A stretch of 64,000 bases of DNA, from contig NZ_CP045484.1 of assembly GCF_009729055.1 (NCBI RefSeq), positions 992,001 through 1,056,000 on the forward strand, written 5' to 3'. Within the stretch, counting starts at the first letter, position 1. Every line of letters starts with the position of its first letter. Shown piece by piece: positions 1-64,000 of the stretch. The notes beneath the pieces were generated by a model that searched no databases, was not told the origin of the DNA, and saw only the letters and a program-made list of their open reading frames with translations. A program made the translations under genes and the position numbers. The stretch comes from Sulfurisphaera ohwakuensis (lineage in GTDB: Archaea > Thermoproteota > Thermoprotei_A > Sulfolobales > Sulfolobaceae).

Positions 1-2
1 TT

Positions 3-497
3 AACGGAAATGTAATAGAAGGAGATCTAAAACCATCAATAGAGGTATATGCACATTTAGAAGTATACAAAAAAAGGCCAGACGTTAATGCAGTAATTCA
101 TGCTCATGTACCATACGTAATGGGAGCAACAATATCTGGCTTTTTAGAAACTACTCACGGAGAAGCTGCAGCAATTTTGGGTGAAGTTAAGATTATACCT
201 TACTATCATCCTGGAACTAAAGAATTAGCTAAAGCAGTAGGAGAAGCTTTCCAAGGAGTAGGAATGAAAGTACCTAGAGTAGTAATTACATTAAATCATG
301 GGGCTTTTTCAGCTGGGGCTTGTATCCATGAAGCAAGAGCTTTTATGGAAATCTTAGATGAGTGGGCAAGATTTAATGTTGCTGCTAAGACACTTGGTGG
401 AATAAAGCATAAATTAACTTTATTAGACTTAAGAAAGCCTGGGGCTGGATATATTAGGGCGGTGAAATTTGGAGGAAGAGCTGGTAAAATGTCTTGA
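3..497 (+). CDS. Class II aldolase/adducin-family protein, C-terminal part (5' end outside window)
   Basis: The frame is open from the first bases of the window, so the true start lies upstream. The visible part has the zinc-site HxH motif (HAHVPYV, residues about 35-41 of the visible part), a later IPYYHPG segment and a NHGAFSAG segment, the order seen in class II (zinc-dependent) sugar-phosphate aldolases such as fuculose-1-phosphate aldolase. The family cleaves or epimerises small phosphorylated sugars in the cytosol; the substrate here cannot be told. It overlaps the next gene by 29 bases, so the two are probably cotranscribed. It faces the hydrogenase operon, but no functional link is evident. 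Confidence 0.8.
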   Translation, partial: NGNVIEGDLKPSIEVYAHLEVYKKRPDVNAVIHAHVPYVMGATISGFLETTHGEAAAILGEVKIIPYYHPGTKELAKAVGEAFQGVGMKVPRVVITLNHGAFSAGACIHEARAFMEILDEWARFNVAAKTLGGIKHKLTLLDLRKPGAGYIRAVKFGGRAGKMS

Positions 498-774
498 AAA
501 TTTAAAAAATGTAGTAGAACCAGAAACTGGAATATCAATTGTAGACTTAGGCTTAGTTAGAGTTAGTAAAGAGAACGGTGAAACTACAATATATTATATA
601 CCAATTTCTGCTTACACATCACCAATTTTAGTAATTGCAGTTGGAATTCAGATACTGAAAGAATGTAAGGCAAAAGTTAAGGTTGAAAATTACTACCTTG
701 AGGAGGAGATAAATAAAAGGCTTGAGGTGTTAATAAATGAACTCTCACGCTTACCTAGCCAAACAACTACTTAA
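469..774 (+). CDS. DUF59/MIP18-family protein (Fe-S assembly type)
   Basis: 101 residues starting at a TTG; the codon two triplets upstream is a stop, so TTG is the only sensible start. The core VEPETGISIVDLGLV segment followed by a YTSPILVIAVGIQI stretch resembles the DUF59 fold, where a conserved DP-E-G-IVDLGLI signature is typical. DUF59 proteins act in iron-sulfur cluster assembly or transfer. The usual cysteine after the signature is not at the expected place (the residues are SAYTSP), so metal or cluster handling may differ. It sits between the aldolase and a small unknown gene with overlaps on both sides, facing a hydrogenase operon that needs Fe-S clusters. A role there is only inferred. 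Confidence 0.6.
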   Translation: MEEELVKCLENLKNVVEPETGISIVDLGLVRVSKENGETTIYYIPISAYTSPILVIAVGIQILKECKAKVKVENYYLEEEINKRLEVLINELSRLPSQTTT

Positions 775-1045
775 AATATCTGAAAATACAAATGACAATA
801 CAGTAAAAATGCAAGCTATTATGAGATGCATAGAAGAAATTGCGACTTATAAATATAATTTAGATGATTCATCACAAGATTACAAGAAGATGCTAGTGGC
901 TACTATAAGGAATGATAAAGAACTTTACCCTCTTTATTCACAGATTTTAGATATGATATTCTACTATTTGTTGGGAGAAGAAGTTAAAATAGATGATATA
1001 AAGAAAAAAGTAGAGGAAATAGTTAATCAGATAAAAGAGATTTAA
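737..1045 (+). CDS. Hypothetical protein, 102 aa, helical
   Basis: I do not recognise this protein. It starts at an ATG inside the end of the DUF59 gene and its 3' end overlaps the convergent hypC-like gene by 23 bases. The sequence is charged and helix-rich, with a C-terminal lysine/glutamate-rich stretch (DDIKKKVEEIVNQIKEI) that could be a short coiled coil. There is no signal peptide, membrane segment or cysteine pair. Its place at the end of a tight three-gene unit facing the hydrogenase genes is the only clue to function. Confidence 0.6.
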   Translation: MNSHAYLAKQLLKISENTNDNTVKMQAIMRCIEEIATYKYNLDDSSQDYKKMLVATIRNDKELYPLYSQILDMIFYYLLGEEVKIDDIKKKVEEIVNQIKEI

Positions 1046-1253
1046 GTTTATTCTTTAAATCTTCCTCAACTTCTTCGGCGTTTAAAACTTTAATAGCGTA
1101 ACCGGCATGGACTAGAACATAATCACCAACTTTAGCATTAACTAAAGAAATTTTAACATTCCTAATAATTCCATTAAAATCAACCCTAGCCTCTTCACCT
1201 TGAATTTCTATGATCTTCCCAACATGTGCAATATCATAGGGATCATATTCCAT
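1023..1253 (-). CDS. hypC: HypC/HupF-family hydrogenase maturation protein lacking the N-terminal Cys
   Basis: 76 residues. The core (VGKIIEI near residue 11, VDFNGIIRNVKISLV, then VGDYVLVHAGYAIKVL) matches the small beta-barrel of HypC/HupF chaperones, which carry the Fe(CN)2CO precursor to the large subunit of [NiFe]-hydrogenase. Canonical HypC starts Met-Cys, and that Cys2 is functionally essential. Here the protein starts MEYDPYDIAHVG and has no cysteine at all. An in-frame stop lies three codons upstream of the ATG, so no alternative start supplies one. It is the last gene of the hydrogenase operon, two bases after the protease gene. It may be a divergent partner of a canonical HypC elsewhere. 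Confidence 0.8.
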   Translation of the reverse strand: MEYDPYDIAHVGKIIEIQGEEARVDFNGIIRNVKISLVNAKVGDYVLVHAGYAIKVLNAEEVEEDLKNKLKSLLSD

Positions 1254-1255
1254 AA

Positions 1256-1747
1256 TTATTCACTCTTTTCCGGGTTATATACACATTTCTCTTTAATATA
1301 TCTTATAATATCTGGAATGTTAAAGTTCGTTTTTATTCCCTGCTCCTCTAAAAAATGTTTAAAAATTGGTAATAATTTTTCGATTCTGTCTATACATCTT
1401 TGTGATAATCCTTCCCTAATATCTATGCTTTCTGGCTTACAAGCTATCAGATAAAACTTCTTATTATCATACATTTTAAGCAAAATAGATAGACCTAAAT
1501 CATGAGATAAAGGTTCTAAGTTTTGACTAGCTTTAAGCTCATATATTCCATATTCATCATTTATATTAGCTATATCTAAAATAATTATAGTACTATATTT
1601 ATCTAACTCAATATCGAATAAAGGTGACAAACCCAAATCAATTATATCCGCATCAAAAACAAATTCTTTAAGTATCTCAGCTAGACATGAACCAAAACCA
1701 TCATCACCCATTAACCTATTACCAACGCCTATAATTATTTTGCTCAT
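1256..1747 (-). CDS. Hydrogenase maturation endopeptidase (HyaD/HycI family)
   Basis: 163 residues from the ATG at 1747 ([10 protein letters not shown]); a longer upstream reading is possible but unnecessary. The N-terminal GVGNRLMGDDGFG motif is the family signature with the metal-binding acidic residue, and ILDIAN and SHDLGL correspond to the later metal-site segments. These peptidases remove the C-terminal tail of the [NiFe]-hydrogenase large subunit once nickel is in place. The start overlaps the stop of the large-subunit gene by four bases (ATGA), indicating translational coupling. The neighbouring large subunit still carries a removable tail, so the pair is self-consistent. Confidence 0.92.
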   Translation of the reverse strand: MSKIIIGVGNRLMGDDGFGSCLAEILKEFVFDADIIDLGLSPLFDIELDKYSTIIILDIANINDEYGIYELKASQNLEPLSHDLGLSILLKMYDNKKFYLIACKPESIDIREGLSQRCIDRIEKLLPIFKHFLEEQGIKTNFNIPDIIRYIKEKCVYNPEKSE

Positions 1748-3267
1748 ATTAACTTCTCCAAAACGTAGTCTTTGCCTATAATATGTACGGCACATGCGGA
1801 GCAGGGATCAAAACTTCTTATCACACGTAAAACATCTAAACCAGAAGGTTTTTCTACTTCCTCAGTAACTCTTTGCCCAATGATGCTTACTTCTACTGGT
1901 CCGTCATTGCTACTAAAGTTCCTATCTGTGGGAGTTATAATTTGATATCTTGTGATTGTGTCACCCTTTGATATAACCCAATGAGCATTACCACCTCTAG
2001 GTGCATCATGTGCTCCCACTGCCAACTCACTCTCTTTTCTCTTATTCTGTTTTATCTCCTTACTTACCTCCACATTCAATAAGTACTCATGGAGTAAACC
2101 TATAGTAAATACTCTGGCAAAGAATCTTTCAATAACATCATTAGCAACATATTCCCACTCGTGATCAAAGGCTTTAGGTTTTCCTTTAACCACTCTATAT
2201 GCATAAAGCCTTGCTATATCTCCAGTAGATGGCATGAATTCTTCTGAGTTAAAAGCCTGCTTAACCGTAAATAAATAGTCTCCTTTAAAGTTCTTCAACT
2301 TAGTCTCCTTATTCCATGGGTGATGTAAATCAACTTTATTCCCCAAGGGATCACTAAATACAGTTTGACTCCATTGATCGTACGCTGAATCTTCAATATA
2401 AATCCTAACTCCTAGTAAAATATCTCTTAAATTACTTGAAACTAATTCACTATTTTTGACTAGTGCGGGTGGAATAAATCTCTTTGAACCCCATTTATCC
2501 ATTTCTTCGTAAGAGGCATTATAGTCATGTGATTCTAAAAGACCATAAGTTACGAAATTTGCACCTATATCTTTATATATACCTTTATAAAATTCTCTAA
2601 GTTCTAATGCAACATAGAATAATTTCTCTATATCGTTCTTTATTTCACTAAGTCCTTGTTTAATTTTATCAACGACATTTAGATCCCTAACCTCGATTCC
2701 TCCAATCCTTAAAGATACTGGTTGCGGATATCTTAACCAAATTAGAGTAGCTAAATCTCTTAATTTAGTAGAAATCTTTAACGAAATCCTATATATTTCT
2801 CCTTTATAATACAAATTATCCATTAAGTCAGAAACTTTTTGATAACCATGACGATCTTTATAAACACACGGAGTATTTAATGCTCTTTCATATTGAGAAG
2901 GAGTAAAAGAAGCCACTATGGGAGAGGAGAAATCAATACCTTCAAAAAGAAACGCTACAGTGACGTTATTATACATAATATCAGCTAATGCATATGCAAC
3001 ATTTCTTAAATCAATAACACCAGAAGAGGGATAAACTCCGGTAGCCATTTCTAAAGCTTCAATAGAAACCAAAGTATGTGTAGCACCGCAAACTCCACAA
3101 ATTTTGCCAGCAATATTTGGAGCTAGATTTAATTTTTTATTTTTCAGTAAAAGTTCAAAACCTCTAAACATAGTTATTTTTACTCTCGCGTCAGTGTAGA
3201 CATTATTTTCAATATTTACATCTACACCTAAATGACCTTCAACTCTAGTTATGGGTTCAATCTTCAC
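1744..3267 (-). CDS. [NiFe]-hydrogenase large (catalytic) subunit
   Basis: 507 residues, GTG start overlapping the small-subunit stop (GTGA). It carries both nickel-binding motifs: [10 protein letters not shown] near residue 57 and DPCSACAVH near the C-terminus. A 12-residue tail ([12 protein letters not shown]) follows the last His and is the expected substrate of the protease encoded next. The N-terminal [10 protein letters not shown] is also typical. The enzyme splits or forms H2 at the Ni-Fe(CN)2CO centre. The DPC-ACAVH ending resembles group 1/2 uptake enzymes, but the very short small subunit is atypical for them, so I leave the subgroup open. In an aerobic thermoacidophile, H2 oxidation feeding electrons to respiration is the likely role (inferred). 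Confidence 0.95.
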
Positions 3268-3761
3268 TTTGCACCACCAGTTAAGGCATAATAAATTGCG
3301 GCAATCATCATTTTCTCAGATGCTGGACAACCAGGAACTTCATAAACTTTTTTACCTAAAAACTCACTTACCCCTACATACCCTAATTCTCTAATAATAC
3401 CACCATTTACTGCACATGAACCAACTGCAATAATTGCTTTAGCTTTTTCGGCTAACATAGAAATTAGTTGAGAGCATGTATATTCTCCAACATAACAAAG
3501 CTCGTCTTTTCCTTTTGGAATTGCACCCTCAATAACAAGAACGAAGTCCTTTTGGGAAAGTAACTCATTAAGATAGTCTTTTCCACACTTTTCTCCACAC
3601 ATCGTCGAATATAATTTAAAAGGAGAAGAATTAAAGAATAAATTTTCCAATGATCTACAACCACTTTTTAATATATTTATACTTTCGCCAGAGCAAGATT
3701 GAGCTTCAATCCAAACAATATTACTTTTTAATATCTTCTCTAACGCTTCACAATAATCCAT
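3264..3761 (-). CDS. [NiFe]-hydrogenase small subunit, short form with CxxE at the proximal cluster site
   Basis: 165 residues, about half the length of classical small subunits: it keeps the N-terminal flavodoxin-like domain and lacks the C-terminal domain that holds the medial and distal clusters. No Tat signal or membrane anchor is present, so it should be cytoplasmic. Proximal-cluster motifs are visible: QSCSGES near residue 22, VGSCAVNGG near 116 and VPGCPAS near 143. In the first, the second ligand position of the usual CxxC is Glu. First gene of a four-gene operon; spacing suggests a promoter at about 3770-3800. Extra cysteines ([18 protein letters not shown]) might bind something else. 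Confidence 0.9.
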
Positions 3762-3919
3762 ATATTCTTATAGAGTAACTTAACTTTAAATCTTTTGATA
3801 AACATTTCCTTTTTTAATCTTATTACAAATTTATTTACTTAGATAGGTATGAATAGAAGAAATAACTAGTAGTAAGATTTTTAAAATGGAAATGATAATT
3901 ATAATTTAGGGGTCATAGA

Positions 3920-4996
3920 TTGAAGATCCCTATACCGCTAAGAATAATGATTTTATTTTATAGCTTAGAAATCATCATTACAGTTTTCTTATTCTTATGG
4001 CTTGTCTCTTTATCTAATATAATAGGCCCCTCAGTAAAAATAACTATTAAAGAAGCACATACAGAGGCAACGTTTTTAGTTCTAGGAATATTAGCTTACT
4101 TATTTGGATTACGTCATGCTGTTGACGCAGATCATTTAGCAGCTATAGATAATGCTACAAGGAAATTAGTTCAGGAGAAAAAATCGTCATATTTTACTGG
4201 GTTATTCTTTTCTTTAGGGCATTCTACAATTGTTATTCTTTTAAGCATAGCATTAATGATAGCTACCAGAATAATTACCTCTGACATACCCACATTAGAA
4301 AATTTAGGCTCTATTATGGGTACGCTTGTTAGTGGGGGATTTTTATATATTATAGGATTTTTAAATCTATTAGTGCTTCTGGAGATTTATAATATTTATA
4401 AAGCATATAGCAGAGAAAAACAAATTAGTGAGAATAAGCTGGAAGAATTACTACTAAAGAGAGGCTTTATGAACAGATATTTTAATAAATTATTCAAGAT
4501 TGTTGATAGACAATATTATATGTATCCAATAGGGGTTTTATTTGGTTTAGGTTTTGATACAGCATCGGAGACAGCAGTATTAGCAATATCCGCTGCTACG
4601 GCGGGAGTATTTCTTAAAATACCTTTATGGAGTTTATTAGTCTTTCCATTCCTATTTACAGCGGGAATGACATTGATCGATACTACAGATGGGTTCTTTA
4701 TGAATTCAGCCTACGGATGGGCATTTATGGGAAGTCCAATTAGAAAATTATGGTATAATCTTACGATGACAACTATTTCGATAATAGTTGCATACATTGT
4801 AGGAACCTTTGAACTATTAGGATTAATACAATCAGAATTTAATCTTTCTGGTAGTTTCTGGAATTGGATAGCAACAATAAATGGGGAAACATATTGGTCT
4901 AGCATTGGAATAATAATTGTTAGCACTTTTGCAATAACATGGATGTTATCTTACATATTATATAAAATAAAAATAGAAAATTATGATAAATTATAG
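3920..4996 (+). CDS. NiCoT-family nickel/cobalt transporter (HoxN/NixA type)
   Basis: 358 residues with about eight membrane segments. The family signature RHAVDADHLAAIDN lies near residue 65, followed by LGHSTIV, GLGFDTASETAVL and LFTAGMTLIDTTDGFFMNSAYGWA-like segments that match NiCoT signature regions. It starts at a TTG preceded by an AGGGGT ribosome site. It imports Ni2+ (or Co2+) across the cytoplasmic membrane. It lies directly behind the hydrogenase operon, divergently transcribed, and the window also encodes a complete urease, so nickel is the likely cargo. Confidence 0.92.
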   Translation: MKIPIPLRIMILFYSLEIIITVFLFLWLVSLSNIIGPSVKITIKEAHTEATFLVLGILAYLFGLRHAVDADHLAAIDNATRKLVQEKKSSYFTGLFFSLGHSTIVILLSIALMIATRIITSDIPTLENLGSIMGTLVSGGFLYIIGFLNLLVLLEIYNIYKAYSREKQISENKLEELLLKRGFMNRYFNKLFKIVDRQYYMYPIGVLFGLGFDTASETAVLAISAATAGVFLKIPLWSLLVFPFLFTAGMTLIDTTDGFFMNSAYGWAFMGSPIRKLWYNLTMTTISIIVAYIVGTFELLGLIQSEFNLSGSFWNWIATINGETYWSSIGIIIVSTFAITWMLSYILYKIKIENYDKL

Positions 4997-5642
4997 AATT
5001 TAAACTAGTTTTTAAAGATTTACATCAATAATTGAGCTTACCCCACAGTACTAGTCAGATAAATATGAAACAATAACTCCACTAATAAATACTAAAAATC
5101 CTATGATAAAAACTTGTTCAAGGATCTTCAGTTATAAGAATATCGTTTCTTTTTTACGTTATATTAAACATATAAGAAAAAGTAGCTAATAGAAAATCTT
5201 CATAGTATTATTATCAAGTTATTTATTCTTCTATGTTAAAATAAGCTACACAAAAACCTTATTTTGCATCTACTGTTTATATAAATTTACCTTGTTTAAT
5301 AGATTTGTAAAATGACGGCACCATGAAAATCTTTAAGTAAATAAAATAAGAAATCGAATTAAAAATACTTATCAACTCGTTAATGAATATTACGATTTTT
5401 ATGGTAATGGAATAACTATAAATTAAAAAAGATAAAAGTCTTATATTTAATATGTGAACTCTTTACATAGATATAATCATTTAACAAGCTTATGATTTGA
5501 TATAACTATCGTGATAGCTATATTTAGACTAATATAGATAATATAAGTGAATTGAATTTATTAGTAGATTTCTATCGAAACATATTAAAATTTCCAAAAT
5601 ATTTATTTTTGCATAGAAATTAAATGCTTAAAATATCATAAC
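4997..5642. other. Intergenic region, 646 bp, no gene seen
   Basis: AT-rich DNA with many stops in all frames. I see only short imperfect hairpins (for example around 5493-5508) and no TIR-bounded element or RNA gene. The last 40 bases hold the promoter of the next gene. Confidence 0.5.
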
Positions 5643-6761
5643 ATGATGATAGATTACATTTTTGATTTACTCTATGATATTACGATTAAACTTAAATCAC
5701 TCTCTATAAAATATGAAGACATGAAAATTAGCCATAAAGTTACTAAGTTAATTATAGTTCTTACTATGATGAAATTTCTAGTAATTTTTCCACCATACTT
5801 TATCTCTGGCTCAGATACCCTTTATCTATTAACAAGTAAATGGGATTCTACACTCTTTGAAACGATAGCTAAATATGGTTATATAAAACCTTATTTATTC
5901 GCCTTTCCACCTATATACCCCTTCTTAATCCATTTAGTCCACTTTATTTTTGGTAGTTATTACATAAGCGCTCTTATTGTTACAAACATATTCGGATATT
6001 TATTTCCTATAATAGTGTATAAAGTATTTGGCTATAAAACAGCTTTACTTCTGGAACTATTCCCCGTTTACATAATTTATTCCACTTTACCTTATTCTGA
6101 CGTTATCTATTTAACAGCCGTAGGGTTAGTCTTTTACTTTTTAAAGAAGGGAAAAATTCTTCCTGCATCAATCGCAATGGGCTTTGCTATTACAAATTTT
6201 TATAGTATAGCCTTCACCTTACCATCATTTGCAGTTAAACTTAAACAATTATTCCTAAAATTTATTATAATTCCGTTAGTTTCTGGCTTTGTTATATTAA
6301 TCTGGTACTATCTATCCACTGGTAACCCCTTCTACTATTTTGAACTAGAGAGAAATATTTGGGGAGTAAAATTTGTCACTCCTTTAGCTCAAGTTAATTG
6401 GATAATGAATGGTTGGTTCACTACTCAGCACTGGACTATACTCTCTTTTGAACTAAAACCAATAGATTGGTTAATAAGGAATCTAAGTTTTGAGATTTTC
6501 TTTATCATTCTAACTATAATGCTGCTAAGACTTAAGGATAAGGATAAATTGTTTTATTTAATTTATTCTTTATCAGTAATGATTCCGCTATTTTTTATTA
6601 TAGGCACACCAGCAATTTCAATTCCCAGATTATTGCTTGCTGCATTTCCATCATTTCATTCATTGAAAATTGACAGAACTTGGTTACTGATATATGTGAT
6701 AACTTCAGCAACTTTAACACCTCTATTTACATTTTGGCAAATTTACGCTTTTTTCTCTTAA
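5643..6761 (+). CDS. Polytopic membrane protein, GT-C-type glycosyltransferase-like (PIG-V-like)
   Basis: 372 residues with about nine hydrophobic segments. After the first membrane segment comes SKWDSTLFETIAKYGY followed by FAFPPIYPFLIHLV. This matches the WD-x3-Y/F-x2-IA-x2-GY...F-P-LYP pattern of PIG-V-like and other GT-C mannosyltransferases, whose acidic residue in the first extracytoplasmic loop is catalytic. Such enzymes move a sugar from a lipid-linked donor outside the membrane, so N-glycan or glycolipid assembly is possible. The assignment rests on this motif and topology only. It is monocistronic, with long AT-rich DNA on both sides. Confidence 0.6.
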   Translation: MMIDYIFDLLYDITIKLKSLSIKYEDMKISHKVTKLIIVLTMMKFLVIFPPYFISGSDTLYLLTSKWDSTLFETIAKYGYIKPYLFAFPPIYPFLIHLVHFIFGSYYISALIVTNIFGYLFPIIVYKVFGYKTALLLELFPVYIIYSTLPYSDVIYLTAVGLVFYFLKKGKILPASIAMGFAITNFYSIAFTLPSFAVKLKQLFLKFIIIPLVSGFVILIWYYLSTGNPFYYFELERNIWGVKFVTPLAQVNWIMNGWFTTQHWTILSFELKPIDWLIRNLSFEIFFIILTIMLLRLKDKDKLFYLIYSLSVMIPLFFIIGTPAISIPRLLLAAFPSFHSLKIDRTWLLIYVITSATLTPLFTFWQIYAFFS

Positions 6762-6842
6762 CTTTTTTCCTCTATCTCTATATTTTAAACCTTATAATAT
6801 GCAAGATAACTTATAGTCAGAATTGAATCGCAGAAACTTTAA

Positions 6843-6897
6843 TTAGGTTAATATGTTAACCTAAGATTTCTTACGAAAATAAACTTTTTATATATTA
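6843..6897 (+). promoter_or_regulatory. Promoter with perfect inverted repeat upstream of an APC permease
   Basis: A perfect inverted repeat with 9-base arms (TTAGGTTAA / TTAACCTAA) and a 4-base centre lies at 6843-6864. An A/T-only TATA-like box follows at about 6884-6897, some 25 bases before the ATG at 6915, so the mRNA is probably leaderless. The repeat sits just upstream of the expected BRE/TATA, where an archaeal activator or repressor dimer would bind. The cognate regulator is unknown. Confidence 0.5.
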
Positions 6898-6914
6898 TTA
6901 AATGATATATACAT

Positions 6915-8348
6915 ATGGTAAGAAAGACCATTCATAGTATTCATACCAATATATCAGATCTTAAAAGAAATGTGTTACATATTCTGGATTTAATACCTTT
7001 ATCCACGTCCTCAGTAGCTCCAACTTTCAGTATTGCCGCTGCTTATGGAGTAGTGGTATCCTTAGCAGGGCCTCAAGCGATAATGTCAACTTTTTTAACC
7101 GCAATTCCTTTTATATTAGTTGCGTTAATTTTCAGGCAGTTCAATATTCATTATCCTAATGCAGGTGCTTCATACCATTGGAGCACTAAGATTATAGGCA
7201 AAAAGTTTGGAGCCTTTCAAGCTTGGGTAGTAACTTTAGCCTACTTCTTTTCAATTCCACCCATAGTTATTCCTGCAGGGGAATACACTCTTGCTTTGCT
7301 TTATTCTCTCAGGATAATTTCATACAGTGTATATTCTAATCAGCTTTGGATTGCATTAACTGGAATAATATGGGTAATAATTTCTGCAATACCCCTTATT
7401 TTAGGGGCTAAACCTACAGCGAGATTTACTGAAACTTTCTTAGCGGTAGAACTTATAATTTTAGGGCTTTTCTTAGGTTTCGGTTTTACAAACTTTAAAG
7501 TCGTGAATCCGTTCAGCACCAGCTGGTTCTTTGATCCAAATGTAAATTGGAGCGGGATAATATTAGCAATGATAGTAGCTGCAACTATAGTTGACGGATG
7601 GGAGATCGATAGTTACTCCTCAGAAGAATCAAAGAAGCCTAGACAATGGCCCGGTTTAAGTGGCATAATAGGACTAATTAGCGTCCTTATAATATATGCA
7701 ATAACAATGCCTTTAATGACAATAGAGACACCTTTAAATTCACTGTCAAGCAGTGTAGATCCATTGTTCACGTGGGCTCAAAACGTAGTTCCTTCATATG
7801 CATGGTTAATTAACCTAGCAGTCCTTACTTCTACTGCAAGCTCTCTTTGGTTAACTGCCTTCATATTAAGCAGAGCCTGGTATGCAATGGCCAGAGATAA
7901 TCTTTTACCTTCGATCTTTGGCTGGCTTCATAACAGATTTAGAAGTCCTTGGGCAAACATACTCATTATGTCGGGGCTAAATATTTTAATTAACACCCTA
8001 ATGCTAGTTTCTCCTTCAGTTCAATCATTCTTCACAATAGTATTAAGTGCTGCGGGAATATTCTTAGCAATGGAGTTCTTCATGGATAGTATTTCTGGCA
8101 TAGTTTTCTTCTGGTTTAAACACAAACCTATGGGTAGAGAAAGTCTGAAAGAACACGTTCATTGGATATATAGGATAATATCAGTCTTATCTTCTCTAGG
8201 TTTAGGTGCTATAGTTGTCTTAGGATTATACTTTAGTCCATCTACTATAGGGCAACAGTTCGTATATATTTTCGCGGGATTAATGGTTTTCTCAATATTA
8301 TTTATATATAGAGCCAAGAAAATAAAAGTGAGAGAATTTGCTATATAA
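6915..8348 (+). CDS. APC-superfamily amino acid/polyamine permease
   Basis: 477 residues, about 12 membrane segments. The N-terminal SVAPTFSIAAAYG and the following NAGASYHWSTKIIGKKFG are typical of APC permeases (unwound helix 1 and the helix 3 region), and the GWEIDSYSSEESKKPRQWP loop matches the conserved APC cytoplasmic loop. It catalyses proton- or sodium-coupled uptake of amino acids or amines; the substrate is unknown. It is less similar to the three other APC permeases in the window, which share an ESSGL N-terminal motif that this one lacks. Monocistronic, with a leaderless-type promoter carrying an inverted repeat. Confidence 0.88.
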   Translation: MVRKTIHSIHTNISDLKRNVLHILDLIPLSTSSVAPTFSIAAAYGVVVSLAGPQAIMSTFLTAIPFILVALIFRQFNIHYPNAGASYHWSTKIIGKKFGAFQAWVVTLAYFFSIPPIVIPAGEYTLALLYSLRIISYSVYSNQLWIALTGIIWVIISAIPLILGAKPTARFTETFLAVELIILGLFLGFGFTNFKVVNPFSTSWFFDPNVNWSGIILAMIVAATIVDGWEIDSYSSEESKKPRQWPGLSGIIGLISVLIIYAITMPLMTIETPLNSLSSSVDPLFTWAQNVVPSYAWLINLAVLTSTASSLWLTAFILSRAWYAMARDNLLPSIFGWLHNRFRSPWANILIMSGLNILINTLMLVSPSVQSFFTIVLSAAGIFLAMEFFMDSISGIVFFWFKHKPMGRESLKEHVHWIYRIISVLSSLGLGAIVVLGLYFSPSTIGQQFVYIFAGLMVFSILFIYRAKKIKVREFAI

Positions 8349-9183
8349 ACAAGGTCGTTATTATATGATATTAACAATACATCAATAGAGTTTAGCTATC
8401 AATTTTTTAGGTTACATAACGAGAAATATAATTTTACTTGTTACATTTTAGATTTTTATTTGAATAATTACATAATGTCGTCACTAAGCTATTTATATTT
8501 CTATAAATTTTTAGCACATAGCAATATATTAGTTCAATATTTATACTCTTTATAAAGAAAGGTCATTTAATAAATTTATATACAAATGACGACACTATCA
8601 ATAATTACACCACTATTATTCGATTAAAGTTTTTCTCAATTGACATTTAGTAGATATTTCAAAATACTCACAGAAGATATTAAAATATTAAAGTAATGAT
8701 ATTATTTAAAAGATTTAATATCTATATAAGACCTACAAAAACATAAGTTTCAGCTAATGAAATTTTGAGACAAGCATATCTATCTTAGACTGTAACAACT
8801 TTACGTAACTTTTAATTATTTTTAATAATTCCTCAATACAATCTTTTTATGATTATATTTATATAGGTTACCCATGGCTAAATTAGAACTAATAAAAAGT
8901 AAGGATAAGTTATGCCATAGGTAAACACAAAGAATCTAGCTCCATTTTCTCTAAATCAATATTATAGAATACTCAAATTACTCGTAATTAACTATAAATC
9001 CAAAAACATCTTATGATAAATCAGAGATCTGATTTAATGAATAAATCGTTTCATTTGTGTAAATTATTAACTACAAAGATATATATAGTGATATATGGTA
9101 TCAAATAAACTATATTTAACTTACAAATATTTAGAAGACATAACTTATGTAATTCCACTAATAAGAAATTTTAGTGAATAATT
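8349..9183. other. Intergenic region, 835 bp, containing one MITE
   Basis: Apart from the MITE listed at 8472-8599, this AT-rich stretch shows no open frame with recognisable coding character. Bases 8610-9180 contain only short A/T runs and stop-rich sequence. A TATA-like promoter for the MFS gene is expected at about 9140-9160. Confidence 0.5.
8472..8599. mobile_element. 128-bp MITE with IS1-like terminal repeats and a 9-bp target duplication
   Basis: The left end reads ATAATGTCGTCA and the right end, reversed, GATAGTGTCGTCAT. The right end matches the end of the IS1-like element at 49374 closely over about 28 positions (GATAGTGTCGTCATT exact, then TATAAATT). Identical 9-base direct repeats AATAATTAC flank the element at 8463-8471 and 8600-8608, as expected for IS1-type transposition. 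There is no coding capacity. It should be mobilised in trans by a full IS1-like element. Confidence 0.7.
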
Positions 9184-10257
9184 TTGAATCAAAAAGTTTA
9201 CGTAATGTTGTTCAGAGCTTTATTCTCTCTATTCGGAGGTTTTATGAGTTTTGCATATATAGCATTTATGAAAGCTGTTGGTTTAAGTAGCTTTCAAGTA
9301 GGATTAATATTAACCCTAAACCTAGTGGCAGAAGCATTATCTTACGTCATACTTATTACATTTTCCATTCCAAGAAATATAATCTTCTCTGCATTATTAG
9401 TACCTATATCAGATGTTTTTTTATTATTTAGAAATATTTACAGTTTTATTTTAATAGCAATTATCACTGCCATATCTAGTGCGATTTACTCAGCTGTTAT
9501 TATAATCCAAAAAGATTTTACTAAAAGGGACTATTCACTGATGTTAGGGTCAGTTGCAATAACAAGTATAGCTGGAATTGGGTTGTACTATTTATCAGTA
9601 TTCATAGGTACAGATTTGTTAATACTTATTCTCTTACCTATTCTGATTTTTAACGTACTAATTTCTACTAGAATAAAATATAAGGAGCCTGAAGATAGTT
9701 TAAAAGATTTTCTTCAGAGCCTAAAGTCTTCTAGAAAGATTCTCTTTGTTGTAGATTTTCTTATTGCCCTACGTAAAACTTTTCTCCAAGGTTATATCTC
9801 TTTAATACTTCTTTCAATATTCATGAATTATGCACCCCAACAGATAAGCCTTTATTTAACCTTATTCCAAATACCCGCTATAGCCTTCCTCTTTATAGGT
9901 CATAAGATAAGTAACAAAGTGTATCTAATTCTTTCAGTCTTAGAGCTAGCCTCTTTCTTATTTATAGCAGTTTTTTATAATCTATCACTCTTTATCTTCT
10001 TATCAGCCGTAACGCTAATCCATATATTATCGAGTTTAAGGGGACCTTCTGCAGAGCAAGCAATAATGAAGATGTTAAACTTTAGTACAAAACTTTCTGC
10101 TCTATTTAATCTCTTAGATGTAATATTCTCTTCTGTTGCTTCTCTAATTATAGCGTTTATGTTAGAGTTTAGTCTTTACAGTGCAATAGTCCTAATGGTT
10201 AGTATTTCGAATTTTCTACTTGATTTAATTATTTATAAAATGTTACAGAAATATTAA
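9184..10257 (+). CDS. Major facilitator superfamily-like transporter
   Basis: 357 residues starting at TTG, with about 11 hydrophobic segments arranged as two halves around a charged loop (near residues 160-190: RIKYKEPEDSLKDFLQSLKSSRK). The N-terminal pattern FxxYIAFMKAVGLSSFQVGLIL matches the first two helices of many archaeal MFS permeases. The substrate cannot be inferred. No neighbour in the same operon. Confidence 0.7.
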   Translation: MNQKVYVMLFRALFSLFGGFMSFAYIAFMKAVGLSSFQVGLILTLNLVAEALSYVILITFSIPRNIIFSALLVPISDVFLLFRNIYSFILIAIITAISSAIYSAVIIIQKDFTKRDYSLMLGSVAITSIAGIGLYYLSVFIGTDLLILILLPILIFNVLISTRIKYKEPEDSLKDFLQSLKSSRKILFVVDFLIALRKTFLQGYISLILLSIFMNYAPQQISLYLTLFQIPAIAFLFIGHKISNKVYLILSVLELASFLFIAVFYNLSLFIFLSAVTLIHILSSLRGPSAEQAIMKMLNFSTKLSALFNLLDVIFSSVASLIIAFMLEFSLYSAIVLMVSISNFLLDLIIYKMLQKY

Positions 10258-10492
10258 GAAAGGCTTAGCAATATATTCACTATAAGTGTGAAGGAATACA
10301 AGGTCTAATAATACAAAAATATCTCGTTAATATCATTATCTACTTCACTTTCTTTAGCTTAAGCTAAAACTATTTCTTTTACTCCTTTACAGTTTCCACG
10401 ACTGCAAAACTCAGCTCTGTTAGAGGTGCGTAGCATGTAGTGCCTATTATGAAAATGGCTTACGATTTTTATGTTAAACTTCAAATAGTAAG
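10258..10492. other. Intergenic region with a possible gene-end remnant
   Basis: On the minus strand at about 10387-10450 an open frame ends in ...TELSFAVVETVKE before a TAA. This looks like a protein C-terminus without a body upstream. It may be the remnant of a lost gene or chance. Nothing else is seen. Confidence 0.25.
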
Positions 10493-11026
10493 TTAAATAA
10501 TTCCACTAGTTAATACTACAAAACCTACGGAATAAAGTATTCCAATAGCAATATACTTCATAACCCTTTTTGGAACCCTTAAGGATAATTCTTTAAATAG
10601 AAATAAAGTCCATAGAAAACCAATTATGCCACCTAAAATACCCATATAACTTCCAGTCATAAGAGAAGCACTTATTGAAAAGAGATTAACCTCAATTCCT
10701 TCAGCAACTATTCCTATAAAAGCTGTAACAAATGCTGTTTTAGGTTCTGGATAATCTTCTCTATATAGGAAATAAGTTGCCAATACAAAAAAAGTAAAGC
10801 CTAAGATGAGTTTTAGCATATGCTCTCCTGTATCACTAATTAAAATTGGTAGGAAAAGATATGTTAAATACAACATCCCTAAAACAGAAAAGATTCCAAT
10901 AATAGCGCCAAGATTAGCCTTAGCTCTATTTTTTATATAAGCTAGGGAATAAAACATTGACATTTCAAAACCTTCAAAACTACACGGTAAAAAGGACGAA
11001 ATAAAACCTATTGTTGAGGCATCCAT
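10493..11026 (-). CDS. Membrane protein, possible FTR1-like metal permease
   Basis: 177 residues with about six hydrophobic segments. Two helices carry E-G-x-E motifs: FEGFE at residues 17-21 and AEGIE near residue 108. Paired REGxE motifs in two helices bind iron in FTR1/EfeU permeases, which have similar topology but are longer and have Arg before the motif. I infer a distant relative or an analogous metal/ion permease. It is the last gene of a five-gene unit (ECF transporter, phosphoesterase) and overlaps the phosphoesterase by 19 bases. Confidence 0.55.
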   Translation of the reverse strand: MDASTIGFISSFLPCSFEGFEMSMFYSLAYIKNRAKANLGAIIGIFSVLGMLYLTYLFLPILISDTGEHMLKLILGFTFFVLATYFLYREDYPEPKTAFVTAFIGIVAEGIEVNLFSISASLMTGSYMGILGGIIGFLWTLFLFKELSLRVPKRVMKYIAIGILYSVGFVVLTSGII

Positions 11027-12576
11027 CTTCCTCTCTTCCTCAAATATACAACTCCAGTTACTAGAAATCCAATCAATGAAGAGTAAACATAGTATTGAGA
11101 AATAAATGAATATATATTATCAACTTGATAATAGTACATAGATATTCCTAAAGTCAATAAGAAAAGTAGTAAACTGGATAGTACAAGTAGTCTCTTCTTA
11201 ACCCCGATAAACAGTAATGCAAAAACTATTATTTCAAGTGGTAATAAGAAAAACATTGCTGGTGCTGGATAAACTTGAGCATACGACTTATAGTTAGGTA
11301 CTGTTGCAATATAACCGTAATGAATTGGATATTGTAATGGAATTGGATAAGTCCAATTATTTGGAGCTAATATTATTGGAGGTCTAGGAGATGAGGAGAA
11401 ATTAAATGCCTCTAATAGCCCTTGTATATCACTATTTTCAACCCATTGAGTAAGCCAAGGCAAGCCCCAGTTATAATCAATAAAGGCTAACAAAGTGTAA
11501 CCGCTTAGGGTGTAGTTATCAACCCATCCCTCTTTTGCATAAGGTGATATGATTAGAAGCGGTATTCTTTGACCTAAGCCATAATGATTAATTGCTGGTG
11601 GTACAACTTGATCGAAATAGCCCCCACCCTCATCAAAAGTTATGAAAATAACGGTAGAATTCCAGAATTTACTCTCCATTACAGCATTTATTATTTTTAC
11701 TAACTCAATCTCACCGGCAGTTATATTATATGGTGGGTGCATATCGTAGTAATCACTGTTACAACCGATTAACATAACCCAACTTACTGCTGGTAAATTG
11801 CCAGACTTCAAATCGTAGAAGAAATCAGAGAGAGAATGAATATGACTTTTTGCTTGGTTTATACCAATAAAAGCGTTTAATGGAAAAGGAGTACCTCCTC
11901 TATAGTCGTAAACATAGTAACCCCAGCTTATGCCATGAGAGGAGAGCTGATAGAATATTGTATCGTTATAGGGGATTACATATGAAGCTTCATCTGAATA
12001 GAAGTTTGGCGGAAAACCAGTAAGGTAAGCAACTCTATTAGGTTCCGTTAATCCTAAAACTGGAGCAAAATAATCATCAGCTAAAACGTATTCTTCAGCA
12101 TAATCCCATAGGATCCAAGCTTGTTGATATGAAAAGTAAGCCATTGATTGTGACCCGGAATAATAAACAAAACCTATAGGTTTACCAAACCAATAATCTC
12201 CGTGATATGCGTTCCATCCTTCATATGGATCGACAGTATCGTAAGCGTCAGCATAATATGGATGAGAATAACCTAATCCTGGTAACCAAGGTACATCGGG
12301 TACACTAATCCATTGCAATACACCATTTTTACTTTCCTCAAGCTGAGTATAGTTATTATATAGCCCTTCTACCCACATTACCGATAAGGTCACATTATTA
12401 ACTATTGATGGATAACCAAAGGGATAAGTACCAAAGAGATTGTCAAAAGAATGGTTTTCCTCAATTATTATAATAACATGCTGAATAGGAGTCTTTGTAG
12501 CACTTGCATGAGAAATAGTAGCTAAGAGAAAAAATGAACAGAGAAGCACAACTAGATATCTCTTCGTCACTATCAC
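11008..12576 (-). CDS. Membrane-anchored extracytoplasmic phosphoesterase (phospholipase C/acid phosphatase type)
   Basis: 522 residues. An N-terminal hydrophobic segment (residues 5-26) looks like a secretion signal. The catalytic opening HVIIIIEENHSFDNLFGTYP is the hallmark of the phosphoesterase family (PF04185: non-haemolytic phospholipase C, acid phosphatase AcpA), with later GCNSDYYDMHPP, ITFDEGGGYFDQV and HYGLGQRIPLLIISPYA supplying metal-binding residues. The last about 90 residues contain two membrane helices, so it is anchored outside the cell. It would release phosphate or hydrolyse phosphoesters at low pH. It lies 6 bases after the ECF T gene in one operon, so it may process a phosphorylated compound before uptake (inference). 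Confidence 0.88.
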   Translation of the reverse strand: MIVTKRYLVVLLCSFFLLATISHASATKTPIQHVIIIIEENHSFDNLFGTYPFGYPSIVNNVTLSVMWVEGLYNNYTQLEESKNGVLQWISVPDVPWLPGLGYSHPYYADAYDTVDPYEGWNAYHGDYWFGKPIGFVYYSGSQSMAYFSYQQAWILWDYAEEYVLADDYFAPVLGLTEPNRVAYLTGFPPNFYSDEASYVIPYNDTIFYQLSSHGISWGYYVYDYRGGTPFPLNAFIGINQAKSHIHSLSDFFYDLKSGNLPAVSWVMLIGCNSDYYDMHPPYNITAGEIELVKIINAVMESKFWNSTVIFITFDEGGGYFDQVVPPAINHYGLGQRIPLLIISPYAKEGWVDNYTLSGYTLLAFIDYNWGLPWLTQWVENSDIQGLLEAFNFSSSPRPPIILAPNNWTYPIPLQYPIHYGYIATVPNYKSYAQVYPAPAMFFLLPLEIIVFALLFIGVKKRLLVLSSLLLFLLTLGISMYYYQVDNIYSFISQYYVYSSLIGFLVTGVVYLRKRGRWMPQQ

Positions 12577-12582
12577 CTCTAT

Positions 12583-13566
12583 TCATAATCCTACATACGG
12601 TATACTTCTACCAAATCCCATCATATTAGCTACTATATCTAAAATTATTAAGCTAATAATTATGCCAAGCATTATGTAATCATATTTTGTTATTTGTGGT
12701 TCTTTTAATAATGTTCTTTTTGGATAAGCCCTAAATCCTCTCGTATCTGCTGAAATTGCTAAACTCTTAGCACCCCTAAAAAGATAAACCATTGTGGGTA
12801 CTATAGCCATAACTCCACCTAAAATGTAATAAAATAACCTTAATATTCTAGGCTTACCATACCCAAGACCTCTTAAAATTTGCATTTTTAATGATGTATC
12901 CAACAGTTCAAAAATCTTTGGAATTGTCCTAAAACCTACCATAAGGGAAAATGTTATAGCTAAAGGTACCTTAATTTGGGTAAATGATTTAAATAAGTCG
13001 GATACTGAAGTAGAAACAACTAATAAGAGAGCTGAAACTAGTGTTACAGTAATTCTAAATGCCGTCTGTAACCCATAATAGATCGCTTGCAATGTTAGAT
13101 CAGGGACATACCCCATAACTGTAAAGTAATTTGGCCAAACCCATAGTGTAATGGGATTCTGATTTGGGAATACTTCATTAAGAATATATGGTGGTGTATA
13201 TGGTGCTATTGCCCACGTAGAACCTATTAAGGATGAGAATGTAAGCATCAAGACATAACCAAATTTCTTTAAACCGTTATTTAACGTGAGGTAAAGTGGT
13301 AATATTGCAAATGTTAATAAAGCTCCAATCCACCATACAGTAGTTGATGCAACTGCCATTATAACTATTCCGAAGAGTATCTTAGTAATGGGATTTAATC
13401 TGTATAAAAATGATTCTCCTTTTTCATATTTCGTTAGTTCAACAAACCCCTTTAATCCTATCCACCAGAATATTAAAAGTACTGGTAAGGCTATGCCGAA
13501 AAGGACTAAATACCAACTTATTATGTTCTGAGTTATGGGATTTTCATAAAGAAAAGAGAGATCCAT
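12583..13566 (-). CDS. ecfT: ECF transporter transmembrane component (EcfT/CbiQ family)
   Basis: 327 residues. Several N- and C-terminal membrane helices frame a cytoplasmic part with LQILRGLGYGKPRILRL-type coupling-helix sequence and a SLAISADTRGFRAYPKRT motif near residue 270. The latter matches the conserved A-x-R-G motif of EcfT that contacts the ATPases. T component of an energy-coupling-factor vitamin/metal importer. It overlaps the upstream ATPase gene by 23 bases and shares an operon with the S component. Confidence 0.88.
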   Translation of the reverse strand: MDLSFLYENPITQNIISWYLVLFGIALPVLLIFWWIGLKGFVELTKYEKGESFLYRLNPITKILFGIVIMAVASTTVWWIGALLTFAILPLYLTLNNGLKKFGYVLMLTFSSLIGSTWAIAPYTPPYILNEVFPNQNPITLWVWPNYFTVMGYVPDLTLQAIYYGLQTAFRITVTLVSALLLVVSTSVSDLFKSFTQIKVPLAITFSLMVGFRTIPKIFELLDTSLKMQILRGLGYGKPRILRLFYYILGGVMAIVPTMVYLFRGAKSLAISADTRGFRAYPKRTLLKEPQITKYDYIMLGIIISLIILDIVANMMGFGRSIPYVGL

Positions 13567-15103
13567 GCTTACTCACCAGATATTCCGTAGGAGGATAAAT
13601 ATCAAGATCTTCTTTAGAAAAAACCTCCTCGGGTTTACCTTCAGCAATAATCTTACCTTCATTCATAACTAAAACCCTATCACAGAATCTATCTACGAAA
13701 CGGGAATCATGAGTTACAATCAAAAAAGTAAAGCCTTTATCCCTTAATTCTTGTATCTCCTTCCCTAACATATATCTATGATACCAGTCTTGTCCACTAG
13801 TTGGCTCATCCATAAAAACTATATCAGCACCAGATGCAATAACTGATGCCATTGCAACTCTTCTTCTTTGTCCCATGGATAAAAGTAAGGGGTCTTCTTT
13901 TCTTATGTCATATAAGGAGAACATTTTTAATATTTCGTTTAGTCTATCTGAAGAGAAAGATTTTCTATTTTTCATAGAAAAAGCGACCTCATCTTCAACA
14001 GTCCTTTTCACTAACATAACATCAAAGTTCTGTGGTAAGTAAGCAATATACATTCCTCTTTCTGGTATGCTGGCCTTTGAAATGTTCCTACCTTTGACTA
14101 CAACTTCTGTCTCGCTTACTAGCTTTTTATCATCTATTAAACCCATAATTGCTTTTAACAAAGTTGATTTACCGGCACCATTATTTCCCATTAAAGCGAC
14201 TATTTCACCTTTCCTTAGTCTTATCTCAGCATTAACTAAATTTTTCCCAGTCTTCCTAACCCAAACCCTTACTTTAGCATAGAGAATTTCCTCCCTTCCT
14301 TCCTTTCTAGGTGGAGGAGAATATCTATAAGACTTAACATTACCGTACTTCTTCATATGGAGATAATACTCTGGTATTTCAACCCCAGCCTCGTATAAAG
14401 TATCTGCCTTGTTAACTAAATCATCTTTCTCTGCATCAAAGATAAGCTTACCTTTATCAATTAAAATAACTCTATCAACATAAGGAAGAACCCTTTCTAA
14501 CTTATGCTCTACAATTATTAGAGTTCTTCTCTCCTCTCTAAAGTATTTTATGAGATTAAAAATTTGAGCTGTTCCTTTAGGATCAATGTTGGATGTTGGT
14601 TCGTCTAAGATTAACGCTTTCGGCTCCATTGCTAAAACTGAGGCAATTACGGTTCTCTGTAGCTCGCCACCGGACAAAGTCATAGTATCCCTATCGAGTA
14701 GATGATAGATACCAGTGACTTTTGCCGAATTTTCAACTCTTCTTCCAATTTCCTCTTTAGGTAACATTAGGTTTTCCGGCCCAAAAGCTATCTCGTCTTC
14801 AACTGAATAGTTAAAAGACTGCATTTCTGGGTCTTGCAACACAGTTCCTATGTATCTAGAAAGTTCATAAATTGGCGTTTTCCTAGGATCTTTTCCAAAA
14901 ACTTCTACTTCTCCTTTAACATCCGCAAAAATCATGTTGGGAATAACTCCGTTTAAAACGTTAACTAAAGTAGATTTACCAGAACCAGATTTACCAACAA
15001 TAAGCACTGACTCTCCCTCTTCAATACTTAACTCTTCAATAGTTAATGAAGGAGAAACTCTTCCTTGGTAAGTGACTTGTAAATCTCTTACTTTAATCAT
15101 CAT
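13544..15103 (-). CDS. ecfA: ECF transporter ATPase, two ABC domains fused in one chain
   Basis: About 519 residues. Domain 1 has Walker A GKSGSGKSTLV near residue 38, a Q-loop VLQDPEMQSF, signature LSGGELQR and Walker B ALILDEPTS. Domain 2 has GNNGAGKSTLL near residue 308, a Q-loop YLPQNFDV, an altered signature LSMGQRRR and IVFMDEPTS. Fused EcfA-EcfA' chains are common in archaea. I place the start at one of the two adjacent ATGs (15103 or 15100) because a GAGGTG ribosome site precedes them; a GTG at 15109 overlaps that site. The pair of domains powers uptake through EcfT and the S component. Confidence 0.92.
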   Translation of the reverse strand: MMIKVRDLQVTYQGRVSPSLTIEELSIEEGESVLIVGKSGSGKSTLVNVLNGVIPNMIFADVKGEVEVFGKDPRKTPIYELSRYIGTVLQDPEMQSFNYSVEDEIAFGPENLMLPKEEIGRRVENSAKVTGIYHLLDRDTMTLSGGELQRTVIASVLAMEPKALILDEPTSNIDPKGTAQIFNLIKYFREERRTLIIVEHKLERVLPYVDRVILIDKGKLIFDAEKDDLVNKADTLYEAGVEIPEYYLHMKKYGNVKSYRYSPPPRKEGREEILYAKVRVWVRKTGKNLVNAEIRLRKGEIVALMGNNGAGKSTLLKAIMGLIDDKKLVSETEVVVKGRNISKASIPERGMYIAYLPQNFDVMLVKRTVEDEVAFSMKNRKSFSSDRLNEILKMFSLYDIRKEDPLLLSMGQRRRVAMASVIASGADIVFMDEPTSGQDWYHRYMLGKEIQELRDKGFTFLIVTHDSRFVDRFCDRVLVMNEGKIIAEGKPEEVFSKEDLDIYPPTEYLVSKHGSLFSL

Positions 15104-15183
15104 TAACACCTCATTGTCCCACAGCCTTTACAATTCTTAGGGCCAAAAGTCCAGCAATAATACCAAACACTAAATCTCCAGGA

Positions 15184-15330
15184 GTGAGCTACCCCGCCCT
15201 GAAGGGCGGAGCTTCCTGCTTCATAGCCCCACCTTGCCCGTAGCTTTTCGCTACGGGTAGAGGGTAGAGCTCCACAGGCACTAAGGATGGCTCCCACCCC
15301 GATCTCTTCAATATGTTTAAAGAAGCATTA
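15184..15330 (-). ncRNA. Predicted omega RNA (reRNA) scaffold at the element's 3' end
   Basis: The 3' end of tnpB and the right end contain two strong hairpins: CCCGTAG/CTACGGG at 15237-15257 and CCGCCC/GGGCGG with a TGAA loop at 15194-15209. In known TnpB systems the guide RNA scaffold is this region and the guide is the flanking host DNA beyond the right end. Here that would be the 20 or so bases from 15183 downward, which belong to the split ECF gene. The 5' limit of the RNA is a guess. Confidence 0.55.
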
Positions 15331-16421
15331 TAGTCACGATCAGTAACCCAACCGCACTTAGGACAGCTGAACACACGGTCAGTCAAAGTTAACTCTTTCT
15401 TTACGTACCCGCATTTGGCACACATCTTTGAAGTATATGCTGGATTTATTAACAACAGTTTCTTTCCATATTTTTCCAACTGATATTCTAGTATTCTCTT
15501 CAACTCATGGAATGCAACATCGTGTAACCTCATCCTCAACTTCCTTTCTGACTCCTCCACCAGTTGTTTAACATCTATATCCTCCATTACTACAACGTCA
15601 TAATGTTGTGCGAACCACTTACCCAACTTCATATAGAGGTCTTGTCTCAAGTTCTTGAAGTGTTCATAACCCCTAGCTAACTTCACTTTTGCTTTAAACC
15701 AATTTTTCGACAAGAACTCTTTCCTCGAGAGAACCTTGTGGAGTTTCCTTATCTTCTCAAGTGCCTTCTCATAAGGTCTCAAGTTAGGGAAATAGAATCC
15801 ATCACTCGTGGTTAGGAGTTTCTCTATCCCAACATCTATTGCAACTACCTTACCAGTCTTTGGGAGTTGAGAGAATCCAACACCTTCAACTATGAAGGAG
15901 ACATATACTCTCTCTGAACGTGTTAGTTTAACTACCACCCTCTTTACTTTGTCAAGCGGGAAGTCCCTATGAACAATGACCTTAAACACGCCGAGATTTG
16001 ATAACCTCAATAACACCAGCTTCTTCTTATTCTTCCTACTCTTAGTCCTTATTTCCCTGCTCTCAAGTATTTTCCACCCACTTTGTGGGTAAACAAGAGA
16101 GTAGTACTTATGGGGTTTCTTCTCCTTAGGAAAGTATGCTAGACCTTTGAAGAACCTATCCCTAGCATCGTAATAACGATCGGCAATTTGCTGTACTACT
16201 TGTGAGTAGAGTTGTTGGTACTCCTTATCTTGCTTTCTTAGATCTAGAGCGAGCTGTCTTAACTCCGTTTGTGTAAGACCCTTTCCGTCCCTTTGGTAGA
16301 AATAGATATCTGCCCAGCGTAGGGTGTTGTACATCTCACATGCTAACCTCAACTGGGCTTTTAACGCCCTAATTGTTTGATCGTCAGCATATGCACGAAA
16401 GCGGAACCCTACGTTGGGCAT
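15189..16421 (-). CDS. tnpB: TnpB RNA-guided nuclease, full length (copy 1)
   Basis: 410 residues. RuvC catalytic motifs are AIDVGIEK near residue 198 (Asp), VVMEDID near 278 (Glu) and DRDYNASLN near 365 (Asp). Between the last two is a zinc finger of two CxxC pairs (CAKCGY, CPKCGW). All active-site residues are present, so the nuclease should be functional. The stop codon lies only 5 bases from the element's right end, so the 3' coding region overlaps the predicted guide RNA. Nearly identical to copy 2 at 30694-31965. TnpB homologues use an omega RNA to cut DNA and keep the element in the genome. Confidence 0.93.
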
Positions 16422-17191
16422 TAATAAAATGTTCGAGAGTGGATTAAAAAATATTTCTACAAAGGGGGCTATCCATCCCCGCCTTAAAAGGCGAGGTTTT
16501 TCGCCCCCTTTGAACCCCTAAACTTTATAAAGGCACCTAACTCAAATTCAATACGTGCCCAATTAGGAGCATAACCATATATAAACGGACCGAAGAAACC
16601 GGAATAAAATATTGGATCTGGCATAGCCCACAATAATCCTAAAATCCCACCTTCAAAGACAGCTAAAATAGTAGAGATTAAATTGATTCTTTGCACATTA
16701 CTTCCTCCATTTTTAGGAACAAATCCGATTCCAAAAATTTTACCTCCAGTAACTGCTATCATTAGGTCTACGAAGAGCCCATAAGTCAAAGATTCGTATA
16801 TAGTGAACATTGGTTCACCTCCGAAACCATAGTAGAAGACATCACTAAGTAAATTAAATATAAGTAAGGTTAGCATTCCAGCACCAACTTTTCTGACTAA
16901 TGCAGCTACAATAAATACAATTACTAGTCTTCCCCAAAATCCTACATTAATAAAAGGCGTATGTGGCAAGAATTTGTCTATATAACTACCAATAAAAAAC
17001 TCCCAAGCTACTGAGAATGCTGCACCAATACCTATATAGACTAAGTCTAGCGTAGAGAAAACCTTCAAACCTCCATTCTTTTTTCCATAATAAAAGACAA
17101 AAATTAACGCCATAACGAAGTATATTAAAACAATTTCCCAAGGAATTTGTCCTGGTTCATTTATTGCTCCAGATATTCCGTTAAAACTCAT

Positions 17192-17817
17192 ATTCTCTCA
17201 CGATTAGTAATCATTACAACTATATAATAATTATCTTTATAATCTATGTAAATTTTTTAATCTACATAGATGTAAATAAACTATATACAGATATATAAAC
17301 AATAATACTTCTTTCAATGGTTAAGCAATATTCTTTTACCGTAAAAAGTTACAATATTTATCCCGTTAATTAATATCACTTTTATTTTTTGCTTCTTATT
17401 TTTATTACCTATCATTGAACTATTTTCATTTTAAAGGTTGTTTTACCTGACATATTTTTAACGTAAGGTGAAAGTTTTTTCTAAAAAGTTTATTATTACT
17501 TTTTATACTTTCTGAGATTTTAAAGGCAATGTCTTCTCTTCGCTTGATGAAGATTTTTAGGGATATTGCTGCCCTCATCAGTTGTAAACTCAAGCATTTT
17601 AAGCTAAGTATGTAACACATTTAAGTCATAACTAGGCATAAGCAATATTTATCATTACAAAAATTATGTCTAGTGAAATCTAAAACTGTTTTTACATTAC
17701 AATATAATTTATACTTTTTAAAATGAAGGATAGTATAATGTTTATAATGTTTATATTTAAAATTATAATTATCAAGTGGAGAAAGAAATTTAAGCAAGCA
17801 ATGAAATATGTGAAAAT
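17192..17817. other. Divergent intergenic region, 626 bp
   Basis: Holds the promoters of the ECF operon (minus) and the HTH gene (plus). A minus-strand open frame at 17426-17620 has a basic, helix-like composition but no recognisable family or ribosome site, and I do not call it a gene. Very A/T-rich around 17700-17780, just before the HTH start. Confidence 0.4.
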
Positions 17818-18267
17818 ATGGAGAAAATGGAAATACCAAAAGAGCTCAAGCCTTTAACGTTTATTTACGATTTAAATGAAAGAGAATTAGAAATTTTCCT
17901 ATATTTAGCAAAGACCAAAGAACAACTTAACGCAGATGAATTATCAGAAAAATTAAATATAAGTAGATCTTGCATCATGGGTTATATTAAAAAGCTAGAA
18001 AATAAAGGACTAATATTAAAGAAAAGAGATGTAAGAATAGTTAGAAGAGGAAAACCACAGTACGTATATTATGTTGATAATACTAAGGTTAGAGAGAAAA
18101 TTACAAATGATATAATAGAATTAGCAGTAGAGGTAAGGAAATCCTTCATAAATTATCTCAATGACCTAACAGCGACAGCTTGGCCTATTAAAAAAAGCAA
18201 TGAAAATGGCACTTTACCTAAAAGTACTAGAAGTAATATAGAAATAGAACAAAGTAGTGAAGCATAA
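17818..18267 (+). CDS. Winged-helix transcriptional regulator (TrmB/MarR-like)
   Basis: 149 residues. The region 23-85 reads as a winged helix: LNERELEIFLYLAKTKEQLNADELSEKL, then the recognition-helix segment ISRSCIMGYIKKLENKGLI and a wing with KKRDVRIVRRGKPQYVYYV. This resembles TrmB-type sugar/metabolite regulators and archaeal Lrs14-like proteins. The last about 35 residues are polar and overlap the convergent membrane-protein gene by 115 bases. Such a long overlap is unusual, so the C-terminal tail may be recently acquired. Targets unknown; it lies divergently from the ECF operon. Confidence 0.75.
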   Translation: MEKMEIPKELKPLTFIYDLNERELEIFLYLAKTKEQLNADELSEKLNISRSCIMGYIKKLENKGLILKKRDVRIVRRGKPQYVYYVDNTKVREKITNDIIELAVEVRKSFINYLNDLTATAWPIKKSNENGTLPKSTRSNIEIEQSSEA

Positions 18268-18632
18268 TTTAGGTTTTTTGTACGATAGTCAAAATATATC
18301 CAATAATATTCAAAACTTATTCCTACAAACCCAGAAATTAAAACTAGATAGCCCAGCAATCCTATTTGCGGAAAAGCCAATGATAAAATTATTAGTGGAG
18401 AAGCAATAATGATCAGAAATGATGATATGTATCCCACCTTATGTCCTGCACTTAACCTTGAGAAACCTTGTCTAAAACTTAATCCAGCTAACACTGTAAT
18501 TAACATCGCTACAACTAATAAAATGTTATAATACTCAGAGATTCCGAAGATTATTGCAAATATGAAAAGGTAGAGGGCTCCTCTGCCTATATAACTAAGA
18601 CCTATGTTATATATTCCCTTTTTTCTCGACAT
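18153..18632 (-). CDS. Hypothetical four- or five-helix membrane protein
   Basis: 159 residues, mostly hydrophobic, with segments near residues 15-33, 38-53, 68-88, 90-110 and 125-150. No family recognised. It overlaps the TenA-like gene start-to-end by 26 bases and is probably cotranscribed with it. The 3' 115 bases overlap the convergent regulator gene. Confidence 0.6.
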   Translation of the reverse strand: MSRKKGIYNIGLSYIGRGALYLFIFAIIFGISEYYNILLVVAMLITVLAGLSFRQGFSRLSAGHKVGYISSFLIIIASPLIILSLAFPQIGLLGYLVLISGFVGISFEYYWIYFDYRTKNLNYASLLCSISILLLVLLGKVPFSLLFLIGQAVAVRSLR

Positions 18633-19182
18633 TCTTTAATCCCTCCCAAAATTCGTATTCGTAATACTGAATCATCTTTGCAATTTCTAAGTATCTTCCT
18701 TTATATCTATTTATAATTTCTTCAGCCATTCTCTCATCAACCTTAACATTAGCAAACAGTTCCAAAAAACGTACATCATACTTATCTTTAAATTTTTCAA
18801 CTAACCTTTTACAGTTATAAGACCATACTGGCAAGTTAACAACTAGACCTAAAACTTGTTCGCCAGGATTAGCATAATTAGCTAACCATGCTAAATAATG
18901 AGTATAAGAGACAACTGATGGAATGGGCTCCCTTTTCTTTTCTGCTATCTCTCTAAGGATCTTTAAACCTTCATAGTCGCCCTGAAGTGCACTAACAAAG
19001 AAATCAATTTCATCTTGTTCCTTCGCTCTAGAAATCATTATTGCTAATGACCTTAAATCGTGGTTAACTATATACCACTGTTGATCATAAAATAACTTTA
19101 AAGTTTCAATCGAATTGAAAAGTTCATGAGATAAAATACGTGAATTTAACTCAGATATTTCTTTTCTTATTTCGCTTAACAT
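18607..19182 (-). CDS. TenA/PqqC-like (THI-4 superfamily) helical-bundle protein
   Basis: 191 residues, all-helical. The central segment YTHYLAWLANYANPGEQVLGLVVNLPVWSYNC matches the TenA/THI-4 family core, which includes thiaminase II and related salvage enzymes. A catalytic cysteine is possible at C123 in SYNCKR, but I cannot assign activity from sequence. It is cotranscribed with a membrane protein and lies about 1.4 kb from an ECF S-component gene. Thiamine-precursor salvage is a reasonable but unproven hypothesis. Confidence 0.65.
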   Translation of the reverse strand: MLSEIRKEISELNSRILSHELFNSIETLKLFYDQQWYIVNHDLRSLAIMISRAKEQDEIDFFVSALQGDYEGLKILREIAEKKREPIPSVVSYTHYLAWLANYANPGEQVLGLVVNLPVWSYNCKRLVEKFKDKYDVRFLELFANVKVDERMAEEIINRYKGRYLEIAKMIQYYEYEFWEGLKNVEKKGNI

Positions 19183-19246
19183 AATTAACTATCTTCAAAC
19201 GGTTTAATAAATTTCGATTAACCATTTTTACCTCTATGCCAAGTAT

Positions 19247-20506
19247 GTGTATGTGAAAATACTAATAGTTACATTTTGGAGTGATATCAATTTTTCAAAT
19301 GAAAAATTTTTTGTGTTTGATGAAAAAGGCGAAAGAACTTCAGTTGAACAAGAAGGACTAAATGAAACATTGGCTGAAGCAGAATTCCTAAAAGACAATA
19401 ATGACGTTAAAATAGTAGCCTTCCTGCCAACAACACTTTCACGTATTTTATCAGATCCTCCACCAGATTATAATCAACTAGTCCAACGACTTGAAGCAGA
19501 GGTAAAAAATAGAGTAAAAGTAGATTATGTTCACATTTTACCCTCAGAAGGAACAATAGGAAACCACGTTCATCATGAAGGATTAGGAAATTTCCATTTT
19601 TTATTTTACCTTAAGCTCTATGAAGATTTGCTTAAGGAAAGCCCAGATGCTATTTTATTAGATTTAAGTAGAACTTTCTCATATTATCAGAATTATACAA
19701 TATCGGCAACACAGTTAGCTTTAGATGATTATGTTATTACTACTAATAGAAAAAACTCTATACTAATTCAATATGCTAGAATAGATAATACATTGGTACC
19801 TCTATTTATTAAAGATTTCAAGAAAGTAAGGATATATGATTACTTAACTACTAACATCAAACTTTCAAAAGAAAAAGGATTTAGTACACAAGGGAAATCT
19901 GAAATCTATGGTATAGGAAAATCATTAGAACTAGGCTTCCCTCTAATTTTAATTTATTTGCTTAAGAATGCAAATAAATTAGTTCCTCCAGATGAATTTG
20001 AAAAGATGATTATAAACTCTATGAAAGTAAATAAAGGAGAAAAATACGAGATTGTAACTAATTTTGAAGCTCATGAAACAGCGCCATATTACTTCATAGG
20101 ATATCATTTCGTTAATTCTTATAAGAAAATAGCTGAAGAAAGTGAGATAAGTCTTGAGTCTTTAGAAAAACTACTCGAATTATTTGAAGATCCGCAAAGA
20201 AAACTTATCGTAAGAGAAATAGAAATTTTAAAAGATTTTAGCAAGTTAATGAAAGATGAAGAAGAACATTTATTAGACTATTTAATAAGAGTAGGAAATG
20301 CTCGAGTTATAGATTGGATGAAAGGAAAAGTTTCTGAAGATGAGAAAGAAGAGTGTGACGTTAATGAGGATGAAATGTATTCACACGCAGGCTTAGGGAG
20401 AAAATTCACCAAAATCATGGTAAAAGAAGGGAAAATAGTGGTTAAATATGCTGAGAACTGTATTGATGAAATTTTAAGTTGGGTGAAAAATATAGGAAAA
20501 GAGTAA
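19247..20506 (+). CDS. Csx1-like CARF-HEPN protein
   Basis: 419 residues from a GTG. The N-terminal half resembles a CARF sensor domain: a first strand KILIVTFWSD, a variable loop, and a second strand with AILLDLSRTFSYYQNYT near residue 135, in the position of the DL-x-HG nucleotide-binding motif of Csx1 proteins. The C-terminal half is helical and ends in a HEPN-like segment MYSHAGLGRKFTKI near residue 380. Csx1 RNases are activated by cyclic oligoadenylate from type III CRISPR complexes. The arginine normally 4-6 residues before the HEPN histidine is not visible. No cas genes or arrays are in the window. It is 37 bases upstream of nurA on the same strand. Confidence 0.7.
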   Translation: MYVKILIVTFWSDINFSNEKFFVFDEKGERTSVEQEGLNETLAEAEFLKDNNDVKIVAFLPTTLSRILSDPPPDYNQLVQRLEAEVKNRVKVDYVHILPSEGTIGNHVHHEGLGNFHFLFYLKLYEDLLKESPDAILLDLSRTFSYYQNYTISATQLALDDYVITTNRKNSILIQYARIDNTLVPLFIKDFKKVRIYDYLTTNIKLSKEKGFSTQGKSEIYGIGKSLELGFPLILIYLLKNANKLVPPDEFEKMIINSMKVNKGEKYEIVTNFEAHETAPYYFIGYHFVNSYKKIAEESEISLESLEKLLELFEDPQRKLIVREIEILKDFSKLMKDEEEHLLDYLIRVGNARVIDWMKGKVSEDEKEECDVNEDEMYSHAGLGRKFTKIMVKEGKIVVKYAENCIDEILSWVKNIGKE

Positions 20507-20543
20507 TGAAGCAGTTTAAATATTTTTAATCAAAACCTATTTT

Positions 20544-21698
20544 GTGCCAAGTTCAGCTTATGAGATTAAGAAAAAGGTAGAAAAAATCGGAAAACAGATT
20601 AGTATTATTAAGGGAAAGATCACTGGAGTAGTAGATATTTCTGGAAATCCCGATCACCCATTATTTGAGGCTGAAACAACGGTATCAAATGTCAACGAAA
20701 ACATTTTTCACAAGATAGAGGAAAAAAAGGAAAACATTAGTATTGCTTCCATAGATTCGTCCTCTAGGTATTTAAGAGATCCTTCAGTAAATATGGTATT
20801 TGTTGGTCTAGGAGTATATAGTAATATTAAAGGAATTAAAGTAGGCCCATTTGATATTGACATTAATTTTATGGCAATAGGGACTTTTGAAGACTTACTA
20901 AAGGAATTTAATCCAGAGAGTGGTGTAAGAGTAAAAAATTACGTTAATAAATACTTTACTGAGGACTATAGGATAGATGATATAGCTGATGAATTAAGAT
21001 TAGAAGCTGAGAATGCTGGGCTGAAAGAGAATAGAGATACCCACGACCTAGTAATAGTTGATGGGCCATTGTTCCCCACGCCATTAGAATTAAGTGAATT
21101 AGAATTACAATCTGAAGGAAGAAAAAGACATCAAGAAGCTTACTTACAATTAACAAAAGATAGAATCGCTATACTTAGAAATAATGTTGTAGGTGTCGTA
21201 AAAAGACTTGAGACCTCACAAAAACTTTACAAAGTAGATAAAGTAAAACAACTTTTAGGAATACGCTATCCAATAAATGATGCTGAAATACTAAACCAAA
21301 TAAGAATTAAAACGGGGTTTAAACAAGGATTATTAGGCCCGTTTAAAATAGAGTTTAATTCAAAATATTTCGATGCACCAACTCGTTATGCTTACTATTT
21401 AGTTTTGACAAACCCTATAGGGATGAGCAGTTATTGCAGAATTGAATCTTTATCCTTAAATTCGCTGGAAGAATTAACACCACATATTGTAAATAGAATT
21501 AGTGAGAGATTAATTCCTACTTATATAGAGATTGCTGACAATTTAAGCAAAAGGGTCTCAGCTTCACTCTTCATTACAGCTTACCAGATTTTAAGCAGAA
21601 TAATCAGCGTAGTTCATGATGACAAACTAACGTATTATAATGAGGTTAGATCTCTTTCAGAGTCTTTATTACAACATCAGAGAACTTTATTGACCTAA
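20544..21698 (+). CDS. nurA: NurA-domain 5'-3' nuclease
   Basis: 384 residues. The motif IASIDSSSRYLRD near residue 69 holds the first catalytic Asp of the NurA fold. VIVDGPLFPTPLELS near residue 170 holds the second. NurA is an RNase H-like nuclease that works with the HerA hexamer in DNA end resection. Canonical archaeal nurA lies in an operon with rad50, mre11 and herA. Here there is no rad50/mre11, and the partner herA gene is on the opposite strand with 53 bases of overlap at the 3' ends. This suggests a second, specialised HerA-NurA pair. Alternative start codons near 20544 (GTG) are possible. Confidence 0.85.
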   Translation: MPSSAYEIKKKVEKIGKQISIIKGKITGVVDISGNPDHPLFEAETTVSNVNENIFHKIEEKKENISIASIDSSSRYLRDPSVNMVFVGLGVYSNIKGIKVGPFDIDINFMAIGTFEDLLKEFNPESGVRVKNYVNKYFTEDYRIDDIADELRLEAENAGLKENRDTHDLVIVDGPLFPTPLELSELELQSEGRKRHQEAYLQLTKDRIAILRNNVVGVVKRLETSQKLYKVDKVKQLLGIRYPINDAEILNQIRIKTGFKQGLLGPFKIEFNSKYFDAPTRYAYYLVLTNPIGMSSYCRIESLSLNSLEELTPHIVNRISERLIPTYIEIADNLSKRVSASLFITAYQILSRIISVVHDDKLTYYNEVRSLSESLLQHQRTLLT

Positions 21699-23487
21699 TT
21701 ACACCTAAACCAGCTGGTGCAGTTAAGAGAATATCAGCGTAGTCTTCAAAGCCTAATTTTTCTAAAACATTTTCCTCATTTCTCATTACAATTTTTGTAT
21801 TAGATAATTGGAGTACTAATGGATTTAAATCGTCTGGCATATGAGTTGCTAGAATAACAGATATTTTTCTAACCCTTCCTAACCTCATTAGCCTATTTAA
21901 TAGTCCCTCTATGATAGATTTTGACTCCTCATCCCTAGTTTGTGGGAAGTATTCATGAGCTTCATCTAAAGCTAAAATTGTTAGTGAATTGTCTCTCTCC
22001 TTCTTTTTGTATAATTCATCCTTATATGAGTAAAAGTCCGAAAGAATAGAATAAGCAACCATTGCTATTGCTTCCACTGATGCTGTGTAATCTAAAATCC
22101 AACTTAAGTCAACAACAGCTTTCTTTTTCAGTCTTTGAAAGTCCAAATCGAAAGTACCGTTAACATTAAAGATCCCAAATTCGCTTACACTCCTTAATGC
22201 TCTTATTATTGCATCCTGAGTTTGAAAAGCTAAATCTAGAGGTGATAAGTTTTTATCTAATTGTTTCAAAGACGTTATTGCATTTTTATCTTCACCCATA
22301 ATATGTCTAAATAACCTACTTGTGTAAATTGCAATATAATCGTCAGCATAGCTATAATATGTTGAACTTTTCCCCTTCTTTTGGAATTGTAGTTTCACAT
22401 CATCATTAAGTAATGAGGATGGGGTAAGGAGCTTAAAAATCTCCGATTCAATTTTCTCCTTCGGTAAAGATAGGTCGTGAGATATATTTTCTGCAATCTT
22501 ATCAATTCCTTTCTTAAAATTATTCATAATTACAGGCCAAAATACCCTAGCCATTGGCGACATATAAGGGGTTAATTTATGCATATAGTCAATAACTTTA
22601 GTAAAATTAATCGAATAAGGTATTAAATGAACTATTGACTTCTCACATTCTAAAAGAATCTCATTATCTCTAATATCTCCAGAAACTGGCATAGCACAAC
22701 CGTATCTTTCAGCAAACTGAGTTCCCAACTCTAGACTAGCCCTACTTGATGGAACATCATTAACCATCATTATGACACTGGGCATAATAACAGAGAACTC
22801 CTCACCCCTAGATATTAAATGCCTTACAAAATCCCCTTGTCTATCAAAAAATACAGCATTCACATTCTGAGATAATATAGTCTTTAACAGAGTAGTCTTT
22901 CCAGAACCTGTGGTACCTATAATTAAGATATGATGAACTAAGCTTTCTTCATCTAGATTTATATATGCATCTATTTCTTTACCACCAGAGAAGATCTTGC
23001 CAATTTTAATACCTTCACGTGGAATCCCCAATGCATCTTGTAATAAACTTTCCTTTGGTCTAAAAACTGGCGATTGTGGATCAATTGGTGTGACTGCAGG
23101 TCTTTTTACGTTGTTTTCAATTTCAGAAATTGGTTTAAGCTCAAGAAAAGTTTGAGTCATTATAGTTGTAGGATCCCTTGGAAATGATGATTCTCTAATG
23201 TTAAATTCAGCAAGCATATCGGCTCTTTCAATGGATACAACTTCTCCAATAACTACTACTGGCGAGATAATAGTCCTTATTGCTAAATACTCTCCTTTTC
23301 TAACATTACTGTTCATATAATCTAGAAATGCTAGGTCAATTCCTATATAACTTTTCTCGCCTAATCTTATAGTCTCAAATCTGGTAACTCTGCCTAAAAT
23401 CTTACCATCAATACTATTTTGTAAAGCAAATGAATCAGCTTCTTCCAATTTCTTTGACAACTCTTGAACTAATAACTCCTCATCCAT
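21646..23487 (-). CDS. herA: HerA-like bipolar DNA translocase/ATPase
   Basis: About 613 residues from the ATG at 23487; a longer frame to 23526 exists, but the A/T-rich box 25 bases upstream of 23487 falls inside it and suggests a leaderless start. The N-terminal about 120 residues fit the HAS-barrel. Walker A is IIGTTGSGKTTLL near residue 190 and Walker B LALDEAHEYFPQTRDEES near residue 500, followed by a sensor ILATHMPDDL. HerA forms hexamers that pump DNA and stimulate NurA. It converges on nurA, and only the 3' ends overlap. Its sequence differs from the Mre11-linked HerA in the lack of operon partners. Confidence 0.88.
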   Translation of the reverse strand: MDEELLVQELSKKLEEADSFALQNSIDGKILGRVTRFETIRLGEKSYIGIDLAFLDYMNSNVRKGEYLAIRTIISPVVVIGEVVSIERADMLAEFNIRESSFPRDPTTIMTQTFLELKPISEIENNVKRPAVTPIDPQSPVFRPKESLLQDALGIPREGIKIGKIFSGGKEIDAYINLDEESLVHHILIIGTTGSGKTTLLKTILSQNVNAVFFDRQGDFVRHLISRGEEFSVIMPSVIMMVNDVPSSRASLELGTQFAERYGCAMPVSGDIRDNEILLECEKSIVHLIPYSINFTKVIDYMHKLTPYMSPMARVFWPVIMNNFKKGIDKIAENISHDLSLPKEKIESEIFKLLTPSSLLNDDVKLQFQKKGKSSTYYSYADDYIAIYTSRLFRHIMGEDKNAITSLKQLDKNLSPLDLAFQTQDAIIRALRSVSEFGIFNVNGTFDLDFQRLKKKAVVDLSWILDYTASVEAIAMVAYSILSDFYSYKDELYKKKERDNSLTILALDEAHEYFPQTRDEESKSIIEGLLNRLMRLGRVRKISVILATHMPDDLNPLVLQLSNTKIVMRNEENVLEKLGFEDYADILLTAPAGLGVIRSIKFSDVVIKTLKEI

Positions 23488-23674
23488 AAGAGTATAATGG
23501 AAATAAAGAATATTTAAGTTATTCATGGTAAGAACGCAATATCAATTTCAAATGAATTAAAACTAACGATCTATTGCTACTGAAAAAATAAAAACTACTA
23601 ATTTCCTAGTATCTGTATATATTCGATAACTGTTGTTATGAAAAAATAAATATAACTTCAGTTACTATTCTCAT

Positions 23675-24613
23675 ATGAGTGGACAAACTGAACTAGAAGG
23701 AGTTAAATCAATAAGAAGTGGTGTACTATTCGAAATAATAACTGCATTACTAGTTGGAATAGGAATCATAATACTTTTAACATCAGGAGTTTTGACTGCC
23801 GGCCTCTCTGGTTCTGCTGTCGGAGCTGCTAGTGGTATTGTTGGTACCCTCATTGGATTAGTTGTGCTAATCATTATTGGAGTTATAATTGGAATTGTAG
23901 GACTGCTAAGAATTAGAAGCGGTTTTAATATATTAAAGGCTGTGGGAAGAGATGTTGGAATTGGCGGAACTGGTGTTACATTACTACTTGTTGGATATAT
24001 ATTGATGGTAATTGGTGCTCTACTAGCTATTGTTTTCATTGGTATACCCATCCTTTTTATTGGTGCCATATTAGCACTAATAGGTCAAATATTGCTTGGT
24101 ATAGGATTTTATAGAATCGGAGAGATTTATAATACTGGTTTAGTTAAGGTTGGAGGAATATTAGTAGTTCTATCAATAATCACAGATCTTTTAGGTTTTA
24201 TTGGATACATACTAGTTTATGTTGGACTTGGAAGAGTAGTAAATAATCTGCCCATAACTACATCAGCACCAATGCAAACTTATTACCCTCCAACAACACC
24301 TATACCACAGCCTAGTACACAAGCTGTTCAAATTTACCAGGTTGGTCAAGGAGTTTTAAGGAGTGATGGCTATGCACAATTTACATTATATACAACAACA
24401 CAAACAACAATTGTTTCAGCCTCTATTGAAGGAACTAATCTACAAGCAACATATATTAACCCAATCATTTTACAAGCTGGGAATAACAATATTACGGCTT
24501 ACTTCGGGAACATAAGCAATTTAACGCCCGGAACAACATACATAATCAACTTAACTATTAACGCTCAAGGAAATATGATGAATATAAAAGTAACAATAGT
24601 TTACCAACCCTAA
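23675..24613 (+). CDS. DUF973-family membrane protein
   Basis: 312 residues. It starts SGQTELEGVKSIRSGVLFEI, the characteristic opening of Sulfolobales DUF973 proteins. About five membrane helices rich in Gly/Ile/Val follow to residue 190, then a Pro/Thr/Gln-rich linker, then a beta-rich C-terminal domain (residues 225-312) like a small immunoglobulin-type fold, probably outside the membrane. Function unknown; DUF973 genes are widespread in Sulfolobales membranes. Monocistronic. Confidence 0.8.
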   Translation: MSGQTELEGVKSIRSGVLFEIITALLVGIGIIILLTSGVLTAGLSGSAVGAASGIVGTLIGLVVLIIIGVIIGIVGLLRIRSGFNILKAVGRDVGIGGTGVTLLLVGYILMVIGALLAIVFIGIPILFIGAILALIGQILLGIGFYRIGEIYNTGLVKVGGILVVLSIITDLLGFIGYILVYVGLGRVVNNLPITTSAPMQTYYPPTTPIPQPSTQAVQIYQVGQGVLRSDGYAQFTLYTTTQTTIVSASIEGTNLQATYINPIILQAGNNNITAYFGNISNLTPGTTYIINLTINAQGNMMNIKVTIVYQP

Positions 24614-24879
24614 GCTATTATTTTTATTATTACCGTATATATACGAGTCTTAATGACGAGATTTTAAAAGGTAAAATATTTTATATTATTTTAAACGTAA
24701 CATAAGAATGTAGGCCTTAAACCACAAATTCATTTTACAAAAATAATTTCAAAGAATAATTATCCATTATCCTGAAAATTTTGTAATTAGAGAAAAAGTT
24801 AAGGAAATGGAGTAATATTACCTTGGGGAGAATAATACCGGACTCCATCCACCCAAAAGCATGCATAAATTAAGGAAAA

Positions 24880-25737
24880 ATCATCTTCCATCATAAACTT
24901 CAAGGCTGAAGAAGTAAAGAGAACACTTATAACAGCAGCACTTATTAGGGATTCAGTAGAAAACAAGTCTAAGGAATATCACCACAAACAGTGAGGAATT
25001 ACGTGGAAGAACAACCAAATTGAACAAATGCTAGACATGATCAAGATATGATCTCAATTAAGGAATTGGGTGGTAAAAAGAGTGTAAGAATATCAATAGA
25101 TTGGACATACAAGGGAAAACCAGTAGAAGGACTAAGCGGATCAGAACACGGTTACGCATGAAATTACGAAATAACGAGAGTAAAGGGAAAAATACTAATA
25201 CTAGCATTCACACGCGTAGAAAAAGGAGTGAGTAGATTAGAGATAGTAGAAAAATTAATAGAACAAATCTTGGCATTAGGCCTTGAAATAGAACCAGCAG
25301 TACTAGATGTCGGGTTTTACTCAGTAGATGTGATCAACTACTTGTCAAGATTTAACTTTATCATAGCAGTACCCGTGGAAAACATCACAATTTTGACGGA
25401 GAATATACTGTAAAATCAAGGGGTAAGAAGACAGCACTAAGATTAATAGTACATCACTGTAGGGAAAAGAAATACTTGGCAAAGGGAACAAACTTAGACG
25501 TGAATAGGAGAATTGTTATAAAGTGGTATAATAAGGTTAGGACACCAATAGAGACAACATACAAAGATAATCAAATCATTCCTCATTTTCACACTATCAA
25601 GAAATTGGTTATTCAGATTATTCATCTTTATCCTAACAATGCTAATATACACACTATACTTACTCCTCAAGAGGACAACGAGCAAAGAAGACTTCCGCTT
25701 GCTATTAATTATCTTGTTATTACAAGATAATATTACT
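24880..25737 (+). pseudogene. Decayed ISH3-type transposase
   Basis: The plus strand in shifting frames encodes pieces parallel to the intact transposase at 29547-30596. They are AEEVKRTLITAALIRDSVEN (from about 24898), SPQTVRNYVEEQ, VRISIDWTYKGKPVEGL (DDE first Asp), a TGA where the intact copy has Trp in GYSWNYA, then LGLEIEPAVLDVGFYSVDVI (second Asp) and VRTPIETTYKD (Glu region). Several frameshifts and stops make it dead. An inverted pair AGTAATATTACCTT (24811) and AAGATAATATTACT (25724) could mark its ends, but it differs from the termini of the intact copy. Confidence 0.85.
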
Positions 25738-25997
25738 ATTTTCCAAGAATATTTAGTTAAACTATTTTATCCAATTTTTAATTCCTTTGAATTATTTTCG
25801 AGGTGATGAAATTGAGGTCTAGGGTAAGATCTAATAAATTTTATTGTGATCTTCATTTAGTTTTTATGATGGTCACTAGTGATTTTTTGTATAATATCGA
25901 AGGCTTATTTTATATAATTTTTACTAACATTCACATCATTACTGAAAATCTTAAAGAGTAACATTTAACAAAAAAACAATTATTAGTAGGAGCAAAA

Positions 25998-26435
25998 ATG
26001 GTTGAAATAATAGATCATACGAAAGTAATAGAGGAAAATCTCGATAAACTCCCTAAGCCACCAGGTGAAGTGCAAATCTTAGAGAAAAGGCATGGAAGCC
26101 TAGATGAGATAACAGTAGGATACGTAAAAACGCCATACAGTGAAGGATATGAAATAGATATCGATGCAGGCAATGGAGTACACTATGTAATTGTGCCACA
26201 CTTATCAAAAAATGGCTTAATTGTAAACGTAGAAAAATTTGCCAATGTACTTAATAAAGGAGATTACTTAGAATTGGATATTAAAGCAATAATGATAACT
26301 AATGGAGCTAAATCCATTATTAAAGTGCTAGATTGCAGATATAGAATTCCCAGATTAAAAATGACTGTCGAAGAACTAGCAGACAAGATGAAAAAGGAAG
26401 GGTTAAGTTTTATAAAAATAGAAAGAATAGGGTGA
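25998..26435 (+). CDS. Hypothetical protein, 145 aa, first gene of a small-peptide/ABC cassette
   Basis: I do not recognise it. It is soluble, mixed alpha/beta, with a single Cys (LDCRYR), a central GNGVHYVIVPHL segment and a helical C-terminus. Ribosome site TAGGAG precedes the ATG. Four bases separate its stop from the Cys-rich peptide gene, and the run of closely spaced genes continues to 28295, so this is one transcription unit. It could modify, bind or protect against the peptide; nothing in the sequence decides this. Confidence 0.7.
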   Translation: MVEIIDHTKVIEENLDKLPKPPGEVQILEKRHGSLDEITVGYVKTPYSEGYEIDIDAGNGVHYVIVPHLSKNGLIVNVEKFANVLNKGDYLELDIKAIMITNGAKSIIKVLDCRYRIPRLKMTVEELADKMKKEGLSFIKIERIG

Positions 26436-26439
26436 TACT

Positions 26440-26589
26440 ATGCCTGAGGCAAGTGAATTAGTACTGGACTTCTGCACACAAGTTCAATGCAATGGACAAC
26501 CCTGTAAGATAATTACTGACTCTATGACGTGCGGTGAGAAATGCCTTGCTGAGGCAGCTGCAGCAGACGCATGTGAAATATTCTGCTAG
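26440..26589 (+). CDS. Cysteine-rich small peptide, 49 aa
   Basis: An ATG with a GGGTGA ribosome site six bases upstream starts a 49-residue frame with seven cysteines at positions 12, 17, 22, 31, 35, 45 and 49 (spacing C-x4-C-x4-C-x8-C-x3-C-x9-C-x3-C, the last Cys being the final residue). The first 11 residues (MPEASELVLDF) are Cys-free and acidic, like a short leader. An A-rich helical stretch lies before the last pair. There is no signal peptide. Possible roles: metal-binding peptide, disulfide- or thioether-rich secreted peptide, or RiPP-like precursor. Context (small membrane protein, ABC exporter-type genes) favours an exported product. Confidence 0.65.
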   Translation: MPEASELVLDFCTQVQCNGQPCKIITDSMTCGEKCLAEAAAADACEIFC

Positions 26590-26599
26590 TGAATAAATA

Positions 26600-26839
26600 A
26601 TGTCCCTTTTTTCTATCTTATTTTACACAATTTTACCTGCAATATTTCTCATAGCTGTAATTATCATTGTATACTCAGGAAAAATTCATCCCAATTTAAA
26701 AATAGGTATACCTATATTAGCATTTGGTATAGCACTTATAGTAGTTGGAATAGTAATTGCAAATCCACCCCTCTCTATTATAGGTTTTTTTATTTTTGTA
26801 ATTTCCTTAATTTTTATGCCAAGGAGACATAGGTGGTAA
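26600..26839 (+). CDS. Small membrane protein, 79 aa
   Basis: Three hydrophobic segments (about residues 4-25, 34-53, 56-72) ending in a basic tail MPRRHRW. No family recognised. It lies 10 bases after the Cys-rich peptide stop and 3 bases before the ABC ATPase start. In peptide-export or bacteriocin loci such small proteins often give immunity or help the exporter; that is inference only. Confidence 0.65.
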   Translation: MSLFSILFYTILPAIFLIAVIIIVYSGKIHPNLKIGIPILAFGIALIVVGIVIANPPLSIIGFFIFVISLIFMPRRHRW

Positions 26840-26842
26840 TAG

Positions 26843-27643
26843 ATGTTGGGCCTTTATGACGTCAGTTCAGGCTATGGCAAAAAAATAGTCCTACAAGGCA
26901 TTTCGTTTGAAATTAGGGAAAGTGGAGTTTATATTGTTCTAGGTAGGAACGGTTCGGGTAAGACAACTCTACTAAGGACTATTGCGGGAATTCTTAAGCC
27001 CATAAAAGGAAAAATTGTAAAGGAAGGTTCGATAGCTTACCTCTCTCATTCCTTAGCATTACCTAACGAGATGACGGTAAAGGAGGCGTTAGAATTCTTT
27101 TCTAGCATTTTAGGTGGGGATGTGGATAACGTGGTCGAGAAATTTGACTTAAAGGACTTACTGGACAAGAAGATTGTTGATTTATCTCAAGGGCAGAAGA
27201 AGAGGGTTTCAATTGCAAAGATCTTCTTAAAGGATTACGATATTTACCTCTTTGACGAACCTACCGAGAATCTAGACCCTATTACCGCGTCAAAGATAAG
27301 GGAGGAGATAGTTTCACTGTCTAAGTCAAAAATCGTAATTTACACTTCTCACAACCTCTACGAAGCTAGGGACATTGGGGAGCACGTCTTAGTGATAGAT
27401 GGAGGGAGGCTTAAGTTCTTTAAGCCCATAAGCGAGATTAGGCTCAAGGAGTATAAGATAGGGATAAGGGCTTCGCAAAACCTCTCTAAAATACTGAACG
27501 GGGAGTACCAGGGCGAGTACTTTGTTATTACAGTTGACGACCCTTCAAAAGTTAACCAAATAATACAAGAGTTGTTAAGTAAAAATATACAAATTTATGA
27601 GATTAAAGAAATGAAGAACCCTCTGGAGGATCTGTTAAAATGA
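26843..27643 (+). CDS. ABC transporter ATPase (ABC-2 exporter type)
   Basis: 266 residues. Walker A GRNGSGKTTLLR near residue 36, Q-loop replaced by AYLSHSLALP, signature LSQGQKKRVSI near residue 126, Walker B IYLFDEPTENLDP, H-loop IYTSHNLYEA. The fold and short length match ATPases paired with ABC-2 type permeases that export drugs, peptides or lipids. Its stop overlaps the permease ATG (ATGA). Codon usage looks richer in G/C than the AT-rich neighbours (for example many AGG and CTC codons around 27300-27450), which may mean a different origin. Confidence 0.88.
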   Translation: MLGLYDVSSGYGKKIVLQGISFEIRESGVYIVLGRNGSGKTTLLRTIAGILKPIKGKIVKEGSIAYLSHSLALPNEMTVKEALEFFSSILGGDVDNVVEKFDLKDLLDKKIVDLSQGQKKRVSIAKIFLKDYDIYLFDEPTENLDPITASKIREEIVSLSKSKIVIYTSHNLYEARDIGEHVLVIDGGRLKFFKPISEIRLKEYKIGIRASQNLSKILNGEYQGEYFVITVDDPSKVNQIIQELLSKNIQIYEIKEMKNPLEDLLK

Positions 27644-28295
27644 TTTACACGACTTTCATAAAAAGGATGGTTAACAGAAGTAGGGCAATAACCATATACT
27701 TTTTAGTATTATCGATAACTGCTCTGTTTCTTGATTTATATGGCATATATTCAAAATAAGAATAATGAGTCCTATAATACTCTCGAGTTTTTTAATATCC
27801 CCTTCGTTATTCGGTATAATGTTCTCTTCTTTAGCAGTAGGGCTATTCATAGACGACAGACAGAACGGACTTCTTGAGTTTTTAGTAGCGGAGGGATTTA
27901 AACCAGAAAAGATTTTCTATATCTATGCAGTGTCTTACTTATTGGTATCAGTGCCAATAGATGCTTTAATATCTGGCATTTTAGGGGTTTTCATACACAA
28001 TCTGGCGTATTTCGTCATATTACTGACTAACAGTATAGGAATATCTTGGATTGTTGTACCAGTTTCAATGTATTTTGCCTATCTACAGAGAGTTACTGGC
28101 AGTTCTAGGTCACTCTTAGGAACGTATATTGGTGTAGGTTTATTATTTGTACTCATATACTCGTCGACAATAGTAACTTCAGAAACGGAGGTAGAGGAGA
28201 TATTATTATACTCTGGAATAGTATTCCTTGTAGTAGCAGTACTATTAACCATCTTAATAGGAAAGAATTTCAGCTCAGAAAAATTGATATCTTAA
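27640..28295 (+). pseudogene. ABC-2 type permease, frameshifted after 39 codons
   Basis: The first frame starts at the ATG overlapping the ATPase stop and encodes a basic start plus one hydrophobic helix, ending at a TAA at 27757-27759 (GIYSK). The next frame, open from just upstream and with an ATG at 27765, continues with about five helices including MFSSLAVGLFIDDRQNG, a typical ABC-2 cytoplasmic loop. Together they have the usual permease length (about 215 residues). A one-base shift in the TTCAAAATAAG run would join them. It could be a real mutation, a sequencing error or recoding; the 176-residue downstream part could also be translated alone. Confidence 0.7.
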
Positions 28296-28785
28296 GCTAA
28301 GTTATTTGGATCCGGTAATTTCTAGTTGTTACTGAAATATTATCCGAGCTAATGATAACGAAGAAACTACATTCCAGTATAAGCTGAATCTCTCGCGAGA
28401 GCGTCCAATGCGTATTTAATATGAATAACTAAATAAAGTAAAAGTTATAAAATGCTTTTGCTTATAATTAAATTCACTTAATTACAAAAGGGTCTTTCAA
28501 GGCTCTTTTGCGAATTCACTTTATTTTTCTCATTTTTAGATTAAATAACTCTTGGAGGGACCAAGGAGTTTATACCACGGACTTAATGGAGATAATGGCA
28601 TATAATCAGCTATTTCTTCATACAATTATTCTAACTCTATGAGAATATTACAATTCGCAAAAGAAACCAGACCCATCCAACGCTTGACTACGACTTAAAA
28701 TATTTTAAGGCTGGATTTAAGAATTGTAAGCTCTCTTTTGCCCCCAAGGGAAAATTTTATTACCGTATACGTACAATAGACAATT
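28296..28785. other. Intergenic region, 490 bp, with an inverted repeat
   Basis: No gene seen. The sequence TTTTGCGAATT (about 28503-28513) reappears inverted as AATTCGCAAAA (about 28655-28665). This could be the ends of a decayed MITE, but I find no target duplication. The vapB promoter lies at the right edge, with an A/T box at about 28752-28762. Confidence 0.4.
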
Positions 28786-29010
28786 ATGTCTACAGTTATT
28801 AGTATTAGAATAAAAAAAGAAATAAAAGAGGAATTAGAAAAGCATGGGATTGATATTGACCAGGAGGTTAGGAAATTCTTAGAGGAATTATACTTAAAAG
28901 TTAAGGCTAAGGAATACGTTAACTCGTGGGTTGAGTTACTTAAAGATGTGAAACCCAGTGAAGAAGGGTTCTCTGAAAGGACGGTGAGGGAGGACCGTGA
29001 AAGTCATTGA
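28786..29010 (+). CDS. vapB: VapB-type antitoxin
   Basis: 74 residues. The N-terminal strand TVISIRIKKEIKEELEKHGIDIDQEVRKFLEELY is the ribbon-helix-helix/VapB type dimerisation and DNA-binding region; the C-terminal part is an extended acidic toxin-binding tail. It overlaps the PIN-domain gene by 14 bases. The pair would autoregulate its promoter. Confidence 0.82.
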   Translation: MSTVISIRIKKEIKEELEKHGIDIDQEVRKFLEELYLKVKAKEYVNSWVELLKDVKPSEEGFSERTVREDRESH

Positions 29011-29392
29011 TTCATCAACACTAGTTAAGTTTTTCTCCAAAGAGAAAGGGTGGGAAAAAGTTACTGAAATAATTTCTGAAGGTGTAGCAACGCTGGATTT
29101 GGCAATTAAAGAAATCGCTAGTGCCCTATGGAAGAAAGTAATAAGGGAAGAAATGGATGAGAGCGTAGCAATAAGAATTTTATCTGATTTGCTTAAAAAG
29201 GAAGCAATAATTACAGTAAACCAAGACGAATATCTAGTTGAAGCATTTAAAATCGCTACTGAATATAAAATAACTGTTTACGATGCCTTATTTATAGCCT
29301 TAGCTAAATCCATGAAGACGGAGTTAATAACTTCGGACAAGAAACAGTATGATGCATCTCTGAAAGAAGGGATAAAATCACAGTTTATTTAA
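28997..29392 (+). CDS. vapC: VapC PIN-domain ribonuclease toxin
   Basis: 131 residues from a GTG start. The PIN acidic residues are present: Asp in VIDSSTLVKFF (residue 4), Glu in IKEIASALWK, Asp in VYDALFIALA near 99 and Asp in TSDKKQYD near 118. PIN toxins cleave RNA such as tRNA when not held by VapB. Coupled to vapB by overlap. The last codons lie in a 25-bp sequence that is repeated 61 bases further on. Confidence 0.88.
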   Translation: MKVIDSSTLVKFFSKEKGWEKVTEIISEGVATLDLAIKEIASALWKKVIREEMDESVAIRILSDLLKKEAIITVNQDEYLVEAFKIATEYKITVYDALFIALAKSMKTELITSDKKQYDASLKEGIKSQFI

Positions 29393-29457
29393 AGAGCATC
29401 TGCAGAGATGAAATCGCGGGATTGAAAACATTATAAAATCACAGTTTATTTAAAGAG
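29372..29457 (+). repeat. 25-bp direct repeat around the vapC stop codon
   Basis: The same 25 bases (starting ATAAAATCACAG, ending TTTAAAGAG) occur at 29372-29396, covering the vapC stop, and at 29433-29457. The 36 bases between them are unique. It may be left from a tandem duplication or the excision of an element. Confidence 0.8.
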
Positions 29458-29532
29458 TTAACAAAGAATTTAAGTACTCTTAGTCATTGGTGTTAACGCT
29501 TTCTGTGTTTAGGTGAGCTACCCCGCCCTGAA

Positions 29533-30744
29533 CGGTACTCCCAAAATCACCTCCTTAAAAATAAACCTGTAGTATTAGTAAGCGTTTCCTCTGATTTATT
29601 TAAATAAATCTCTGCCTCAGATATATTTTCAATAATTTTTGAAATTAGTGATTTGAAAGTCCTCATTTTCACGTTATCCTTGAGGATCGTGTACAAGGAG
29701 TAAACGAGCACGGCAAGTAAGAAGATTAACATGCGGAAAATGAACTTTGTTGAACACGTAAAGGGGAGGAACGATTTAACACTCCTATAAGACGTTTCTA
29801 TCGGATTCCTCACCTTGTTATATAACTCCAAGACCTTATTCTTGGGTAAATCGAGATTTGTAGCCCTAGCGAAGTAAACAACCTTCTTCTTTTTCCTCTT
29901 GATCTTCTCCCTGCGATACACGATCAGCCTAAACTTAACCTGCTCATCCTTACTACGCCTCTTACTATTCGTAATATATTCACCATCAAACTCCTCGTAG
30001 ATCTTGACATCACCAACGGGAACTCCAATAATGTAGTTGAACTGGGATATGAATTTTATCACCTCAACCGTGTAAAATCCTGCATCAAGTGTTATCAGTT
30101 TAATCCTAAATCCCATTGCAACCACTTGTTCAATCAAGACCTTGACAATCTCATCCTTTGTCATCCCATTAACTTGCGGTATGAAAGCAAGTATGAGGAT
30201 TTTTCCTTCGTATTTCGTTGTAGCTGTTGCGTAGTTCCACGAGTATCCCTTTTCTGAGCTTCCCAAACCTTCTACAGGTTTTCCGTACCAAGTTATTGTT
30301 GTCCAATCTATTGATAGTTCTATCTCCTTCACGCCCTTAAGTGTTTCGAGTGAGATTTGTTTCACTTGTTCCAGTGTTTTTTCCGCTACTTGTAACCCTT
30401 GTTCTTCAACGTAATTCCTCACCGTTTGTGGTGATACGTTGTAAGCTCTGGAAACGTTTTCCACTGAATCTTTGTGTAATGATGCTGAGATCAAGGTTTT
30501 TGTAACTTCCTCTCCCTTTCTCCCTTGGAAGTTACTCATGGAAATTAATTTATACCCTATTTGTTGAGTGTTTAATGAGGGAATTGGCATTACCATGAGC
30601 CCTTATGGTAATACCGATTCCCTCGCTTTAAACCTTTTTTCCCAATTTGTTGAATTCTTGATGTTGTTATAAACTTGGTTATGTTCAACAAATTTAATAT
30701 TGTTCAATCAGAATTATTTTTGTAAAATGATTTTGGGAGTACCG
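29533..30744 (-). mobile_element. ISH3-family insertion sequence, intact, 1212 bp
   Basis: Perfect 17-bp terminal inverted repeats: CGGTACTCCCAAAATCA at 29533-29549 and its complement at 30728-30744. A 4-bp target duplication TGAA flanks it (29529-29532 and 30745-30748). It encodes one DDE transposase. It interrupts the right end of TnpB element copy 2, inside the GC hairpin that copy 1 retains. Confidence 0.9.
29547..30596 (-). CDS. ISH3-type DDE transposase
   Basis: 349 residues. N-terminal helix-turn-helix segment SVENVSRAYNVSPQTVRNYV near residue 45. Catalytic Asp in LSIDWTTITWYG near 98, second Asp in ITLDAGFYTVEVI near 165, Glu in VRNPIETSYRSVK near 262; a basic stretch KRKKKKVVYFARATNLDL precedes the last motif. 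This matches the ISH3 group (ISC1225/ISC1359/ISC1439-like in Sulfolobus). No frameshift is seen, so it is likely active. A decayed relative lies at 24880-25737. Confidence 0.9.
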   Translation of the reverse strand: MVMPIPSLNTQQIGYKLISMSNFQGRKGEEVTKTLISASLHKDSVENVSRAYNVSPQTVRNYVEEQGLQVAEKTLEQVKQISLETLKGVKEIELSIDWTTITWYGKPVEGLGSSEKGYSWNYATATTKYEGKILILAFIPQVNGMTKDEIVKVLIEQVVAMGFRIKLITLDAGFYTVEVIKFISQFNYIIGVPVGDVKIYEEFDGEYITNSKRRSKDEQVKFRLIVYRREKIKRKKKKVVYFARATNLDLPKNKVLELYNKVRNPIETSYRSVKSFLPFTCSTKFIFRMLIFLLAVLVYSLYTILKDNVKMRTFKSLISKIIENISEAEIYLNKSEETLTNTTGLFLRR

Positions 30745-31965
30745 TGAAGGCGGAGCTTCCTGCTTCATAGCCCCACCTTGCCCGTAGCTTTTCGCTACGG
30801 GTAGAGGGTAGAGCTCCACAGGCACTAAGGATGGCTCCCACCCCGATCTCTTCAACATGTTTAAGCAAGCGTTATAGTCACGATCAGTAACCCAACCACA
30901 CTTAGGACAGCTGAACACACGGTCAGTCAAAGTTAACTCTTTCTTTACATACCCACATTTGGCACACATCTTTGAAGTATATGCTGGGTTTATTAACAAC
31001 AGTTTCTTTCCATATTTTTCCAACTGATATCCTAGTATTCTCTTCAACTCATGGAATGCAACATCGTGCAACCTCATCCTCAACTTCCTTTCTGACTCCT
31101 CCACCAGTTGTTTAACATCTATATCCTCCATTACTACAACATCATAATGTTGTGCAAACCACTTACCCAACTTCATATAGAGGTCTTGTCTCAAGTTCTT
31201 CAAGTGTTCATAAGCCCTAGCCAACTTCACTTTTGCTTTAAACCAATTTTTCGACAAGAACTCTTTCCTCGAGAGAACCTTGTGGAGTTTCCTTATCTTC
31301 TCAAGTGCCCTCTCATAAGGTCTCAAGTTAGGGAAATAGAATCCATCACTCGTGGTTAGGAGTTTCTCTACCCCAACATCTATTGCAACTACCTTACCAG
31401 TCTTTGGGAGTTGAGAGAATTCAACACCTTCAACCATGAAGGAGACATATACTCTCTCTGAACGTGTTAGCTTAACTACCACCCTCTTTACTTTGTCAAA
31501 CGGGAAGTCCCTATGAACAATGACCTTAAACACGCCGAGATTTGATAACCTCAATAACACCAGCTTCTTCTTATTCTTCCTACTCTTAGTCCTTATTTCC
31601 CTGCTCTCAAGTATTTTCCATCCACTTTGTGGGTAAACAAGAGAGTAGTACTTATGGGGTTTCTTCTCCTTAGGAAAGTGTGCCAGACCTTTGAAGAACC
31701 TATCCCTAGCATCGTAATAACGATCGGCAATTTGCTGTACTACTTGTGAGTAGAGTTGTTGGTACTCCTTATCTTGCTTTCTTAGATCTAGAGCGAGCTG
31801 TCTTAACTCCGTTTGTGTAAGACCCTTTCCGTCCCTTTGGTAGAAATAGATATCTGCCCAGCGTAGGGTGTTGTACATCTCACATGCTAACCTCAACTGG
31901 GCTTTTAACGCCCTAATTGTTTGATCGTCAGCATATGCACGAAAGCGGAACCCTACGTTGGGCAT
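30694..31965 (-). CDS. tnpB: TnpB RNA-guided nuclease (copy 2) with altered C-terminus
   Basis: 423 residues. It is the same as copy 1 for the first 406 residues except for a few substitutions (for example AHF for AYF near 96, [11 protein letters not shown] for [11 protein letters not shown]). RuvC and zinc-finger residues are intact. The last residues ([17 protein letters not shown]) are read from the ISH3 terminal repeat because the insertion removed the native end APPFRAG. The protein may still fold, but its own guide-RNA region is broken, so it could only use RNA made by another copy. Confidence 0.9.
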
Positions 31966-32142
31966 TAATAAAATGTTCGAGAGTGGATTAAAAAATATTT
32001 CTACAAAGGGGGCTATCCATCCCCGCCTTAAAAGGCGAGGTTTTTCGCCCCCTTTGAACCCCTAAACTTTATAACAATTCCTTGGTTCGAGTAAGCTCAA
32101 TAGGATTTAACGTATAATGAAACATTTTAATCTAAACTAACT

Positions 32143-32390
32143 TTAAGTTATCTCCGCCCACACGTTAATAAACTTCTTATGCAAATTCCCATACTCCTCA
32201 ACCGTAACAACATGGATCTCAAAGTGATCACACACGTTCACAGCCTAATGCATGATCACGAAAATTCCACTCCTATCCCATTCATCCTCAATATCAGGGA
32301 ATATAATTAAAATGTTTACGTCATTACTGTTTCTGTAATTCCCTTTAGCGAAGGAGTTTCCTATAAATGCTAATGAAGGAAATAAAGTCT
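32143..32390 (-). pseudogene. Remnant of a MNT-type nucleotidyltransferase (HEPN/MNT family)
   Basis: The minus strand encodes PSLAFIGNSFAKGNYRNSNDVNILIIFPDIEDEW, a degraded G-S-F-A-R-G...S-D-I-D nucleotidyltransferase motif, followed by an in-frame TAG after VIMH and then CDHFEIHVVTVEEYGNLHKKFINVWAEIT. The 5' end is missing. Functional members are antitoxins of HEPN-MNT modules or related enzymes. It lies 70 bases from the TnpB element end. Confidence 0.65.
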
Positions 32391-32622
32391 TTTCTCGCTA
32401 AATTGAAAATTTTTATTAATTTATAAATTAATATTATAATTTTTATAGTAAGAAAATATGCTTTAACTACTGCCTTCATGTTATGTAACTTTAGAACTAT
32501 CGTCTGCCTTTTAAACTACAATTAAGTACAATTTAATTAGTTATTATTTAAAATTAATAACTTAAATTGAAGAAATGATTGCAGTAAAAAGTTTTTAATC
32601 GCTCAATTTGATATATATTCTA

Positions 32623-32874
32623 ATGAGCAAAAAAGATATACCAATTAAATTACCTATAATCGATGAACACTTATCAGTGTCGCCTGTAAAGTTAACACAA
32701 TATGAAACCGAAATAATGCTAAGATGTAAAATTTGCAATCAGCTAGTTCCAGCATCAGGTGCATTAGAACATCAATTATTTCATAAAAACAAAGGAGAAG
32801 ATGCTTGTTTCACAGTTGAAGCACCATCAATAAAAGGAGAAAGAAGAAATAGTAGTCCTACTGAGATTATGTAA
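32623..32874 (+). CDS. Small zinc-finger protein, 83 aa
   Basis: I place the start at the ATG at 32623 (MSKKDIPIKL) because a TATA-like run (TTGATATATATTC) ends just before it, implying a leaderless mRNA; the frame extends five codons upstream. Near residue 34 is a C2H2-type finger, LRCKICNQLVPASGALEHQLFH. The tail is polar and basic. Possible DNA or RNA binding; the target is unknown. It converges on the APC permease gene. Confidence 0.65.
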   Translation: MSKKDIPIKLPIIDEHLSVSPVKLTQYETEIMLRCKICNQLVPASGALEHQLFHKNKGEDACFTVEAPSIKGERRNSSPTEIM

Positions 32875-32915
32875 AGTTAGTTTAAGAAAAAATTATTTTC
32901 TTTCTTTTTATTTTT

Positions 32916-34496
32916 CTATTCTGGTGGTATTTCAGTGAAAGTATACTTTATATCAATACCTTCTTTCCTTAGCCTATACCATCTCATAACGTAATAAATT
33001 ACAATACCTGCAATAAATGGAGAAGCTATTATAGTCCAGGTTTCTGGATTCATAACTATTCCTAAATACACCGTGGAATTTCCGAACCAAATATAACCGT
33101 ATAAACTCATGACAACAAGATCAATTGCAGATATTACAAGCATTAGTCCTCTATTTCCTAACTCCATCCCATTACCTTTTATATTAGCTACTATAGAAGC
33201 AATAATCACTATAATAAATCCGAAAAGTAATGCCATAGCATCAGCTGTATCCATACCGTAGAAGAATACCGCACTTAATGGTGTTACAGTTATTGCTACT
33301 AAACTACCTATAGTTATTACCTCATCAATTAGATGGGCAACAACTGGAGAGTGAAATCTTTCGCTAACATAAGAAACTATAGTTGGCATTGCTTTATCAA
33401 ACGCTATAGCCATAAAATACCTTGAAACAAATAATGCTACAGCAAACATTATAGCTAGGTACCAGAAGTAAGAACCTATTACTAGAAATAAATCCAATGG
33501 TAAACTCTTAAATGCGACAACCGTATCAAATATCGGATTTAATAATGCTGAGTAAGAAGAAGATGTAGACGATAACACTCCAGCACCTATAAAAAACGCT
33601 GGTTGTAAAGAGCTAACAGAGGATGCTATAAAGTAAGTTATTAGCAGACCCGATACTACTAAAGCCCCAAAAACTCCTAACTTAAAGGATCTACTACCTC
33701 CTCTTACTTCACCAGCCACAGAAGTCGCACCATTTACAAATGGTAAGAAAGACGCCGTGAATACCATTAACCCTAATGTTGCAAGAATTGGGTTTGCAAA
33801 CAGTGGTACAGCCTTAGATGCAGAAGAGACTACAGAAGAGTAATTAAAACCGGCGGAATTTATTGCGGAAGGAGTTACAAAATGCATTAAAGCTCCAGTT
33901 AAAATAAATGTTATTATTGCAATTACGGTAACCCCTCCCATTATATGATTCGTATATTTAGGTAAGAATATGTTTATAGCAATTACAGTGCTAAATGTTA
34001 ACGCACCAACTAGCAGTATTACATAAGGATTAGATAAAGTAGAAGCAATAGATGCGTAAGGATTACCAAAATTAACAGCCAATGCAGAAAATCCAGTTTG
34101 TAACTGACCAACACCATCATAAACTATGGCTGCATCAAAAATCATTTGAGATATTCCAAACACTAAACCTACTCCTACACCTATCGCTGGTGGTAAAACT
34201 CTACTGGCAAAAACATAGTCTGCTGCAGATCTTTGATATTTTTCAGAAATTTTAGTCCATAGATAAGAGTGTGGTAGTAATACAATCCAACTTAATAATG
34301 CTCCTAAAACTATTAAACCGTTAGGAGATACAGAAAGACCGGTTAAATAAGATATTGGTAAGACATAAAAAGCTATAAAACCCATACTAATAAACATAGC
34401 GGTTAACCAATTTATTTCTCTTACTAAACCTGAAGATTCTCTTGCAAAAAGTAGACTTTTTACTTCTTTTTTATCACTTTTTTTATCTACAGCCAT
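32916..34496 (-). CDS. APC-superfamily amino acid permease
   Basis: 526 residues from the ATG at 34496 (MAVDKKSDKK); an upstream in-frame extension of 47 codons exists, but paralogues begin at this point and a TATA-like box lies about 35 bases upstream of 34496. About 12-14 membrane helices. The N-terminal ARESSGLVREINW matches the ESSGL motif of the permeases at 51509 and 59198. It is divergent from the arginine deiminase gene, which would fit arginine or related amino-acid uptake, but the cargo is unproven. Confidence 0.85.
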   Translation of the reverse strand: MAVDKKSDKKEVKSLLFARESSGLVREINWLTAMFISMGFIAFYVLPISYLTGLSVSPNGLIVLGALLSWIVLLPHSYLWTKISEKYQRSAADYVFASRVLPPAIGVGVGLVFGISQMIFDAAIVYDGVGQLQTGFSALAVNFGNPYASIASTLSNPYVILLVGALTFSTVIAINIFLPKYTNHIMGGVTVIAIITFILTGALMHFVTPSAINSAGFNYSSVVSSASKAVPLFANPILATLGLMVFTASFLPFVNGATSVAGEVRGGSRSFKLGVFGALVVSGLLITYFIASSVSSLQPAFFIGAGVLSSTSSSYSALLNPIFDTVVAFKSLPLDLFLVIGSYFWYLAIMFAVALFVSRYFMAIAFDKAMPTIVSYVSERFHSPVVAHLIDEVITIGSLVAITVTPLSAVFFYGMDTADAMALLFGFIIVIIASIVANIKGNGMELGNRGLMLVISAIDLVVMSLYGYIWFGNSTVYLGIVMNPETWTIIASPFIAGIVIYYVMRWYRLRKEGIDIKYTFTEIPPE

Positions 34497-34828
34497 GAGT
34501 AAATAGAGGTTTAAATCTCTTATAAATATAAATTGGTTTTTCACAAAAAGTTTCAATTTATAAAAACCAATTTTTAAACATCTTTTATTTTTACCTTGAA
34601 TCCTTAATCTGCTTTTTACGTAAATGTTTACTTTCAACTTTAAAAATAAAATATAATTATAAATTAACCTTACAAATTAACATAAGATCAGTGTATATTA
34701 TACGTTCTAAATATATAGAAATGAAGAGTCCTAAACATTGTTTAAAAATTACTAAAAATAGTTAAGCATATCTTACGTAACTTTTTAGCATATTTCATTA
34801 AATATTTTTAAAGACATTATGAGGATTC

Positions 34829-35965
34829 ATGTTTATGCTGGTTAATGTTAAAGCAGAATACAGCCCCCTCAAAAAAGTTGTTGTAGCATCTCCAGGGGGT
34901 GAAAAATACAAATTAACACCAAAAACAATATATGAACTACAATATGCTGAAATTCCAGATCCAGTGGAATTAAAGGCTGAACATGACGAATTTATAAAAA
35001 AACTTAAGGATAATGGAGTAGAAGTAGTAAATTTAAGGGATGAAATAAAGAAATTAAATAGAGAGACTTTAGAAAAATTAGTTTTACAGAGAAGTGAATG
35101 TAAATTAAACTTAGATAGCCTTGATAGGGAAAAACTAGCGGATATACTTATCTCTGGTTTATCCGCACAAGAAGCAAGAGAATTAGGTGCAAACTTACTA
35201 TTAACTGAAAGCGAAGAATTCTGTGTCAAACCATTGGTTAACGTAATGTTTACGAGAGATCCAGGAATGGTTATAGGGAAAACTTATATTATGGGAAAGA
35301 TGAGATGGGAATCGAGAAGAGATGAACCCTTAGTATTTAAGGAAATCTTAAAACCAGAAAACGTATTAGAAGTTAGGAACGGTTATTTTGAAGGCGGAGA
35401 TTTCTTCCCTCTTGACGGAAAACTAGTAATGGGATTTGGGACAAGAAGCAGTGGAATAGGAGTAAGTTCTGTTGTACCTAAATTAATCGAATTGGGAGAA
35501 ATTGATGAAGCAATACTTGTAAAACTTGAAACACCAGAATTACATCCAAACAAGGGAATAGGGCATTTAGATACTGTATTTGGAATACCCTCAAAAGATG
35601 TCATAGTCTATTATAAGTCATTGCTAGATAACATGAAAGTTTATATTTATAAAGGGAAGGACATAGTAAGGGATCAAAGACCTTTAAGGGAAGTACTTAA
35701 AGACTATCTATCTAAGGATTTAAGAGTAATTAACATAGGAAACGCTGAATATTTCTCTGAAGAAAGAGAGCATTGGTTACTGGCGAGTAATATAATAGTT
35801 ATAGATAAAAGTAAGATAATAGCATATGAGCATAATAGAATTACTAATAAACTTATGGAAGAAGCTGGAATAAAAGTAATAACTTTTAAAGGAAATGAAA
35901 TAATAAAGGAAGGAGGAGAAAGAAGCGGACCTAGATGCATGACTCTACCAATTGAAAAGAACTGA
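34829..35965 (+). CDS. arcA: Arginine deiminase
   Basis: 378 residues. It starts VKAEYSPLKKVVVASPG and has the family motifs MFTRDPGMVIG near 148, YFEGGDFFPLDG near 190, GHLDTVFGIP near 252 and the catalytic cysteine in GPRCMTLPI near the C-terminus. It hydrolyses L-arginine to citrulline and ammonia. The usual arginine deiminase pathway partners (ornithine carbamoyltransferase, carbamate kinase) are not in the window. The location between an APC permease and nitrate/urea genes suggests use of arginine as nitrogen source. A peptidylarginine- or agmatine-deiminase activity is less likely because the FTRDP and EGGD spacing is that of ArcA. Confidence 0.88.
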   Translation: MFMLVNVKAEYSPLKKVVVASPGGEKYKLTPKTIYELQYAEIPDPVELKAEHDEFIKKLKDNGVEVVNLRDEIKKLNRETLEKLVLQRSECKLNLDSLDREKLADILISGLSAQEARELGANLLLTESEEFCVKPLVNVMFTRDPGMVIGKTYIMGKMRWESRRDEPLVFKEILKPENVLEVRNGYFEGGDFFPLDGKLVMGFGTRSSGIGVSSVVPKLIELGEIDEAILVKLETPELHPNKGIGHLDTVFGIPSKDVIVYYKSLLDNMKVYIYKGKDIVRDQRPLREVLKDYLSKDLRVINIGNAEYFSEEREHWLLASNIIVIDKSKIIAYEHNRITNKLMEEAGIKVITFKGNEIIKEGGERSGPRCMTLPIEKN

Positions 35966-36134
35966 AATAAAAATTGAAAAAATATAATGAAAAAGGATTA
36001 ATATAAGGGCTGAAAAGAAAAGATTATTTTTAAAATTTGTCGTTTATAACTTTACATTTTTACAACATATATTTTATAAATATATATATCGTACACGAAA
36101 ATCTACTACTATAAAAAATAAGTAAAGGTATAAA

Positions 36135-36233
36135 CTATTTTTTAGGTTTTTTCATTCTTCTAGCTAAGATATATGAAATAACAAAAACAAACCCAAAAAC
36201 ACTAATGGTAGCAATTATTTGTGACAATATCAT
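36135..36233 (-). CDS. Possible single-helix microprotein, 32 aa
   Basis: An ATG at 36233 opens a 32-residue frame with one membrane helix (residues 4-24) and a basic tail ARRMKKPKK, an inside-positive topology. It may be a small regulatory subunit of a permease. Evidence is only the composition and a clean frame in otherwise stop-rich DNA. Confidence 0.4.
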   Translation of the reverse strand: MILSQIIATISVFGFVFVISYILARRMKKPKK

Positions 36234-36333
36234 ATGCTAATATTAATAAAATAATACTAATCTTACTTTTTAAAGTTGTAGTCTATCTTTTTATTTAATT
36301 AACTTCTAATTTCCTAGGATAATTTCTGCAGTA

Positions 36334-36534
36334 ATGCGTATTTTGCTAGAATTCTTTTTAATATATTGCGAAATAGCCTCTACTCAGTTTGCCTCCCTTC
36401 TAATATTAAATCTAGGAATAATTATTGGAGTACCAATAGTTGCTCTTATACTCTACGAAATTATAAAAGAGTACGAGAAAAAAAGATTTATCTTTAACAT
36501 TCAAGGAAATACCACCAGAGTAAGATTAGATTGA
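36334..36534 (+). CDS. Small membrane protein, 66 aa
   Basis: Two hydrophobic segments (about residues 3-14 and 20-42), then a charged tail IIKEYEKKRFIFNIQGN. No family known. It converges on the globin gene with an overlap of 9 bases. The region between 35966 and 36334 otherwise holds only A/T-rich DNA and the microprotein frame on the other strand. Confidence 0.45.
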   Translation: MRILLEFFLIYCEIASTQFASLLILNLGIIIGVPIVALILYEIIKEYEKKRFIFNIQGNTTRVRLD

Positions 36535-36984
36535 ATTATCTAATTGGCTATATAATCTTTTTTCTTTTTCTATTAATACATTTGCTAAATTATTATAAGC
36601 TTCTTCCCAGGCTTTTAACACATTTTCTGGTGGGTTTAGTATTTCTTTTATTGCTTGTAATAACGATTCCCCAACTAATGGATAGTGTTCTGGTTTTACA
36701 CCCGCTTTTACATGACTTTTAGCTACTACGTCTAATATCTTATCAATCTTCGCTATATTTTCTATGTTGACAGCATACAAATAAATTAGGTTTGCTAATT
36801 TCTGGTGTTGATTGGATGGAGCATTTTTGAATAAGTCCTTAGTTTCTGGGTATTTGGTGAAAAGTATTTCATACATTCTTTTAGTTATTATTTCTCCTTT
36901 AGTTTCTAGTATAGGTAGTGTACTTTTAACTATTTTTATAGTCTCACTTCTTATTCCAACTTGCATTTTACTCTCGTATTTCAT
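36526..36984 (-). CDS. Single-domain globin (flavohaemoglobin-type haem domain)
   Basis: About 152 residues from the ATG at 36984; an earlier ATG at 37029 would add 15. The sequence parallels the haem domain of Hmp: IVKSTLPILETKGEIITKRMYEILFTKYPETKDLF (Tyr at the B10 position, Phe at CD1), SNQHQKLA (Gln at E7), then KSHVKAGVKPEHYPLVGE with the proximal His. There is no reductase domain. Such globins bind O2 and NO and often act as NO dioxygenases. The adjacent nitrite/nitrate reductase operon, a possible source of NO, makes NO protection a reasonable role. Confidence 0.85.
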   Translation of the reverse strand: MKYESKMQVGIRSETIKIVKSTLPILETKGEIITKRMYEILFTKYPETKDLFKNAPSNQHQKLANLIYLYAVNIENIAKIDKILDVVAKSHVKAGVKPEHYPLVGESLLQAIKEILNPPENVLKAWEEAYNNLANVLIEKEKRLYSQLDNSI

Positions 36985-37029
36985 ATTTATTAAACAATTA
37001 ATTAAATGTTGTCTTCTTTTCAGTTTCAA

Positions 37030-37336
37030 TTCTTTTAATTGTCATTATTAATTCACAGTATAATAGCTTAAAAACAAGACTGCATTAAAAAATGTTTAAT
37101 ATCACATAGCTATAATTTATATAAGAGTCTTATATGATATTATTTTTATTAATTTTAAGAAAATAAAGAGATCACTAAATCTCTTTAGATTATGTGAGGC
37201 ATAACTAAAAATTTTTCAAATATCGTGTTTATTTACATGCTTTATTATGATAAAATATCATGACGATTTAACACTAGTTCGCCAGAAAGATCGAATGATA
37301 TAAAAATTATTTAAAAAGAAATAAAAGGGGAAGAAA
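37030..37336. promoter_or_regulatory. Divergent promoter region of globin and nitrate operon
   Basis: 307 bases without genes. A/T-rich boxes lie near 37295-37310 before the nitrite reductase gene, which has a strong AAGGGGAAG ribosome site. Shared regulation of the globin and the nitrate genes is possible from this layout. Confidence 0.4.
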
Positions 37337-38674
37337 ATGAAATACTCTGATAAATTTAAGCTATTATACCCAGAAAGATTTAAAGGAATTTACAGCAGTA
37401 GAGGAGATAATGATTTAATCTCAATAAGGATAAGACAAGGAAAAGAAAGAGACCCTTCTACTTGGTGGTATTATCAGCTAGAAACTTTAGGAGAAATATC
37501 AAAAAGGTTTGGAAATGGTAAAGTTCATTTTACAACTAGAGGAGACATAGAGCTTTATGGTATTCACTTGAGCGATAAAGAGAAAGTGTTAAAACTACTT
37601 GAAAGTGTTGAATTAGACCCTAGGGACTCTTGTGGTGCATCTGTAAGGAATGTATTACCTTGTCCATCTTATTTATGCCCTTATGCAAAAATTGATGCCA
37701 CTAAAGCTGCATTAGATATCGCAATTTTCTTTAGACATAATCCTGAGTATGAATATCCTAAACTACCTAAGAGGATAAAAATTTCCATTTCAGCTTGTGA
37801 GAAAGGTTGCTCTGCACCAGTAATTATGGATGTAGGTATAGTAGCTAGAGGGGAAAACATCTTTGATGTGTATATAGGTGGAGGAATAGGAGATCATGAT
37901 TTTGAAGGAGTTAAATTATTTGAAGGAGTTACATTAACTGAAGCTAAAAAGATTTCAATAGCTGTAGCAAACATCCTAAAGAGAGAGAATGAGAAAAGAG
38001 GATTTAAATGGGTTGTACAAAAATATGGTATACAAAAAATAAAGGAGTTAATTTATGAAGAAATGAGAAAAATTGAAATCGAAGAAGTAAAGACTATACC
38101 CCCTAAGGCTCTTAATGCAAGAATTATGGTTGTTAGGACTAAAGGCAGTTGGTTAGATTGGGAAGATGTAATAAAAGTAGCTGAAATTGCAAAAAAGAAC
38201 TTTGGTTTTGTTTCACTATTTAATACACAAACAATATTTATTCCAGTGAAGGAAATTCCTAAAGATGCTGAAATAATAGAGTATCCTTATTTAGAAAAAG
38301 AAGTAGAAGCATGTATTGGTGATGATTTTTGCCCACCAGCAATAATTTCTACTACGCAAATAGCTGAAGATGTTTTAAAAATAATTGGAGATAAGAAAAT
38401 AAAAATTCACATTTCTGGTTGTTCTCATTCTTGTGGGAGACATCAAATAGCAGATATAGGTTTTGTAGGAGTTATGAGAAATGGAAGGAAAAGACTGAGA
38501 ATTTACGTGGGCGGTAATAATTATAAATTGGGTAAAGTCGTAGGAGAGATAGATTTAGAACATTATCCTATTGTTGTAGAAAAATTGAAAGAACTCAATG
38601 TAAATGACATAACTAAGGTAAAAGAGGTACTTGAGCAAATACCGACTTTTACACAAGTGAATGAAAATGAATAA
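37337..38674 (+). CDS. nirA: Ferredoxin-type assimilatory nitrite reductase (sirohaem/4Fe-4S)
   Basis: 445 residues. The two-half sirohaem reductase fold is visible, with a first half containing VHFTTRGDIELYG and RDSCGASVRNVLPCP. Two cysteine pairs bind the coupled 4Fe-4S cluster and sirohaem: C-x5-C in ACIGDDFCPPA near 333 and C-x3-C in SGCSHSCGRH near 363. It would reduce nitrite to ammonium with ferredoxin. A sulfite reductase of the same family is possible, but its operon mates are a nitrate transporter and a NasA-like reductase. First gene of a three-gene unit; its end overlaps the transporter start by 14 bases. Confidence 0.85.
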   Translation: MKYSDKFKLLYPERFKGIYSSRGDNDLISIRIRQGKERDPSTWWYYQLETLGEISKRFGNGKVHFTTRGDIELYGIHLSDKEKVLKLLESVELDPRDSCGASVRNVLPCPSYLCPYAKIDATKAALDIAIFFRHNPEYEYPKLPKRIKISISACEKGCSAPVIMDVGIVARGENIFDVYIGGGIGDHDFEGVKLFEGVTLTEAKKISIAVANILKRENEKRGFKWVVQKYGIQKIKELIYEEMRKIEIEEVKTIPPKALNARIMVVRTKGSWLDWEDVIKVAEIAKKNFGFVSLFNTQTIFIPVKEIPKDAEIIEYPYLEKEVEACIGDDFCPPAIISTTQIAEDVLKIIGDKKIKIHISGCSHSCGRHQIADIGFVGVMRNGRKRLRIYVGGNNYKLGKVVGEIDLEHYPIVVEKLKELNVNDITKVKEVLEQIPTFTQVNENE

Positions 38675-39911
38675 AGGTTTAGTTTCTGGTACATTAGCTT
38701 TCTTTTCTGGATTCTCTGCAGTTGCACTCTTCGGCATAACTGTATTAAAGGTAGAACCTATTTTAAAATTAAATCTTATTGAAAGTTCTTGGCTAGTTGC
38801 AATACCTTTAGTAACTGGAGCTTTCTTAAGAATACCTTTTTCTCTTCTAGTAAATAAACTAGGTAAATGGGTCTTATTTATACAGTTATTTATTGGACTA
38901 ATTGGACTTATAGGCATTATATTTACTTTAATCGATATTAGTACACTACCTAATTCATATGATTTGTTACTACTATTTGGTGCAATAGCTGGAACTGGGA
39001 TTTCGACATTTTCAAGTGGTATAACATACGTTTCCTATTTTTATCCACAAAGAAAACAAGGAACAGCATTAGGTATATTCGCAGGTTTAGGTAACACTGC
39101 ACCTGGAATATTTACGGCAATACTACCATTAGCCTTAGCAAAATTAGGACTTATATATTCATACATAGCGTGGGCCATATTTTTAGGATTAACGATAATA
39201 CTTTTTGTAATTCTATCTCCATGCCCATCATATCTAAAGTATTTAAAGGAAATAAAAAGAGAAGATAAGATTAAAGAACTTCTAAATGTAGAAGGGCTAG
39301 ATATAATACCCTTATCTTCATTAAAGGAATCCATAGAAGAAAGTATAAAAAATCTTAGAGTATGGGCTTTAGTCCTAATGTACTGGACTTCTTTTGGCGG
39401 ATTTGAGGCATTAACCGAATGGTTACCTACGTATTGGAAAGAGTTCATACATATATCCCCAATAGAAGCTGGTATATTAACTGGAGTATTGTATTCTTTA
39501 CTAACAGCACTAATAAGAGTTCTAGGTGGATGGTGGTCAGACATTTTTTCTGGAGAAAGAGTAACCGTTATATCATTTTTAATTATGATAATAGGGAGTT
39601 TAACATTCGTTTTAGCATATTCATTTTTAATTGCCGTAATTGCTGAAATAATTATGGCTCTTGGAATGGGCATAGCTAACGGAGCTATTTTCAAATTAGT
39701 GCCCAAATATGCAAATAGAGCTATTAGCGGCGCTTCTGGATTAGTAGGAGGTTTAGGATCTGCAGGAGGATTACTAATTCCCCCAATTATGGGATATATT
39801 GCAAGCATGTCTAATTTTTCATTAGCATTTACAGTTTTCTTATTTTTAGGTGCAATATCACTTTTCCTTTCATTAAAACTGTTAAAAATAGATAGGGTGA
39901 GAGAAGCTTGA
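38661..39911 (+). CDS. Nitrate/nitrite transporter, MFS (NarK/NasA-type NNP family)
   Basis: 416 residues, about 12 membrane helices. The glycine-rich helix GTALGIFAGLGNTAPGIFTAILP near residue 135 and the later FKLVPKYANRAISGASGLVGGLGSAGGLLIPP near 350 correspond to the two nitrate-signature helices of NNP transporters, where glycines line the nitrate path. Located between the nitrite and nitrate reductase genes with overlaps on both sides (TTGA at the 3' end). It imports nitrate for assimilation. Confidence 0.88.
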   Translation: MKMNKGLVSGTLAFFSGFSAVALFGITVLKVEPILKLNLIESSWLVAIPLVTGAFLRIPFSLLVNKLGKWVLFIQLFIGLIGLIGIIFTLIDISTLPNSYDLLLLFGAIAGTGISTFSSGITYVSYFYPQRKQGTALGIFAGLGNTAPGIFTAILPLALAKLGLIYSYIAWAIFLGLTIILFVILSPCPSYLKYLKEIKREDKIKELLNVEGLDIIPLSSLKESIEESIKNLRVWALVLMYWTSFGGFEALTEWLPTYWKEFIHISPIEAGILTGVLYSLLTALIRVLGGWWSDIFSGERVTVISFLIMIIGSLTFVLAYSFLIAVIAEIIMALGMGIANGAIFKLVPKYANRAISGASGLVGGLGSAGGLLIPPIMGYIASMSNFSLAFTVFLFLGAISLFLSLKLLKIDRVREA

Positions 39912-42031
39912 GTACCATATGTCCTTATTGTGGAGTTGGTTGTAAGTTAAAAATTAAGGATAATAAGATATTTCCAGATAATTATATAACTAATAAGGGA
40001 ATGATGTGCGTTAAAGGAGCAACGCTATTAGATACAATAGATTCTGGCAGAATACTTCATCCTTTGCAAGATATGAAGGAAATATCCTGGAGTAAGGCCA
40101 CTGAAATAATTTCAACAAAATTCAGAAAATTCTATAAAAAAGATAAAAATTCCTTAGGGATATACATTGGTGCACAAATACCTACTGAAGATCAGTATCT
40201 AGCTGTAAAATTAGGTAAGGGATATATAGGCACACCAAATTTTGATTCTAATGTTAGACTGTGTATGGCTAGTGCTGCTTATGCCTTAAAATATTCCTTT
40301 GGAGATCCATCACCTACAGCATCTTATGATGAAATAGAAAGAGCTGAAACATTCTTTCTTGTTGGTGTAAATCCAGCATCTTCTTTTCCAGTATTATGGA
40401 ATAGAATAATTTCCTCAAGAAAGAGAAATGGTGGAAAAATAATAGTAATAGATCCTATACTTACGGATACTGCATCACAAGCTGATATTTACATTAAGAT
40501 TAAGCCAGGTAGAGATATAATACTCCTAATAGCAGTTTACATAAAATCCTACGCTTGGAAGGTTTTTAAATAAACCATTCTCAGTAGTGAATATTATTAC
40601 TATAAAAACGATAGAACTTATCCTATTTACTAAAATTAGATATAAGTATTAGAAAATTTTTTGTAAGAAAAATCTTGTGCAACGATTTTCCAATAAATGC
40701 TACTCCTAAATTCAATAGCTAATGTTCTTTTGAATAGTGTTAAAATTATTCCAGAGGGTTTTGACGAATTTAAAGAGATAGCAACCAAGTACGTCCCAGA
40801 AAGAATCTCTAAGATTTTAAACATAGACGAGAAACTGATAATTTCAATTGCTAGGAGAATTAATGAAACTAAAACGCTTTTTATGTGGGGAATGGGAGTA
40901 AATCAGACGCCTAGAGGTGTTGATACTGGCATCTTAATATCTACATTAGCTATTCTATCTGGCAATATAGGCAAACCAGGTACTGGAGTTTTACCACTGA
41001 CTGGACAACATAATTCTATGGGTGCAAGAGAAGCTGGAGCATTAGCCGGAATGCTACCGGGTCTAAGATATATCACTAATGAGAAAGAAGTTATTGAAGT
41101 TGAAGATTATTGGGGTTTGCCAAGATATTCAATCCCAAGAACGTTTAACACGATTACAGAAATGTATAAGTTAATGGAAGAGAGAAAAATCCGTGGGCTA
41201 TGGATAATAGGAACTAACCCAATAGTTTCTTTACCCCGATCAAGAAGATTTAAAGATTTACTCTCATACGTAGATTTAGTGGTAGTTCAAGATGCATATT
41301 TTACTGAGACAGTAAATGAAGCAGATATCGTTCTACCAGCTGCTAGCTGGTTAGAAAGAGAAGGTATACATACTGCAGGAGATAGAACAGTTAGCTATTT
41401 GCCAAAACTAAAAGAACCTATAGGAGAAAGTAAACCCGATTGGGAAATAGTAAGAAATATAGGGATAGAGATGGGATTTCCGCTTTACTATTCGTCAATT
41501 GAGGAAATATTTAATGAGTTTAAAGGTTTAACAAAAGGAAGAATTGATGATATATCAAGTTTAACTTATAAAGATCTTGAAAAAGGATATAGATGGCCAA
41601 ATAATCAATCAGTAATTATACCTAAGATTTTTAGGACTAAAGGAATACATTATGAATTGGAATTGGAAATAGATGATAATTCAATATATATTATAACTGG
41701 AAGAACAGAGATACATTGGAATACTAGAAGTAGGTCTTCAAGGAGTTGGTTATTGCAAAGACTAGGACAGGATAATTATGTCTTTCTAAGCAATGATCTG
41801 TGCGAGAAGCTAAGGATAATATCTGGAGAAGAAATTGAGTTAAAAACAAGAGAAGGATCAATTAAAGGAATAGCAAAGTGTAGTGATAGAATTTCTGGAA
41901 ATGTACTCTTTATGCCATTTCATTGGGGCAAGGCAAACACTATTATGGACTGGCAAGTAGATCCAATAAGTAAGGAACCCGCATTTAAAATGCTTAAAGC
42001 TTATATCTCAAATAAACTTTTACCAAACTAA
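39908..42031 (+). pseudogene. Assimilatory nitrate reductase catalytic subunit (NasA-like), split by a MITE
   Basis: The first part (39908-40529) starts at TTG with a 4Fe-4S motif CPYCGVGCKLK...GMMCVKG, then NVRLCMASAAY, where the Cys is the expected Mo ligand. The second part (40710-42031) contains TGQHNSMGAREAGALAGMLPG, close to the TGQPNAMGGREVG signature of nitrate reductases, then LVVVQDAYFTETVNEADIVLPA and the C-terminal molybdopterin-binding barrel. A 172-bp MITE plus an 8-bp target duplication separates them; removing 180 bases leaves exactly 648 codons. As it stands the mRNA would give two polypeptides. It could also be a formate-dehydrogenase-like enzyme, but the operon supports nitrate. 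Confidence 0.88.
40530..40701. mobile_element. 172-bp MITE related to the ISC1217-like element
   Basis: Flanked by identical 8-bp repeats ACTCCTAA at 40522-40529 and 40702-40709. Its right end GATTTTCCAATAAATGCT differs by one base from the right end of the ISC1217-like IS at 60190-61338 (GATTTTCCTATAAATGCT). Its left end AGCAGTTTACATAAAATCC is an imperfect inverse. No coding capacity. It would be moved by the transposase of the full element. Confidence 0.82.
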
Positions 42032-42046
42032 GAAAAAATGGAAAAT

Positions 42047-43024
42047 TTATCCAGTAATAAATTGATGCGCTTTTATTTTATCTCCTTCTACAACTATGTA
42101 TACACCATGAAATATTCCAGATGAGTATTCACTACCAGGATTTAAAACTAATGTTCCCGCTACTTTATCAAAAGCTCTTGATTCATGGATATGTCCATGA
42201 ATTCCTAGAAGTGGTTTATACTCTTCAATAATTTTTCTAACACTTTGTGAGCCAACATGGGTCATCAGTATGTCACCACCTTTTACAACTGGTTTAAGAT
42301 TCTTATCCAATAAAGGAGCATTATCTAGGTTCGTACCAAATGGAGGAGCATGAGTATTTAAGATAACTTTTGATGGATCTTTAACCTTGTTCATGATACT
42401 TTTTAATTCTTTATATATCTCATCCTCACTCTTTTCCCTATAAGTATTCCAGGGTGTTGGATTAACATAACCATAAGAAATCATTTCAAAATTGTCAAAT
42501 TGAATTATAAAACCTTCAGTAGGTTTAAATATTGAGTCCTCATTAACAACATCAAACATATACATTGGGTCATCATTACCTAAATTAAAGTATATTGGAA
42601 TTTTAACATCTTTATATCGTTCTTCAGCCAGCTGTATCCACTCCTTAAATCTTTCGATTATCGCTGTCCTAAATGCCTCATCAACTTTCTTCTTATCTTG
42701 AAGCATATCCTCATACCCTTTTTTATCAACTATAATATAATAGTTACCATTGTTCTTAATTTGTTTTGTGATATTTTCTAATCCCTCTCTACCCACTTGT
42801 GCTCCTTCAAATTCATATTTTCCATTACCCAAATCAATGATAGGAATTAATGCCTTTCCAGCTAAATCACCACCTATTATCATAACATCAACTTTTAACA
42901 TTTTACCAACATTTAAAAACTTTCTAAAAGCCACATCTGAAGCATGAAGATCGCTCGTGAATAAGATTTTTAGCTGGCTTTTCTTATCAATACCTTCTGG
43001 TTGTTTTCTCTTAAATAACCCCAT
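42047..43024 (-). CDS. Metallophosphoesterase (calcineurin-like)
   Basis: 325 residues. Metal-site motifs in order: FTSDLHASD near 29 (Asp and His), IIGGDLAGK near 52 (Asp), LGNDDP near 150 (Asn), [10 protein letters not shown] near 223 (His) and GHIHES near 285 (His-x-His). These form the di-metal centre of calcineurin-like phosphoesterases. The substrate is unknown. A clear paralogue starts at 63178. It lies between nitrate reductase and urease genes and is not obviously part of either. Confidence 0.88.
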
Positions 43025-43363
43025 AAAAGAAAATCATAATTGTAATATATAAATTTGAGTTTAAATAATCGCCAGTATTAACCTATCAATAGCTATAAAG
43101 TATAATTTTCACCACGTTTATTGAATATGATAAATTACGTTAATGTTCAGTCTAAGAGTTGGATAATTCAACTACGTTTAAATTATCTGACGTAAATTGG
43201 AACAATTTTTACTCGATGAAAATATTTCATTTTTTACATTTTAAAATTATAATTATATAACCTTGATAGTCCAATATTATGTTTAAGAAAGTGAATATTG
43301 TTTAACATTTTGCGAATAAGACTTAAATATCAATTTAAAATATTCACGTATGTGGGCTGAAAA
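43025..43363. promoter_or_regulatory. Urease operon upstream region, 339 bp
   Basis: No gene seen. An A/T-rich box (ACTTAAATATCAAT) at about 43321-43334 fits a TATA element roughly 30 bases before the ureAB ATG, and GGGCTGA at about 43352 is a possible ribosome site. TTAACATTTTGCG precedes the box. The minus-strand phosphoesterase promoter lies at the left edge. Confidence 0.4.
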
Positions 43364-44023
43364 ATGTTTCTAACACCTAGGGAGCAAGAAAAATTGCTTA
43401 TTTCATGGGCTGCAGAAGTTGCAAGAAGGAGAAGAGCTAAAGGATTAAAGCTAAACTATGCAGAAGCTATGGCAATTATAGTAGATTATATTTTAGAAAA
43501 AGCTAGAGAAGGAGTTAAAATGGAAGATATAATTAAAGGGGCACAAGAATTATTAACTGAAAACGATGTTATGGAATATGTACCGGAACTTCTTGATCTA
43601 GTCCAAGTAGAAGCAACATTTCCAGATGGTACAAAATTAGTTACAGTTAGAAATCCAATAAAAAGTAGCAAGAGAACATTAAATACTTATGTGATTCAAC
43701 AAGGGGAAATAGAAGTTAATGGAAAAGAGATAGAATTAGAGGTAACTAATACTGGTGACAGACCTATCCAAGTAGGCTCACATTTTCACTTTTTTGAAGT
43801 AAATAAGGCTCTAAAATTTGATAGGGAAAAAGCTTATGGAATGAGATTGTCAATCCCAGCAGGGACAGCCGTAAGATTTGAGCCTGGGCAAACTAAAATT
43901 GTTAAGCTAAGAAAGATAGGAGGTGGAGGAAGGGTTACTGGATTAAACGGTTTAACAGAAGGTTCTCTAGAACATAATAAGGAAGAGGCTATTAAAAGAG
44001 CAAAGGAGAGGGGATTTACTTGA
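43364..44023 (+). CDS. ureAB: Urease gamma-beta fusion subunit
   Basis: 219 residues. Residues 1-100 are the gamma subunit ([37 protein letters not shown]-type start, [14 protein letters not shown]). Residues about 110-219 are the beta subunit ([36 protein letters not shown]). Fused gamma-beta chains are known from Helicobacter (UreA) and some archaea. Together with UreC it forms the nickel enzyme that hydrolyses urea to ammonia and carbamate. The stop overlaps the ureC TTG. Confidence 0.95.
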
Positions 44024-45693
44024 GAATAAGTAGAGAAAGATATTTTGAGCTATATGGACCAACTGAAGGAGACAAGATTAGGCTAGGGGATACAAATCTT
44101 TACATAACGATAGAGAAGGACTTAATTAAAAAAGGAGATGAACTGGTTTTCGGAGCCGGAAAAACTGCTAGAGATGGTTTAGGTTTATTGCCTAGCGTCA
44201 GAGAAGAGGAGGCGATGGATTTAATAATTACTAATGTAGTAATTCTCGACCCTTTATTAGGAGTTATAAAGGGAGATATTGGGGTCAAAGATGGCTTAAT
44301 TGTTGGGATTGGTCATGGCGGTAATCCTTTTACAATGGATGGTGTAAATTTTGTTTTAGGTTCTTCAACTGAAATTATTTCTGGGGAAGGGTTAATTGCC
44401 ACACCAGGTTTTATTGATACTCATATACACTGGGTTGCTCCACAGCAAGTTTTTGATGCTTTGTCGGCCGGATTTACAACACTAATTGGTGGTGGTACTG
44501 GACCAGCTGAAGGGACTAAGGCAACTACTGTAACTCCAGGGAGTTGGAATATTAAGATTGTTGCTGAAGCACTTGATTATTTCCCATTAAACTTTGCGTT
44601 AACAGCTAAAGGTTCATCCAGTAGGATTACTATGGAAGAAGTATTAAGAAATGGTGCGTCTGGTTTTAAGATTCATGAAGATTGGGGAGCTATGCCTAGA
44701 GTAATAGATGAAACCCTAACAGTTGCTGATGAATACGATGTTCAAGTAACAATACATACTGATACTTCGAATGAGAGTGGTTACTTAGAAGATACGCTCA
44801 GTGCTATTAATGGTAGAACAATTCACGCTTATCACGTAGAGGGTGCAGGAGGAGGGCATGCTCCAGATATTATTAGGATATGCGCAGAACCTAACGTTTT
44901 ACCTTCATCAACAAATCCTACGAAACCTTATACAATACACACTTATGAGGAGCATTTGGAAATGTTAATGGCTGTACACCATTTAAATCCAAAGGTTCCT
45001 GAAGATATTGCTTACGCCGAATCGAGAATTAGGGAAGAGACAATGATGGCAGAAGATTATTTACACGATTTAGGAGCAATAAGCATGATGTCCTCAGATT
45101 CCCAAGCTATGGGAAGAGTTGGAGAAACTGGAATAAGAACTTTCCAACTTGCACATAAAATGAAAGAACTAGGATTAGTCCAACTAAGTGATAATGAAAG
45201 AGTACTAAGATATTTAGCTAAAATAACAATTAATCCAGCAATAACCCATGGAATTTCTGATTACGTAGGCACTTTAGCACCAGGACATATTGCTGATATT
45301 GTACTGTGGGATCCAAGATTCTTCCCAGTAAAGCCTTACATGGTTATTAAAGGTGGTGCAATTGCCTGGGCATTAATGGGGGATACAAATGCTTCAATTG
45401 CTTATGCACAACCCGTACTTTACAAACCAATGTTTGGATATTACTCTGCTAAAAGCGTCTCATTCTTCTTCTCTGCAACTGATGGAGTAGAGAACTTGTC
45501 GAAGATTGTAAGAAGAAGAGTCTTACCAGTCAAAAATACTAGGCATCTAACTAAAAAGGATATGAAATATAATGATGTTTTACCAAAGATTGAGGTTAAT
45601 CCAGATACTTATGAAGTTAAAATTAATGGCACTGTACCAAAAGTTCCTCCTTCAAAATCATTGCCGCTAACTCAATTATATTTTATGTATTAG
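44020..45693 (+). CDS. ureC: Urease alpha (catalytic) subunit
   Basis: 557 residues, TTG start overlapping the ureAB stop. Active-site motifs are complete: DTHIHW near 132 (nickel His pair), [10 protein letters not shown] near 215 (carbamylated Lys), [11 protein letters not shown] near 243, [15 protein letters not shown] near 269, the flap His of the AVHHL segment near 320, and [12 protein letters not shown] near 360. The enzyme should be active if nickel is loaded. About usual length for the family. Confidence 0.96.
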
Positions 45694-45702
45694 GGTGGTA
45701 TC

Positions 45703-46182
45703 ATGATTTTGACTAAAAAGTTGGGAAAAGAAAGTGAAACACATGAATTAATAGAGAAGGCTAAGACATTAGGAATTTTTAGAATAGTAGAGCTTTCTAG
45801 AGAATGTTTTGAGAGGCAAAGATGTAGAGGTAAGACTGATAAAGGAGAGGAAGTCATAATAAACTTAAAAGGCGTGCCAATTTCTGATAGCGATGTTTTT
45901 CAAGCTGATAATGGCTATATTATTCTACTAAAGGAGAAAGAGGAAAAAGTTATAGAGTTCAAAATAAATGATTTTACTTCTTTCATTTTAGGTTATATTA
46001 TAGGAAATTATCACATGAGAGTTATGGTTAATGAAAACAAAGTTTACATATCAGCGGAATTAGGTGAAGATTATTTGACACAAAAATTTAAGAATTTTAA
46101 TCCTAAAATTACTAAGATAAAATTTAATCCAAACGTAGATATGCCAGTACAACCTGTGGTGGTTGATTTTGCTAACACCTAA
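45703..46182 (+). CDS. ureE: Urease accessory protein UreE (nickel metallochaperone)
   Basis: 159 residues with an N-terminal beta domain and a C-terminal ferredoxin-like domain containing GYIIGNYHMRVMV, the nickel-site GN-x-H motif. The His-rich tail found in some bacterial UreE is absent. Ribosome site GGGTGG before the ATG. Its 3' end overlaps ureF by 20 bases. Confidence 0.88.
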   Translation: MILTKKLGKESETHELIEKAKTLGIFRIVELSRECFERQRCRGKTDKGEEVIINLKGVPISDSDVFQADNGYIILLKEKEEKVIEFKINDFTSFILGYIIGNYHMRVMVNENKVYISAELGEDYLTQKFKNFNPKITKIKFNPNVDMPVQPVVVDFANT

Positions 46183-46765
46183 AATATTTCAATTATTTGA
46201 TAGCGCATTACCAATAGGTTCCTTTAATTATTCTTTCGGTGTAGAAGAAGCTTGTATGAGGGGATTTGAGATAAGGAGATTTATTAGAGACATTTTCTTT
46301 AATGTGATTATGAAGGGGGATGTTGCAATAATAGAGTTAGCTTATGAAGATCCAGAAGAAGCTGATAAAATACTTTATGCATCAAAACTTCCCAAAGAAC
46401 TAAAGGAAGCAAGCGTTAATATGGGTTTATCCTTAGCTAGGCTGGAACTTTGTGATGACTATTATATTAAAAAAGTTAATAATGGTGAAGGTATAGGAAC
46501 TTATCCAGTTATTATAGCGAGATGCTGTAAATCTCTAGGAATTAGTAAAGACGACTGTAAAGCCGGTTTGGCTTATGCTGAACTATCCCAATTGGTTTTT
46601 AGCGCAGTAAGGCTAAGGGCTATAGATTTTATTGAAGGACAGAAAATCATTTGGTATTTGCTTTCTCAATATAAGGAGGAGAAGGAGTTTGAGCCTTTCA
46701 GTCCGGTTCTGGACATTTTGTCAAAACTTCATGAAGAAAGAGAACCTAGGGTGTTTCTCGCATGA
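46163..46765 (+). CDS. ureF: Urease accessory protein UreF
   Basis: 200 residues; the start is probably the TTG at 46163 or a nearby TTG, giving [27 protein letters not shown], the typical UreF opening. Helical; it binds UreD and UreG in the activation complex. The stop overlaps the ureG ATG (ATGA). Confidence 0.88.
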
Positions 46766-47391
46766 TCAGAATCGGAGTTTTAGGTCCAGTTGGTAGTGGT
46801 AAGACAACGTTAATAGAGTTCTTAACAGAATACTTAGTAAAGAAGGAAGGACTTTCAGTGGGAATAATAACTAACGATGTTGTATCTTCTCATGACGCTC
46901 TAAGAATTTATCAGAATTTAGTGTTAAAGGAAAAGTTATTACCAAAAGAAAATGTAATAGGAATTGTAACGGGTGGTTGTCCCCATACGGCAATAAGAGA
47001 AGATCCTTCAGTAAATTTAAGAGCATTAGAAACTTTAATAAAAAGAACGAGTTTAGATGTTATATTTATAGAAAGTGGAGGAGATAATGTTATGTCGACA
47101 TTTAGCCCAGTGTTGGCTGACTATACAATCTTTGTATTAGATACAGCAGCTGGTGATAAATATCCCGGAAAAGGAGGATTAGGAATTCAGGAAAGCGATT
47201 TACTTGTTGTGAACAAAATAGATTTAGCACCTTTTGTAGGAGCTGATTTAGAGAAAATGAGAAGAGATGCAGAGAAGATAAGGAAGGATAAACCTACAGT
47301 CTTTATTAGTTTAAAGACAGGAGATGGAATAGACGATTTAATTAAAATTATAAGAAGTGAATTAGAACTTGAGGGGCTTATTAGAAGTTAA
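46762..47391 (+). CDS. ureG: Urease accessory GTPase UreG
   Basis: 209 residues. P-loop [10 protein letters not shown] near 8, nickel-site CPH in [16 protein letters not shown] near 72, switch ESGGDN near 104, NKIDLAP near 150. It couples GTP hydrolysis to nickel insertion. Overlaps ureD by 23 bases. Confidence 0.94.
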
Positions 47392-47968
47392 AAACAGTTT
47401 GATAAAAAGAAATGGTCCCCTATCTTTTTTTGAATCTCAAGGTCTGGGGATATTAGTTAATCCTTCTGAGGTTTTAGCTAACAATGATGAAGTGAAAATA
47501 TACATAGAAAGAGATAAGGGCATAATTACTGATCAAGCATATACAAAAATATTATCTAGAAGTAATGTGAGAATATACGTTAAAATAATGGCTAATGTAC
47601 TATATTATTTTCCTCATCCTATAATTTTTTACAATAAAGCAAACGCAAAAATTGAAACAGAGATTTACATAAATGACTTTGGAAAGATCGTTGAGGCATA
47701 TATTTTAGGTAGAAAGTTTCACAATGAGGAATTTAAAGAAGGAGATATAAAGAGCATTACAAAAGTATACTATAAAGAGAGACTATTAATTTATGATATT
47801 TTTAGAGTTAAAAATGAAGATTATAAGAGTAAAAATATTATGGGTAGTGAGGCATTACTTACAGTTTTAGATATAAAAAATGGTGGAGAATACGATTTCA
47901 AAAGATTAATAACTTCTTCAGAAAAAATTGACAGCTTATGGAGGGAAGAAACCAAAATTTGGTTTTAA
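47369..47968 (+). CDS. ureD: Urease accessory protein UreD/UreH, short
   Basis: 199 residues from a TTG, shorter than most UreD (about 270). It has the beta-rich core with [10 protein letters not shown], matching the P-x-P-x-x-Y/F motif, followed by [12 protein letters not shown], near the conserved LGR. Scaffold that binds urease and UreF/UreG during nickel transfer. Last gene of the operon, a position common when ureD is not first. Confidence 0.82.
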
Positions 47969-47971
47969 CTT

Positions 47972-48418
47972 TTACCATTTAGAATAGTATAGCCATTTGC
48001 CATTAAAAGTCAATAACATTCGTGGATAATTGTTTTCGATAACTTTGTCAACATAAATTTTTACATCAATCATACTCATTATACCATCGCCAAATAGTTC
48101 ATGAGCAACATCCTTGATTACCGGCCCATATAGTAATACTCCTTCATAAAGCCTATATATAAATGGATCTGTAGGAGGCCATGGTTGAGCTGGAGTCCTC
48201 ATTGGAGCGTCTAACAATACTGGTTTAAACTCCTTAGGTAAATCTAGTAAAGTAATTATCTTATCAGCTTCTTCCTCAGTAGCTTGTGCATAACCATATA
48301 ATAACATTGCTGCATATACTTTATCCTTTCCTAAATACTTTCCAATTTCTTCCCATGTCAACCTTTTTTCCCTTTTCTTCTTTAGACTAATTTCCCTTAG
48401 CTCTTTTTTATCAATCAT
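47972..48418 (-). CDS. cynS: Cyanate hydratase (cyanase)
   Basis: 148 residues. An N-terminal helical DNA-binding-like domain (LTWEEIGKYLGKDKVYAAMLLYGYAQ) precedes the catalytic domain. The catalytic Arg and Glu are in IYRLYEGVLLYGP near 89, and the catalytic Ser in FGDGIMSMIDV near 113. It converts cyanate and bicarbonate to ammonia and CO2 as a decamer. Encoded just downstream of an Lrp/AsnC regulator on the same strand (37 bases apart), facing the urease operon. Confidence 0.92.
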   Translation of the reverse strand: MIDKKELREISLKKKREKRLTWEEIGKYLGKDKVYAAMLLYGYAQATEEEADKIITLLDLPKEFKPVLLDAPMRTPAQPWPPTDPFIYRLYEGVLLYGPVIKDVAHELFGDGIMSMIDVKIYVDKVIENNYPRMLLTFNGKWLYYSKW

Positions 48419-48455
48419 ATATAAATATTATGAAAAGTATTATATGAATTTTTCG

Positions 48456-48908
48456 TTAAAAGATAACTATATTTGGTGATTCTTTAATTATCTTAACAAC
48501 AACTTGTGTAGAAGTTCTCTCGACCTCTGGAATACTCATAACTTTTTCTAAGAATTTTTCCATGAACTCCTCTCTGGTTTTATATCTAGCCATTACAATA
48601 AAATCATTATCGCCTAGAACAAAATATACTCCCCAAACCCCTGGTATTTGTGCTAACTTATTGCCTAACTCCACATGATAATTTTTACCATACTTAGCTT
48701 TTACAGAAGTTATTACTATGTAATCAAGGTTTAATGAGGCTGGATTAATATATGCATAATAACCCTTAATTACACCATCTTTTTCTAACTTCTTAATTCT
48801 ATATGATAAGGTAGACTTGGGAATTCTAATTTCCCTAGCTATCTCATCTAAAGAATATTTTGCATTGTGTTGAAGAATTTTCAAAATTCTTAAGTCTATT
48901 TCATCCAT
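48456..48908 (-). CDS. Lrp/AsnC-family transcriptional regulator
   Basis: 150 residues. N-terminal helix-turn-helix: DEIDLRILKILQHNAKYSLDEIAREI followed by recognition helix IPKSTLSYRIKKLEKDGVI. The C-terminal RAM/ligand domain has VWGVYFVLGDNDFIVMARYKTREEF. It likely senses an amino acid or nitrogen metabolite and controls cynS and possibly its neighbours. Confidence 0.93.
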   Translation of the reverse strand: MDEIDLRILKILQHNAKYSLDEIAREIRIPKSTLSYRIKKLEKDGVIKGYYAYINPASLNLDYIVITSVKAKYGKNYHVELGNKLAQIPGVWGVYFVLGDNDFIVMARYKTREEFMEKFLEKVMSIPEVERTSTQVVVKIIKESPNIVIF

Positions 48909-49373
48909 AGACTATATATTATAAACAAAAATATAAGCCTTTACTTTGAATTATATCTAATCAACACTTATAATAAAGAAAGACTTACAAAAAATCGCTT
49001 ATAATCTTTGGAAGATACGCAGTAACAACTTAATTTGGAACATTAAAAATTCTCAAATTTACAACAAACACTAGCCAACATATTAAACCTCTATTGAACT
49101 CATATATTTAGATAGAATTGAGACTAATCCCTTTTATCGCTTCTTAGCCTAAGATAAGTAATATGCTCATAAAAACTCCCTCTCCTTCATTCTCTCCGCA
49201 ATAAAAATTGACTCAGTTAACCCCACGTTCTCTATAAATCTAATTCTCACTATAACATATAATGAAGCCGATAATTGTTCTATGAACTTCTCCATTCTAT
49301 TGCACTAAATAAATGTATCAACACAGAGAACAACTCTTCCTTTACAAATATCTGTAAGTAAAGTGAGTGTGGA
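48909..49373. other. Intergenic region with a possible 42-aa frame
   Basis: On the minus strand 49167-49295 encodes a 42-residue peptide (MEKFIEQLSASLYVIVRIRF...) that looks protein-like but is unassigned; it may be a remnant of a toxin-antitoxin gene. Nothing else is seen before the IS1-like end at 49374. Confidence 0.3.
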
Positions 49374-49953
49374 GATAGTGTCGTCATTAGGGTATAAATT
49401 CTGGGATTAGTCTTCTCTCCCATAAGACTAGTGCTATGGAGTACTTTATTATGCTTATGCTCCTATTCACTGCCTTTGTTGCCCTCTTGAAACGTATAAG
49501 CCTATCCCTTAGTGAGGAATGTAGCCCCTCGTTGGGGTTAACGGGTGAGACAATCGTGTGATCCTTTAACCAAAAGTTGTAATCATCACTCACCCACCTA
49601 CCCTCATCTGGCAAGTACATTTTAATCTCACTGAAAGTATTCTCATCCCTATCACCAACAGAGTAAATTGGGTAGAGTCCAAGACCCGTGAAAACGTAAC
49701 AAGTGAAGACCCACTTGTAGAAAGCCCTAGTGTTTCTGTACAAGTACGTCCACATCTCATCAACAACCTTAGTAACAACCTTACCCTTAACAAACTCTTT
49801 AGCCTTATTCCATAAGTCAACTAGCTTCTCATACTTCCTCCCACCATAACGCTTAACCCAAGTAAACACAGTACCCAAAGGTACGTTAAGAACCCTAGAA
49901 ATAGCCCTCATACTCATACCATTAGAATACATCCTCAAAGCCAACTCCCTAAC
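49374..49953 (-). pseudogene. IS1-like element remnant with 5'-truncated transposase
   Basis: The outer end GATAGTGTCGTCATT lies at 49374. The transposase frame runs leftward to 49387 and encodes RELALRMYSNGMSMRAISRVLNV (helix-turn-helix), then KVVDEMWTYLYRN with a probable catalytic Asp, DDYNFWLKDHTI and VNPNEGLHSSLRDRLIRFKRATKAVN, the IS1-type C-terminal region. The N-terminal zinc-finger part is absent: the sequence breaks off near 49953 where the IS110 element starts. It shares its end with the MITE at 8472. Confidence 0.8.
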
Positions 49954-50935
49954 CTATATAGGTTTTATTAGCCGGGGAGAGTAATACTCCTCGGCTGGGG
50001 AAACATGGTCGAGGAAAGAACTGAAGCAAAGTCTTCGGTCAAGGGCGTGACAAACCCCTACCGTCGGACTGAACATTGTGGAAAAATCCACGAATATAGG
50101 TGTGACAAAGAGGTAGGGGTAATAGGAATAGATGTATCAAAAGATTATCTAATTACAAGTAGGGGGAGGGAAAGAAAATACAAGAACAACTTGAAGGGTT
50201 ACGAAGAAATCCTCGAGATGAAACCTTGTATAATAGTCCTAGAACCTACGGGAGTATACGCAATAAGACCAAGCCAATACTTCAAGGAGAAAGGAATAAA
50301 AGTACTACAAGTAAGTCCAAACGTGTTATTAAGAGAAAAGGAGTTTAGAGGAAAGAAAACAGATTTTTATGACGCTGAAAAATTAGAAAACATGGCTGAC
50401 AAGGCTAAAGAATATGAATACAACCCCTTGAAGGAGTTAGTAACACTCTACCTCTTCCTCAAGGACATGGAAGTAAAATACGAGAACAGGCTAAAGAGGA
50501 CACTATTCCTAGTAAGTGACAACGACAAGATAAACAAGGAAAGGTTAGAAAAACTCGCAAATGGGGATTTTACACAAGAAGAGCTCTACAACCTAGAATA
50601 CACACCAATAGTACTCGAAGAAATAAGAGTATTGGCAAAAACACTCTTGGAAACGCAAGAGAGGTTGAAAGAGGTTAGGAGGATGATTGAGGAGCAAGTA
50701 CCGGATAATCACGTTTTGTTAACAATTCCAGGAATTGGGAAGCTTGCAGCTGGGATTATCATGGGGATTGTTAACGATATTAGGCGCTTTCCTAAACCAG
50801 AATCTTTTGTTGCTTATTGTGGTCTTGATCCGGTTGTTGAGAGGAGTGGTAGGGTTGTTGTGAGTAGGGGGATTTCTAAGAGGGGTAATAAGTATTTCCG
50901 TAGTTTATTCTACTTTCTTGCAAAGATGAATTATT
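49954..50935 (+). mobile_element. IS110-family element, 3'-truncated
   Basis: The left boundary is where the IS1-like sequence stops (about 49953). The right boundary is near 50935, where transposase-like sequence ends abruptly and an amidohydrolase start on the other strand begins. No terminal repeats, as expected for IS110. It begins with a hairpin AGCCGGGGAGAGT/ACTCCTCGGCT at about 49970-49996. Confidence 0.75.
50040..50125 (+). ncRNA. Candidate bridge-RNA fold in the IS110 5' region
   Basis: A 9-bp stem ACCCCTACC (50054-50062) pairs with GGTAGGGGT (50112-50120), enclosing an inner hairpin GTGGA-AAAA-TCCAC (50078-50091) and unpaired segments on both sides. This lies directly before the codons where IS110 homology starts, the place where IS110-group elements encode their bridge RNA. 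The loops could be the target- and donor-binding guides. Prediction by eye only; the ends of the RNA are unknown. Confidence 0.45.
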
Positions 50936-51041
50936 CTAGGTCTTTTCCGAATTTAATTATCTTACCCTCCTCGATTAGGATTACTCCATTATCGATTATC
51001 TTCTCGCCGTCAAAAACTTTCTTCCCCTTTACAGCGAGCAT
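50931..51041 (-). pseudogene. Amidohydrolase N-terminal fragment
   Basis: An ATG at 51041 opens MLAVKGKKVFDGEKIIDNGVILIEEGKII-type sequence (36 codons), the N-terminal beta strands of amidohydrolase/prolidase-like enzymes, then stops exactly where the IS110 element begins. The catalytic domain is gone. It marks an insertion or deletion event that removed the rest of the gene. Confidence 0.7.
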
Positions 51042-51060
51042 AAGTTATGAAAGGATTTGA

Positions 51061-51508
51061 AACTTTTAAATCAGTGGGTGAAGATGAAGGTAGAGGTAAA
51101 AATATTATTGTAAAAGATTTTGTCCAATGGTTCTCTATATTATAATAAGCTACTATGATCTTAACTAATCTAGAAAGATTTTTTACAACTGCTATAACTT
51201 AGAATTTTTGTCTGGTTATATTGTTACTAGCTAAGGTAAGTAAGTTGTTTAAAACGATGGAGTTTTGTGATGTCTATATAGAGAAATATATATCAAAAGG
51301 TAATGATCAATCAAGTGTGCCTAAGAAAATTTTATTTTTAATATTTTTATTTTATTTATTGTAATATACTTAACTTATTTCTGATTTGATAAAAAGAATA
51401 TGGGTTGTAGTTTTAAAGAAGGTATTAGTAAACCTAATGTATTTGTGATTTTTAAAGTAAAAAATCTCTATCTTTATTTCAGAATTAAAAATTTCATTCT
51501 CAAAAAAG
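51061..51508. other. Intergenic region, 448 bp
   Basis: Upstream sequence of the amidohydrolase fragment and AT-rich DNA downstream of the APC permease. No gene, repeat or RNA fold recognised. Confidence 0.45.
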
Positions 51509-53119
51509 CTATTCCGGAGGTAGGACTTTAAATAGTTTTTCAATATCTAGACCGTTTACCTTTTCTCTGTATTTTTTAATCCCTAAGTAATACACAGTCC
51601 CTAAAACAGGAAGTGCTATAATTAAAGCATTAGTATCTAAAGCATTCCCAGCAAAAACTATACTTGCATACGTGGTATTTATTATGCTATAACCTAATGC
51701 TAGTCCTACAGAGATTAACAAGTCGACTGCTGCTAATATTCCAATTATTACTAATTTTTTAGAGTCCTCATCAGATATCATGTCACCTAGGATTTTCCTC
51801 TTACCTAAAAGTATTGCAGATACGATAGCTGGCAACATTTGGTAGATCATAAGTATCGAAAGAATTCCAATTGAAGTTATTGCGAAACCACCTAATGTTT
51901 GCATATAAACCCAGAACAAACTTATTCCCGTTACTAGTAAACTACCTAAAATTGGAGCCCCACTTTTAGTTACTGTGGATAGCTTTTCTGGTAATAATCT
52001 ATCGAAAGACATAGCTAAAACTACTCTAGCACTTAATGATAATAATACTATACTTATTGCTAATTCTGCTAAGAAACCTGTTATGGCTAATGTCCATAGT
52101 AAAATGGGGTTATTTAATACCATTATTCCAGCCCATATTACAAACCCCTCACCGAAAGAGACGGGAACGTTTCCCCAGCCATTTAAAGAAGCATAATTAA
52201 AGAAATTAAGCCCTATAGCATACTCAGCTGCAGCACTTAACAAAGCTACAAAGAAGTCAGCTAATATCCACCCTATTATCATACCATATCTTATGGTTTT
52301 TCTACCACCTTTATACTCCCCTGCAAAATATGAAGGTCCAAAGAACCACGAATATTCCCAGATCCATATTAATATTGCGAAAACTATAGTTGTAAATACA
52401 TTAAATGGTGCAACTAAACTAGAACCTTGATTATAGAGCGATTGATATGATCCAGATTGAGAGAAAATCGTAAGTAAATTATTATAAGAACTAACGAAGA
52501 GAGTGTTACCGCCTATGAAAAATATAGCTGATGCTATTATAGGTCCAGCTATTTGTCCCAATACCATAGATACTAATACTACCCAAGACATATACTTATT
52601 ATGTAATGAGATTATAACTCCAAATAAAATTGTAAAAATTGCAGATGTTATAAATAAATATGTAGGATTAGTAAGTATCGAATAACCTAAATATACTAAA
52701 CCATAATCTCTAATAGCAAATCCAATTAATTGTATAGAAGGAACAAACCCTGCTATCACTGTTAGTTCTATAGTAGTAAATGCTGCTAATAACGGGACAG
52801 TAATTATGTTAGTTATTCCTTGTATTGTTCCTATTAGTGAGTGTAGGAATCTTGATATGTATATGTATTCTCCGGAGGATCTTGGTATTAGTTCTGATAA
52901 TCTTAAGTATATGTAGAATGGTGGTATTGCGAATAGGAAGCCTATTAATGCTGATAAGCCGAAATTGTTAGCACCAGGAACACCGGGGGAGTAAAGAAGA
53001 GTATAATAAGCAGCTAAAGGCAGTACTAACGTTAAGACCTTTCCTGCAGCATCTTTCATTCCGAAATGCTTTATAAGTCCAGATGATTCCCTTATAAGCA
53101 ATTTTTCATCTTTTTTCAT
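51509..53119 (-). CDS. APC-superfamily permease, intact paralogue of the split gene at 59198
   Basis: 536 residues, about 12-14 membrane helices. It starts MKKDEKLLIRESSGLIKHFGMKDAAGKVL and contains a conserved PSYFAGEYKGGRKTIRYG loop near 270. Its N-terminal region shares 214 identical bases with the permease at 59198, although the genes differ elsewhere. It flanks the oxygenase genes and is transcribed away from the RHH regulator. Cargo likely an amino acid or amine; given its neighbours, an amine substrate of the pathway is plausible. Confidence 0.87.
   Translation of the reverse strand: MKKDEKLLIRESSGLIKHFGMKDAAGKVLTLVLPLAAYYTLLYSPGVPGANNFGLSALIGFLFAIPPFYIYLRLSELIPRSSGEYIYISRFLHSLIGTIQGITNIITVPLLAAFTTIELTVIAGFVPSIQLIGFAIRDYGLVYLGYSILTNPTYLFITSAIFTILFGVIISLHNKYMSWVVLVSMVLGQIAGPIIASAIFFIGGNTLFVSSYNNLLTIFSQSGSYQSLYNQGSSLVAPFNVFTTIVFAILIWIWEYSWFFGPSYFAGEYKGGRKTIRYGMIIGWILADFFVALLSAAAEYAIGLNFFNYASLNGWGNVPVSFGEGFVIWAGIMVLNNPILLWTLAITGFLAELAISIVLLSLSARVVLAMSFDRLLPEKLSTVTKSGAPILGSLLVTGISLFWVYMQTLGGFAITSIGILSILMIYQMLPAIVSAILLGKRKILGDMISDEDSKKLVIIGILAAVDLLISVGLALGYSIINTTYASIVFAGNALDTNALIIALPVLGTVYYLGIKKYREKVNGLDIEKLFKVLPPE
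52810..53023 (-). repeat. 214-bp perfect inverted copy of 59327-59540
   Basis: Within the N-terminal coding part of the permease, 214 consecutive bases equal the reverse complement of 59327-59540, while the sequence diverges at both edges. Confidence 0.95.
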
Positions 53120-53233
53120 GTTTAATCACTGGTAAAATTTCTCATCAATGAATTATTTAAATATCTGGAGTAATATGAAAGTAATTAAAGTAATATTTTA
53201 TCTTACATCTTATTACGATAGCTAAAGGACATA

Positions 53234-53248
53234 TTAAACACTGTTTAA
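53234..53248. promoter_or_regulatory. Operator-like palindrome between permease and RHH regulator
   Basis: TTAAAC-ACT-GTTTAA, a perfect dyad with 6-base arms, lies about 55 bases before the RHH regulator ATG and 115 before the divergent permease start. RHH proteins bind short dyads of this kind, so autoregulation and control of the permease are plausible. Confidence 0.4.
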
Positions 53249-53300
53249 CATGTTTTATAAATCAAAACATATATAAGATTCTCAAAATCATATTAACATA

Positions 53301-53903
53301 ATGGCACCTGAAAAAACGAATCAAGGGGTAGCTGTTATAAAAACCATAAGGTTACCTAAAAAGGTAGTTCAATCTATAGAGAAGATTGCGTTTATGGAAA
53401 ACAAAAAATTTAATAATATAGTAAACGAAGAACTCATAAAATTCGTGAACTATGTCTATAAATTAAGAAAAACCAGCGGTAACGAAATTATAATTTCCTC
53501 TCGCTTTTTTTCTTTATTTATTGATTTATTAAATGATGACTTAAATAAGATAAAGGAGCTATTCTATAATTATGGTAAACAGTGGGGGAAAGAATATCTA
53601 ATATTATGGAATAGTAATGAAAATAAATTGAATATTAATTTTAAAAGTTTTATTAATTTGATCACTGTTACGTCTAATTACTCTAATCTCTTTAAGTTAA
53701 ACATTGAATATGAGGATAACGATAATACGCTGACGTTAATTTTACATCATAATTATAACATAAAATATTCTGCTGCATTAGCGGGATATTATTTAGGAAT
53801 CTTAGAACATGTCAAAAGTGTTGAAAAAATATCTGATATAAAGGTAGATGTAGCGGAAAATAGTGTTATTTTCACAATTTCTTTCCTATTTAAAGAAACC
53901 TAG
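53301..53903 (+). CDS. Ribbon-helix-helix regulator with C-terminal sensor-like domain
   Basis: 200 residues. Residues 12-50 (AVIKTIRLPKKVVQSIEKIAFMENKKFNNIVNEEL) fit a ribbon-helix-helix fold: a strand with alternating exposed residues and two helices. Residues 65-200 form a second domain of unknown family, with strands and a helix YSAALAGYYLGILEHV that resembles V4R/haem-NO-binding-type folds only in general pattern. It ends overlapping the oxygenase beta gene by 14 bases on the other strand. Likely local regulator of the oxygenase/permease genes, perhaps ligand-responsive. Confidence 0.6.
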   Translation: MAPEKTNQGVAVIKTIRLPKKVVQSIEKIAFMENKKFNNIVNEELIKFVNYVYKLRKTSGNEIIISSRFFSLFIDLLNDDLNKIKELFYNYGKQWGKEYLILWNSNENKLNINFKSFINLITVTSNYSNLFKLNIEYEDNDNTLTLILHHNYNIKYSAALAGYYLGILEHVKSVEKISDIKVDVAENSVIFTISFLFKET

Positions 53904-54408
53904 TGTATATGAGATAGGGAGTTAAGGAATGATCTAATATAACTTCTCTTCTAAGTAACTTCCATTGGCCGTTCTTTTTAATTAATGTATCTTTTCTTTC
54001 ATATGATATGATATGCGGAGTGTCGTAGTCAAAACGAGTTACGAAAAGTAAAATAACGCTATGGACATTAACCGTATTAGGATCACCATTAGATTCTATT
54101 TTTACTCTAGTAATATGATATCTATATCTTGCTGGAGGGTCTTCGCTCCACACATACTGTGTGCCGAATTTTTTAACTCTTATTAAAAGAGATCTTATAT
54201 CGTCATTAAAATAAGTCATTTTAGTAGTTACTTGTTCAGAACCTCTTTTCATAGTCAGCTTATATGGTGCAATGTACTCAATATTTTCATCAACAAGTTT
54301 GATCCATTCCTCTAGATTCTGATTTTCTAATAATTCAATTTCTTTATATAAAAATTCCAATATTTTCTCTTTAGTTTTTTCATCAACTTTTGATAGAACT
54401 ATAGTCAT
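53890..54408 (-). CDS. Ring-hydroxylating oxygenase beta (small) subunit
   Basis: 172 residues with the cystatin-like/SnoaL-type fold of beta subunits: EIELLENQNLEEWIKLVDENIEYIAPYKLTMKRG, then a long DDIRSLLIRVKKFGTQYVWSEDPPARYRYHITRV segment with the conserved DPP-x-R-x-R-H pattern, and a strand RKDTLIKKNGQWKLLRREVILDHS. It pairs with the alpha subunit encoded just upstream (four-base overlap) to form an alpha-beta oligomer. Confidence 0.9.
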   Translation of the reverse strand: MTIVLSKVDEKTKEKILEFLYKEIELLENQNLEEWIKLVDENIEYIAPYKLTMKRGSEQVTTKMTYFNDDIRSLLIRVKKFGTQYVWSEDPPARYRYHITRVKIESNGDPNTVNVHSVILLFVTRFDYDTPHIISYERKDTLIKKNGQWKLLRREVILDHSLTPYLIYTRFL

Positions 54409-55748
54409 TCTTGATCACCTTCCAGTAAATAATTAATATACTCTTCAAAGAAATTAAGTTGATTTATTTCATTGTTCCCACCGTAATAATATTCTCCCGG
54501 ACCATCAAAAGTAGGATCTGGTGTTTCATGCATTCCAGCAAAGTAATATAAGTCTAAGTCTGAGCTTTTAGGAGAAAGTGCGTTTTCAGTCATTCCCTCC
54601 CATATTACAACATCATCTGGTTCTACTATTCCAGAAGCTCCAAACAATCTAATATATGTTTTGAAAGATAATTCCTTTAGTTTCTCTGGGGCATCTTTCT
54701 CTACAGCCCACCAAGTCCATATTTCTGTTTTATCCACATCTATAGGCCTCCATAGTCTAAATGATTGATAAGGTACTGGTATATCTGCAGTTCCGGCACC
54801 GTAAGCTGTGTTATGAAATGCAAAATTAGGGAATATATTTCCTATCATTCTATTACTATCCACCCATACCTTGTACTCTTTTTCAGTTAGTAATTTCTTA
54901 GCTTTTTCAAGTAATTCTGGCCACCATATAGGATAGTAACTTGGTCTAGGATAGTTTGGTGAATCAAATTTATTTGGACCAGCAAACATAACCCCATGAC
55001 CTCCTTTTAATTTAACAACTGCTGCGTATGCTGAAAACAAGTTACTATAGGGGGGAACAACCCCTCCGACCTCATAAGCAAAACCATGAGCAGTTAAAAA
55101 GTGCCATGCATCACCTATGAAGTTGTCTACTGCTGTTTTCCAATTAGCTTTGATTATCCATCTTTGAGGGTATGAGAATTGTAAACCTTTTTCAGTTCTT
55201 TTAAGTAATATATCTAGATAGAACTTAGCATCACCTAAAAAGTCCTCTAATGGTTTGGCTTTATCATTCATTGTACCAAAAATTAACCCATCATAAATAG
55301 CTATTTTCACTTCAAATAAAGGTAAGTCTGAGTTCTTAAAATTGGGAGCTATTAAATGCCTTGCTGGAATTCCAACAAGTTCACCAGTAGTTTTAAACGT
55401 TAAACCGTGATATTGGCATTTAAAGAATAATGAATTACCCCTATCTTCTCTAATTAATTTAGCACCCCTATGAGGGCAGACGTTATAAAAAGCTCTTATT
55501 TTACCGTCTTCATCCCTTACTACTATCACTGATGTATAAGGTCCCATATATCTTAATACGTAATCACCTTTGTTTGGAATCTCTGACTCATGGGCTAAGC
55601 AGAGCCACACTTTACTAAATATTTTTTTCTGTTCTAATTCAAATAACTCCCTGTCTGCAAATAACCATAATGGAATTTTCCTTTCCTTTATTTTTTCTTT
55701 AGCTTTTTCGAGTCGTTCCTTAATATGTTGTGGTAGCTTATCTTCCAT
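54405..55748 (-). CDS. Ring-hydroxylating oxygenase alpha subunit (Rieske non-haem iron)
   Basis: About 447 residues; the ATG at 55748 or 55757 could serve as start. The Rieske motif is CPHRG near 90 and CQYHG near 110 (C-x-H, C-x2-H). The mononuclear iron site has DNFIGDAWHFLTAHG near 213, with the bridging Asp and both His ligands. The family uses O2 and two electrons to hydroxylate aromatic rings or N-dealkylate. Neighbouring GS-like and amidotransferase-like genes resemble the aniline oxygenase cluster; substrate specificity is inferred from that only. No reductase is in the window. Confidence 0.93.
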   Translation of the reverse strand: MEDKLPQHIKERLEKAKEKIKERKIPLWLFADRELFELEQKKIFSKVWLCLAHESEIPNKGDYVLRYMGPYTSVIVVRDEDGKIRAFYNVCPHRGAKLIREDRGNSLFFKCQYHGLTFKTTGELVGIPARHLIAPNFKNSDLPLFEVKIAIYDGLIFGTMNDKAKPLEDFLGDAKFYLDILLKRTEKGLQFSYPQRWIIKANWKTAVDNFIGDAWHFLTAHGFAYEVGGVVPPYSNLFSAYAAVVKLKGGHGVMFAGPNKFDSPNYPRPSYYPIWWPELLEKAKKLLTEKEYKVWVDSNRMIGNIFPNFAFHNTAYGAGTADIPVPYQSFRLWRPIDVDKTEIWTWWAVEKDAPEKLKELSFKTYIRLFGASGIVEPDDVVIWEGMTENALSPKSSDLDLYYFAGMHETPDPTFDGPGEYYYGGNNEINQLNFFEEYINYLLEGDQE

Positions 55749-55808
55749 AACCATCATTAATCTAATAGTAAATTTAGAATTTATAATTAATTTATACTAA
55801 CCTCATTG

Positions 55809-55827
55809 TACATTGTAATACAATGTA
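55809..55827. promoter_or_regulatory. Operator-like inverted repeat between oxygenase and aminotransferase genes
   Basis: TACATTGT-AAT-ACAATGTA, a perfect dyad with 8-base arms, in the divergent promoter region. A third half-site (CATTGTA at 55804) precedes it. It lies 40-60 bases from both starts and could control both transcripts. Confidence 0.5.
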
Positions 55828-55870
55828 ATATGACTTATCTTTTTTTTATTAAATCGCACTAAATGCCTTT

Positions 55871-57064
55871 ATGGGTAAGTTTTCTGAGTACGGCAAAAGA
55901 ATAACTGAATCGAAATTAACATTTTTCTTAAATATAATTTCAAAAAAGGAAAATGTAATTAGCTTTGCTAATGGACTTCCAGATCCCTCAACTTTTCCCC
56001 ATAAAGAAATAAACGAAATAATCTCAGAGATCCTAACTAAAAATCCAAATTTAGCATTACAATACACTGTAACTTGTGGTCCTAATTACGTAAAAGACGC
56101 CATTATTAAGTTAGTTAAAGAAAGAGGATTAGATAATATTACTGAGGAAAACATCTGTATAACTTCTGGTTCACAAGAAGCCCTTTTCGTATTATTCCAC
56201 TTATTTTTAAATCCTAACGATACCATCATAGTAGAAAAGCCTACATATATAGCTGCACTTGAGACTCTAAATCCGATAGGTGTAAAATATCTAGGCTTAG
56301 ATATTAAAAATAACGAATATGAAATTGATAAATTGGAAGAAGAGTTAAGAAAAGAGAAAGTAAATAATGTAAAGTTAATGTACCTTATTCCCTCTGCTCA
56401 AAATCCCACTGGTTTGACTATGGGTTTAAATACTAAGAAAAAAATAATAGAATTAGCTAATGAATATGATATTTATATCATAGAGGATGATGCGTACGGT
56501 TTCCTATCTTTTAACGATGAATACAATTTTCCCTTGAAGCATTACGATGATACGGATAAGGTAATCTATGTTGGTTCTTTTAGTAAGATATTATCTTCTG
56601 GTTTAAGAGTAGGATTTGTAATAGCTAGTGAAGAAATTATTAGAAAAGTAGAGGGATTAAAACAGAATATAAATGCTCATACTCCAACCTTAAATCAGTT
56701 GGTTGCCGCTGAGGCAATCTATAGGAATATAATATTCAAGAACTTACCTAAAATTAGACAAATATATAAGACAAAGAGGGATGTTATGTTAAAGGCCATA
56801 GAAAATAATTTCCCAGAGAATACAATTTGTTCTAAACCTACAGGTGGGATGTTTATATTCTGTTGGCTAGAAAATTTAGTAGACACAGGTGAAATTTTAA
56901 TGAAAAGTTTAGAAGAAAACGTAGCTTTCATGCCCGGTAAATACTTTTACTTTGACGAAAGCGGATTTAACACAATGAGATTAAGTTATAGCTTACCTAC
57001 ATATGAAAAAATATTTGAAGGAATAGAAAAATTAGGAAAAATTTTAAGTAGCTTAGAGAGATAA
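55871..57064 (+). CDS. PLP-dependent class I aminotransferase (2-aminoadipate/aromatic type)
   Basis: 397 residues. Opening ISFANGLPDPSTFPHKEI matches the LysN/MocR-type aminotransferase group. SGSQEALFVLFHLFLNPNDTIIVE near 100, PSAQNPTGLTM near 177 (substrate carboxylate Asn), DDAYGFLSF near 208 and the PLP Lys in VGSFSKILSSGLRVGF near 240 are complete. Moves amino groups between amino and 2-oxo acids; exact substrates unknown. Its end overlaps the convergent amidotransferase gene by 12 bases. It could supply or remove glutamate nitrogen for the neighbouring ligase. Confidence 0.9.
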   Translation: MGKFSEYGKRITESKLTFFLNIISKKENVISFANGLPDPSTFPHKEINEIISEILTKNPNLALQYTVTCGPNYVKDAIIKLVKERGLDNITEENICITSGSQEALFVLFHLFLNPNDTIIVEKPTYIAALETLNPIGVKYLGLDIKNNEYEIDKLEEELRKEKVNNVKLMYLIPSAQNPTGLTMGLNTKKKIIELANEYDIYIIEDDAYGFLSFNDEYNFPLKHYDDTDKVIYVGSFSKILSSGLRVGFVIASEEIIRKVEGLKQNINAHTPTLNQLVAAEAIYRNIIFKNLPKIRQIYKTKRDVMLKAIENNFPENTICSKPTGGMFIFCWLENLVDTGEILMKSLEENVAFMPGKYFYFDESGFNTMRLSYSLPTYEKIFEGIEKLGKILSSLER

Positions 57065-57748
57065 CCAATACTCTATTATCTTCTTAAGATTATAATGGAA
57101 TTCATTCTTTAATTCTTTTATCTTTAATAAAACGTTATTCTTTAATTCCTCTATTCTAATACTATTGTTAGAAGAGTGAATGATATCACTGTCAACTATT
57201 CTATATGCATTAAACCATTCATTAATCTCTTCTTCGTCAATCTCTATGTGGAATTGCATTCCTAAACCCCTTTTTACCTTATAAATCTGAAAGTACTTAT
57301 TACTGTATCCAAGTAATGTACCTTCTGGTGGTATAGTAAAAGTATCCCTATGCCATAAAAAGACATTCATTGATTTACTATTAATTACGTTCTCTAACCC
57401 ATTAACTAAATTTATTTCTATTATTCCAAATTCTGGTCCAAAAGAACCCTTCGTTACACTGCCACCAGCCGCATAAGACATTATCTGAGCCCCTAAACTT
57501 ATGCCTAATATTCTCTTATTTTCACGTAAAGCTTTTCTAACTAGTTCTATTTCTAATTCTATGTATTTATACTTATCTTTTTCATATACTGCTTGCGGTC
57601 CTCCTAATATCATTAATGCATCGAAATCCTCATTACCTTTTAGTTCATCAGCGAACATCGTTTTTATCGTATAATGGCCTTTCAATAGTTGTTCAAACGT
57701 ACCTAATTTCTCTACTTCATGATTTTGTATAACTAATAGTTTCTCCAT
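57053..57748 (-). CDS. Class I glutamine amidotransferase-like protein with Ser in place of the nucleophile Cys
   Basis: 231 residues from the ATG at 57748, two bases after the GS-like stop; a TTG at 57760 is an alternative. The fold is that of GATase I: ALMILGGPQAVYE (oxyanion strand), RILGISLGAQIM at the nucleophile elbow, and MQFHIEIDEEE with the catalytic His and Glu. The elbow normally reads G-I-C-L-G; here the Cys codon is AGT (57497-57499), so Ser. Family members next to GS-like ligases hydrolyse gamma-glutamyl amides (PuuD, and the AtdA2 type in aniline clusters). A serine could act as a weak nucleophile, or the protein may be a binding partner. Confidence 0.85.
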   Translation of the reverse strand: MEKLLVIQNHEVEKLGTFEQLLKGHYTIKTMFADELKGNEDFDALMILGGPQAVYEKDKYKYIELEIELVRKALRENKRILGISLGAQIMSYAAGGSVTKGSFGPEFGIIEINLVNGLENVINSKSMNVFLWHRDTFTIPPEGTLLGYSNKYFQIYKVKRGLGMQFHIEIDEEEINEWFNAYRIVDSDIIHSSNNSIRIEELKNNVLLKIKELKNEFHYNLKKIIEYWLSL

Positions 57749-57750
57749 GT

Positions 57751-59088
57751 TTACGCCCAATTTAAGTACTTATTATAGTCCCATTCAGTTACTTGATATG
57801 CATATTCCCTCCACTCGCTCATCTTAAGATCTACATAGTTGTCTACGAAATCTTTGCCTAATGCACTCTTTAGAACATCATCGTTTTGAAGCTCTAATAG
57901 TGCTTCCCTTAAATCTGCGGGTAATTGCTTAAGCTCCTTATTATCGGAAAGTCCGTTTATTATAGGGCTACCAGGCTCGATCTTTTTGTTAACGCCATCA
58001 AGTCCCGCAGCTAATATTGCCACGACAGCCAAATAAGGATTAACCAATCCGTCTGGAGATCTGAACTCAATTCTAGTGTCATCTTTTGCTTTATTTACAT
58101 AGGGTAATCTTATCATTGATGTTTTATTATTAACACTATATACAGCATATGCTGAAACCCATCTAGCCCCAGATCTGGGAGTTATAGCGTGAAGTCTCTT
58201 ATACGAATTTACAGTAGGCATTACAATAGCCATCAAGCTCCTCGCATGGTATAATAAACCCCCTAAGAAATATCTACCGAATTGCGAAAATCCTAATTCA
58301 TCATTAGGGTCATAGAATAGATTTTCATCATCCTTCCACAAGCTTAGATTAAAATGAGCACCGTTTCCGGTAAGGTTATTAAAAGGCTTGGGCATGAAAG
58401 TTGCTATAAGTCCTCTCTTTTCTGCTACACTTCTTATCATAAACCTAGAAAATATATGTCTATCAGATTGTGTTAAAGCTTCAGTATGTTGAGTATCTAT
58501 CTCATATTGACCATTAGCATCTTCGTGATCTACAGCATATGCTTTCCAACCTAGAACTTCATTAAAGTAATACAACAATTCTTCTATTAATCCTAAGTTG
58601 TTACTTCTAATTAAAGTTTGCGCATCGTAACAAGGTCGTTCTAATAAGTCATTAGGATCCGCCGGCTCAATTTTATTATTTACCTTTTTAACTACGAAAA
58701 ACTCTAGTTCTATTCCTAATTGCATCACATGCCCTTTCTCTTGCTTGAGTTTAGTTAAATAAGTTTTCGCTATGTTTCTTGGTGCAAATGGCCATAATTT
58801 TCCATTTACATAAATATCACTTGTAAACCAAGCTGTATCTTTTTTCCACGGCAATATTACCATTGAAGATAGATCTGGTATTGCGGAAAAATCTGGATCT
58901 TCTGGTTTAAATCCCAAATCTCCCACAGCATAGCCAGTAAAGGTAGCTCCTCCTTGTAATGCATCATCTAAAAAATCTACTGGAACTAATTTAGCCCTAC
59001 TTATTCCATTTATTCCTACAAATGATATTAGAGCTTGCTTGACTCCTTTCTCTTTCAATTTAGTTATTAAATCAACCTTGTTATCCAT
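57751..59088 (-). CDS. Glutamine synthetase-like gamma-glutamyl-amine ligase
   Basis: 445 residues. GS catalytic segments are present: GIELEFFVV near 123, DHEDANGQYEID near 205, NGAHFNLSLW near 260, NSYKRLH near 308 and TRIEFRSPDGLVNPYLAVVAILAAGLDG near 352. The pattern and short C-terminus fit the GS-like group (PuuA, IpuC, AtdA1/TdnQ) that couples glutamate to amines rather than ammonia. The Asp50-type ammonia-site residue of true GS is not obvious at the N-terminus. First gene of the unit with the amidotransferase-like gene; divergent from a permease. A second, housekeeping GS is expected elsewhere in the genome. Confidence 0.88.
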   Translation of the reverse strand: MDNKVDLITKLKEKGVKQALISFVGINGISRAKLVPVDFLDDALQGGATFTGYAVGDLGFKPEDPDFSAIPDLSSMVILPWKKDTAWFTSDIYVNGKLWPFAPRNIAKTYLTKLKQEKGHVMQLGIELEFFVVKKVNNKIEPADPNDLLERPCYDAQTLIRSNNLGLIEELLYYFNEVLGWKAYAVDHEDANGQYEIDTQHTEALTQSDRHIFSRFMIRSVAEKRGLIATFMPKPFNNLTGNGAHFNLSLWKDDENLFYDPNDELGFSQFGRYFLGGLLYHARSLMAIVMPTVNSYKRLHAITPRSGARWVSAYAVYSVNNKTSMIRLPYVNKAKDDTRIEFRSPDGLVNPYLAVVAILAAGLDGVNKKIEPGSPIINGLSDNKELKQLPADLREALLELQNDDVLKSALGKDFVDNYVDLKMSEWREYAYQVTEWDYNKYLNWA

Positions 59089-59119
59089 TGATTAATTAAA
59101 TCTTATGTGATTACTTAAG

Positions 59120-59133
59120 GATTACTAGTAATC
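59120..59133. promoter_or_regulatory. 14-bp perfect palindrome in the GS-like/permease divergent promoter
   Basis: GATTACTAGTAATC is its own complement. It lies 32 bases upstream of the GS-like start and about 65-90 upstream of the permease start, a position suited to joint control. Confidence 0.45.
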
Positions 59134-59326
59134 ATGAGTATTACAATATATGTGGATGTAATATAAACTAGGATAATATGATACAAATGATATTTTTATG
59201 CATAATTATGAGATTAAATATAAAATGAAGGAGGAAAAAGCATCTAAAATTTTCGTAAGAGAGTCATCAGGTTTAATAAAACAATTTGGCATGTTCGATG
59301 CTGCAGGAAAGGTAATGAACGTAATG

Positions 59327-59540
59327 CTGCCTTTAGCTGCTTATTATACTCTTCTTTACTCCCCCGGTGTTCCTGGTGCTAACAATTTCGGCTTATCAGC
59401 ATTAATAGGCTTCCTATTCGCAATACCACCATTCTACATATACTTAAGATTATCAGAACTAATACCAAGATCCTCCGGAGAATACATATACATATCAAGA
59501 TTCCTACACTCACTAATAGGAACAATACAAGGAATAACTA
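59327..59540 (+). repeat. 214-bp perfect inverted copy of 52810-53023
   Basis: See the partner repeat; encodes AAYYTLLYSPGVPGANNFG through RFLHSLIGTIQGIT without a single base difference. Confidence 0.95.
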
Positions 59541-60189
59541 CTATTATTGGTATGAGTATGTTTACTGCATCTTTAATCATAACATTAACCGTAGACTCTG
59601 GGCTGGTTCCATTCTTACAAATTATAGGTTTAGCTTACAATAATCAGTCACTAGTAAATTATGCCTCAGAAATAATATCTTCACCGTTTTATACCTTTAT
59701 AATTTCTGAAATATTTGTAGTAATTTATTTTATTATTATATCATTTAGTAATAAAATATTGTCTAAAGTTGTAGTAGTATCACTCTTTCTAGGACAAATA
59801 ATAGGAACGATTTTAGTTTCTGCAATATTTTTAGCCTTAGGCAATCATGGTTTTATAACAGTTTTCAACCATATTTCACAAGAATTCGGATCTTCACAGA
59901 CATATTCTGAAATCTCCTCTCAAGGTAAATCCCTAATTTATCCTCTTAACTTCGAAGGCACTATTATTATGGCAATTCTCTTATGGCTCTGGATTTTAGC
60001 GTGGTTTATAGGACCATCATATTTTGCTGGAGAGTTTAAAGGAGGTAAAAAGTCTATTAGAAGGGGTATGATAATAGGTTGGGTAATAGGAGGCATATTA
60101 TTATTTCTAGTATCATACTCCTCAGAATACGCTGTAGGTTTGCCTTTCTTTGAGTATTCTTCATTACATGGATGGGGTAATATTCCAAT

Positions 60190-61338
60190 AGCATTTTACG
60201 TCTTTTTCCTTCTCTTAAAAAGTTTCTTAATCCCGCCCAAAGATTGATAAATACTTTTTATCACCCTTGCTATCCTCTTGGCACCCAAATACAAACCAAG
60301 AGAGTACTTAAACAAGAGTACCAAGAGTAAGGAGAGGGCCTTAAGGGTTATAAACCCCTTATTCCTAACCCAAGTGAGGAAAGAACCTTTCTCCAATCCC
60401 AAGGCTTTAAGCTCCCTAATCAAAACCTCAATATCCCAACGATTCTCCCACGCAGTTATGATATCCTCAGCAGTATCATTAACGTTGGTAGAGAAGAAGT
60501 ACCTCCTTCCAAAACCCTTATAATCATCTATTACAAGTAATTTTATGGGAATACCTAAATACTCAACTAGGTATTCCCCCTCGGGGAACTCGCCAACTGG
60601 CACGAGCCTACCACCCTCGGTGACCCGCGAGTTGGACTTGAGTTCCCCGACGGTATTAGATAAAAGAGTCCTAGAATTAACATACCAAGAATCAAAAACC
60701 TTGCACACAACATTAAACTCCTTCTCGAGAATTGGCAATGTTTCCAAGTATTCTTGTATCTTTGTCTTGAACTCAACCTCCTCTCCCCTCTCCCTTAATA
60801 TCTCAACAACCTTTTGTGGTATGTAGGGTATTATTGTTACTATGTAGGTTTCGTTTGTTTTCAAGTCTTTTATTGCTATTATGAGTAGTTGTATTGTTGG
60901 TTCGTATCTTTTGTGTTCTCTGCAGTAAAAGACTTGTGCTCCGTTTCTTGATACTGGTAGTGCTCTTGCGTGTTGTTTGTGATCATGTGTGTCATCTATT
61001 ATTAGTTGTACTGGGTGGTCTTGTACTATCTCTTTTACTATTTTGATCAGGTTTGTGTTTGCTAGTTTGTTAAGGTTTTTTAGTACTGTCTCGTAGTCCA
61101 TGCCCGTTGCTTGGGCTATTTCTGTTGCTGTTCCACCCATTACTCCTCCAAGTACTAGTTTTGCTAGTGTGTCTTTTCTCAAGCTAGTCAAGGCAGTGAA
61201 TATTTGTTGTAATGCTTCTTGTAGTGCATTGTAATACGCTTGGAGTAATGAGTTTGTATTCATCCGATATTTTGTTTGGTTAATTTTTAAAAAGTTTTCA
61301 AGGTGCCCTTAAACTGCAAGGATTTTCCTATAAATGCT
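60190..61338 (-). mobile_element. ISC1217-like insertion sequence, 1149 bp
   Basis: Ends begin AGCATTTTACG (60190) and, reversed, AGCATTTATAGG (61338). Flanked by 8-bp direct repeats ATTCCAAT at 60182-60189 and 61339-61346. One transposase gene fills it. The right end is shared with the 172-bp MITE in the nitrate reductase gene. The family name is from length and recalled features, not a database match. Confidence 0.85.
60196..61263 (-). CDS. DDE transposase of the ISC1217-like IS
   Basis: 355 residues. An N-terminal helix-turn-helix (ATEIAQATGMDYETVLKNLNKL) is followed by catalytic residues in LIIDDTHDHK near 108, CKVFDSWYVNSR near 203 and WENRWDIEVLIRELKALGLEKG near 288, the last matching the Y/W-x-R-W-x-IE...K signature of IS4/IS701-type DDE enzymes. 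Frame intact, so probably active and able to move the related MITE. Confidence 0.88.
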   Translation of the reverse strand: MNTNSLLQAYYNALQEALQQIFTALTSLRKDTLAKLVLGGVMGGTATEIAQATGMDYETVLKNLNKLANTNLIKIVKEIVQDHPVQLIIDDTHDHKQHARALPVSRNGAQVFYCREHKRYEPTIQLLIIAIKDLKTNETYIVTIIPYIPQKVVEILRERGEEVEFKTKIQEYLETLPILEKEFNVVCKVFDSWYVNSRTLLSNTVGELKSNSRVTEGGRLVPVGEFPEGEYLVEYLGIPIKLLVIDDYKGFGRRYFFSTNVNDTAEDIITAWENRWDIEVLIRELKALGLEKGSFLTWVRNKGFITLKALSLLLVLLFKYSLGLYLGAKRIARVIKSIYQSLGGIKKLFKRRKKT

Positions 61339-62187
61339 ATTCCAATCTCTTTTAGTGAAGGGTTTATAATATGGGCTTCGATAATGGTATATAATAATCC
61401 AACACTCTTAACAGTTTTAGCCATAACAAATTTCTTAGCAGAATTCGCAATAAATGCCATACTAATGGCTCTAGCTACAAGAGTTGTATTAGCAATGTCT
61501 TTCGATAGATTATTACCCGAATTTCTATCAGCAGTTACAACCAAAGGAATTCCGTTAATAGCATCGATAGTTATCACAGTTATAACAGCAATATGGACTT
61601 ATGCCCAAAGTCTCGGAGGATTTTCAATAACTCCAATTGGCATAATAACTTTAATAGTAATATATCAAATGGTACCTGCAACATTATCTAGTATTTTCAT
61701 GGTAATAAGAAGAGGTAATACAATAAATATTACCAGAAGTGATAGAATCAAGATAATTATAATGGGTATAATAGCAACAATAGATCTTTTAGCATCAGCA
61801 ATTATAGTTCTAGCTTACGGATTTGTCAACCCTATTTACAGCTCATTCGTATTTGCTGGAAACTCCTTAGATACGATCTCAACATTACTTTTAATTCCAG
61901 TGGGCGGTACTTTACTGTACTTTACAGCTTTAAAAATAAGAGAAAGACAAGGTATTAATGTAACCTTAGCCTTTAAAGAAATACCTCCAGAATGAATAAG
62001 ATAGGTTGTTAAGCTTTAATGAATTTAAACAACAAGTTAGTTCCCAAGTCAATTCTATTTTTTATTACTAAAGTATATGGCGAGAGCAGCGTGTGCTAAG
62101 GCACCTAATTTTAATACACTTTAAAGGGCAAGGGTTCCCCTCATTGATTCGGATTTACATCTCTCATTTGAGGGGCAGTTGAGAGGG

Positions 62188-62743
62188 TCAGAGACCCCTC
62201 CCATTGAGATTGATTACCGCGATAACGTCACGATCGTTCTCATAACCGCATGAAGGACAACGAAAATACCTATGAGAGATCTCCTTCATCCTTTTACCAC
62301 ACTTTGGACATGAAACAGAAGAATAACTGGGATTAACGTATTGAACTAGAATACCGTGTTTCTTAGCTTGCCACTCAACCCAATATTGAATCCTACGATA
62401 CTGCATCAAGTAGAGTTTGTCATGATATTCTCTCGGTAGTTTATCCACGTTCTTGATGAGGTTCTTGAGGTTCTCCAACTTAATAACATTAGCACCAAAA
62501 TCTCTAGCAATTTCAACAACCCACTTCCCTACCTTTCTAGCGAAGTCCTCCATAATACGCCTAGCCCTTTGATGAAAAGAACGAATCCTATTGAGGATCC
62601 TCTTGTTCTCCTTCCACCTTATATAAAACATATTAGTCAGATCTGTGTAATATAGATCTGACTAATATGTTTTATATAAGGGGTTCAGATAGGGCGATCT
62701 TCATAGAAACAGTAGCTCTGATCGCTTTGCCCCTCCTAGCCAT
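62188..62743 (-). pseudogene. TnpB with internal deletion
   Basis: The N-terminal piece (62743-62672) reads MARRGKAIRATVSMKIALSEPL, a normal TnpB start, then stops inside a palindrome. The C-terminal piece (62631-62188) has [15 protein letters not shown] (catalytic Glu), CPKCGKRM...[11 protein letters not shown] (zinc finger and last Asp), and ends in NLNGRGL. The central region including the first RuvC Asp is lost. Different lineage from copies 1 and 2. Confidence 0.85.
62617..62681. repeat. Perfect inverted repeat, 28-bp arms, 9-base loop
   Basis: Left arm 62617-62644 (CCTTATATAAAACATATTAG...), loop GTGTAATAT, right arm 62654-62681. It lies exactly at the deletion junction of the tnpB pseudogene and would form a stable hairpin in RNA or single-stranded DNA. 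Confidence 0.93.
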
Positions 62744-62836
62744 TAAAAGAATTTCAGAAAAAAGGAGTATTTAAATTTCCATCCCCGCCTCACAGAGTCG
62801 AGGCTTTTCGCCCCCTTAACCCCAATTTTTGTAAAA

Positions 62837-62983
62837 TGCCCATGTCATCATGCGGTATTTGATTTAAGGTATGGTAGGATGTTGGAACCACCTTATGTTG
62901 CACTAGATGCACCTAAGGAGAAGATGGGTTTAAAGGTTTATCAGATTAGGGATAATAACGGTTGGATAGAGGTTGATATTTGA
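62837..62983 (+). pseudogene. Rieske [2Fe-2S] ferredoxin, 5'-truncated
   Basis: 49 codons reading CPCHHAVFDLRYGRMLEPPYVAL and ending ...NNGWIEVDI with a TGA. This is the second cluster motif (C-x2-H) and C-terminal part of a Rieske-type ferredoxin. The first motif (C-x-H) is gone, cut off where the IS200/IS605-type element begins. It could have been an electron donor to the nearby oxygenase. Confidence 0.75.
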
Positions 62984-63177
62984 ATAAAATTCCCCTCTAA
63001 AAGTTTTTTATTTTTTATCACTCTCAGTGAACAGTAAAAAAGTTTAGGGAGCTTTTTGTAAAAGTTTATGAAAAGTAAAATGATAGATTAAAGGCACAAA
63101 GTGAATAATTTGTATTTAAATAGTATATACCGCCTAGGAACGCAATATTTATATACTATGCATGTTTCAAAATTCTT

Positions 63178-64000
63178 ATGGGCTTATTTAGAAAAAAACA
63201 GCCTGATGGAGTTAGCAATGGAGGAAGGCAAATAAAAATACTTTTCACCTCAGATCTTCACGCATCAGATGTAGCATTTAAGAAATTCCTTAATGCGGGA
63301 AAGATGTTTAAAGTAGACATAATGATAATAGGTGGTGACTTAGCTGGTAAAGCTTTAATCCCCATAATAGACATAGGGGAGGGAAAATATGAGGTTAACG
63401 GTGAAGTTGTGGGGAGGGAAGGATTACAAGTAATAACGCAGAGGATAAGAAATGAGGGGAATTATTATATAATTACTGATAAAAAGGGTTATGAGGAATT
63501 AGTAAATGATAAGAGTAAATTGGATGAGGCATTTAAGCAAGCAATGATAGAGAGACTTAGGGAGTGGATAAAGATTGCTGATGAGAGATATGCTGGGGCT
63601 AATATACCAATTTACGTAAATCTGGGAAATGACGACCCTCTTTACCTCTTTGATATAATTGATGAAAGCAATGTAATGAAGAGGACTGAGGGTTTTGTAA
63701 TACCAATTGGTGATTATGAAATGATCTCTTTCGGCTATGTAAATCCCACTCCCTGGAATACTCATAGGGAGATGAGTGAGGATGAACTCTACTCAAATTT
63801 AAAAACAATGATGGAAAAGGTTAGGGATCCCAGTAAAACAATACTCAATTTACACGCCCCACCTTACGGAACTAATCTAGACAATGCACCACTTTTAGAT
63901 AAGAACTTAAAGGCCGTGGTTAGGGGTGGTGAAATAGTGATGACGCATGTAGGCTCTAAGGCTGTAAGGCAAATTATTGAGGAGTATAAACCTTTATTAG
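63178..64000 (+). CDS. Metallophosphoesterase, N-terminal 274 codons (runs off the window)
   Basis: Starts ATG at 63178 after a TATA-like ATATTTATATAC at about 63146-63157. The protein opens [11 protein letters not shown] and has [24 protein letters not shown] and [10 protein letters not shown], all metal-site motifs of calcineurin-like phosphoesterases. It is collinear with the gene at 42047-43024 throughout the visible part and clearly paralogous. The 3' end, with the final GHxH motif, is outside the window. Confidence 0.92.

Follow-up and report, generated by a model that had tools for sequence, protein, structure and literature searches.

A mobile cysteine-rich peptide and its upstream partner protein in Sulfolobaceae: a candidate archaeocin-like unit

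The described systems closest to the locus presented here include two archaeal toxins. Sulfolobicins are proteins of about 20-22 kDa that are associated with membranes and vesicles (PMC5733018); they carry signal peptides, and in 2021 they were the sole characterised toxin-associated genes of Sulfolobales (PMC8628083). HalI and the 76-aa peptide halocin C8 both arise from one precursor, and ProC8 is exported by Tat (PMC11509114). The present locus, from Sulfurisphaera ohwakuensis (G000), encodes a 145-aa protein followed by a cysteine-rich peptide, and this order of a protein and then a small Cys-rich archaeal peptide recalls halocin C8. Where the junction was read, however, a stop divides the present pair into two ORFs, in place of one precursor, and the peptide has 49 aa, six or seven Cys and no visible hydrophobic signal segment, in contrast to the Tat-exported ProC8. 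With the sulfolobicins SulA and SulB it would share an antagonistic role in Sulfolobales, which for this peptide we infer; but it is a soluble product of 49 aa without a signal.

The window, i.e. the whole stretch of 64,000 nt that was analysed, belongs to the 2.80-Mb chromosome of G000. A first-pass annotation had described a compact cassette consisting of a 145-aa protein, a 49-aa peptide with seven Cys, a 79-aa membrane protein, an ABC ATPase and an ABC-2 permease, spaced by 3-10 bases or overlapping. The first four ORFs are located as claimed according to the ORF listing, and the measured gaps are 4, 10 and 3 bases, with a 4-base overlap between the ATPase and the start of the permease at 27640. 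The domain of the ATPase is complete. The permease, which had been listed as one of the genes, is not intact: two extra bases in the AT repeat at 27745-27750 (ATATATTC versus ATATTC) interrupt its frame in the window, leaving the pieces 27640-27759 and 27765-28295. The same gene is one open frame in three relatives (G078, G090, G096), and the break in the window is either a real mutation or an assembly error.

Table 1. Features of the window copy; positions are those of the 64,000-nt stretch.
Feature	Position	Strand	Evidence or remark
Degraded transposase sequence, upstream of cassette	25048..25837	+	Also upstream of the cassette in G078 and G090
145-aa partner protein	25998..26435	+	ORF; no Pfam, NCBIfam or PADLOC family; upstream neighbour of the peptide in 9/9 copies
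49-aa Cys-rich peptide, 7 Cys, acidic	26440..26589	+	ORF, frame conservation, Cys content
79-aa small membrane protein, basic C-terminal tail	26600..26839	+	ORF; seen in four exporter cassettes only
ABC-type ATPase	26843..27643	+	Pfam PF00005, 4e-26
ABC-2 type permease, broken in G000	27640..28295	+	Frame shift at about 27745-27750
Antitoxin/PIN-toxin-like pair (VapBC-like)	28786..29392	+	ORFs; name from sequence appearance only

The peptide (MPEASELVLDFCTQVQCNGQPCKIITDSMTCGEKCLAEAAAADACEIFC) has Cys at seven of its 49 residues, compared with 0.46% Cys in the long ORFs of the window (binomial P about 3e-9), and among the 256 short ORFs (30-80 aa) of the window it alone has at least six Cys; hence, its Cys content is not due to chance. 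Relatives are 94% identical in G078 and 85% identical in G090, which belongs to another genus, and six of the seven Cys are kept in the more divergent peptide of G096 (L004; 51% identity over 39 residues, 45% overall). In pairwise comparisons, dN/dS is about 0.11 between G000 and G078 and 0.32 between G000 and G090. Judged by sequence, the 49-aa ORF is a real gene whose frame is under purifying selection. The first-pass annotation had named genomes with the flanking genes but no conserved peptide frame as an observation that would speak against its proposal; each of the four genomes that have the small membrane protein also keeps the peptide. Four further genomes (G066, G175, G151, G084) carry divergent relatives with six Cys. 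The family pattern is roughly C-x4-C-(12 or 13)-C-x3-C-(6 to 9)-C, complemented at either end by a further one or two Cys that depend on the lineage; one Cys is lost in some copies. Seven cysteines, as originally described, therefore apply to the window peptide and its close relatives, but not to the more distant members, which retain about six. The peptide has no hydrophobic N-terminal signal segment (maximum 19-residue hydropathy 0.72); by this value and its size of 49 aa it is not a sulfolobicin. Neither a signal peptide nor a double-glycine leader was seen.

The 145-aa protein, initially listed merely as unknown, turns out to be the key partner of the peptide. We searched the partner profile and the peptide profile separately, and the matches adjoined in every case: a partner relative sits directly upstream of the peptide, usually 0-4 bases apart, in all nine copies, which are distributed over five genera (G000, G078, G090, G066, G175, G151 and G084 with one copy each, G096 with two). 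Even for the weak peptide match of G066 (E 0.07), a partner relative of 150 aa ends just two bases upstream. Across the 31 genomes examined, whose family we take to be Sulfolobaceae, the peptide is present in eight, every time with the partner; G136 and G183 contain only broken partner remnants without a peptide. Because the partner adjoins the peptide in all nine copies, the core of the system is a two-gene unit of partner and peptide. Outside Sulfolobaceae, no convincing match was found among 229 genomes of the class, and the class-level matches there (E 0.008-0.09) were judged from their scores to be chance.

Searches of the partner, the peptide and the small membrane protein against Pfam, NCBIfam, PADLOC and PHROGs gave nothing above cut-off. 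Relatives were found neither in viral contigs with the partner profile, nor in phages with the peptide and one partner relative, nor in plasmids with two partners, and a scan of genome contigs with the peptide alignment gave no confirmed match. As far as these comparisons reach, partner and peptide match no family entry in the libraries; the 2019 archaeal-toxin survey lies outside the comparison. Two AlphaFold models of the partner (mean pLDDT 47 and 58, the latter for a relative) are beta-rich, and a beta-rich protein with N- and C-terminal helices is predicted at low confidence. A Foldseek search gave a best E of 0.2, and in the absence of a PDB match below E 0.1 no fold is assigned; a sequence search of solved structures returned nothing credible.

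The invariant coupling to one partner, together with the acidic character of the peptide and its missing secretion signal, would also suit a peptide that stays inside the cell, binds metal or thiols and either hands a metal or an iron-sulfur cluster to the partner or regulates it, the transporter then moving metal or a toxic compound; the ABC ATPase does score best, in general, to CcmA-like and other exporters. Yet no CxxC-type pairs are conserved in the family alignment, and a patchy mobile distribution, frequent decay and neighbours similar to halocin C8, all described below, are unusual for metal handling. We consider this explanation unlikely.

The copies fall into two architectures. In group 1 (G000, G078, G090, G096), partner and peptide are accompanied by the small membrane protein, the ABC ATPase and the ABC-2 permease; group 2 (G066, G175, G151, G084) has partner and peptide, with neither the transporter nor the small membrane protein alongside. 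The small membrane protein is present in four of the 31 genomes, all of group 1. The small membrane protein, the ATPase and the permease are an addition that only four copies have. The ATPase/permease pair is also found without the Cys peptide family in G042, which we take to be S. acidocaldarius (ATPase identity 61-62%), and ATPase relatives that are 45-51% identical and accompanied by an ABC-2 permease occur in acidophilic archaea of the Micrarchaeota, Nitrososphaerales and Thermoplasmata (L117-L143), where no comparable Cys peptide was present at the ATPase loci that were read. Since the pair occurs so widely without the peptide, the transporter is a member of a broad acidophile family that joined the pair, and not a dedicated peptide exporter by descent; for the same reason, its substrate may be something other than the peptide. 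There is some likeness to the lantibiotic protection and bacteriocin ABC transporters (TIGR03740, TIGR03608), for which an ATPase and a small permease of the ABC-2 type are likewise encoded together with a peptide. However, the scores of 104.8 of 309.75 and 87.6 of 254.85 bits, respectively, are far under the curated cut-offs, and the most similar transporters are archaeal pairs that have no peptide gene.

The argument from the exporter layout, which the first-pass annotation had likened to that of peptide antimicrobial or RiPP-like loci, is weakened: one half of the family consists of two genes with neither transporter nor membrane protein, the ATPase/permease pair is common elsewhere where such a peptide is absent, and the permease of the window is frameshifted. 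One could go further and propose that ATPase, permease and small membrane protein do another job altogether, e.g. lipid or drug export in acidophiles, and merely share the operon. The wide occurrence of the transporter, including G042, and its absence from half of the peptide family agree with such a separation; but the small membrane protein occurs with the peptide only, and G000 and G096, whose proteins are 31-57% identical, still share the gene order and spacing of group 1, so that we would not expect this proposal to be correct. At L114:5500-6232, beside the related transporter of G042, a frame reading ...ADCLCCGTVVGAVGCAGVAIAASAVSEDLVIEEE is open but has no clear start codon; a 143-aa protein and another ABC transporter come after it. 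This is possibly another peptide locus. The 143-aa protein was considered as a partner homologue, and the similarity (E 0.05 against five sequences) was not taken as real.

Decay of the unit is frequent. Frameshifts interrupt the partner gene of G090, G084, G136 and the second copy of G096; the peptide of G090 and G084 nevertheless keeps its open frame, and in G136 the broken partner persists without a peptide. The ATPase of G096 carries an in-frame TGA, and in group 2 the partner of G175 and the peptide of G151 have no ordinary start codon. None of the four exporter cassettes has a broken frame for the peptide or the small membrane protein. The sole known cassette that is intact throughout is that of G078, presumably Sulfurisphaera tokodaii strain 7. 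The single-base breaks could be assembly errors.

What these patterns say about function can be considered for each gene. Loss of the partner with the peptide kept should be harmful if the partner were the sole antidote, while the loss of a production factor would be harmless. The same reasoning can be applied to the transporter, and decay in this handful of genomes thus favours production-side roles for both. In group 1, the small membrane protein would then be the best candidate for immunity, again on the basis of a handful of genomes. The losses also bear on a toxin-antitoxin-like pair, in which one small protein would neutralise the other inside the cell. Two small, co-directional and tightly coupled genes (gaps of 0-4 bases in most copies), mobile and adjoining a VapBC-like pair, have the appearance of such a system; but because the assemblies include an open peptide without intact partner (G090, G084) and a broken partner without peptide (G136), neither gene looks lethal alone, and a toxin-antitoxin family match is absent from the family-library searches. 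We regard this idea as very improbable.

The distribution of the unit is patchy (8/31 Sulfolobaceae genomes), and its surroundings point to mobility. The region 25135-29396, comprising the degraded transposase, the cassette and the VapBC-like pair, has 87-88% DNA identity to G090, whereas the genes just outside this island (32916-39911) have 66-70%. The VapBC-like pair travels with the cassette between genera, as 28397-29396 is shared with G090 at 87% DNA identity. At the syntenic site of G119, the flanks are conserved at 90-94%, the cassette is absent, and transposase remnants alone lie in between. Therefore, from the contrast in identity and the empty site of G119, horizontal transfer of the cassette across genera is well supported. 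In the window, an IS transposase and a TnpB-like gene (29547-31965) separate the cassette island from the right flank; both are missing from the corresponding site of G078.

In G175 and at the second locus of G096, the pair is situated directly downstream of a halocin-C8-like peptide gene and a gene for a 203-204-aa membrane protein. Against TIGR04449 (halocin_C8_dom), the halocin-C8-like gene of G175 reaches E 3e-4 and 21.7 bits, below the cut-off of 24; five other Sulfolobaceae loci have halocin-C8-like genes over the cut-off, three of which (G090, G096, G146) encode precursors of 219-221 aa with an N-terminal domain and a Cys-rich C-terminus. The peptides of G175 and G096 are 96% identical, so the association probably reflects one recent transfer event, not two independent ones. 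Halocin-C8-like precursors of about 220 aa are located at L091:1096-1761, L092:1495-2154, L094:1495-2154 and L098:1099-1761, and a shorter one at L044:2978-3319. Each of these is followed by a membrane protein of 180-204 aa, which may be its immunity gene. Two possible homologies were rejected by profile comparison, namely of the peptide to the Cys part and of the partner to the N-terminal part of the halocin-C8-like precursors. In addition, TIGR04449 did not match the peptides of the window, L004, L006 or L044 at E up to 10, and the hhalign probability for the peptide was 1%. By analogy, the pair may work like halocin C8, but according to the tests run it is not halocin C8.

The peptides of group 2 possess an additional N-terminal stretch ahead of the Cys region. 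Such a stretch, the conserved Cys and the fixed upstream partner would suit a RiPP precursor whose modifying enzymes have their genes at another place and for which the 145-aa protein is a leader-binding helper. The first-pass annotation had named a RiPP-like locus as one option, though without a known modification enzyme; this reading loses ground here, as no RiPP enzyme lies beside any copy whose neighbourhood was read: a modification enzyme is absent from the cassette and from the neighbourhoods of L041, L042, L043, L044 and L047. Moreover, the NCBIfam RiPP models show no similarity at E up to 10, and Ser and Thr are few for lanthionines. A modified precursor is thus quite unlikely.

The antimicrobial part of the original proposal fares better, with indirect support from horizontal spread, frequent decay and the halocin-C8-like neighbours, while its exporter part is weakened. 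The explanation that we tentatively prefer, and to which we give a little under an even chance, is that of a mobile archaeocin-like, disulfide-stabilised peptide that has a dedicated production or maturation partner and, in one lineage, has also acquired an exporter. According to this model, the peptide would be made in the cytoplasm, where the partner would fold or hold it as a folding or maturation helper; it would then leave the cell, be stabilised outside in hot acid by disulfide bonds and inhibit close relatives. One lineage would have gained the ABC ATPase, the ABC-2 permease and the small membrane protein for export, the last most likely serving self-protection. Because its permease is frameshifted, the window copy would probably no longer export through the cassette transporter. 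More difficult to reconcile with an archaeocin are the missing signal peptide and double-glycine leader and the fact that neither an exporter nor a candidate for immunity is linked to half of the copies; the role suggested for the partner draws on decay patterns in few genomes.

Very few antagonistic peptides are known from Sulfolobales. The present unit may represent a family of archaeal toxins not described before, short peptides with six Cys that are each made with a dedicated partner of unknown fold, which moves between genera on transposon-flanked islands and sometimes gains an exporter and an immunity protein; this possibility, which we rate clearly short of an even chance, would make it a second kind of Sulfolobales archaeocin beside sulfolobicin. 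The partner and the six-Cys peptide provide a sequence handle that standard family libraries miss. With a pair this compact, and an intact version in a culturable strain, the folding, export and tolerance of a peptide in acid at 80 C become approachable.
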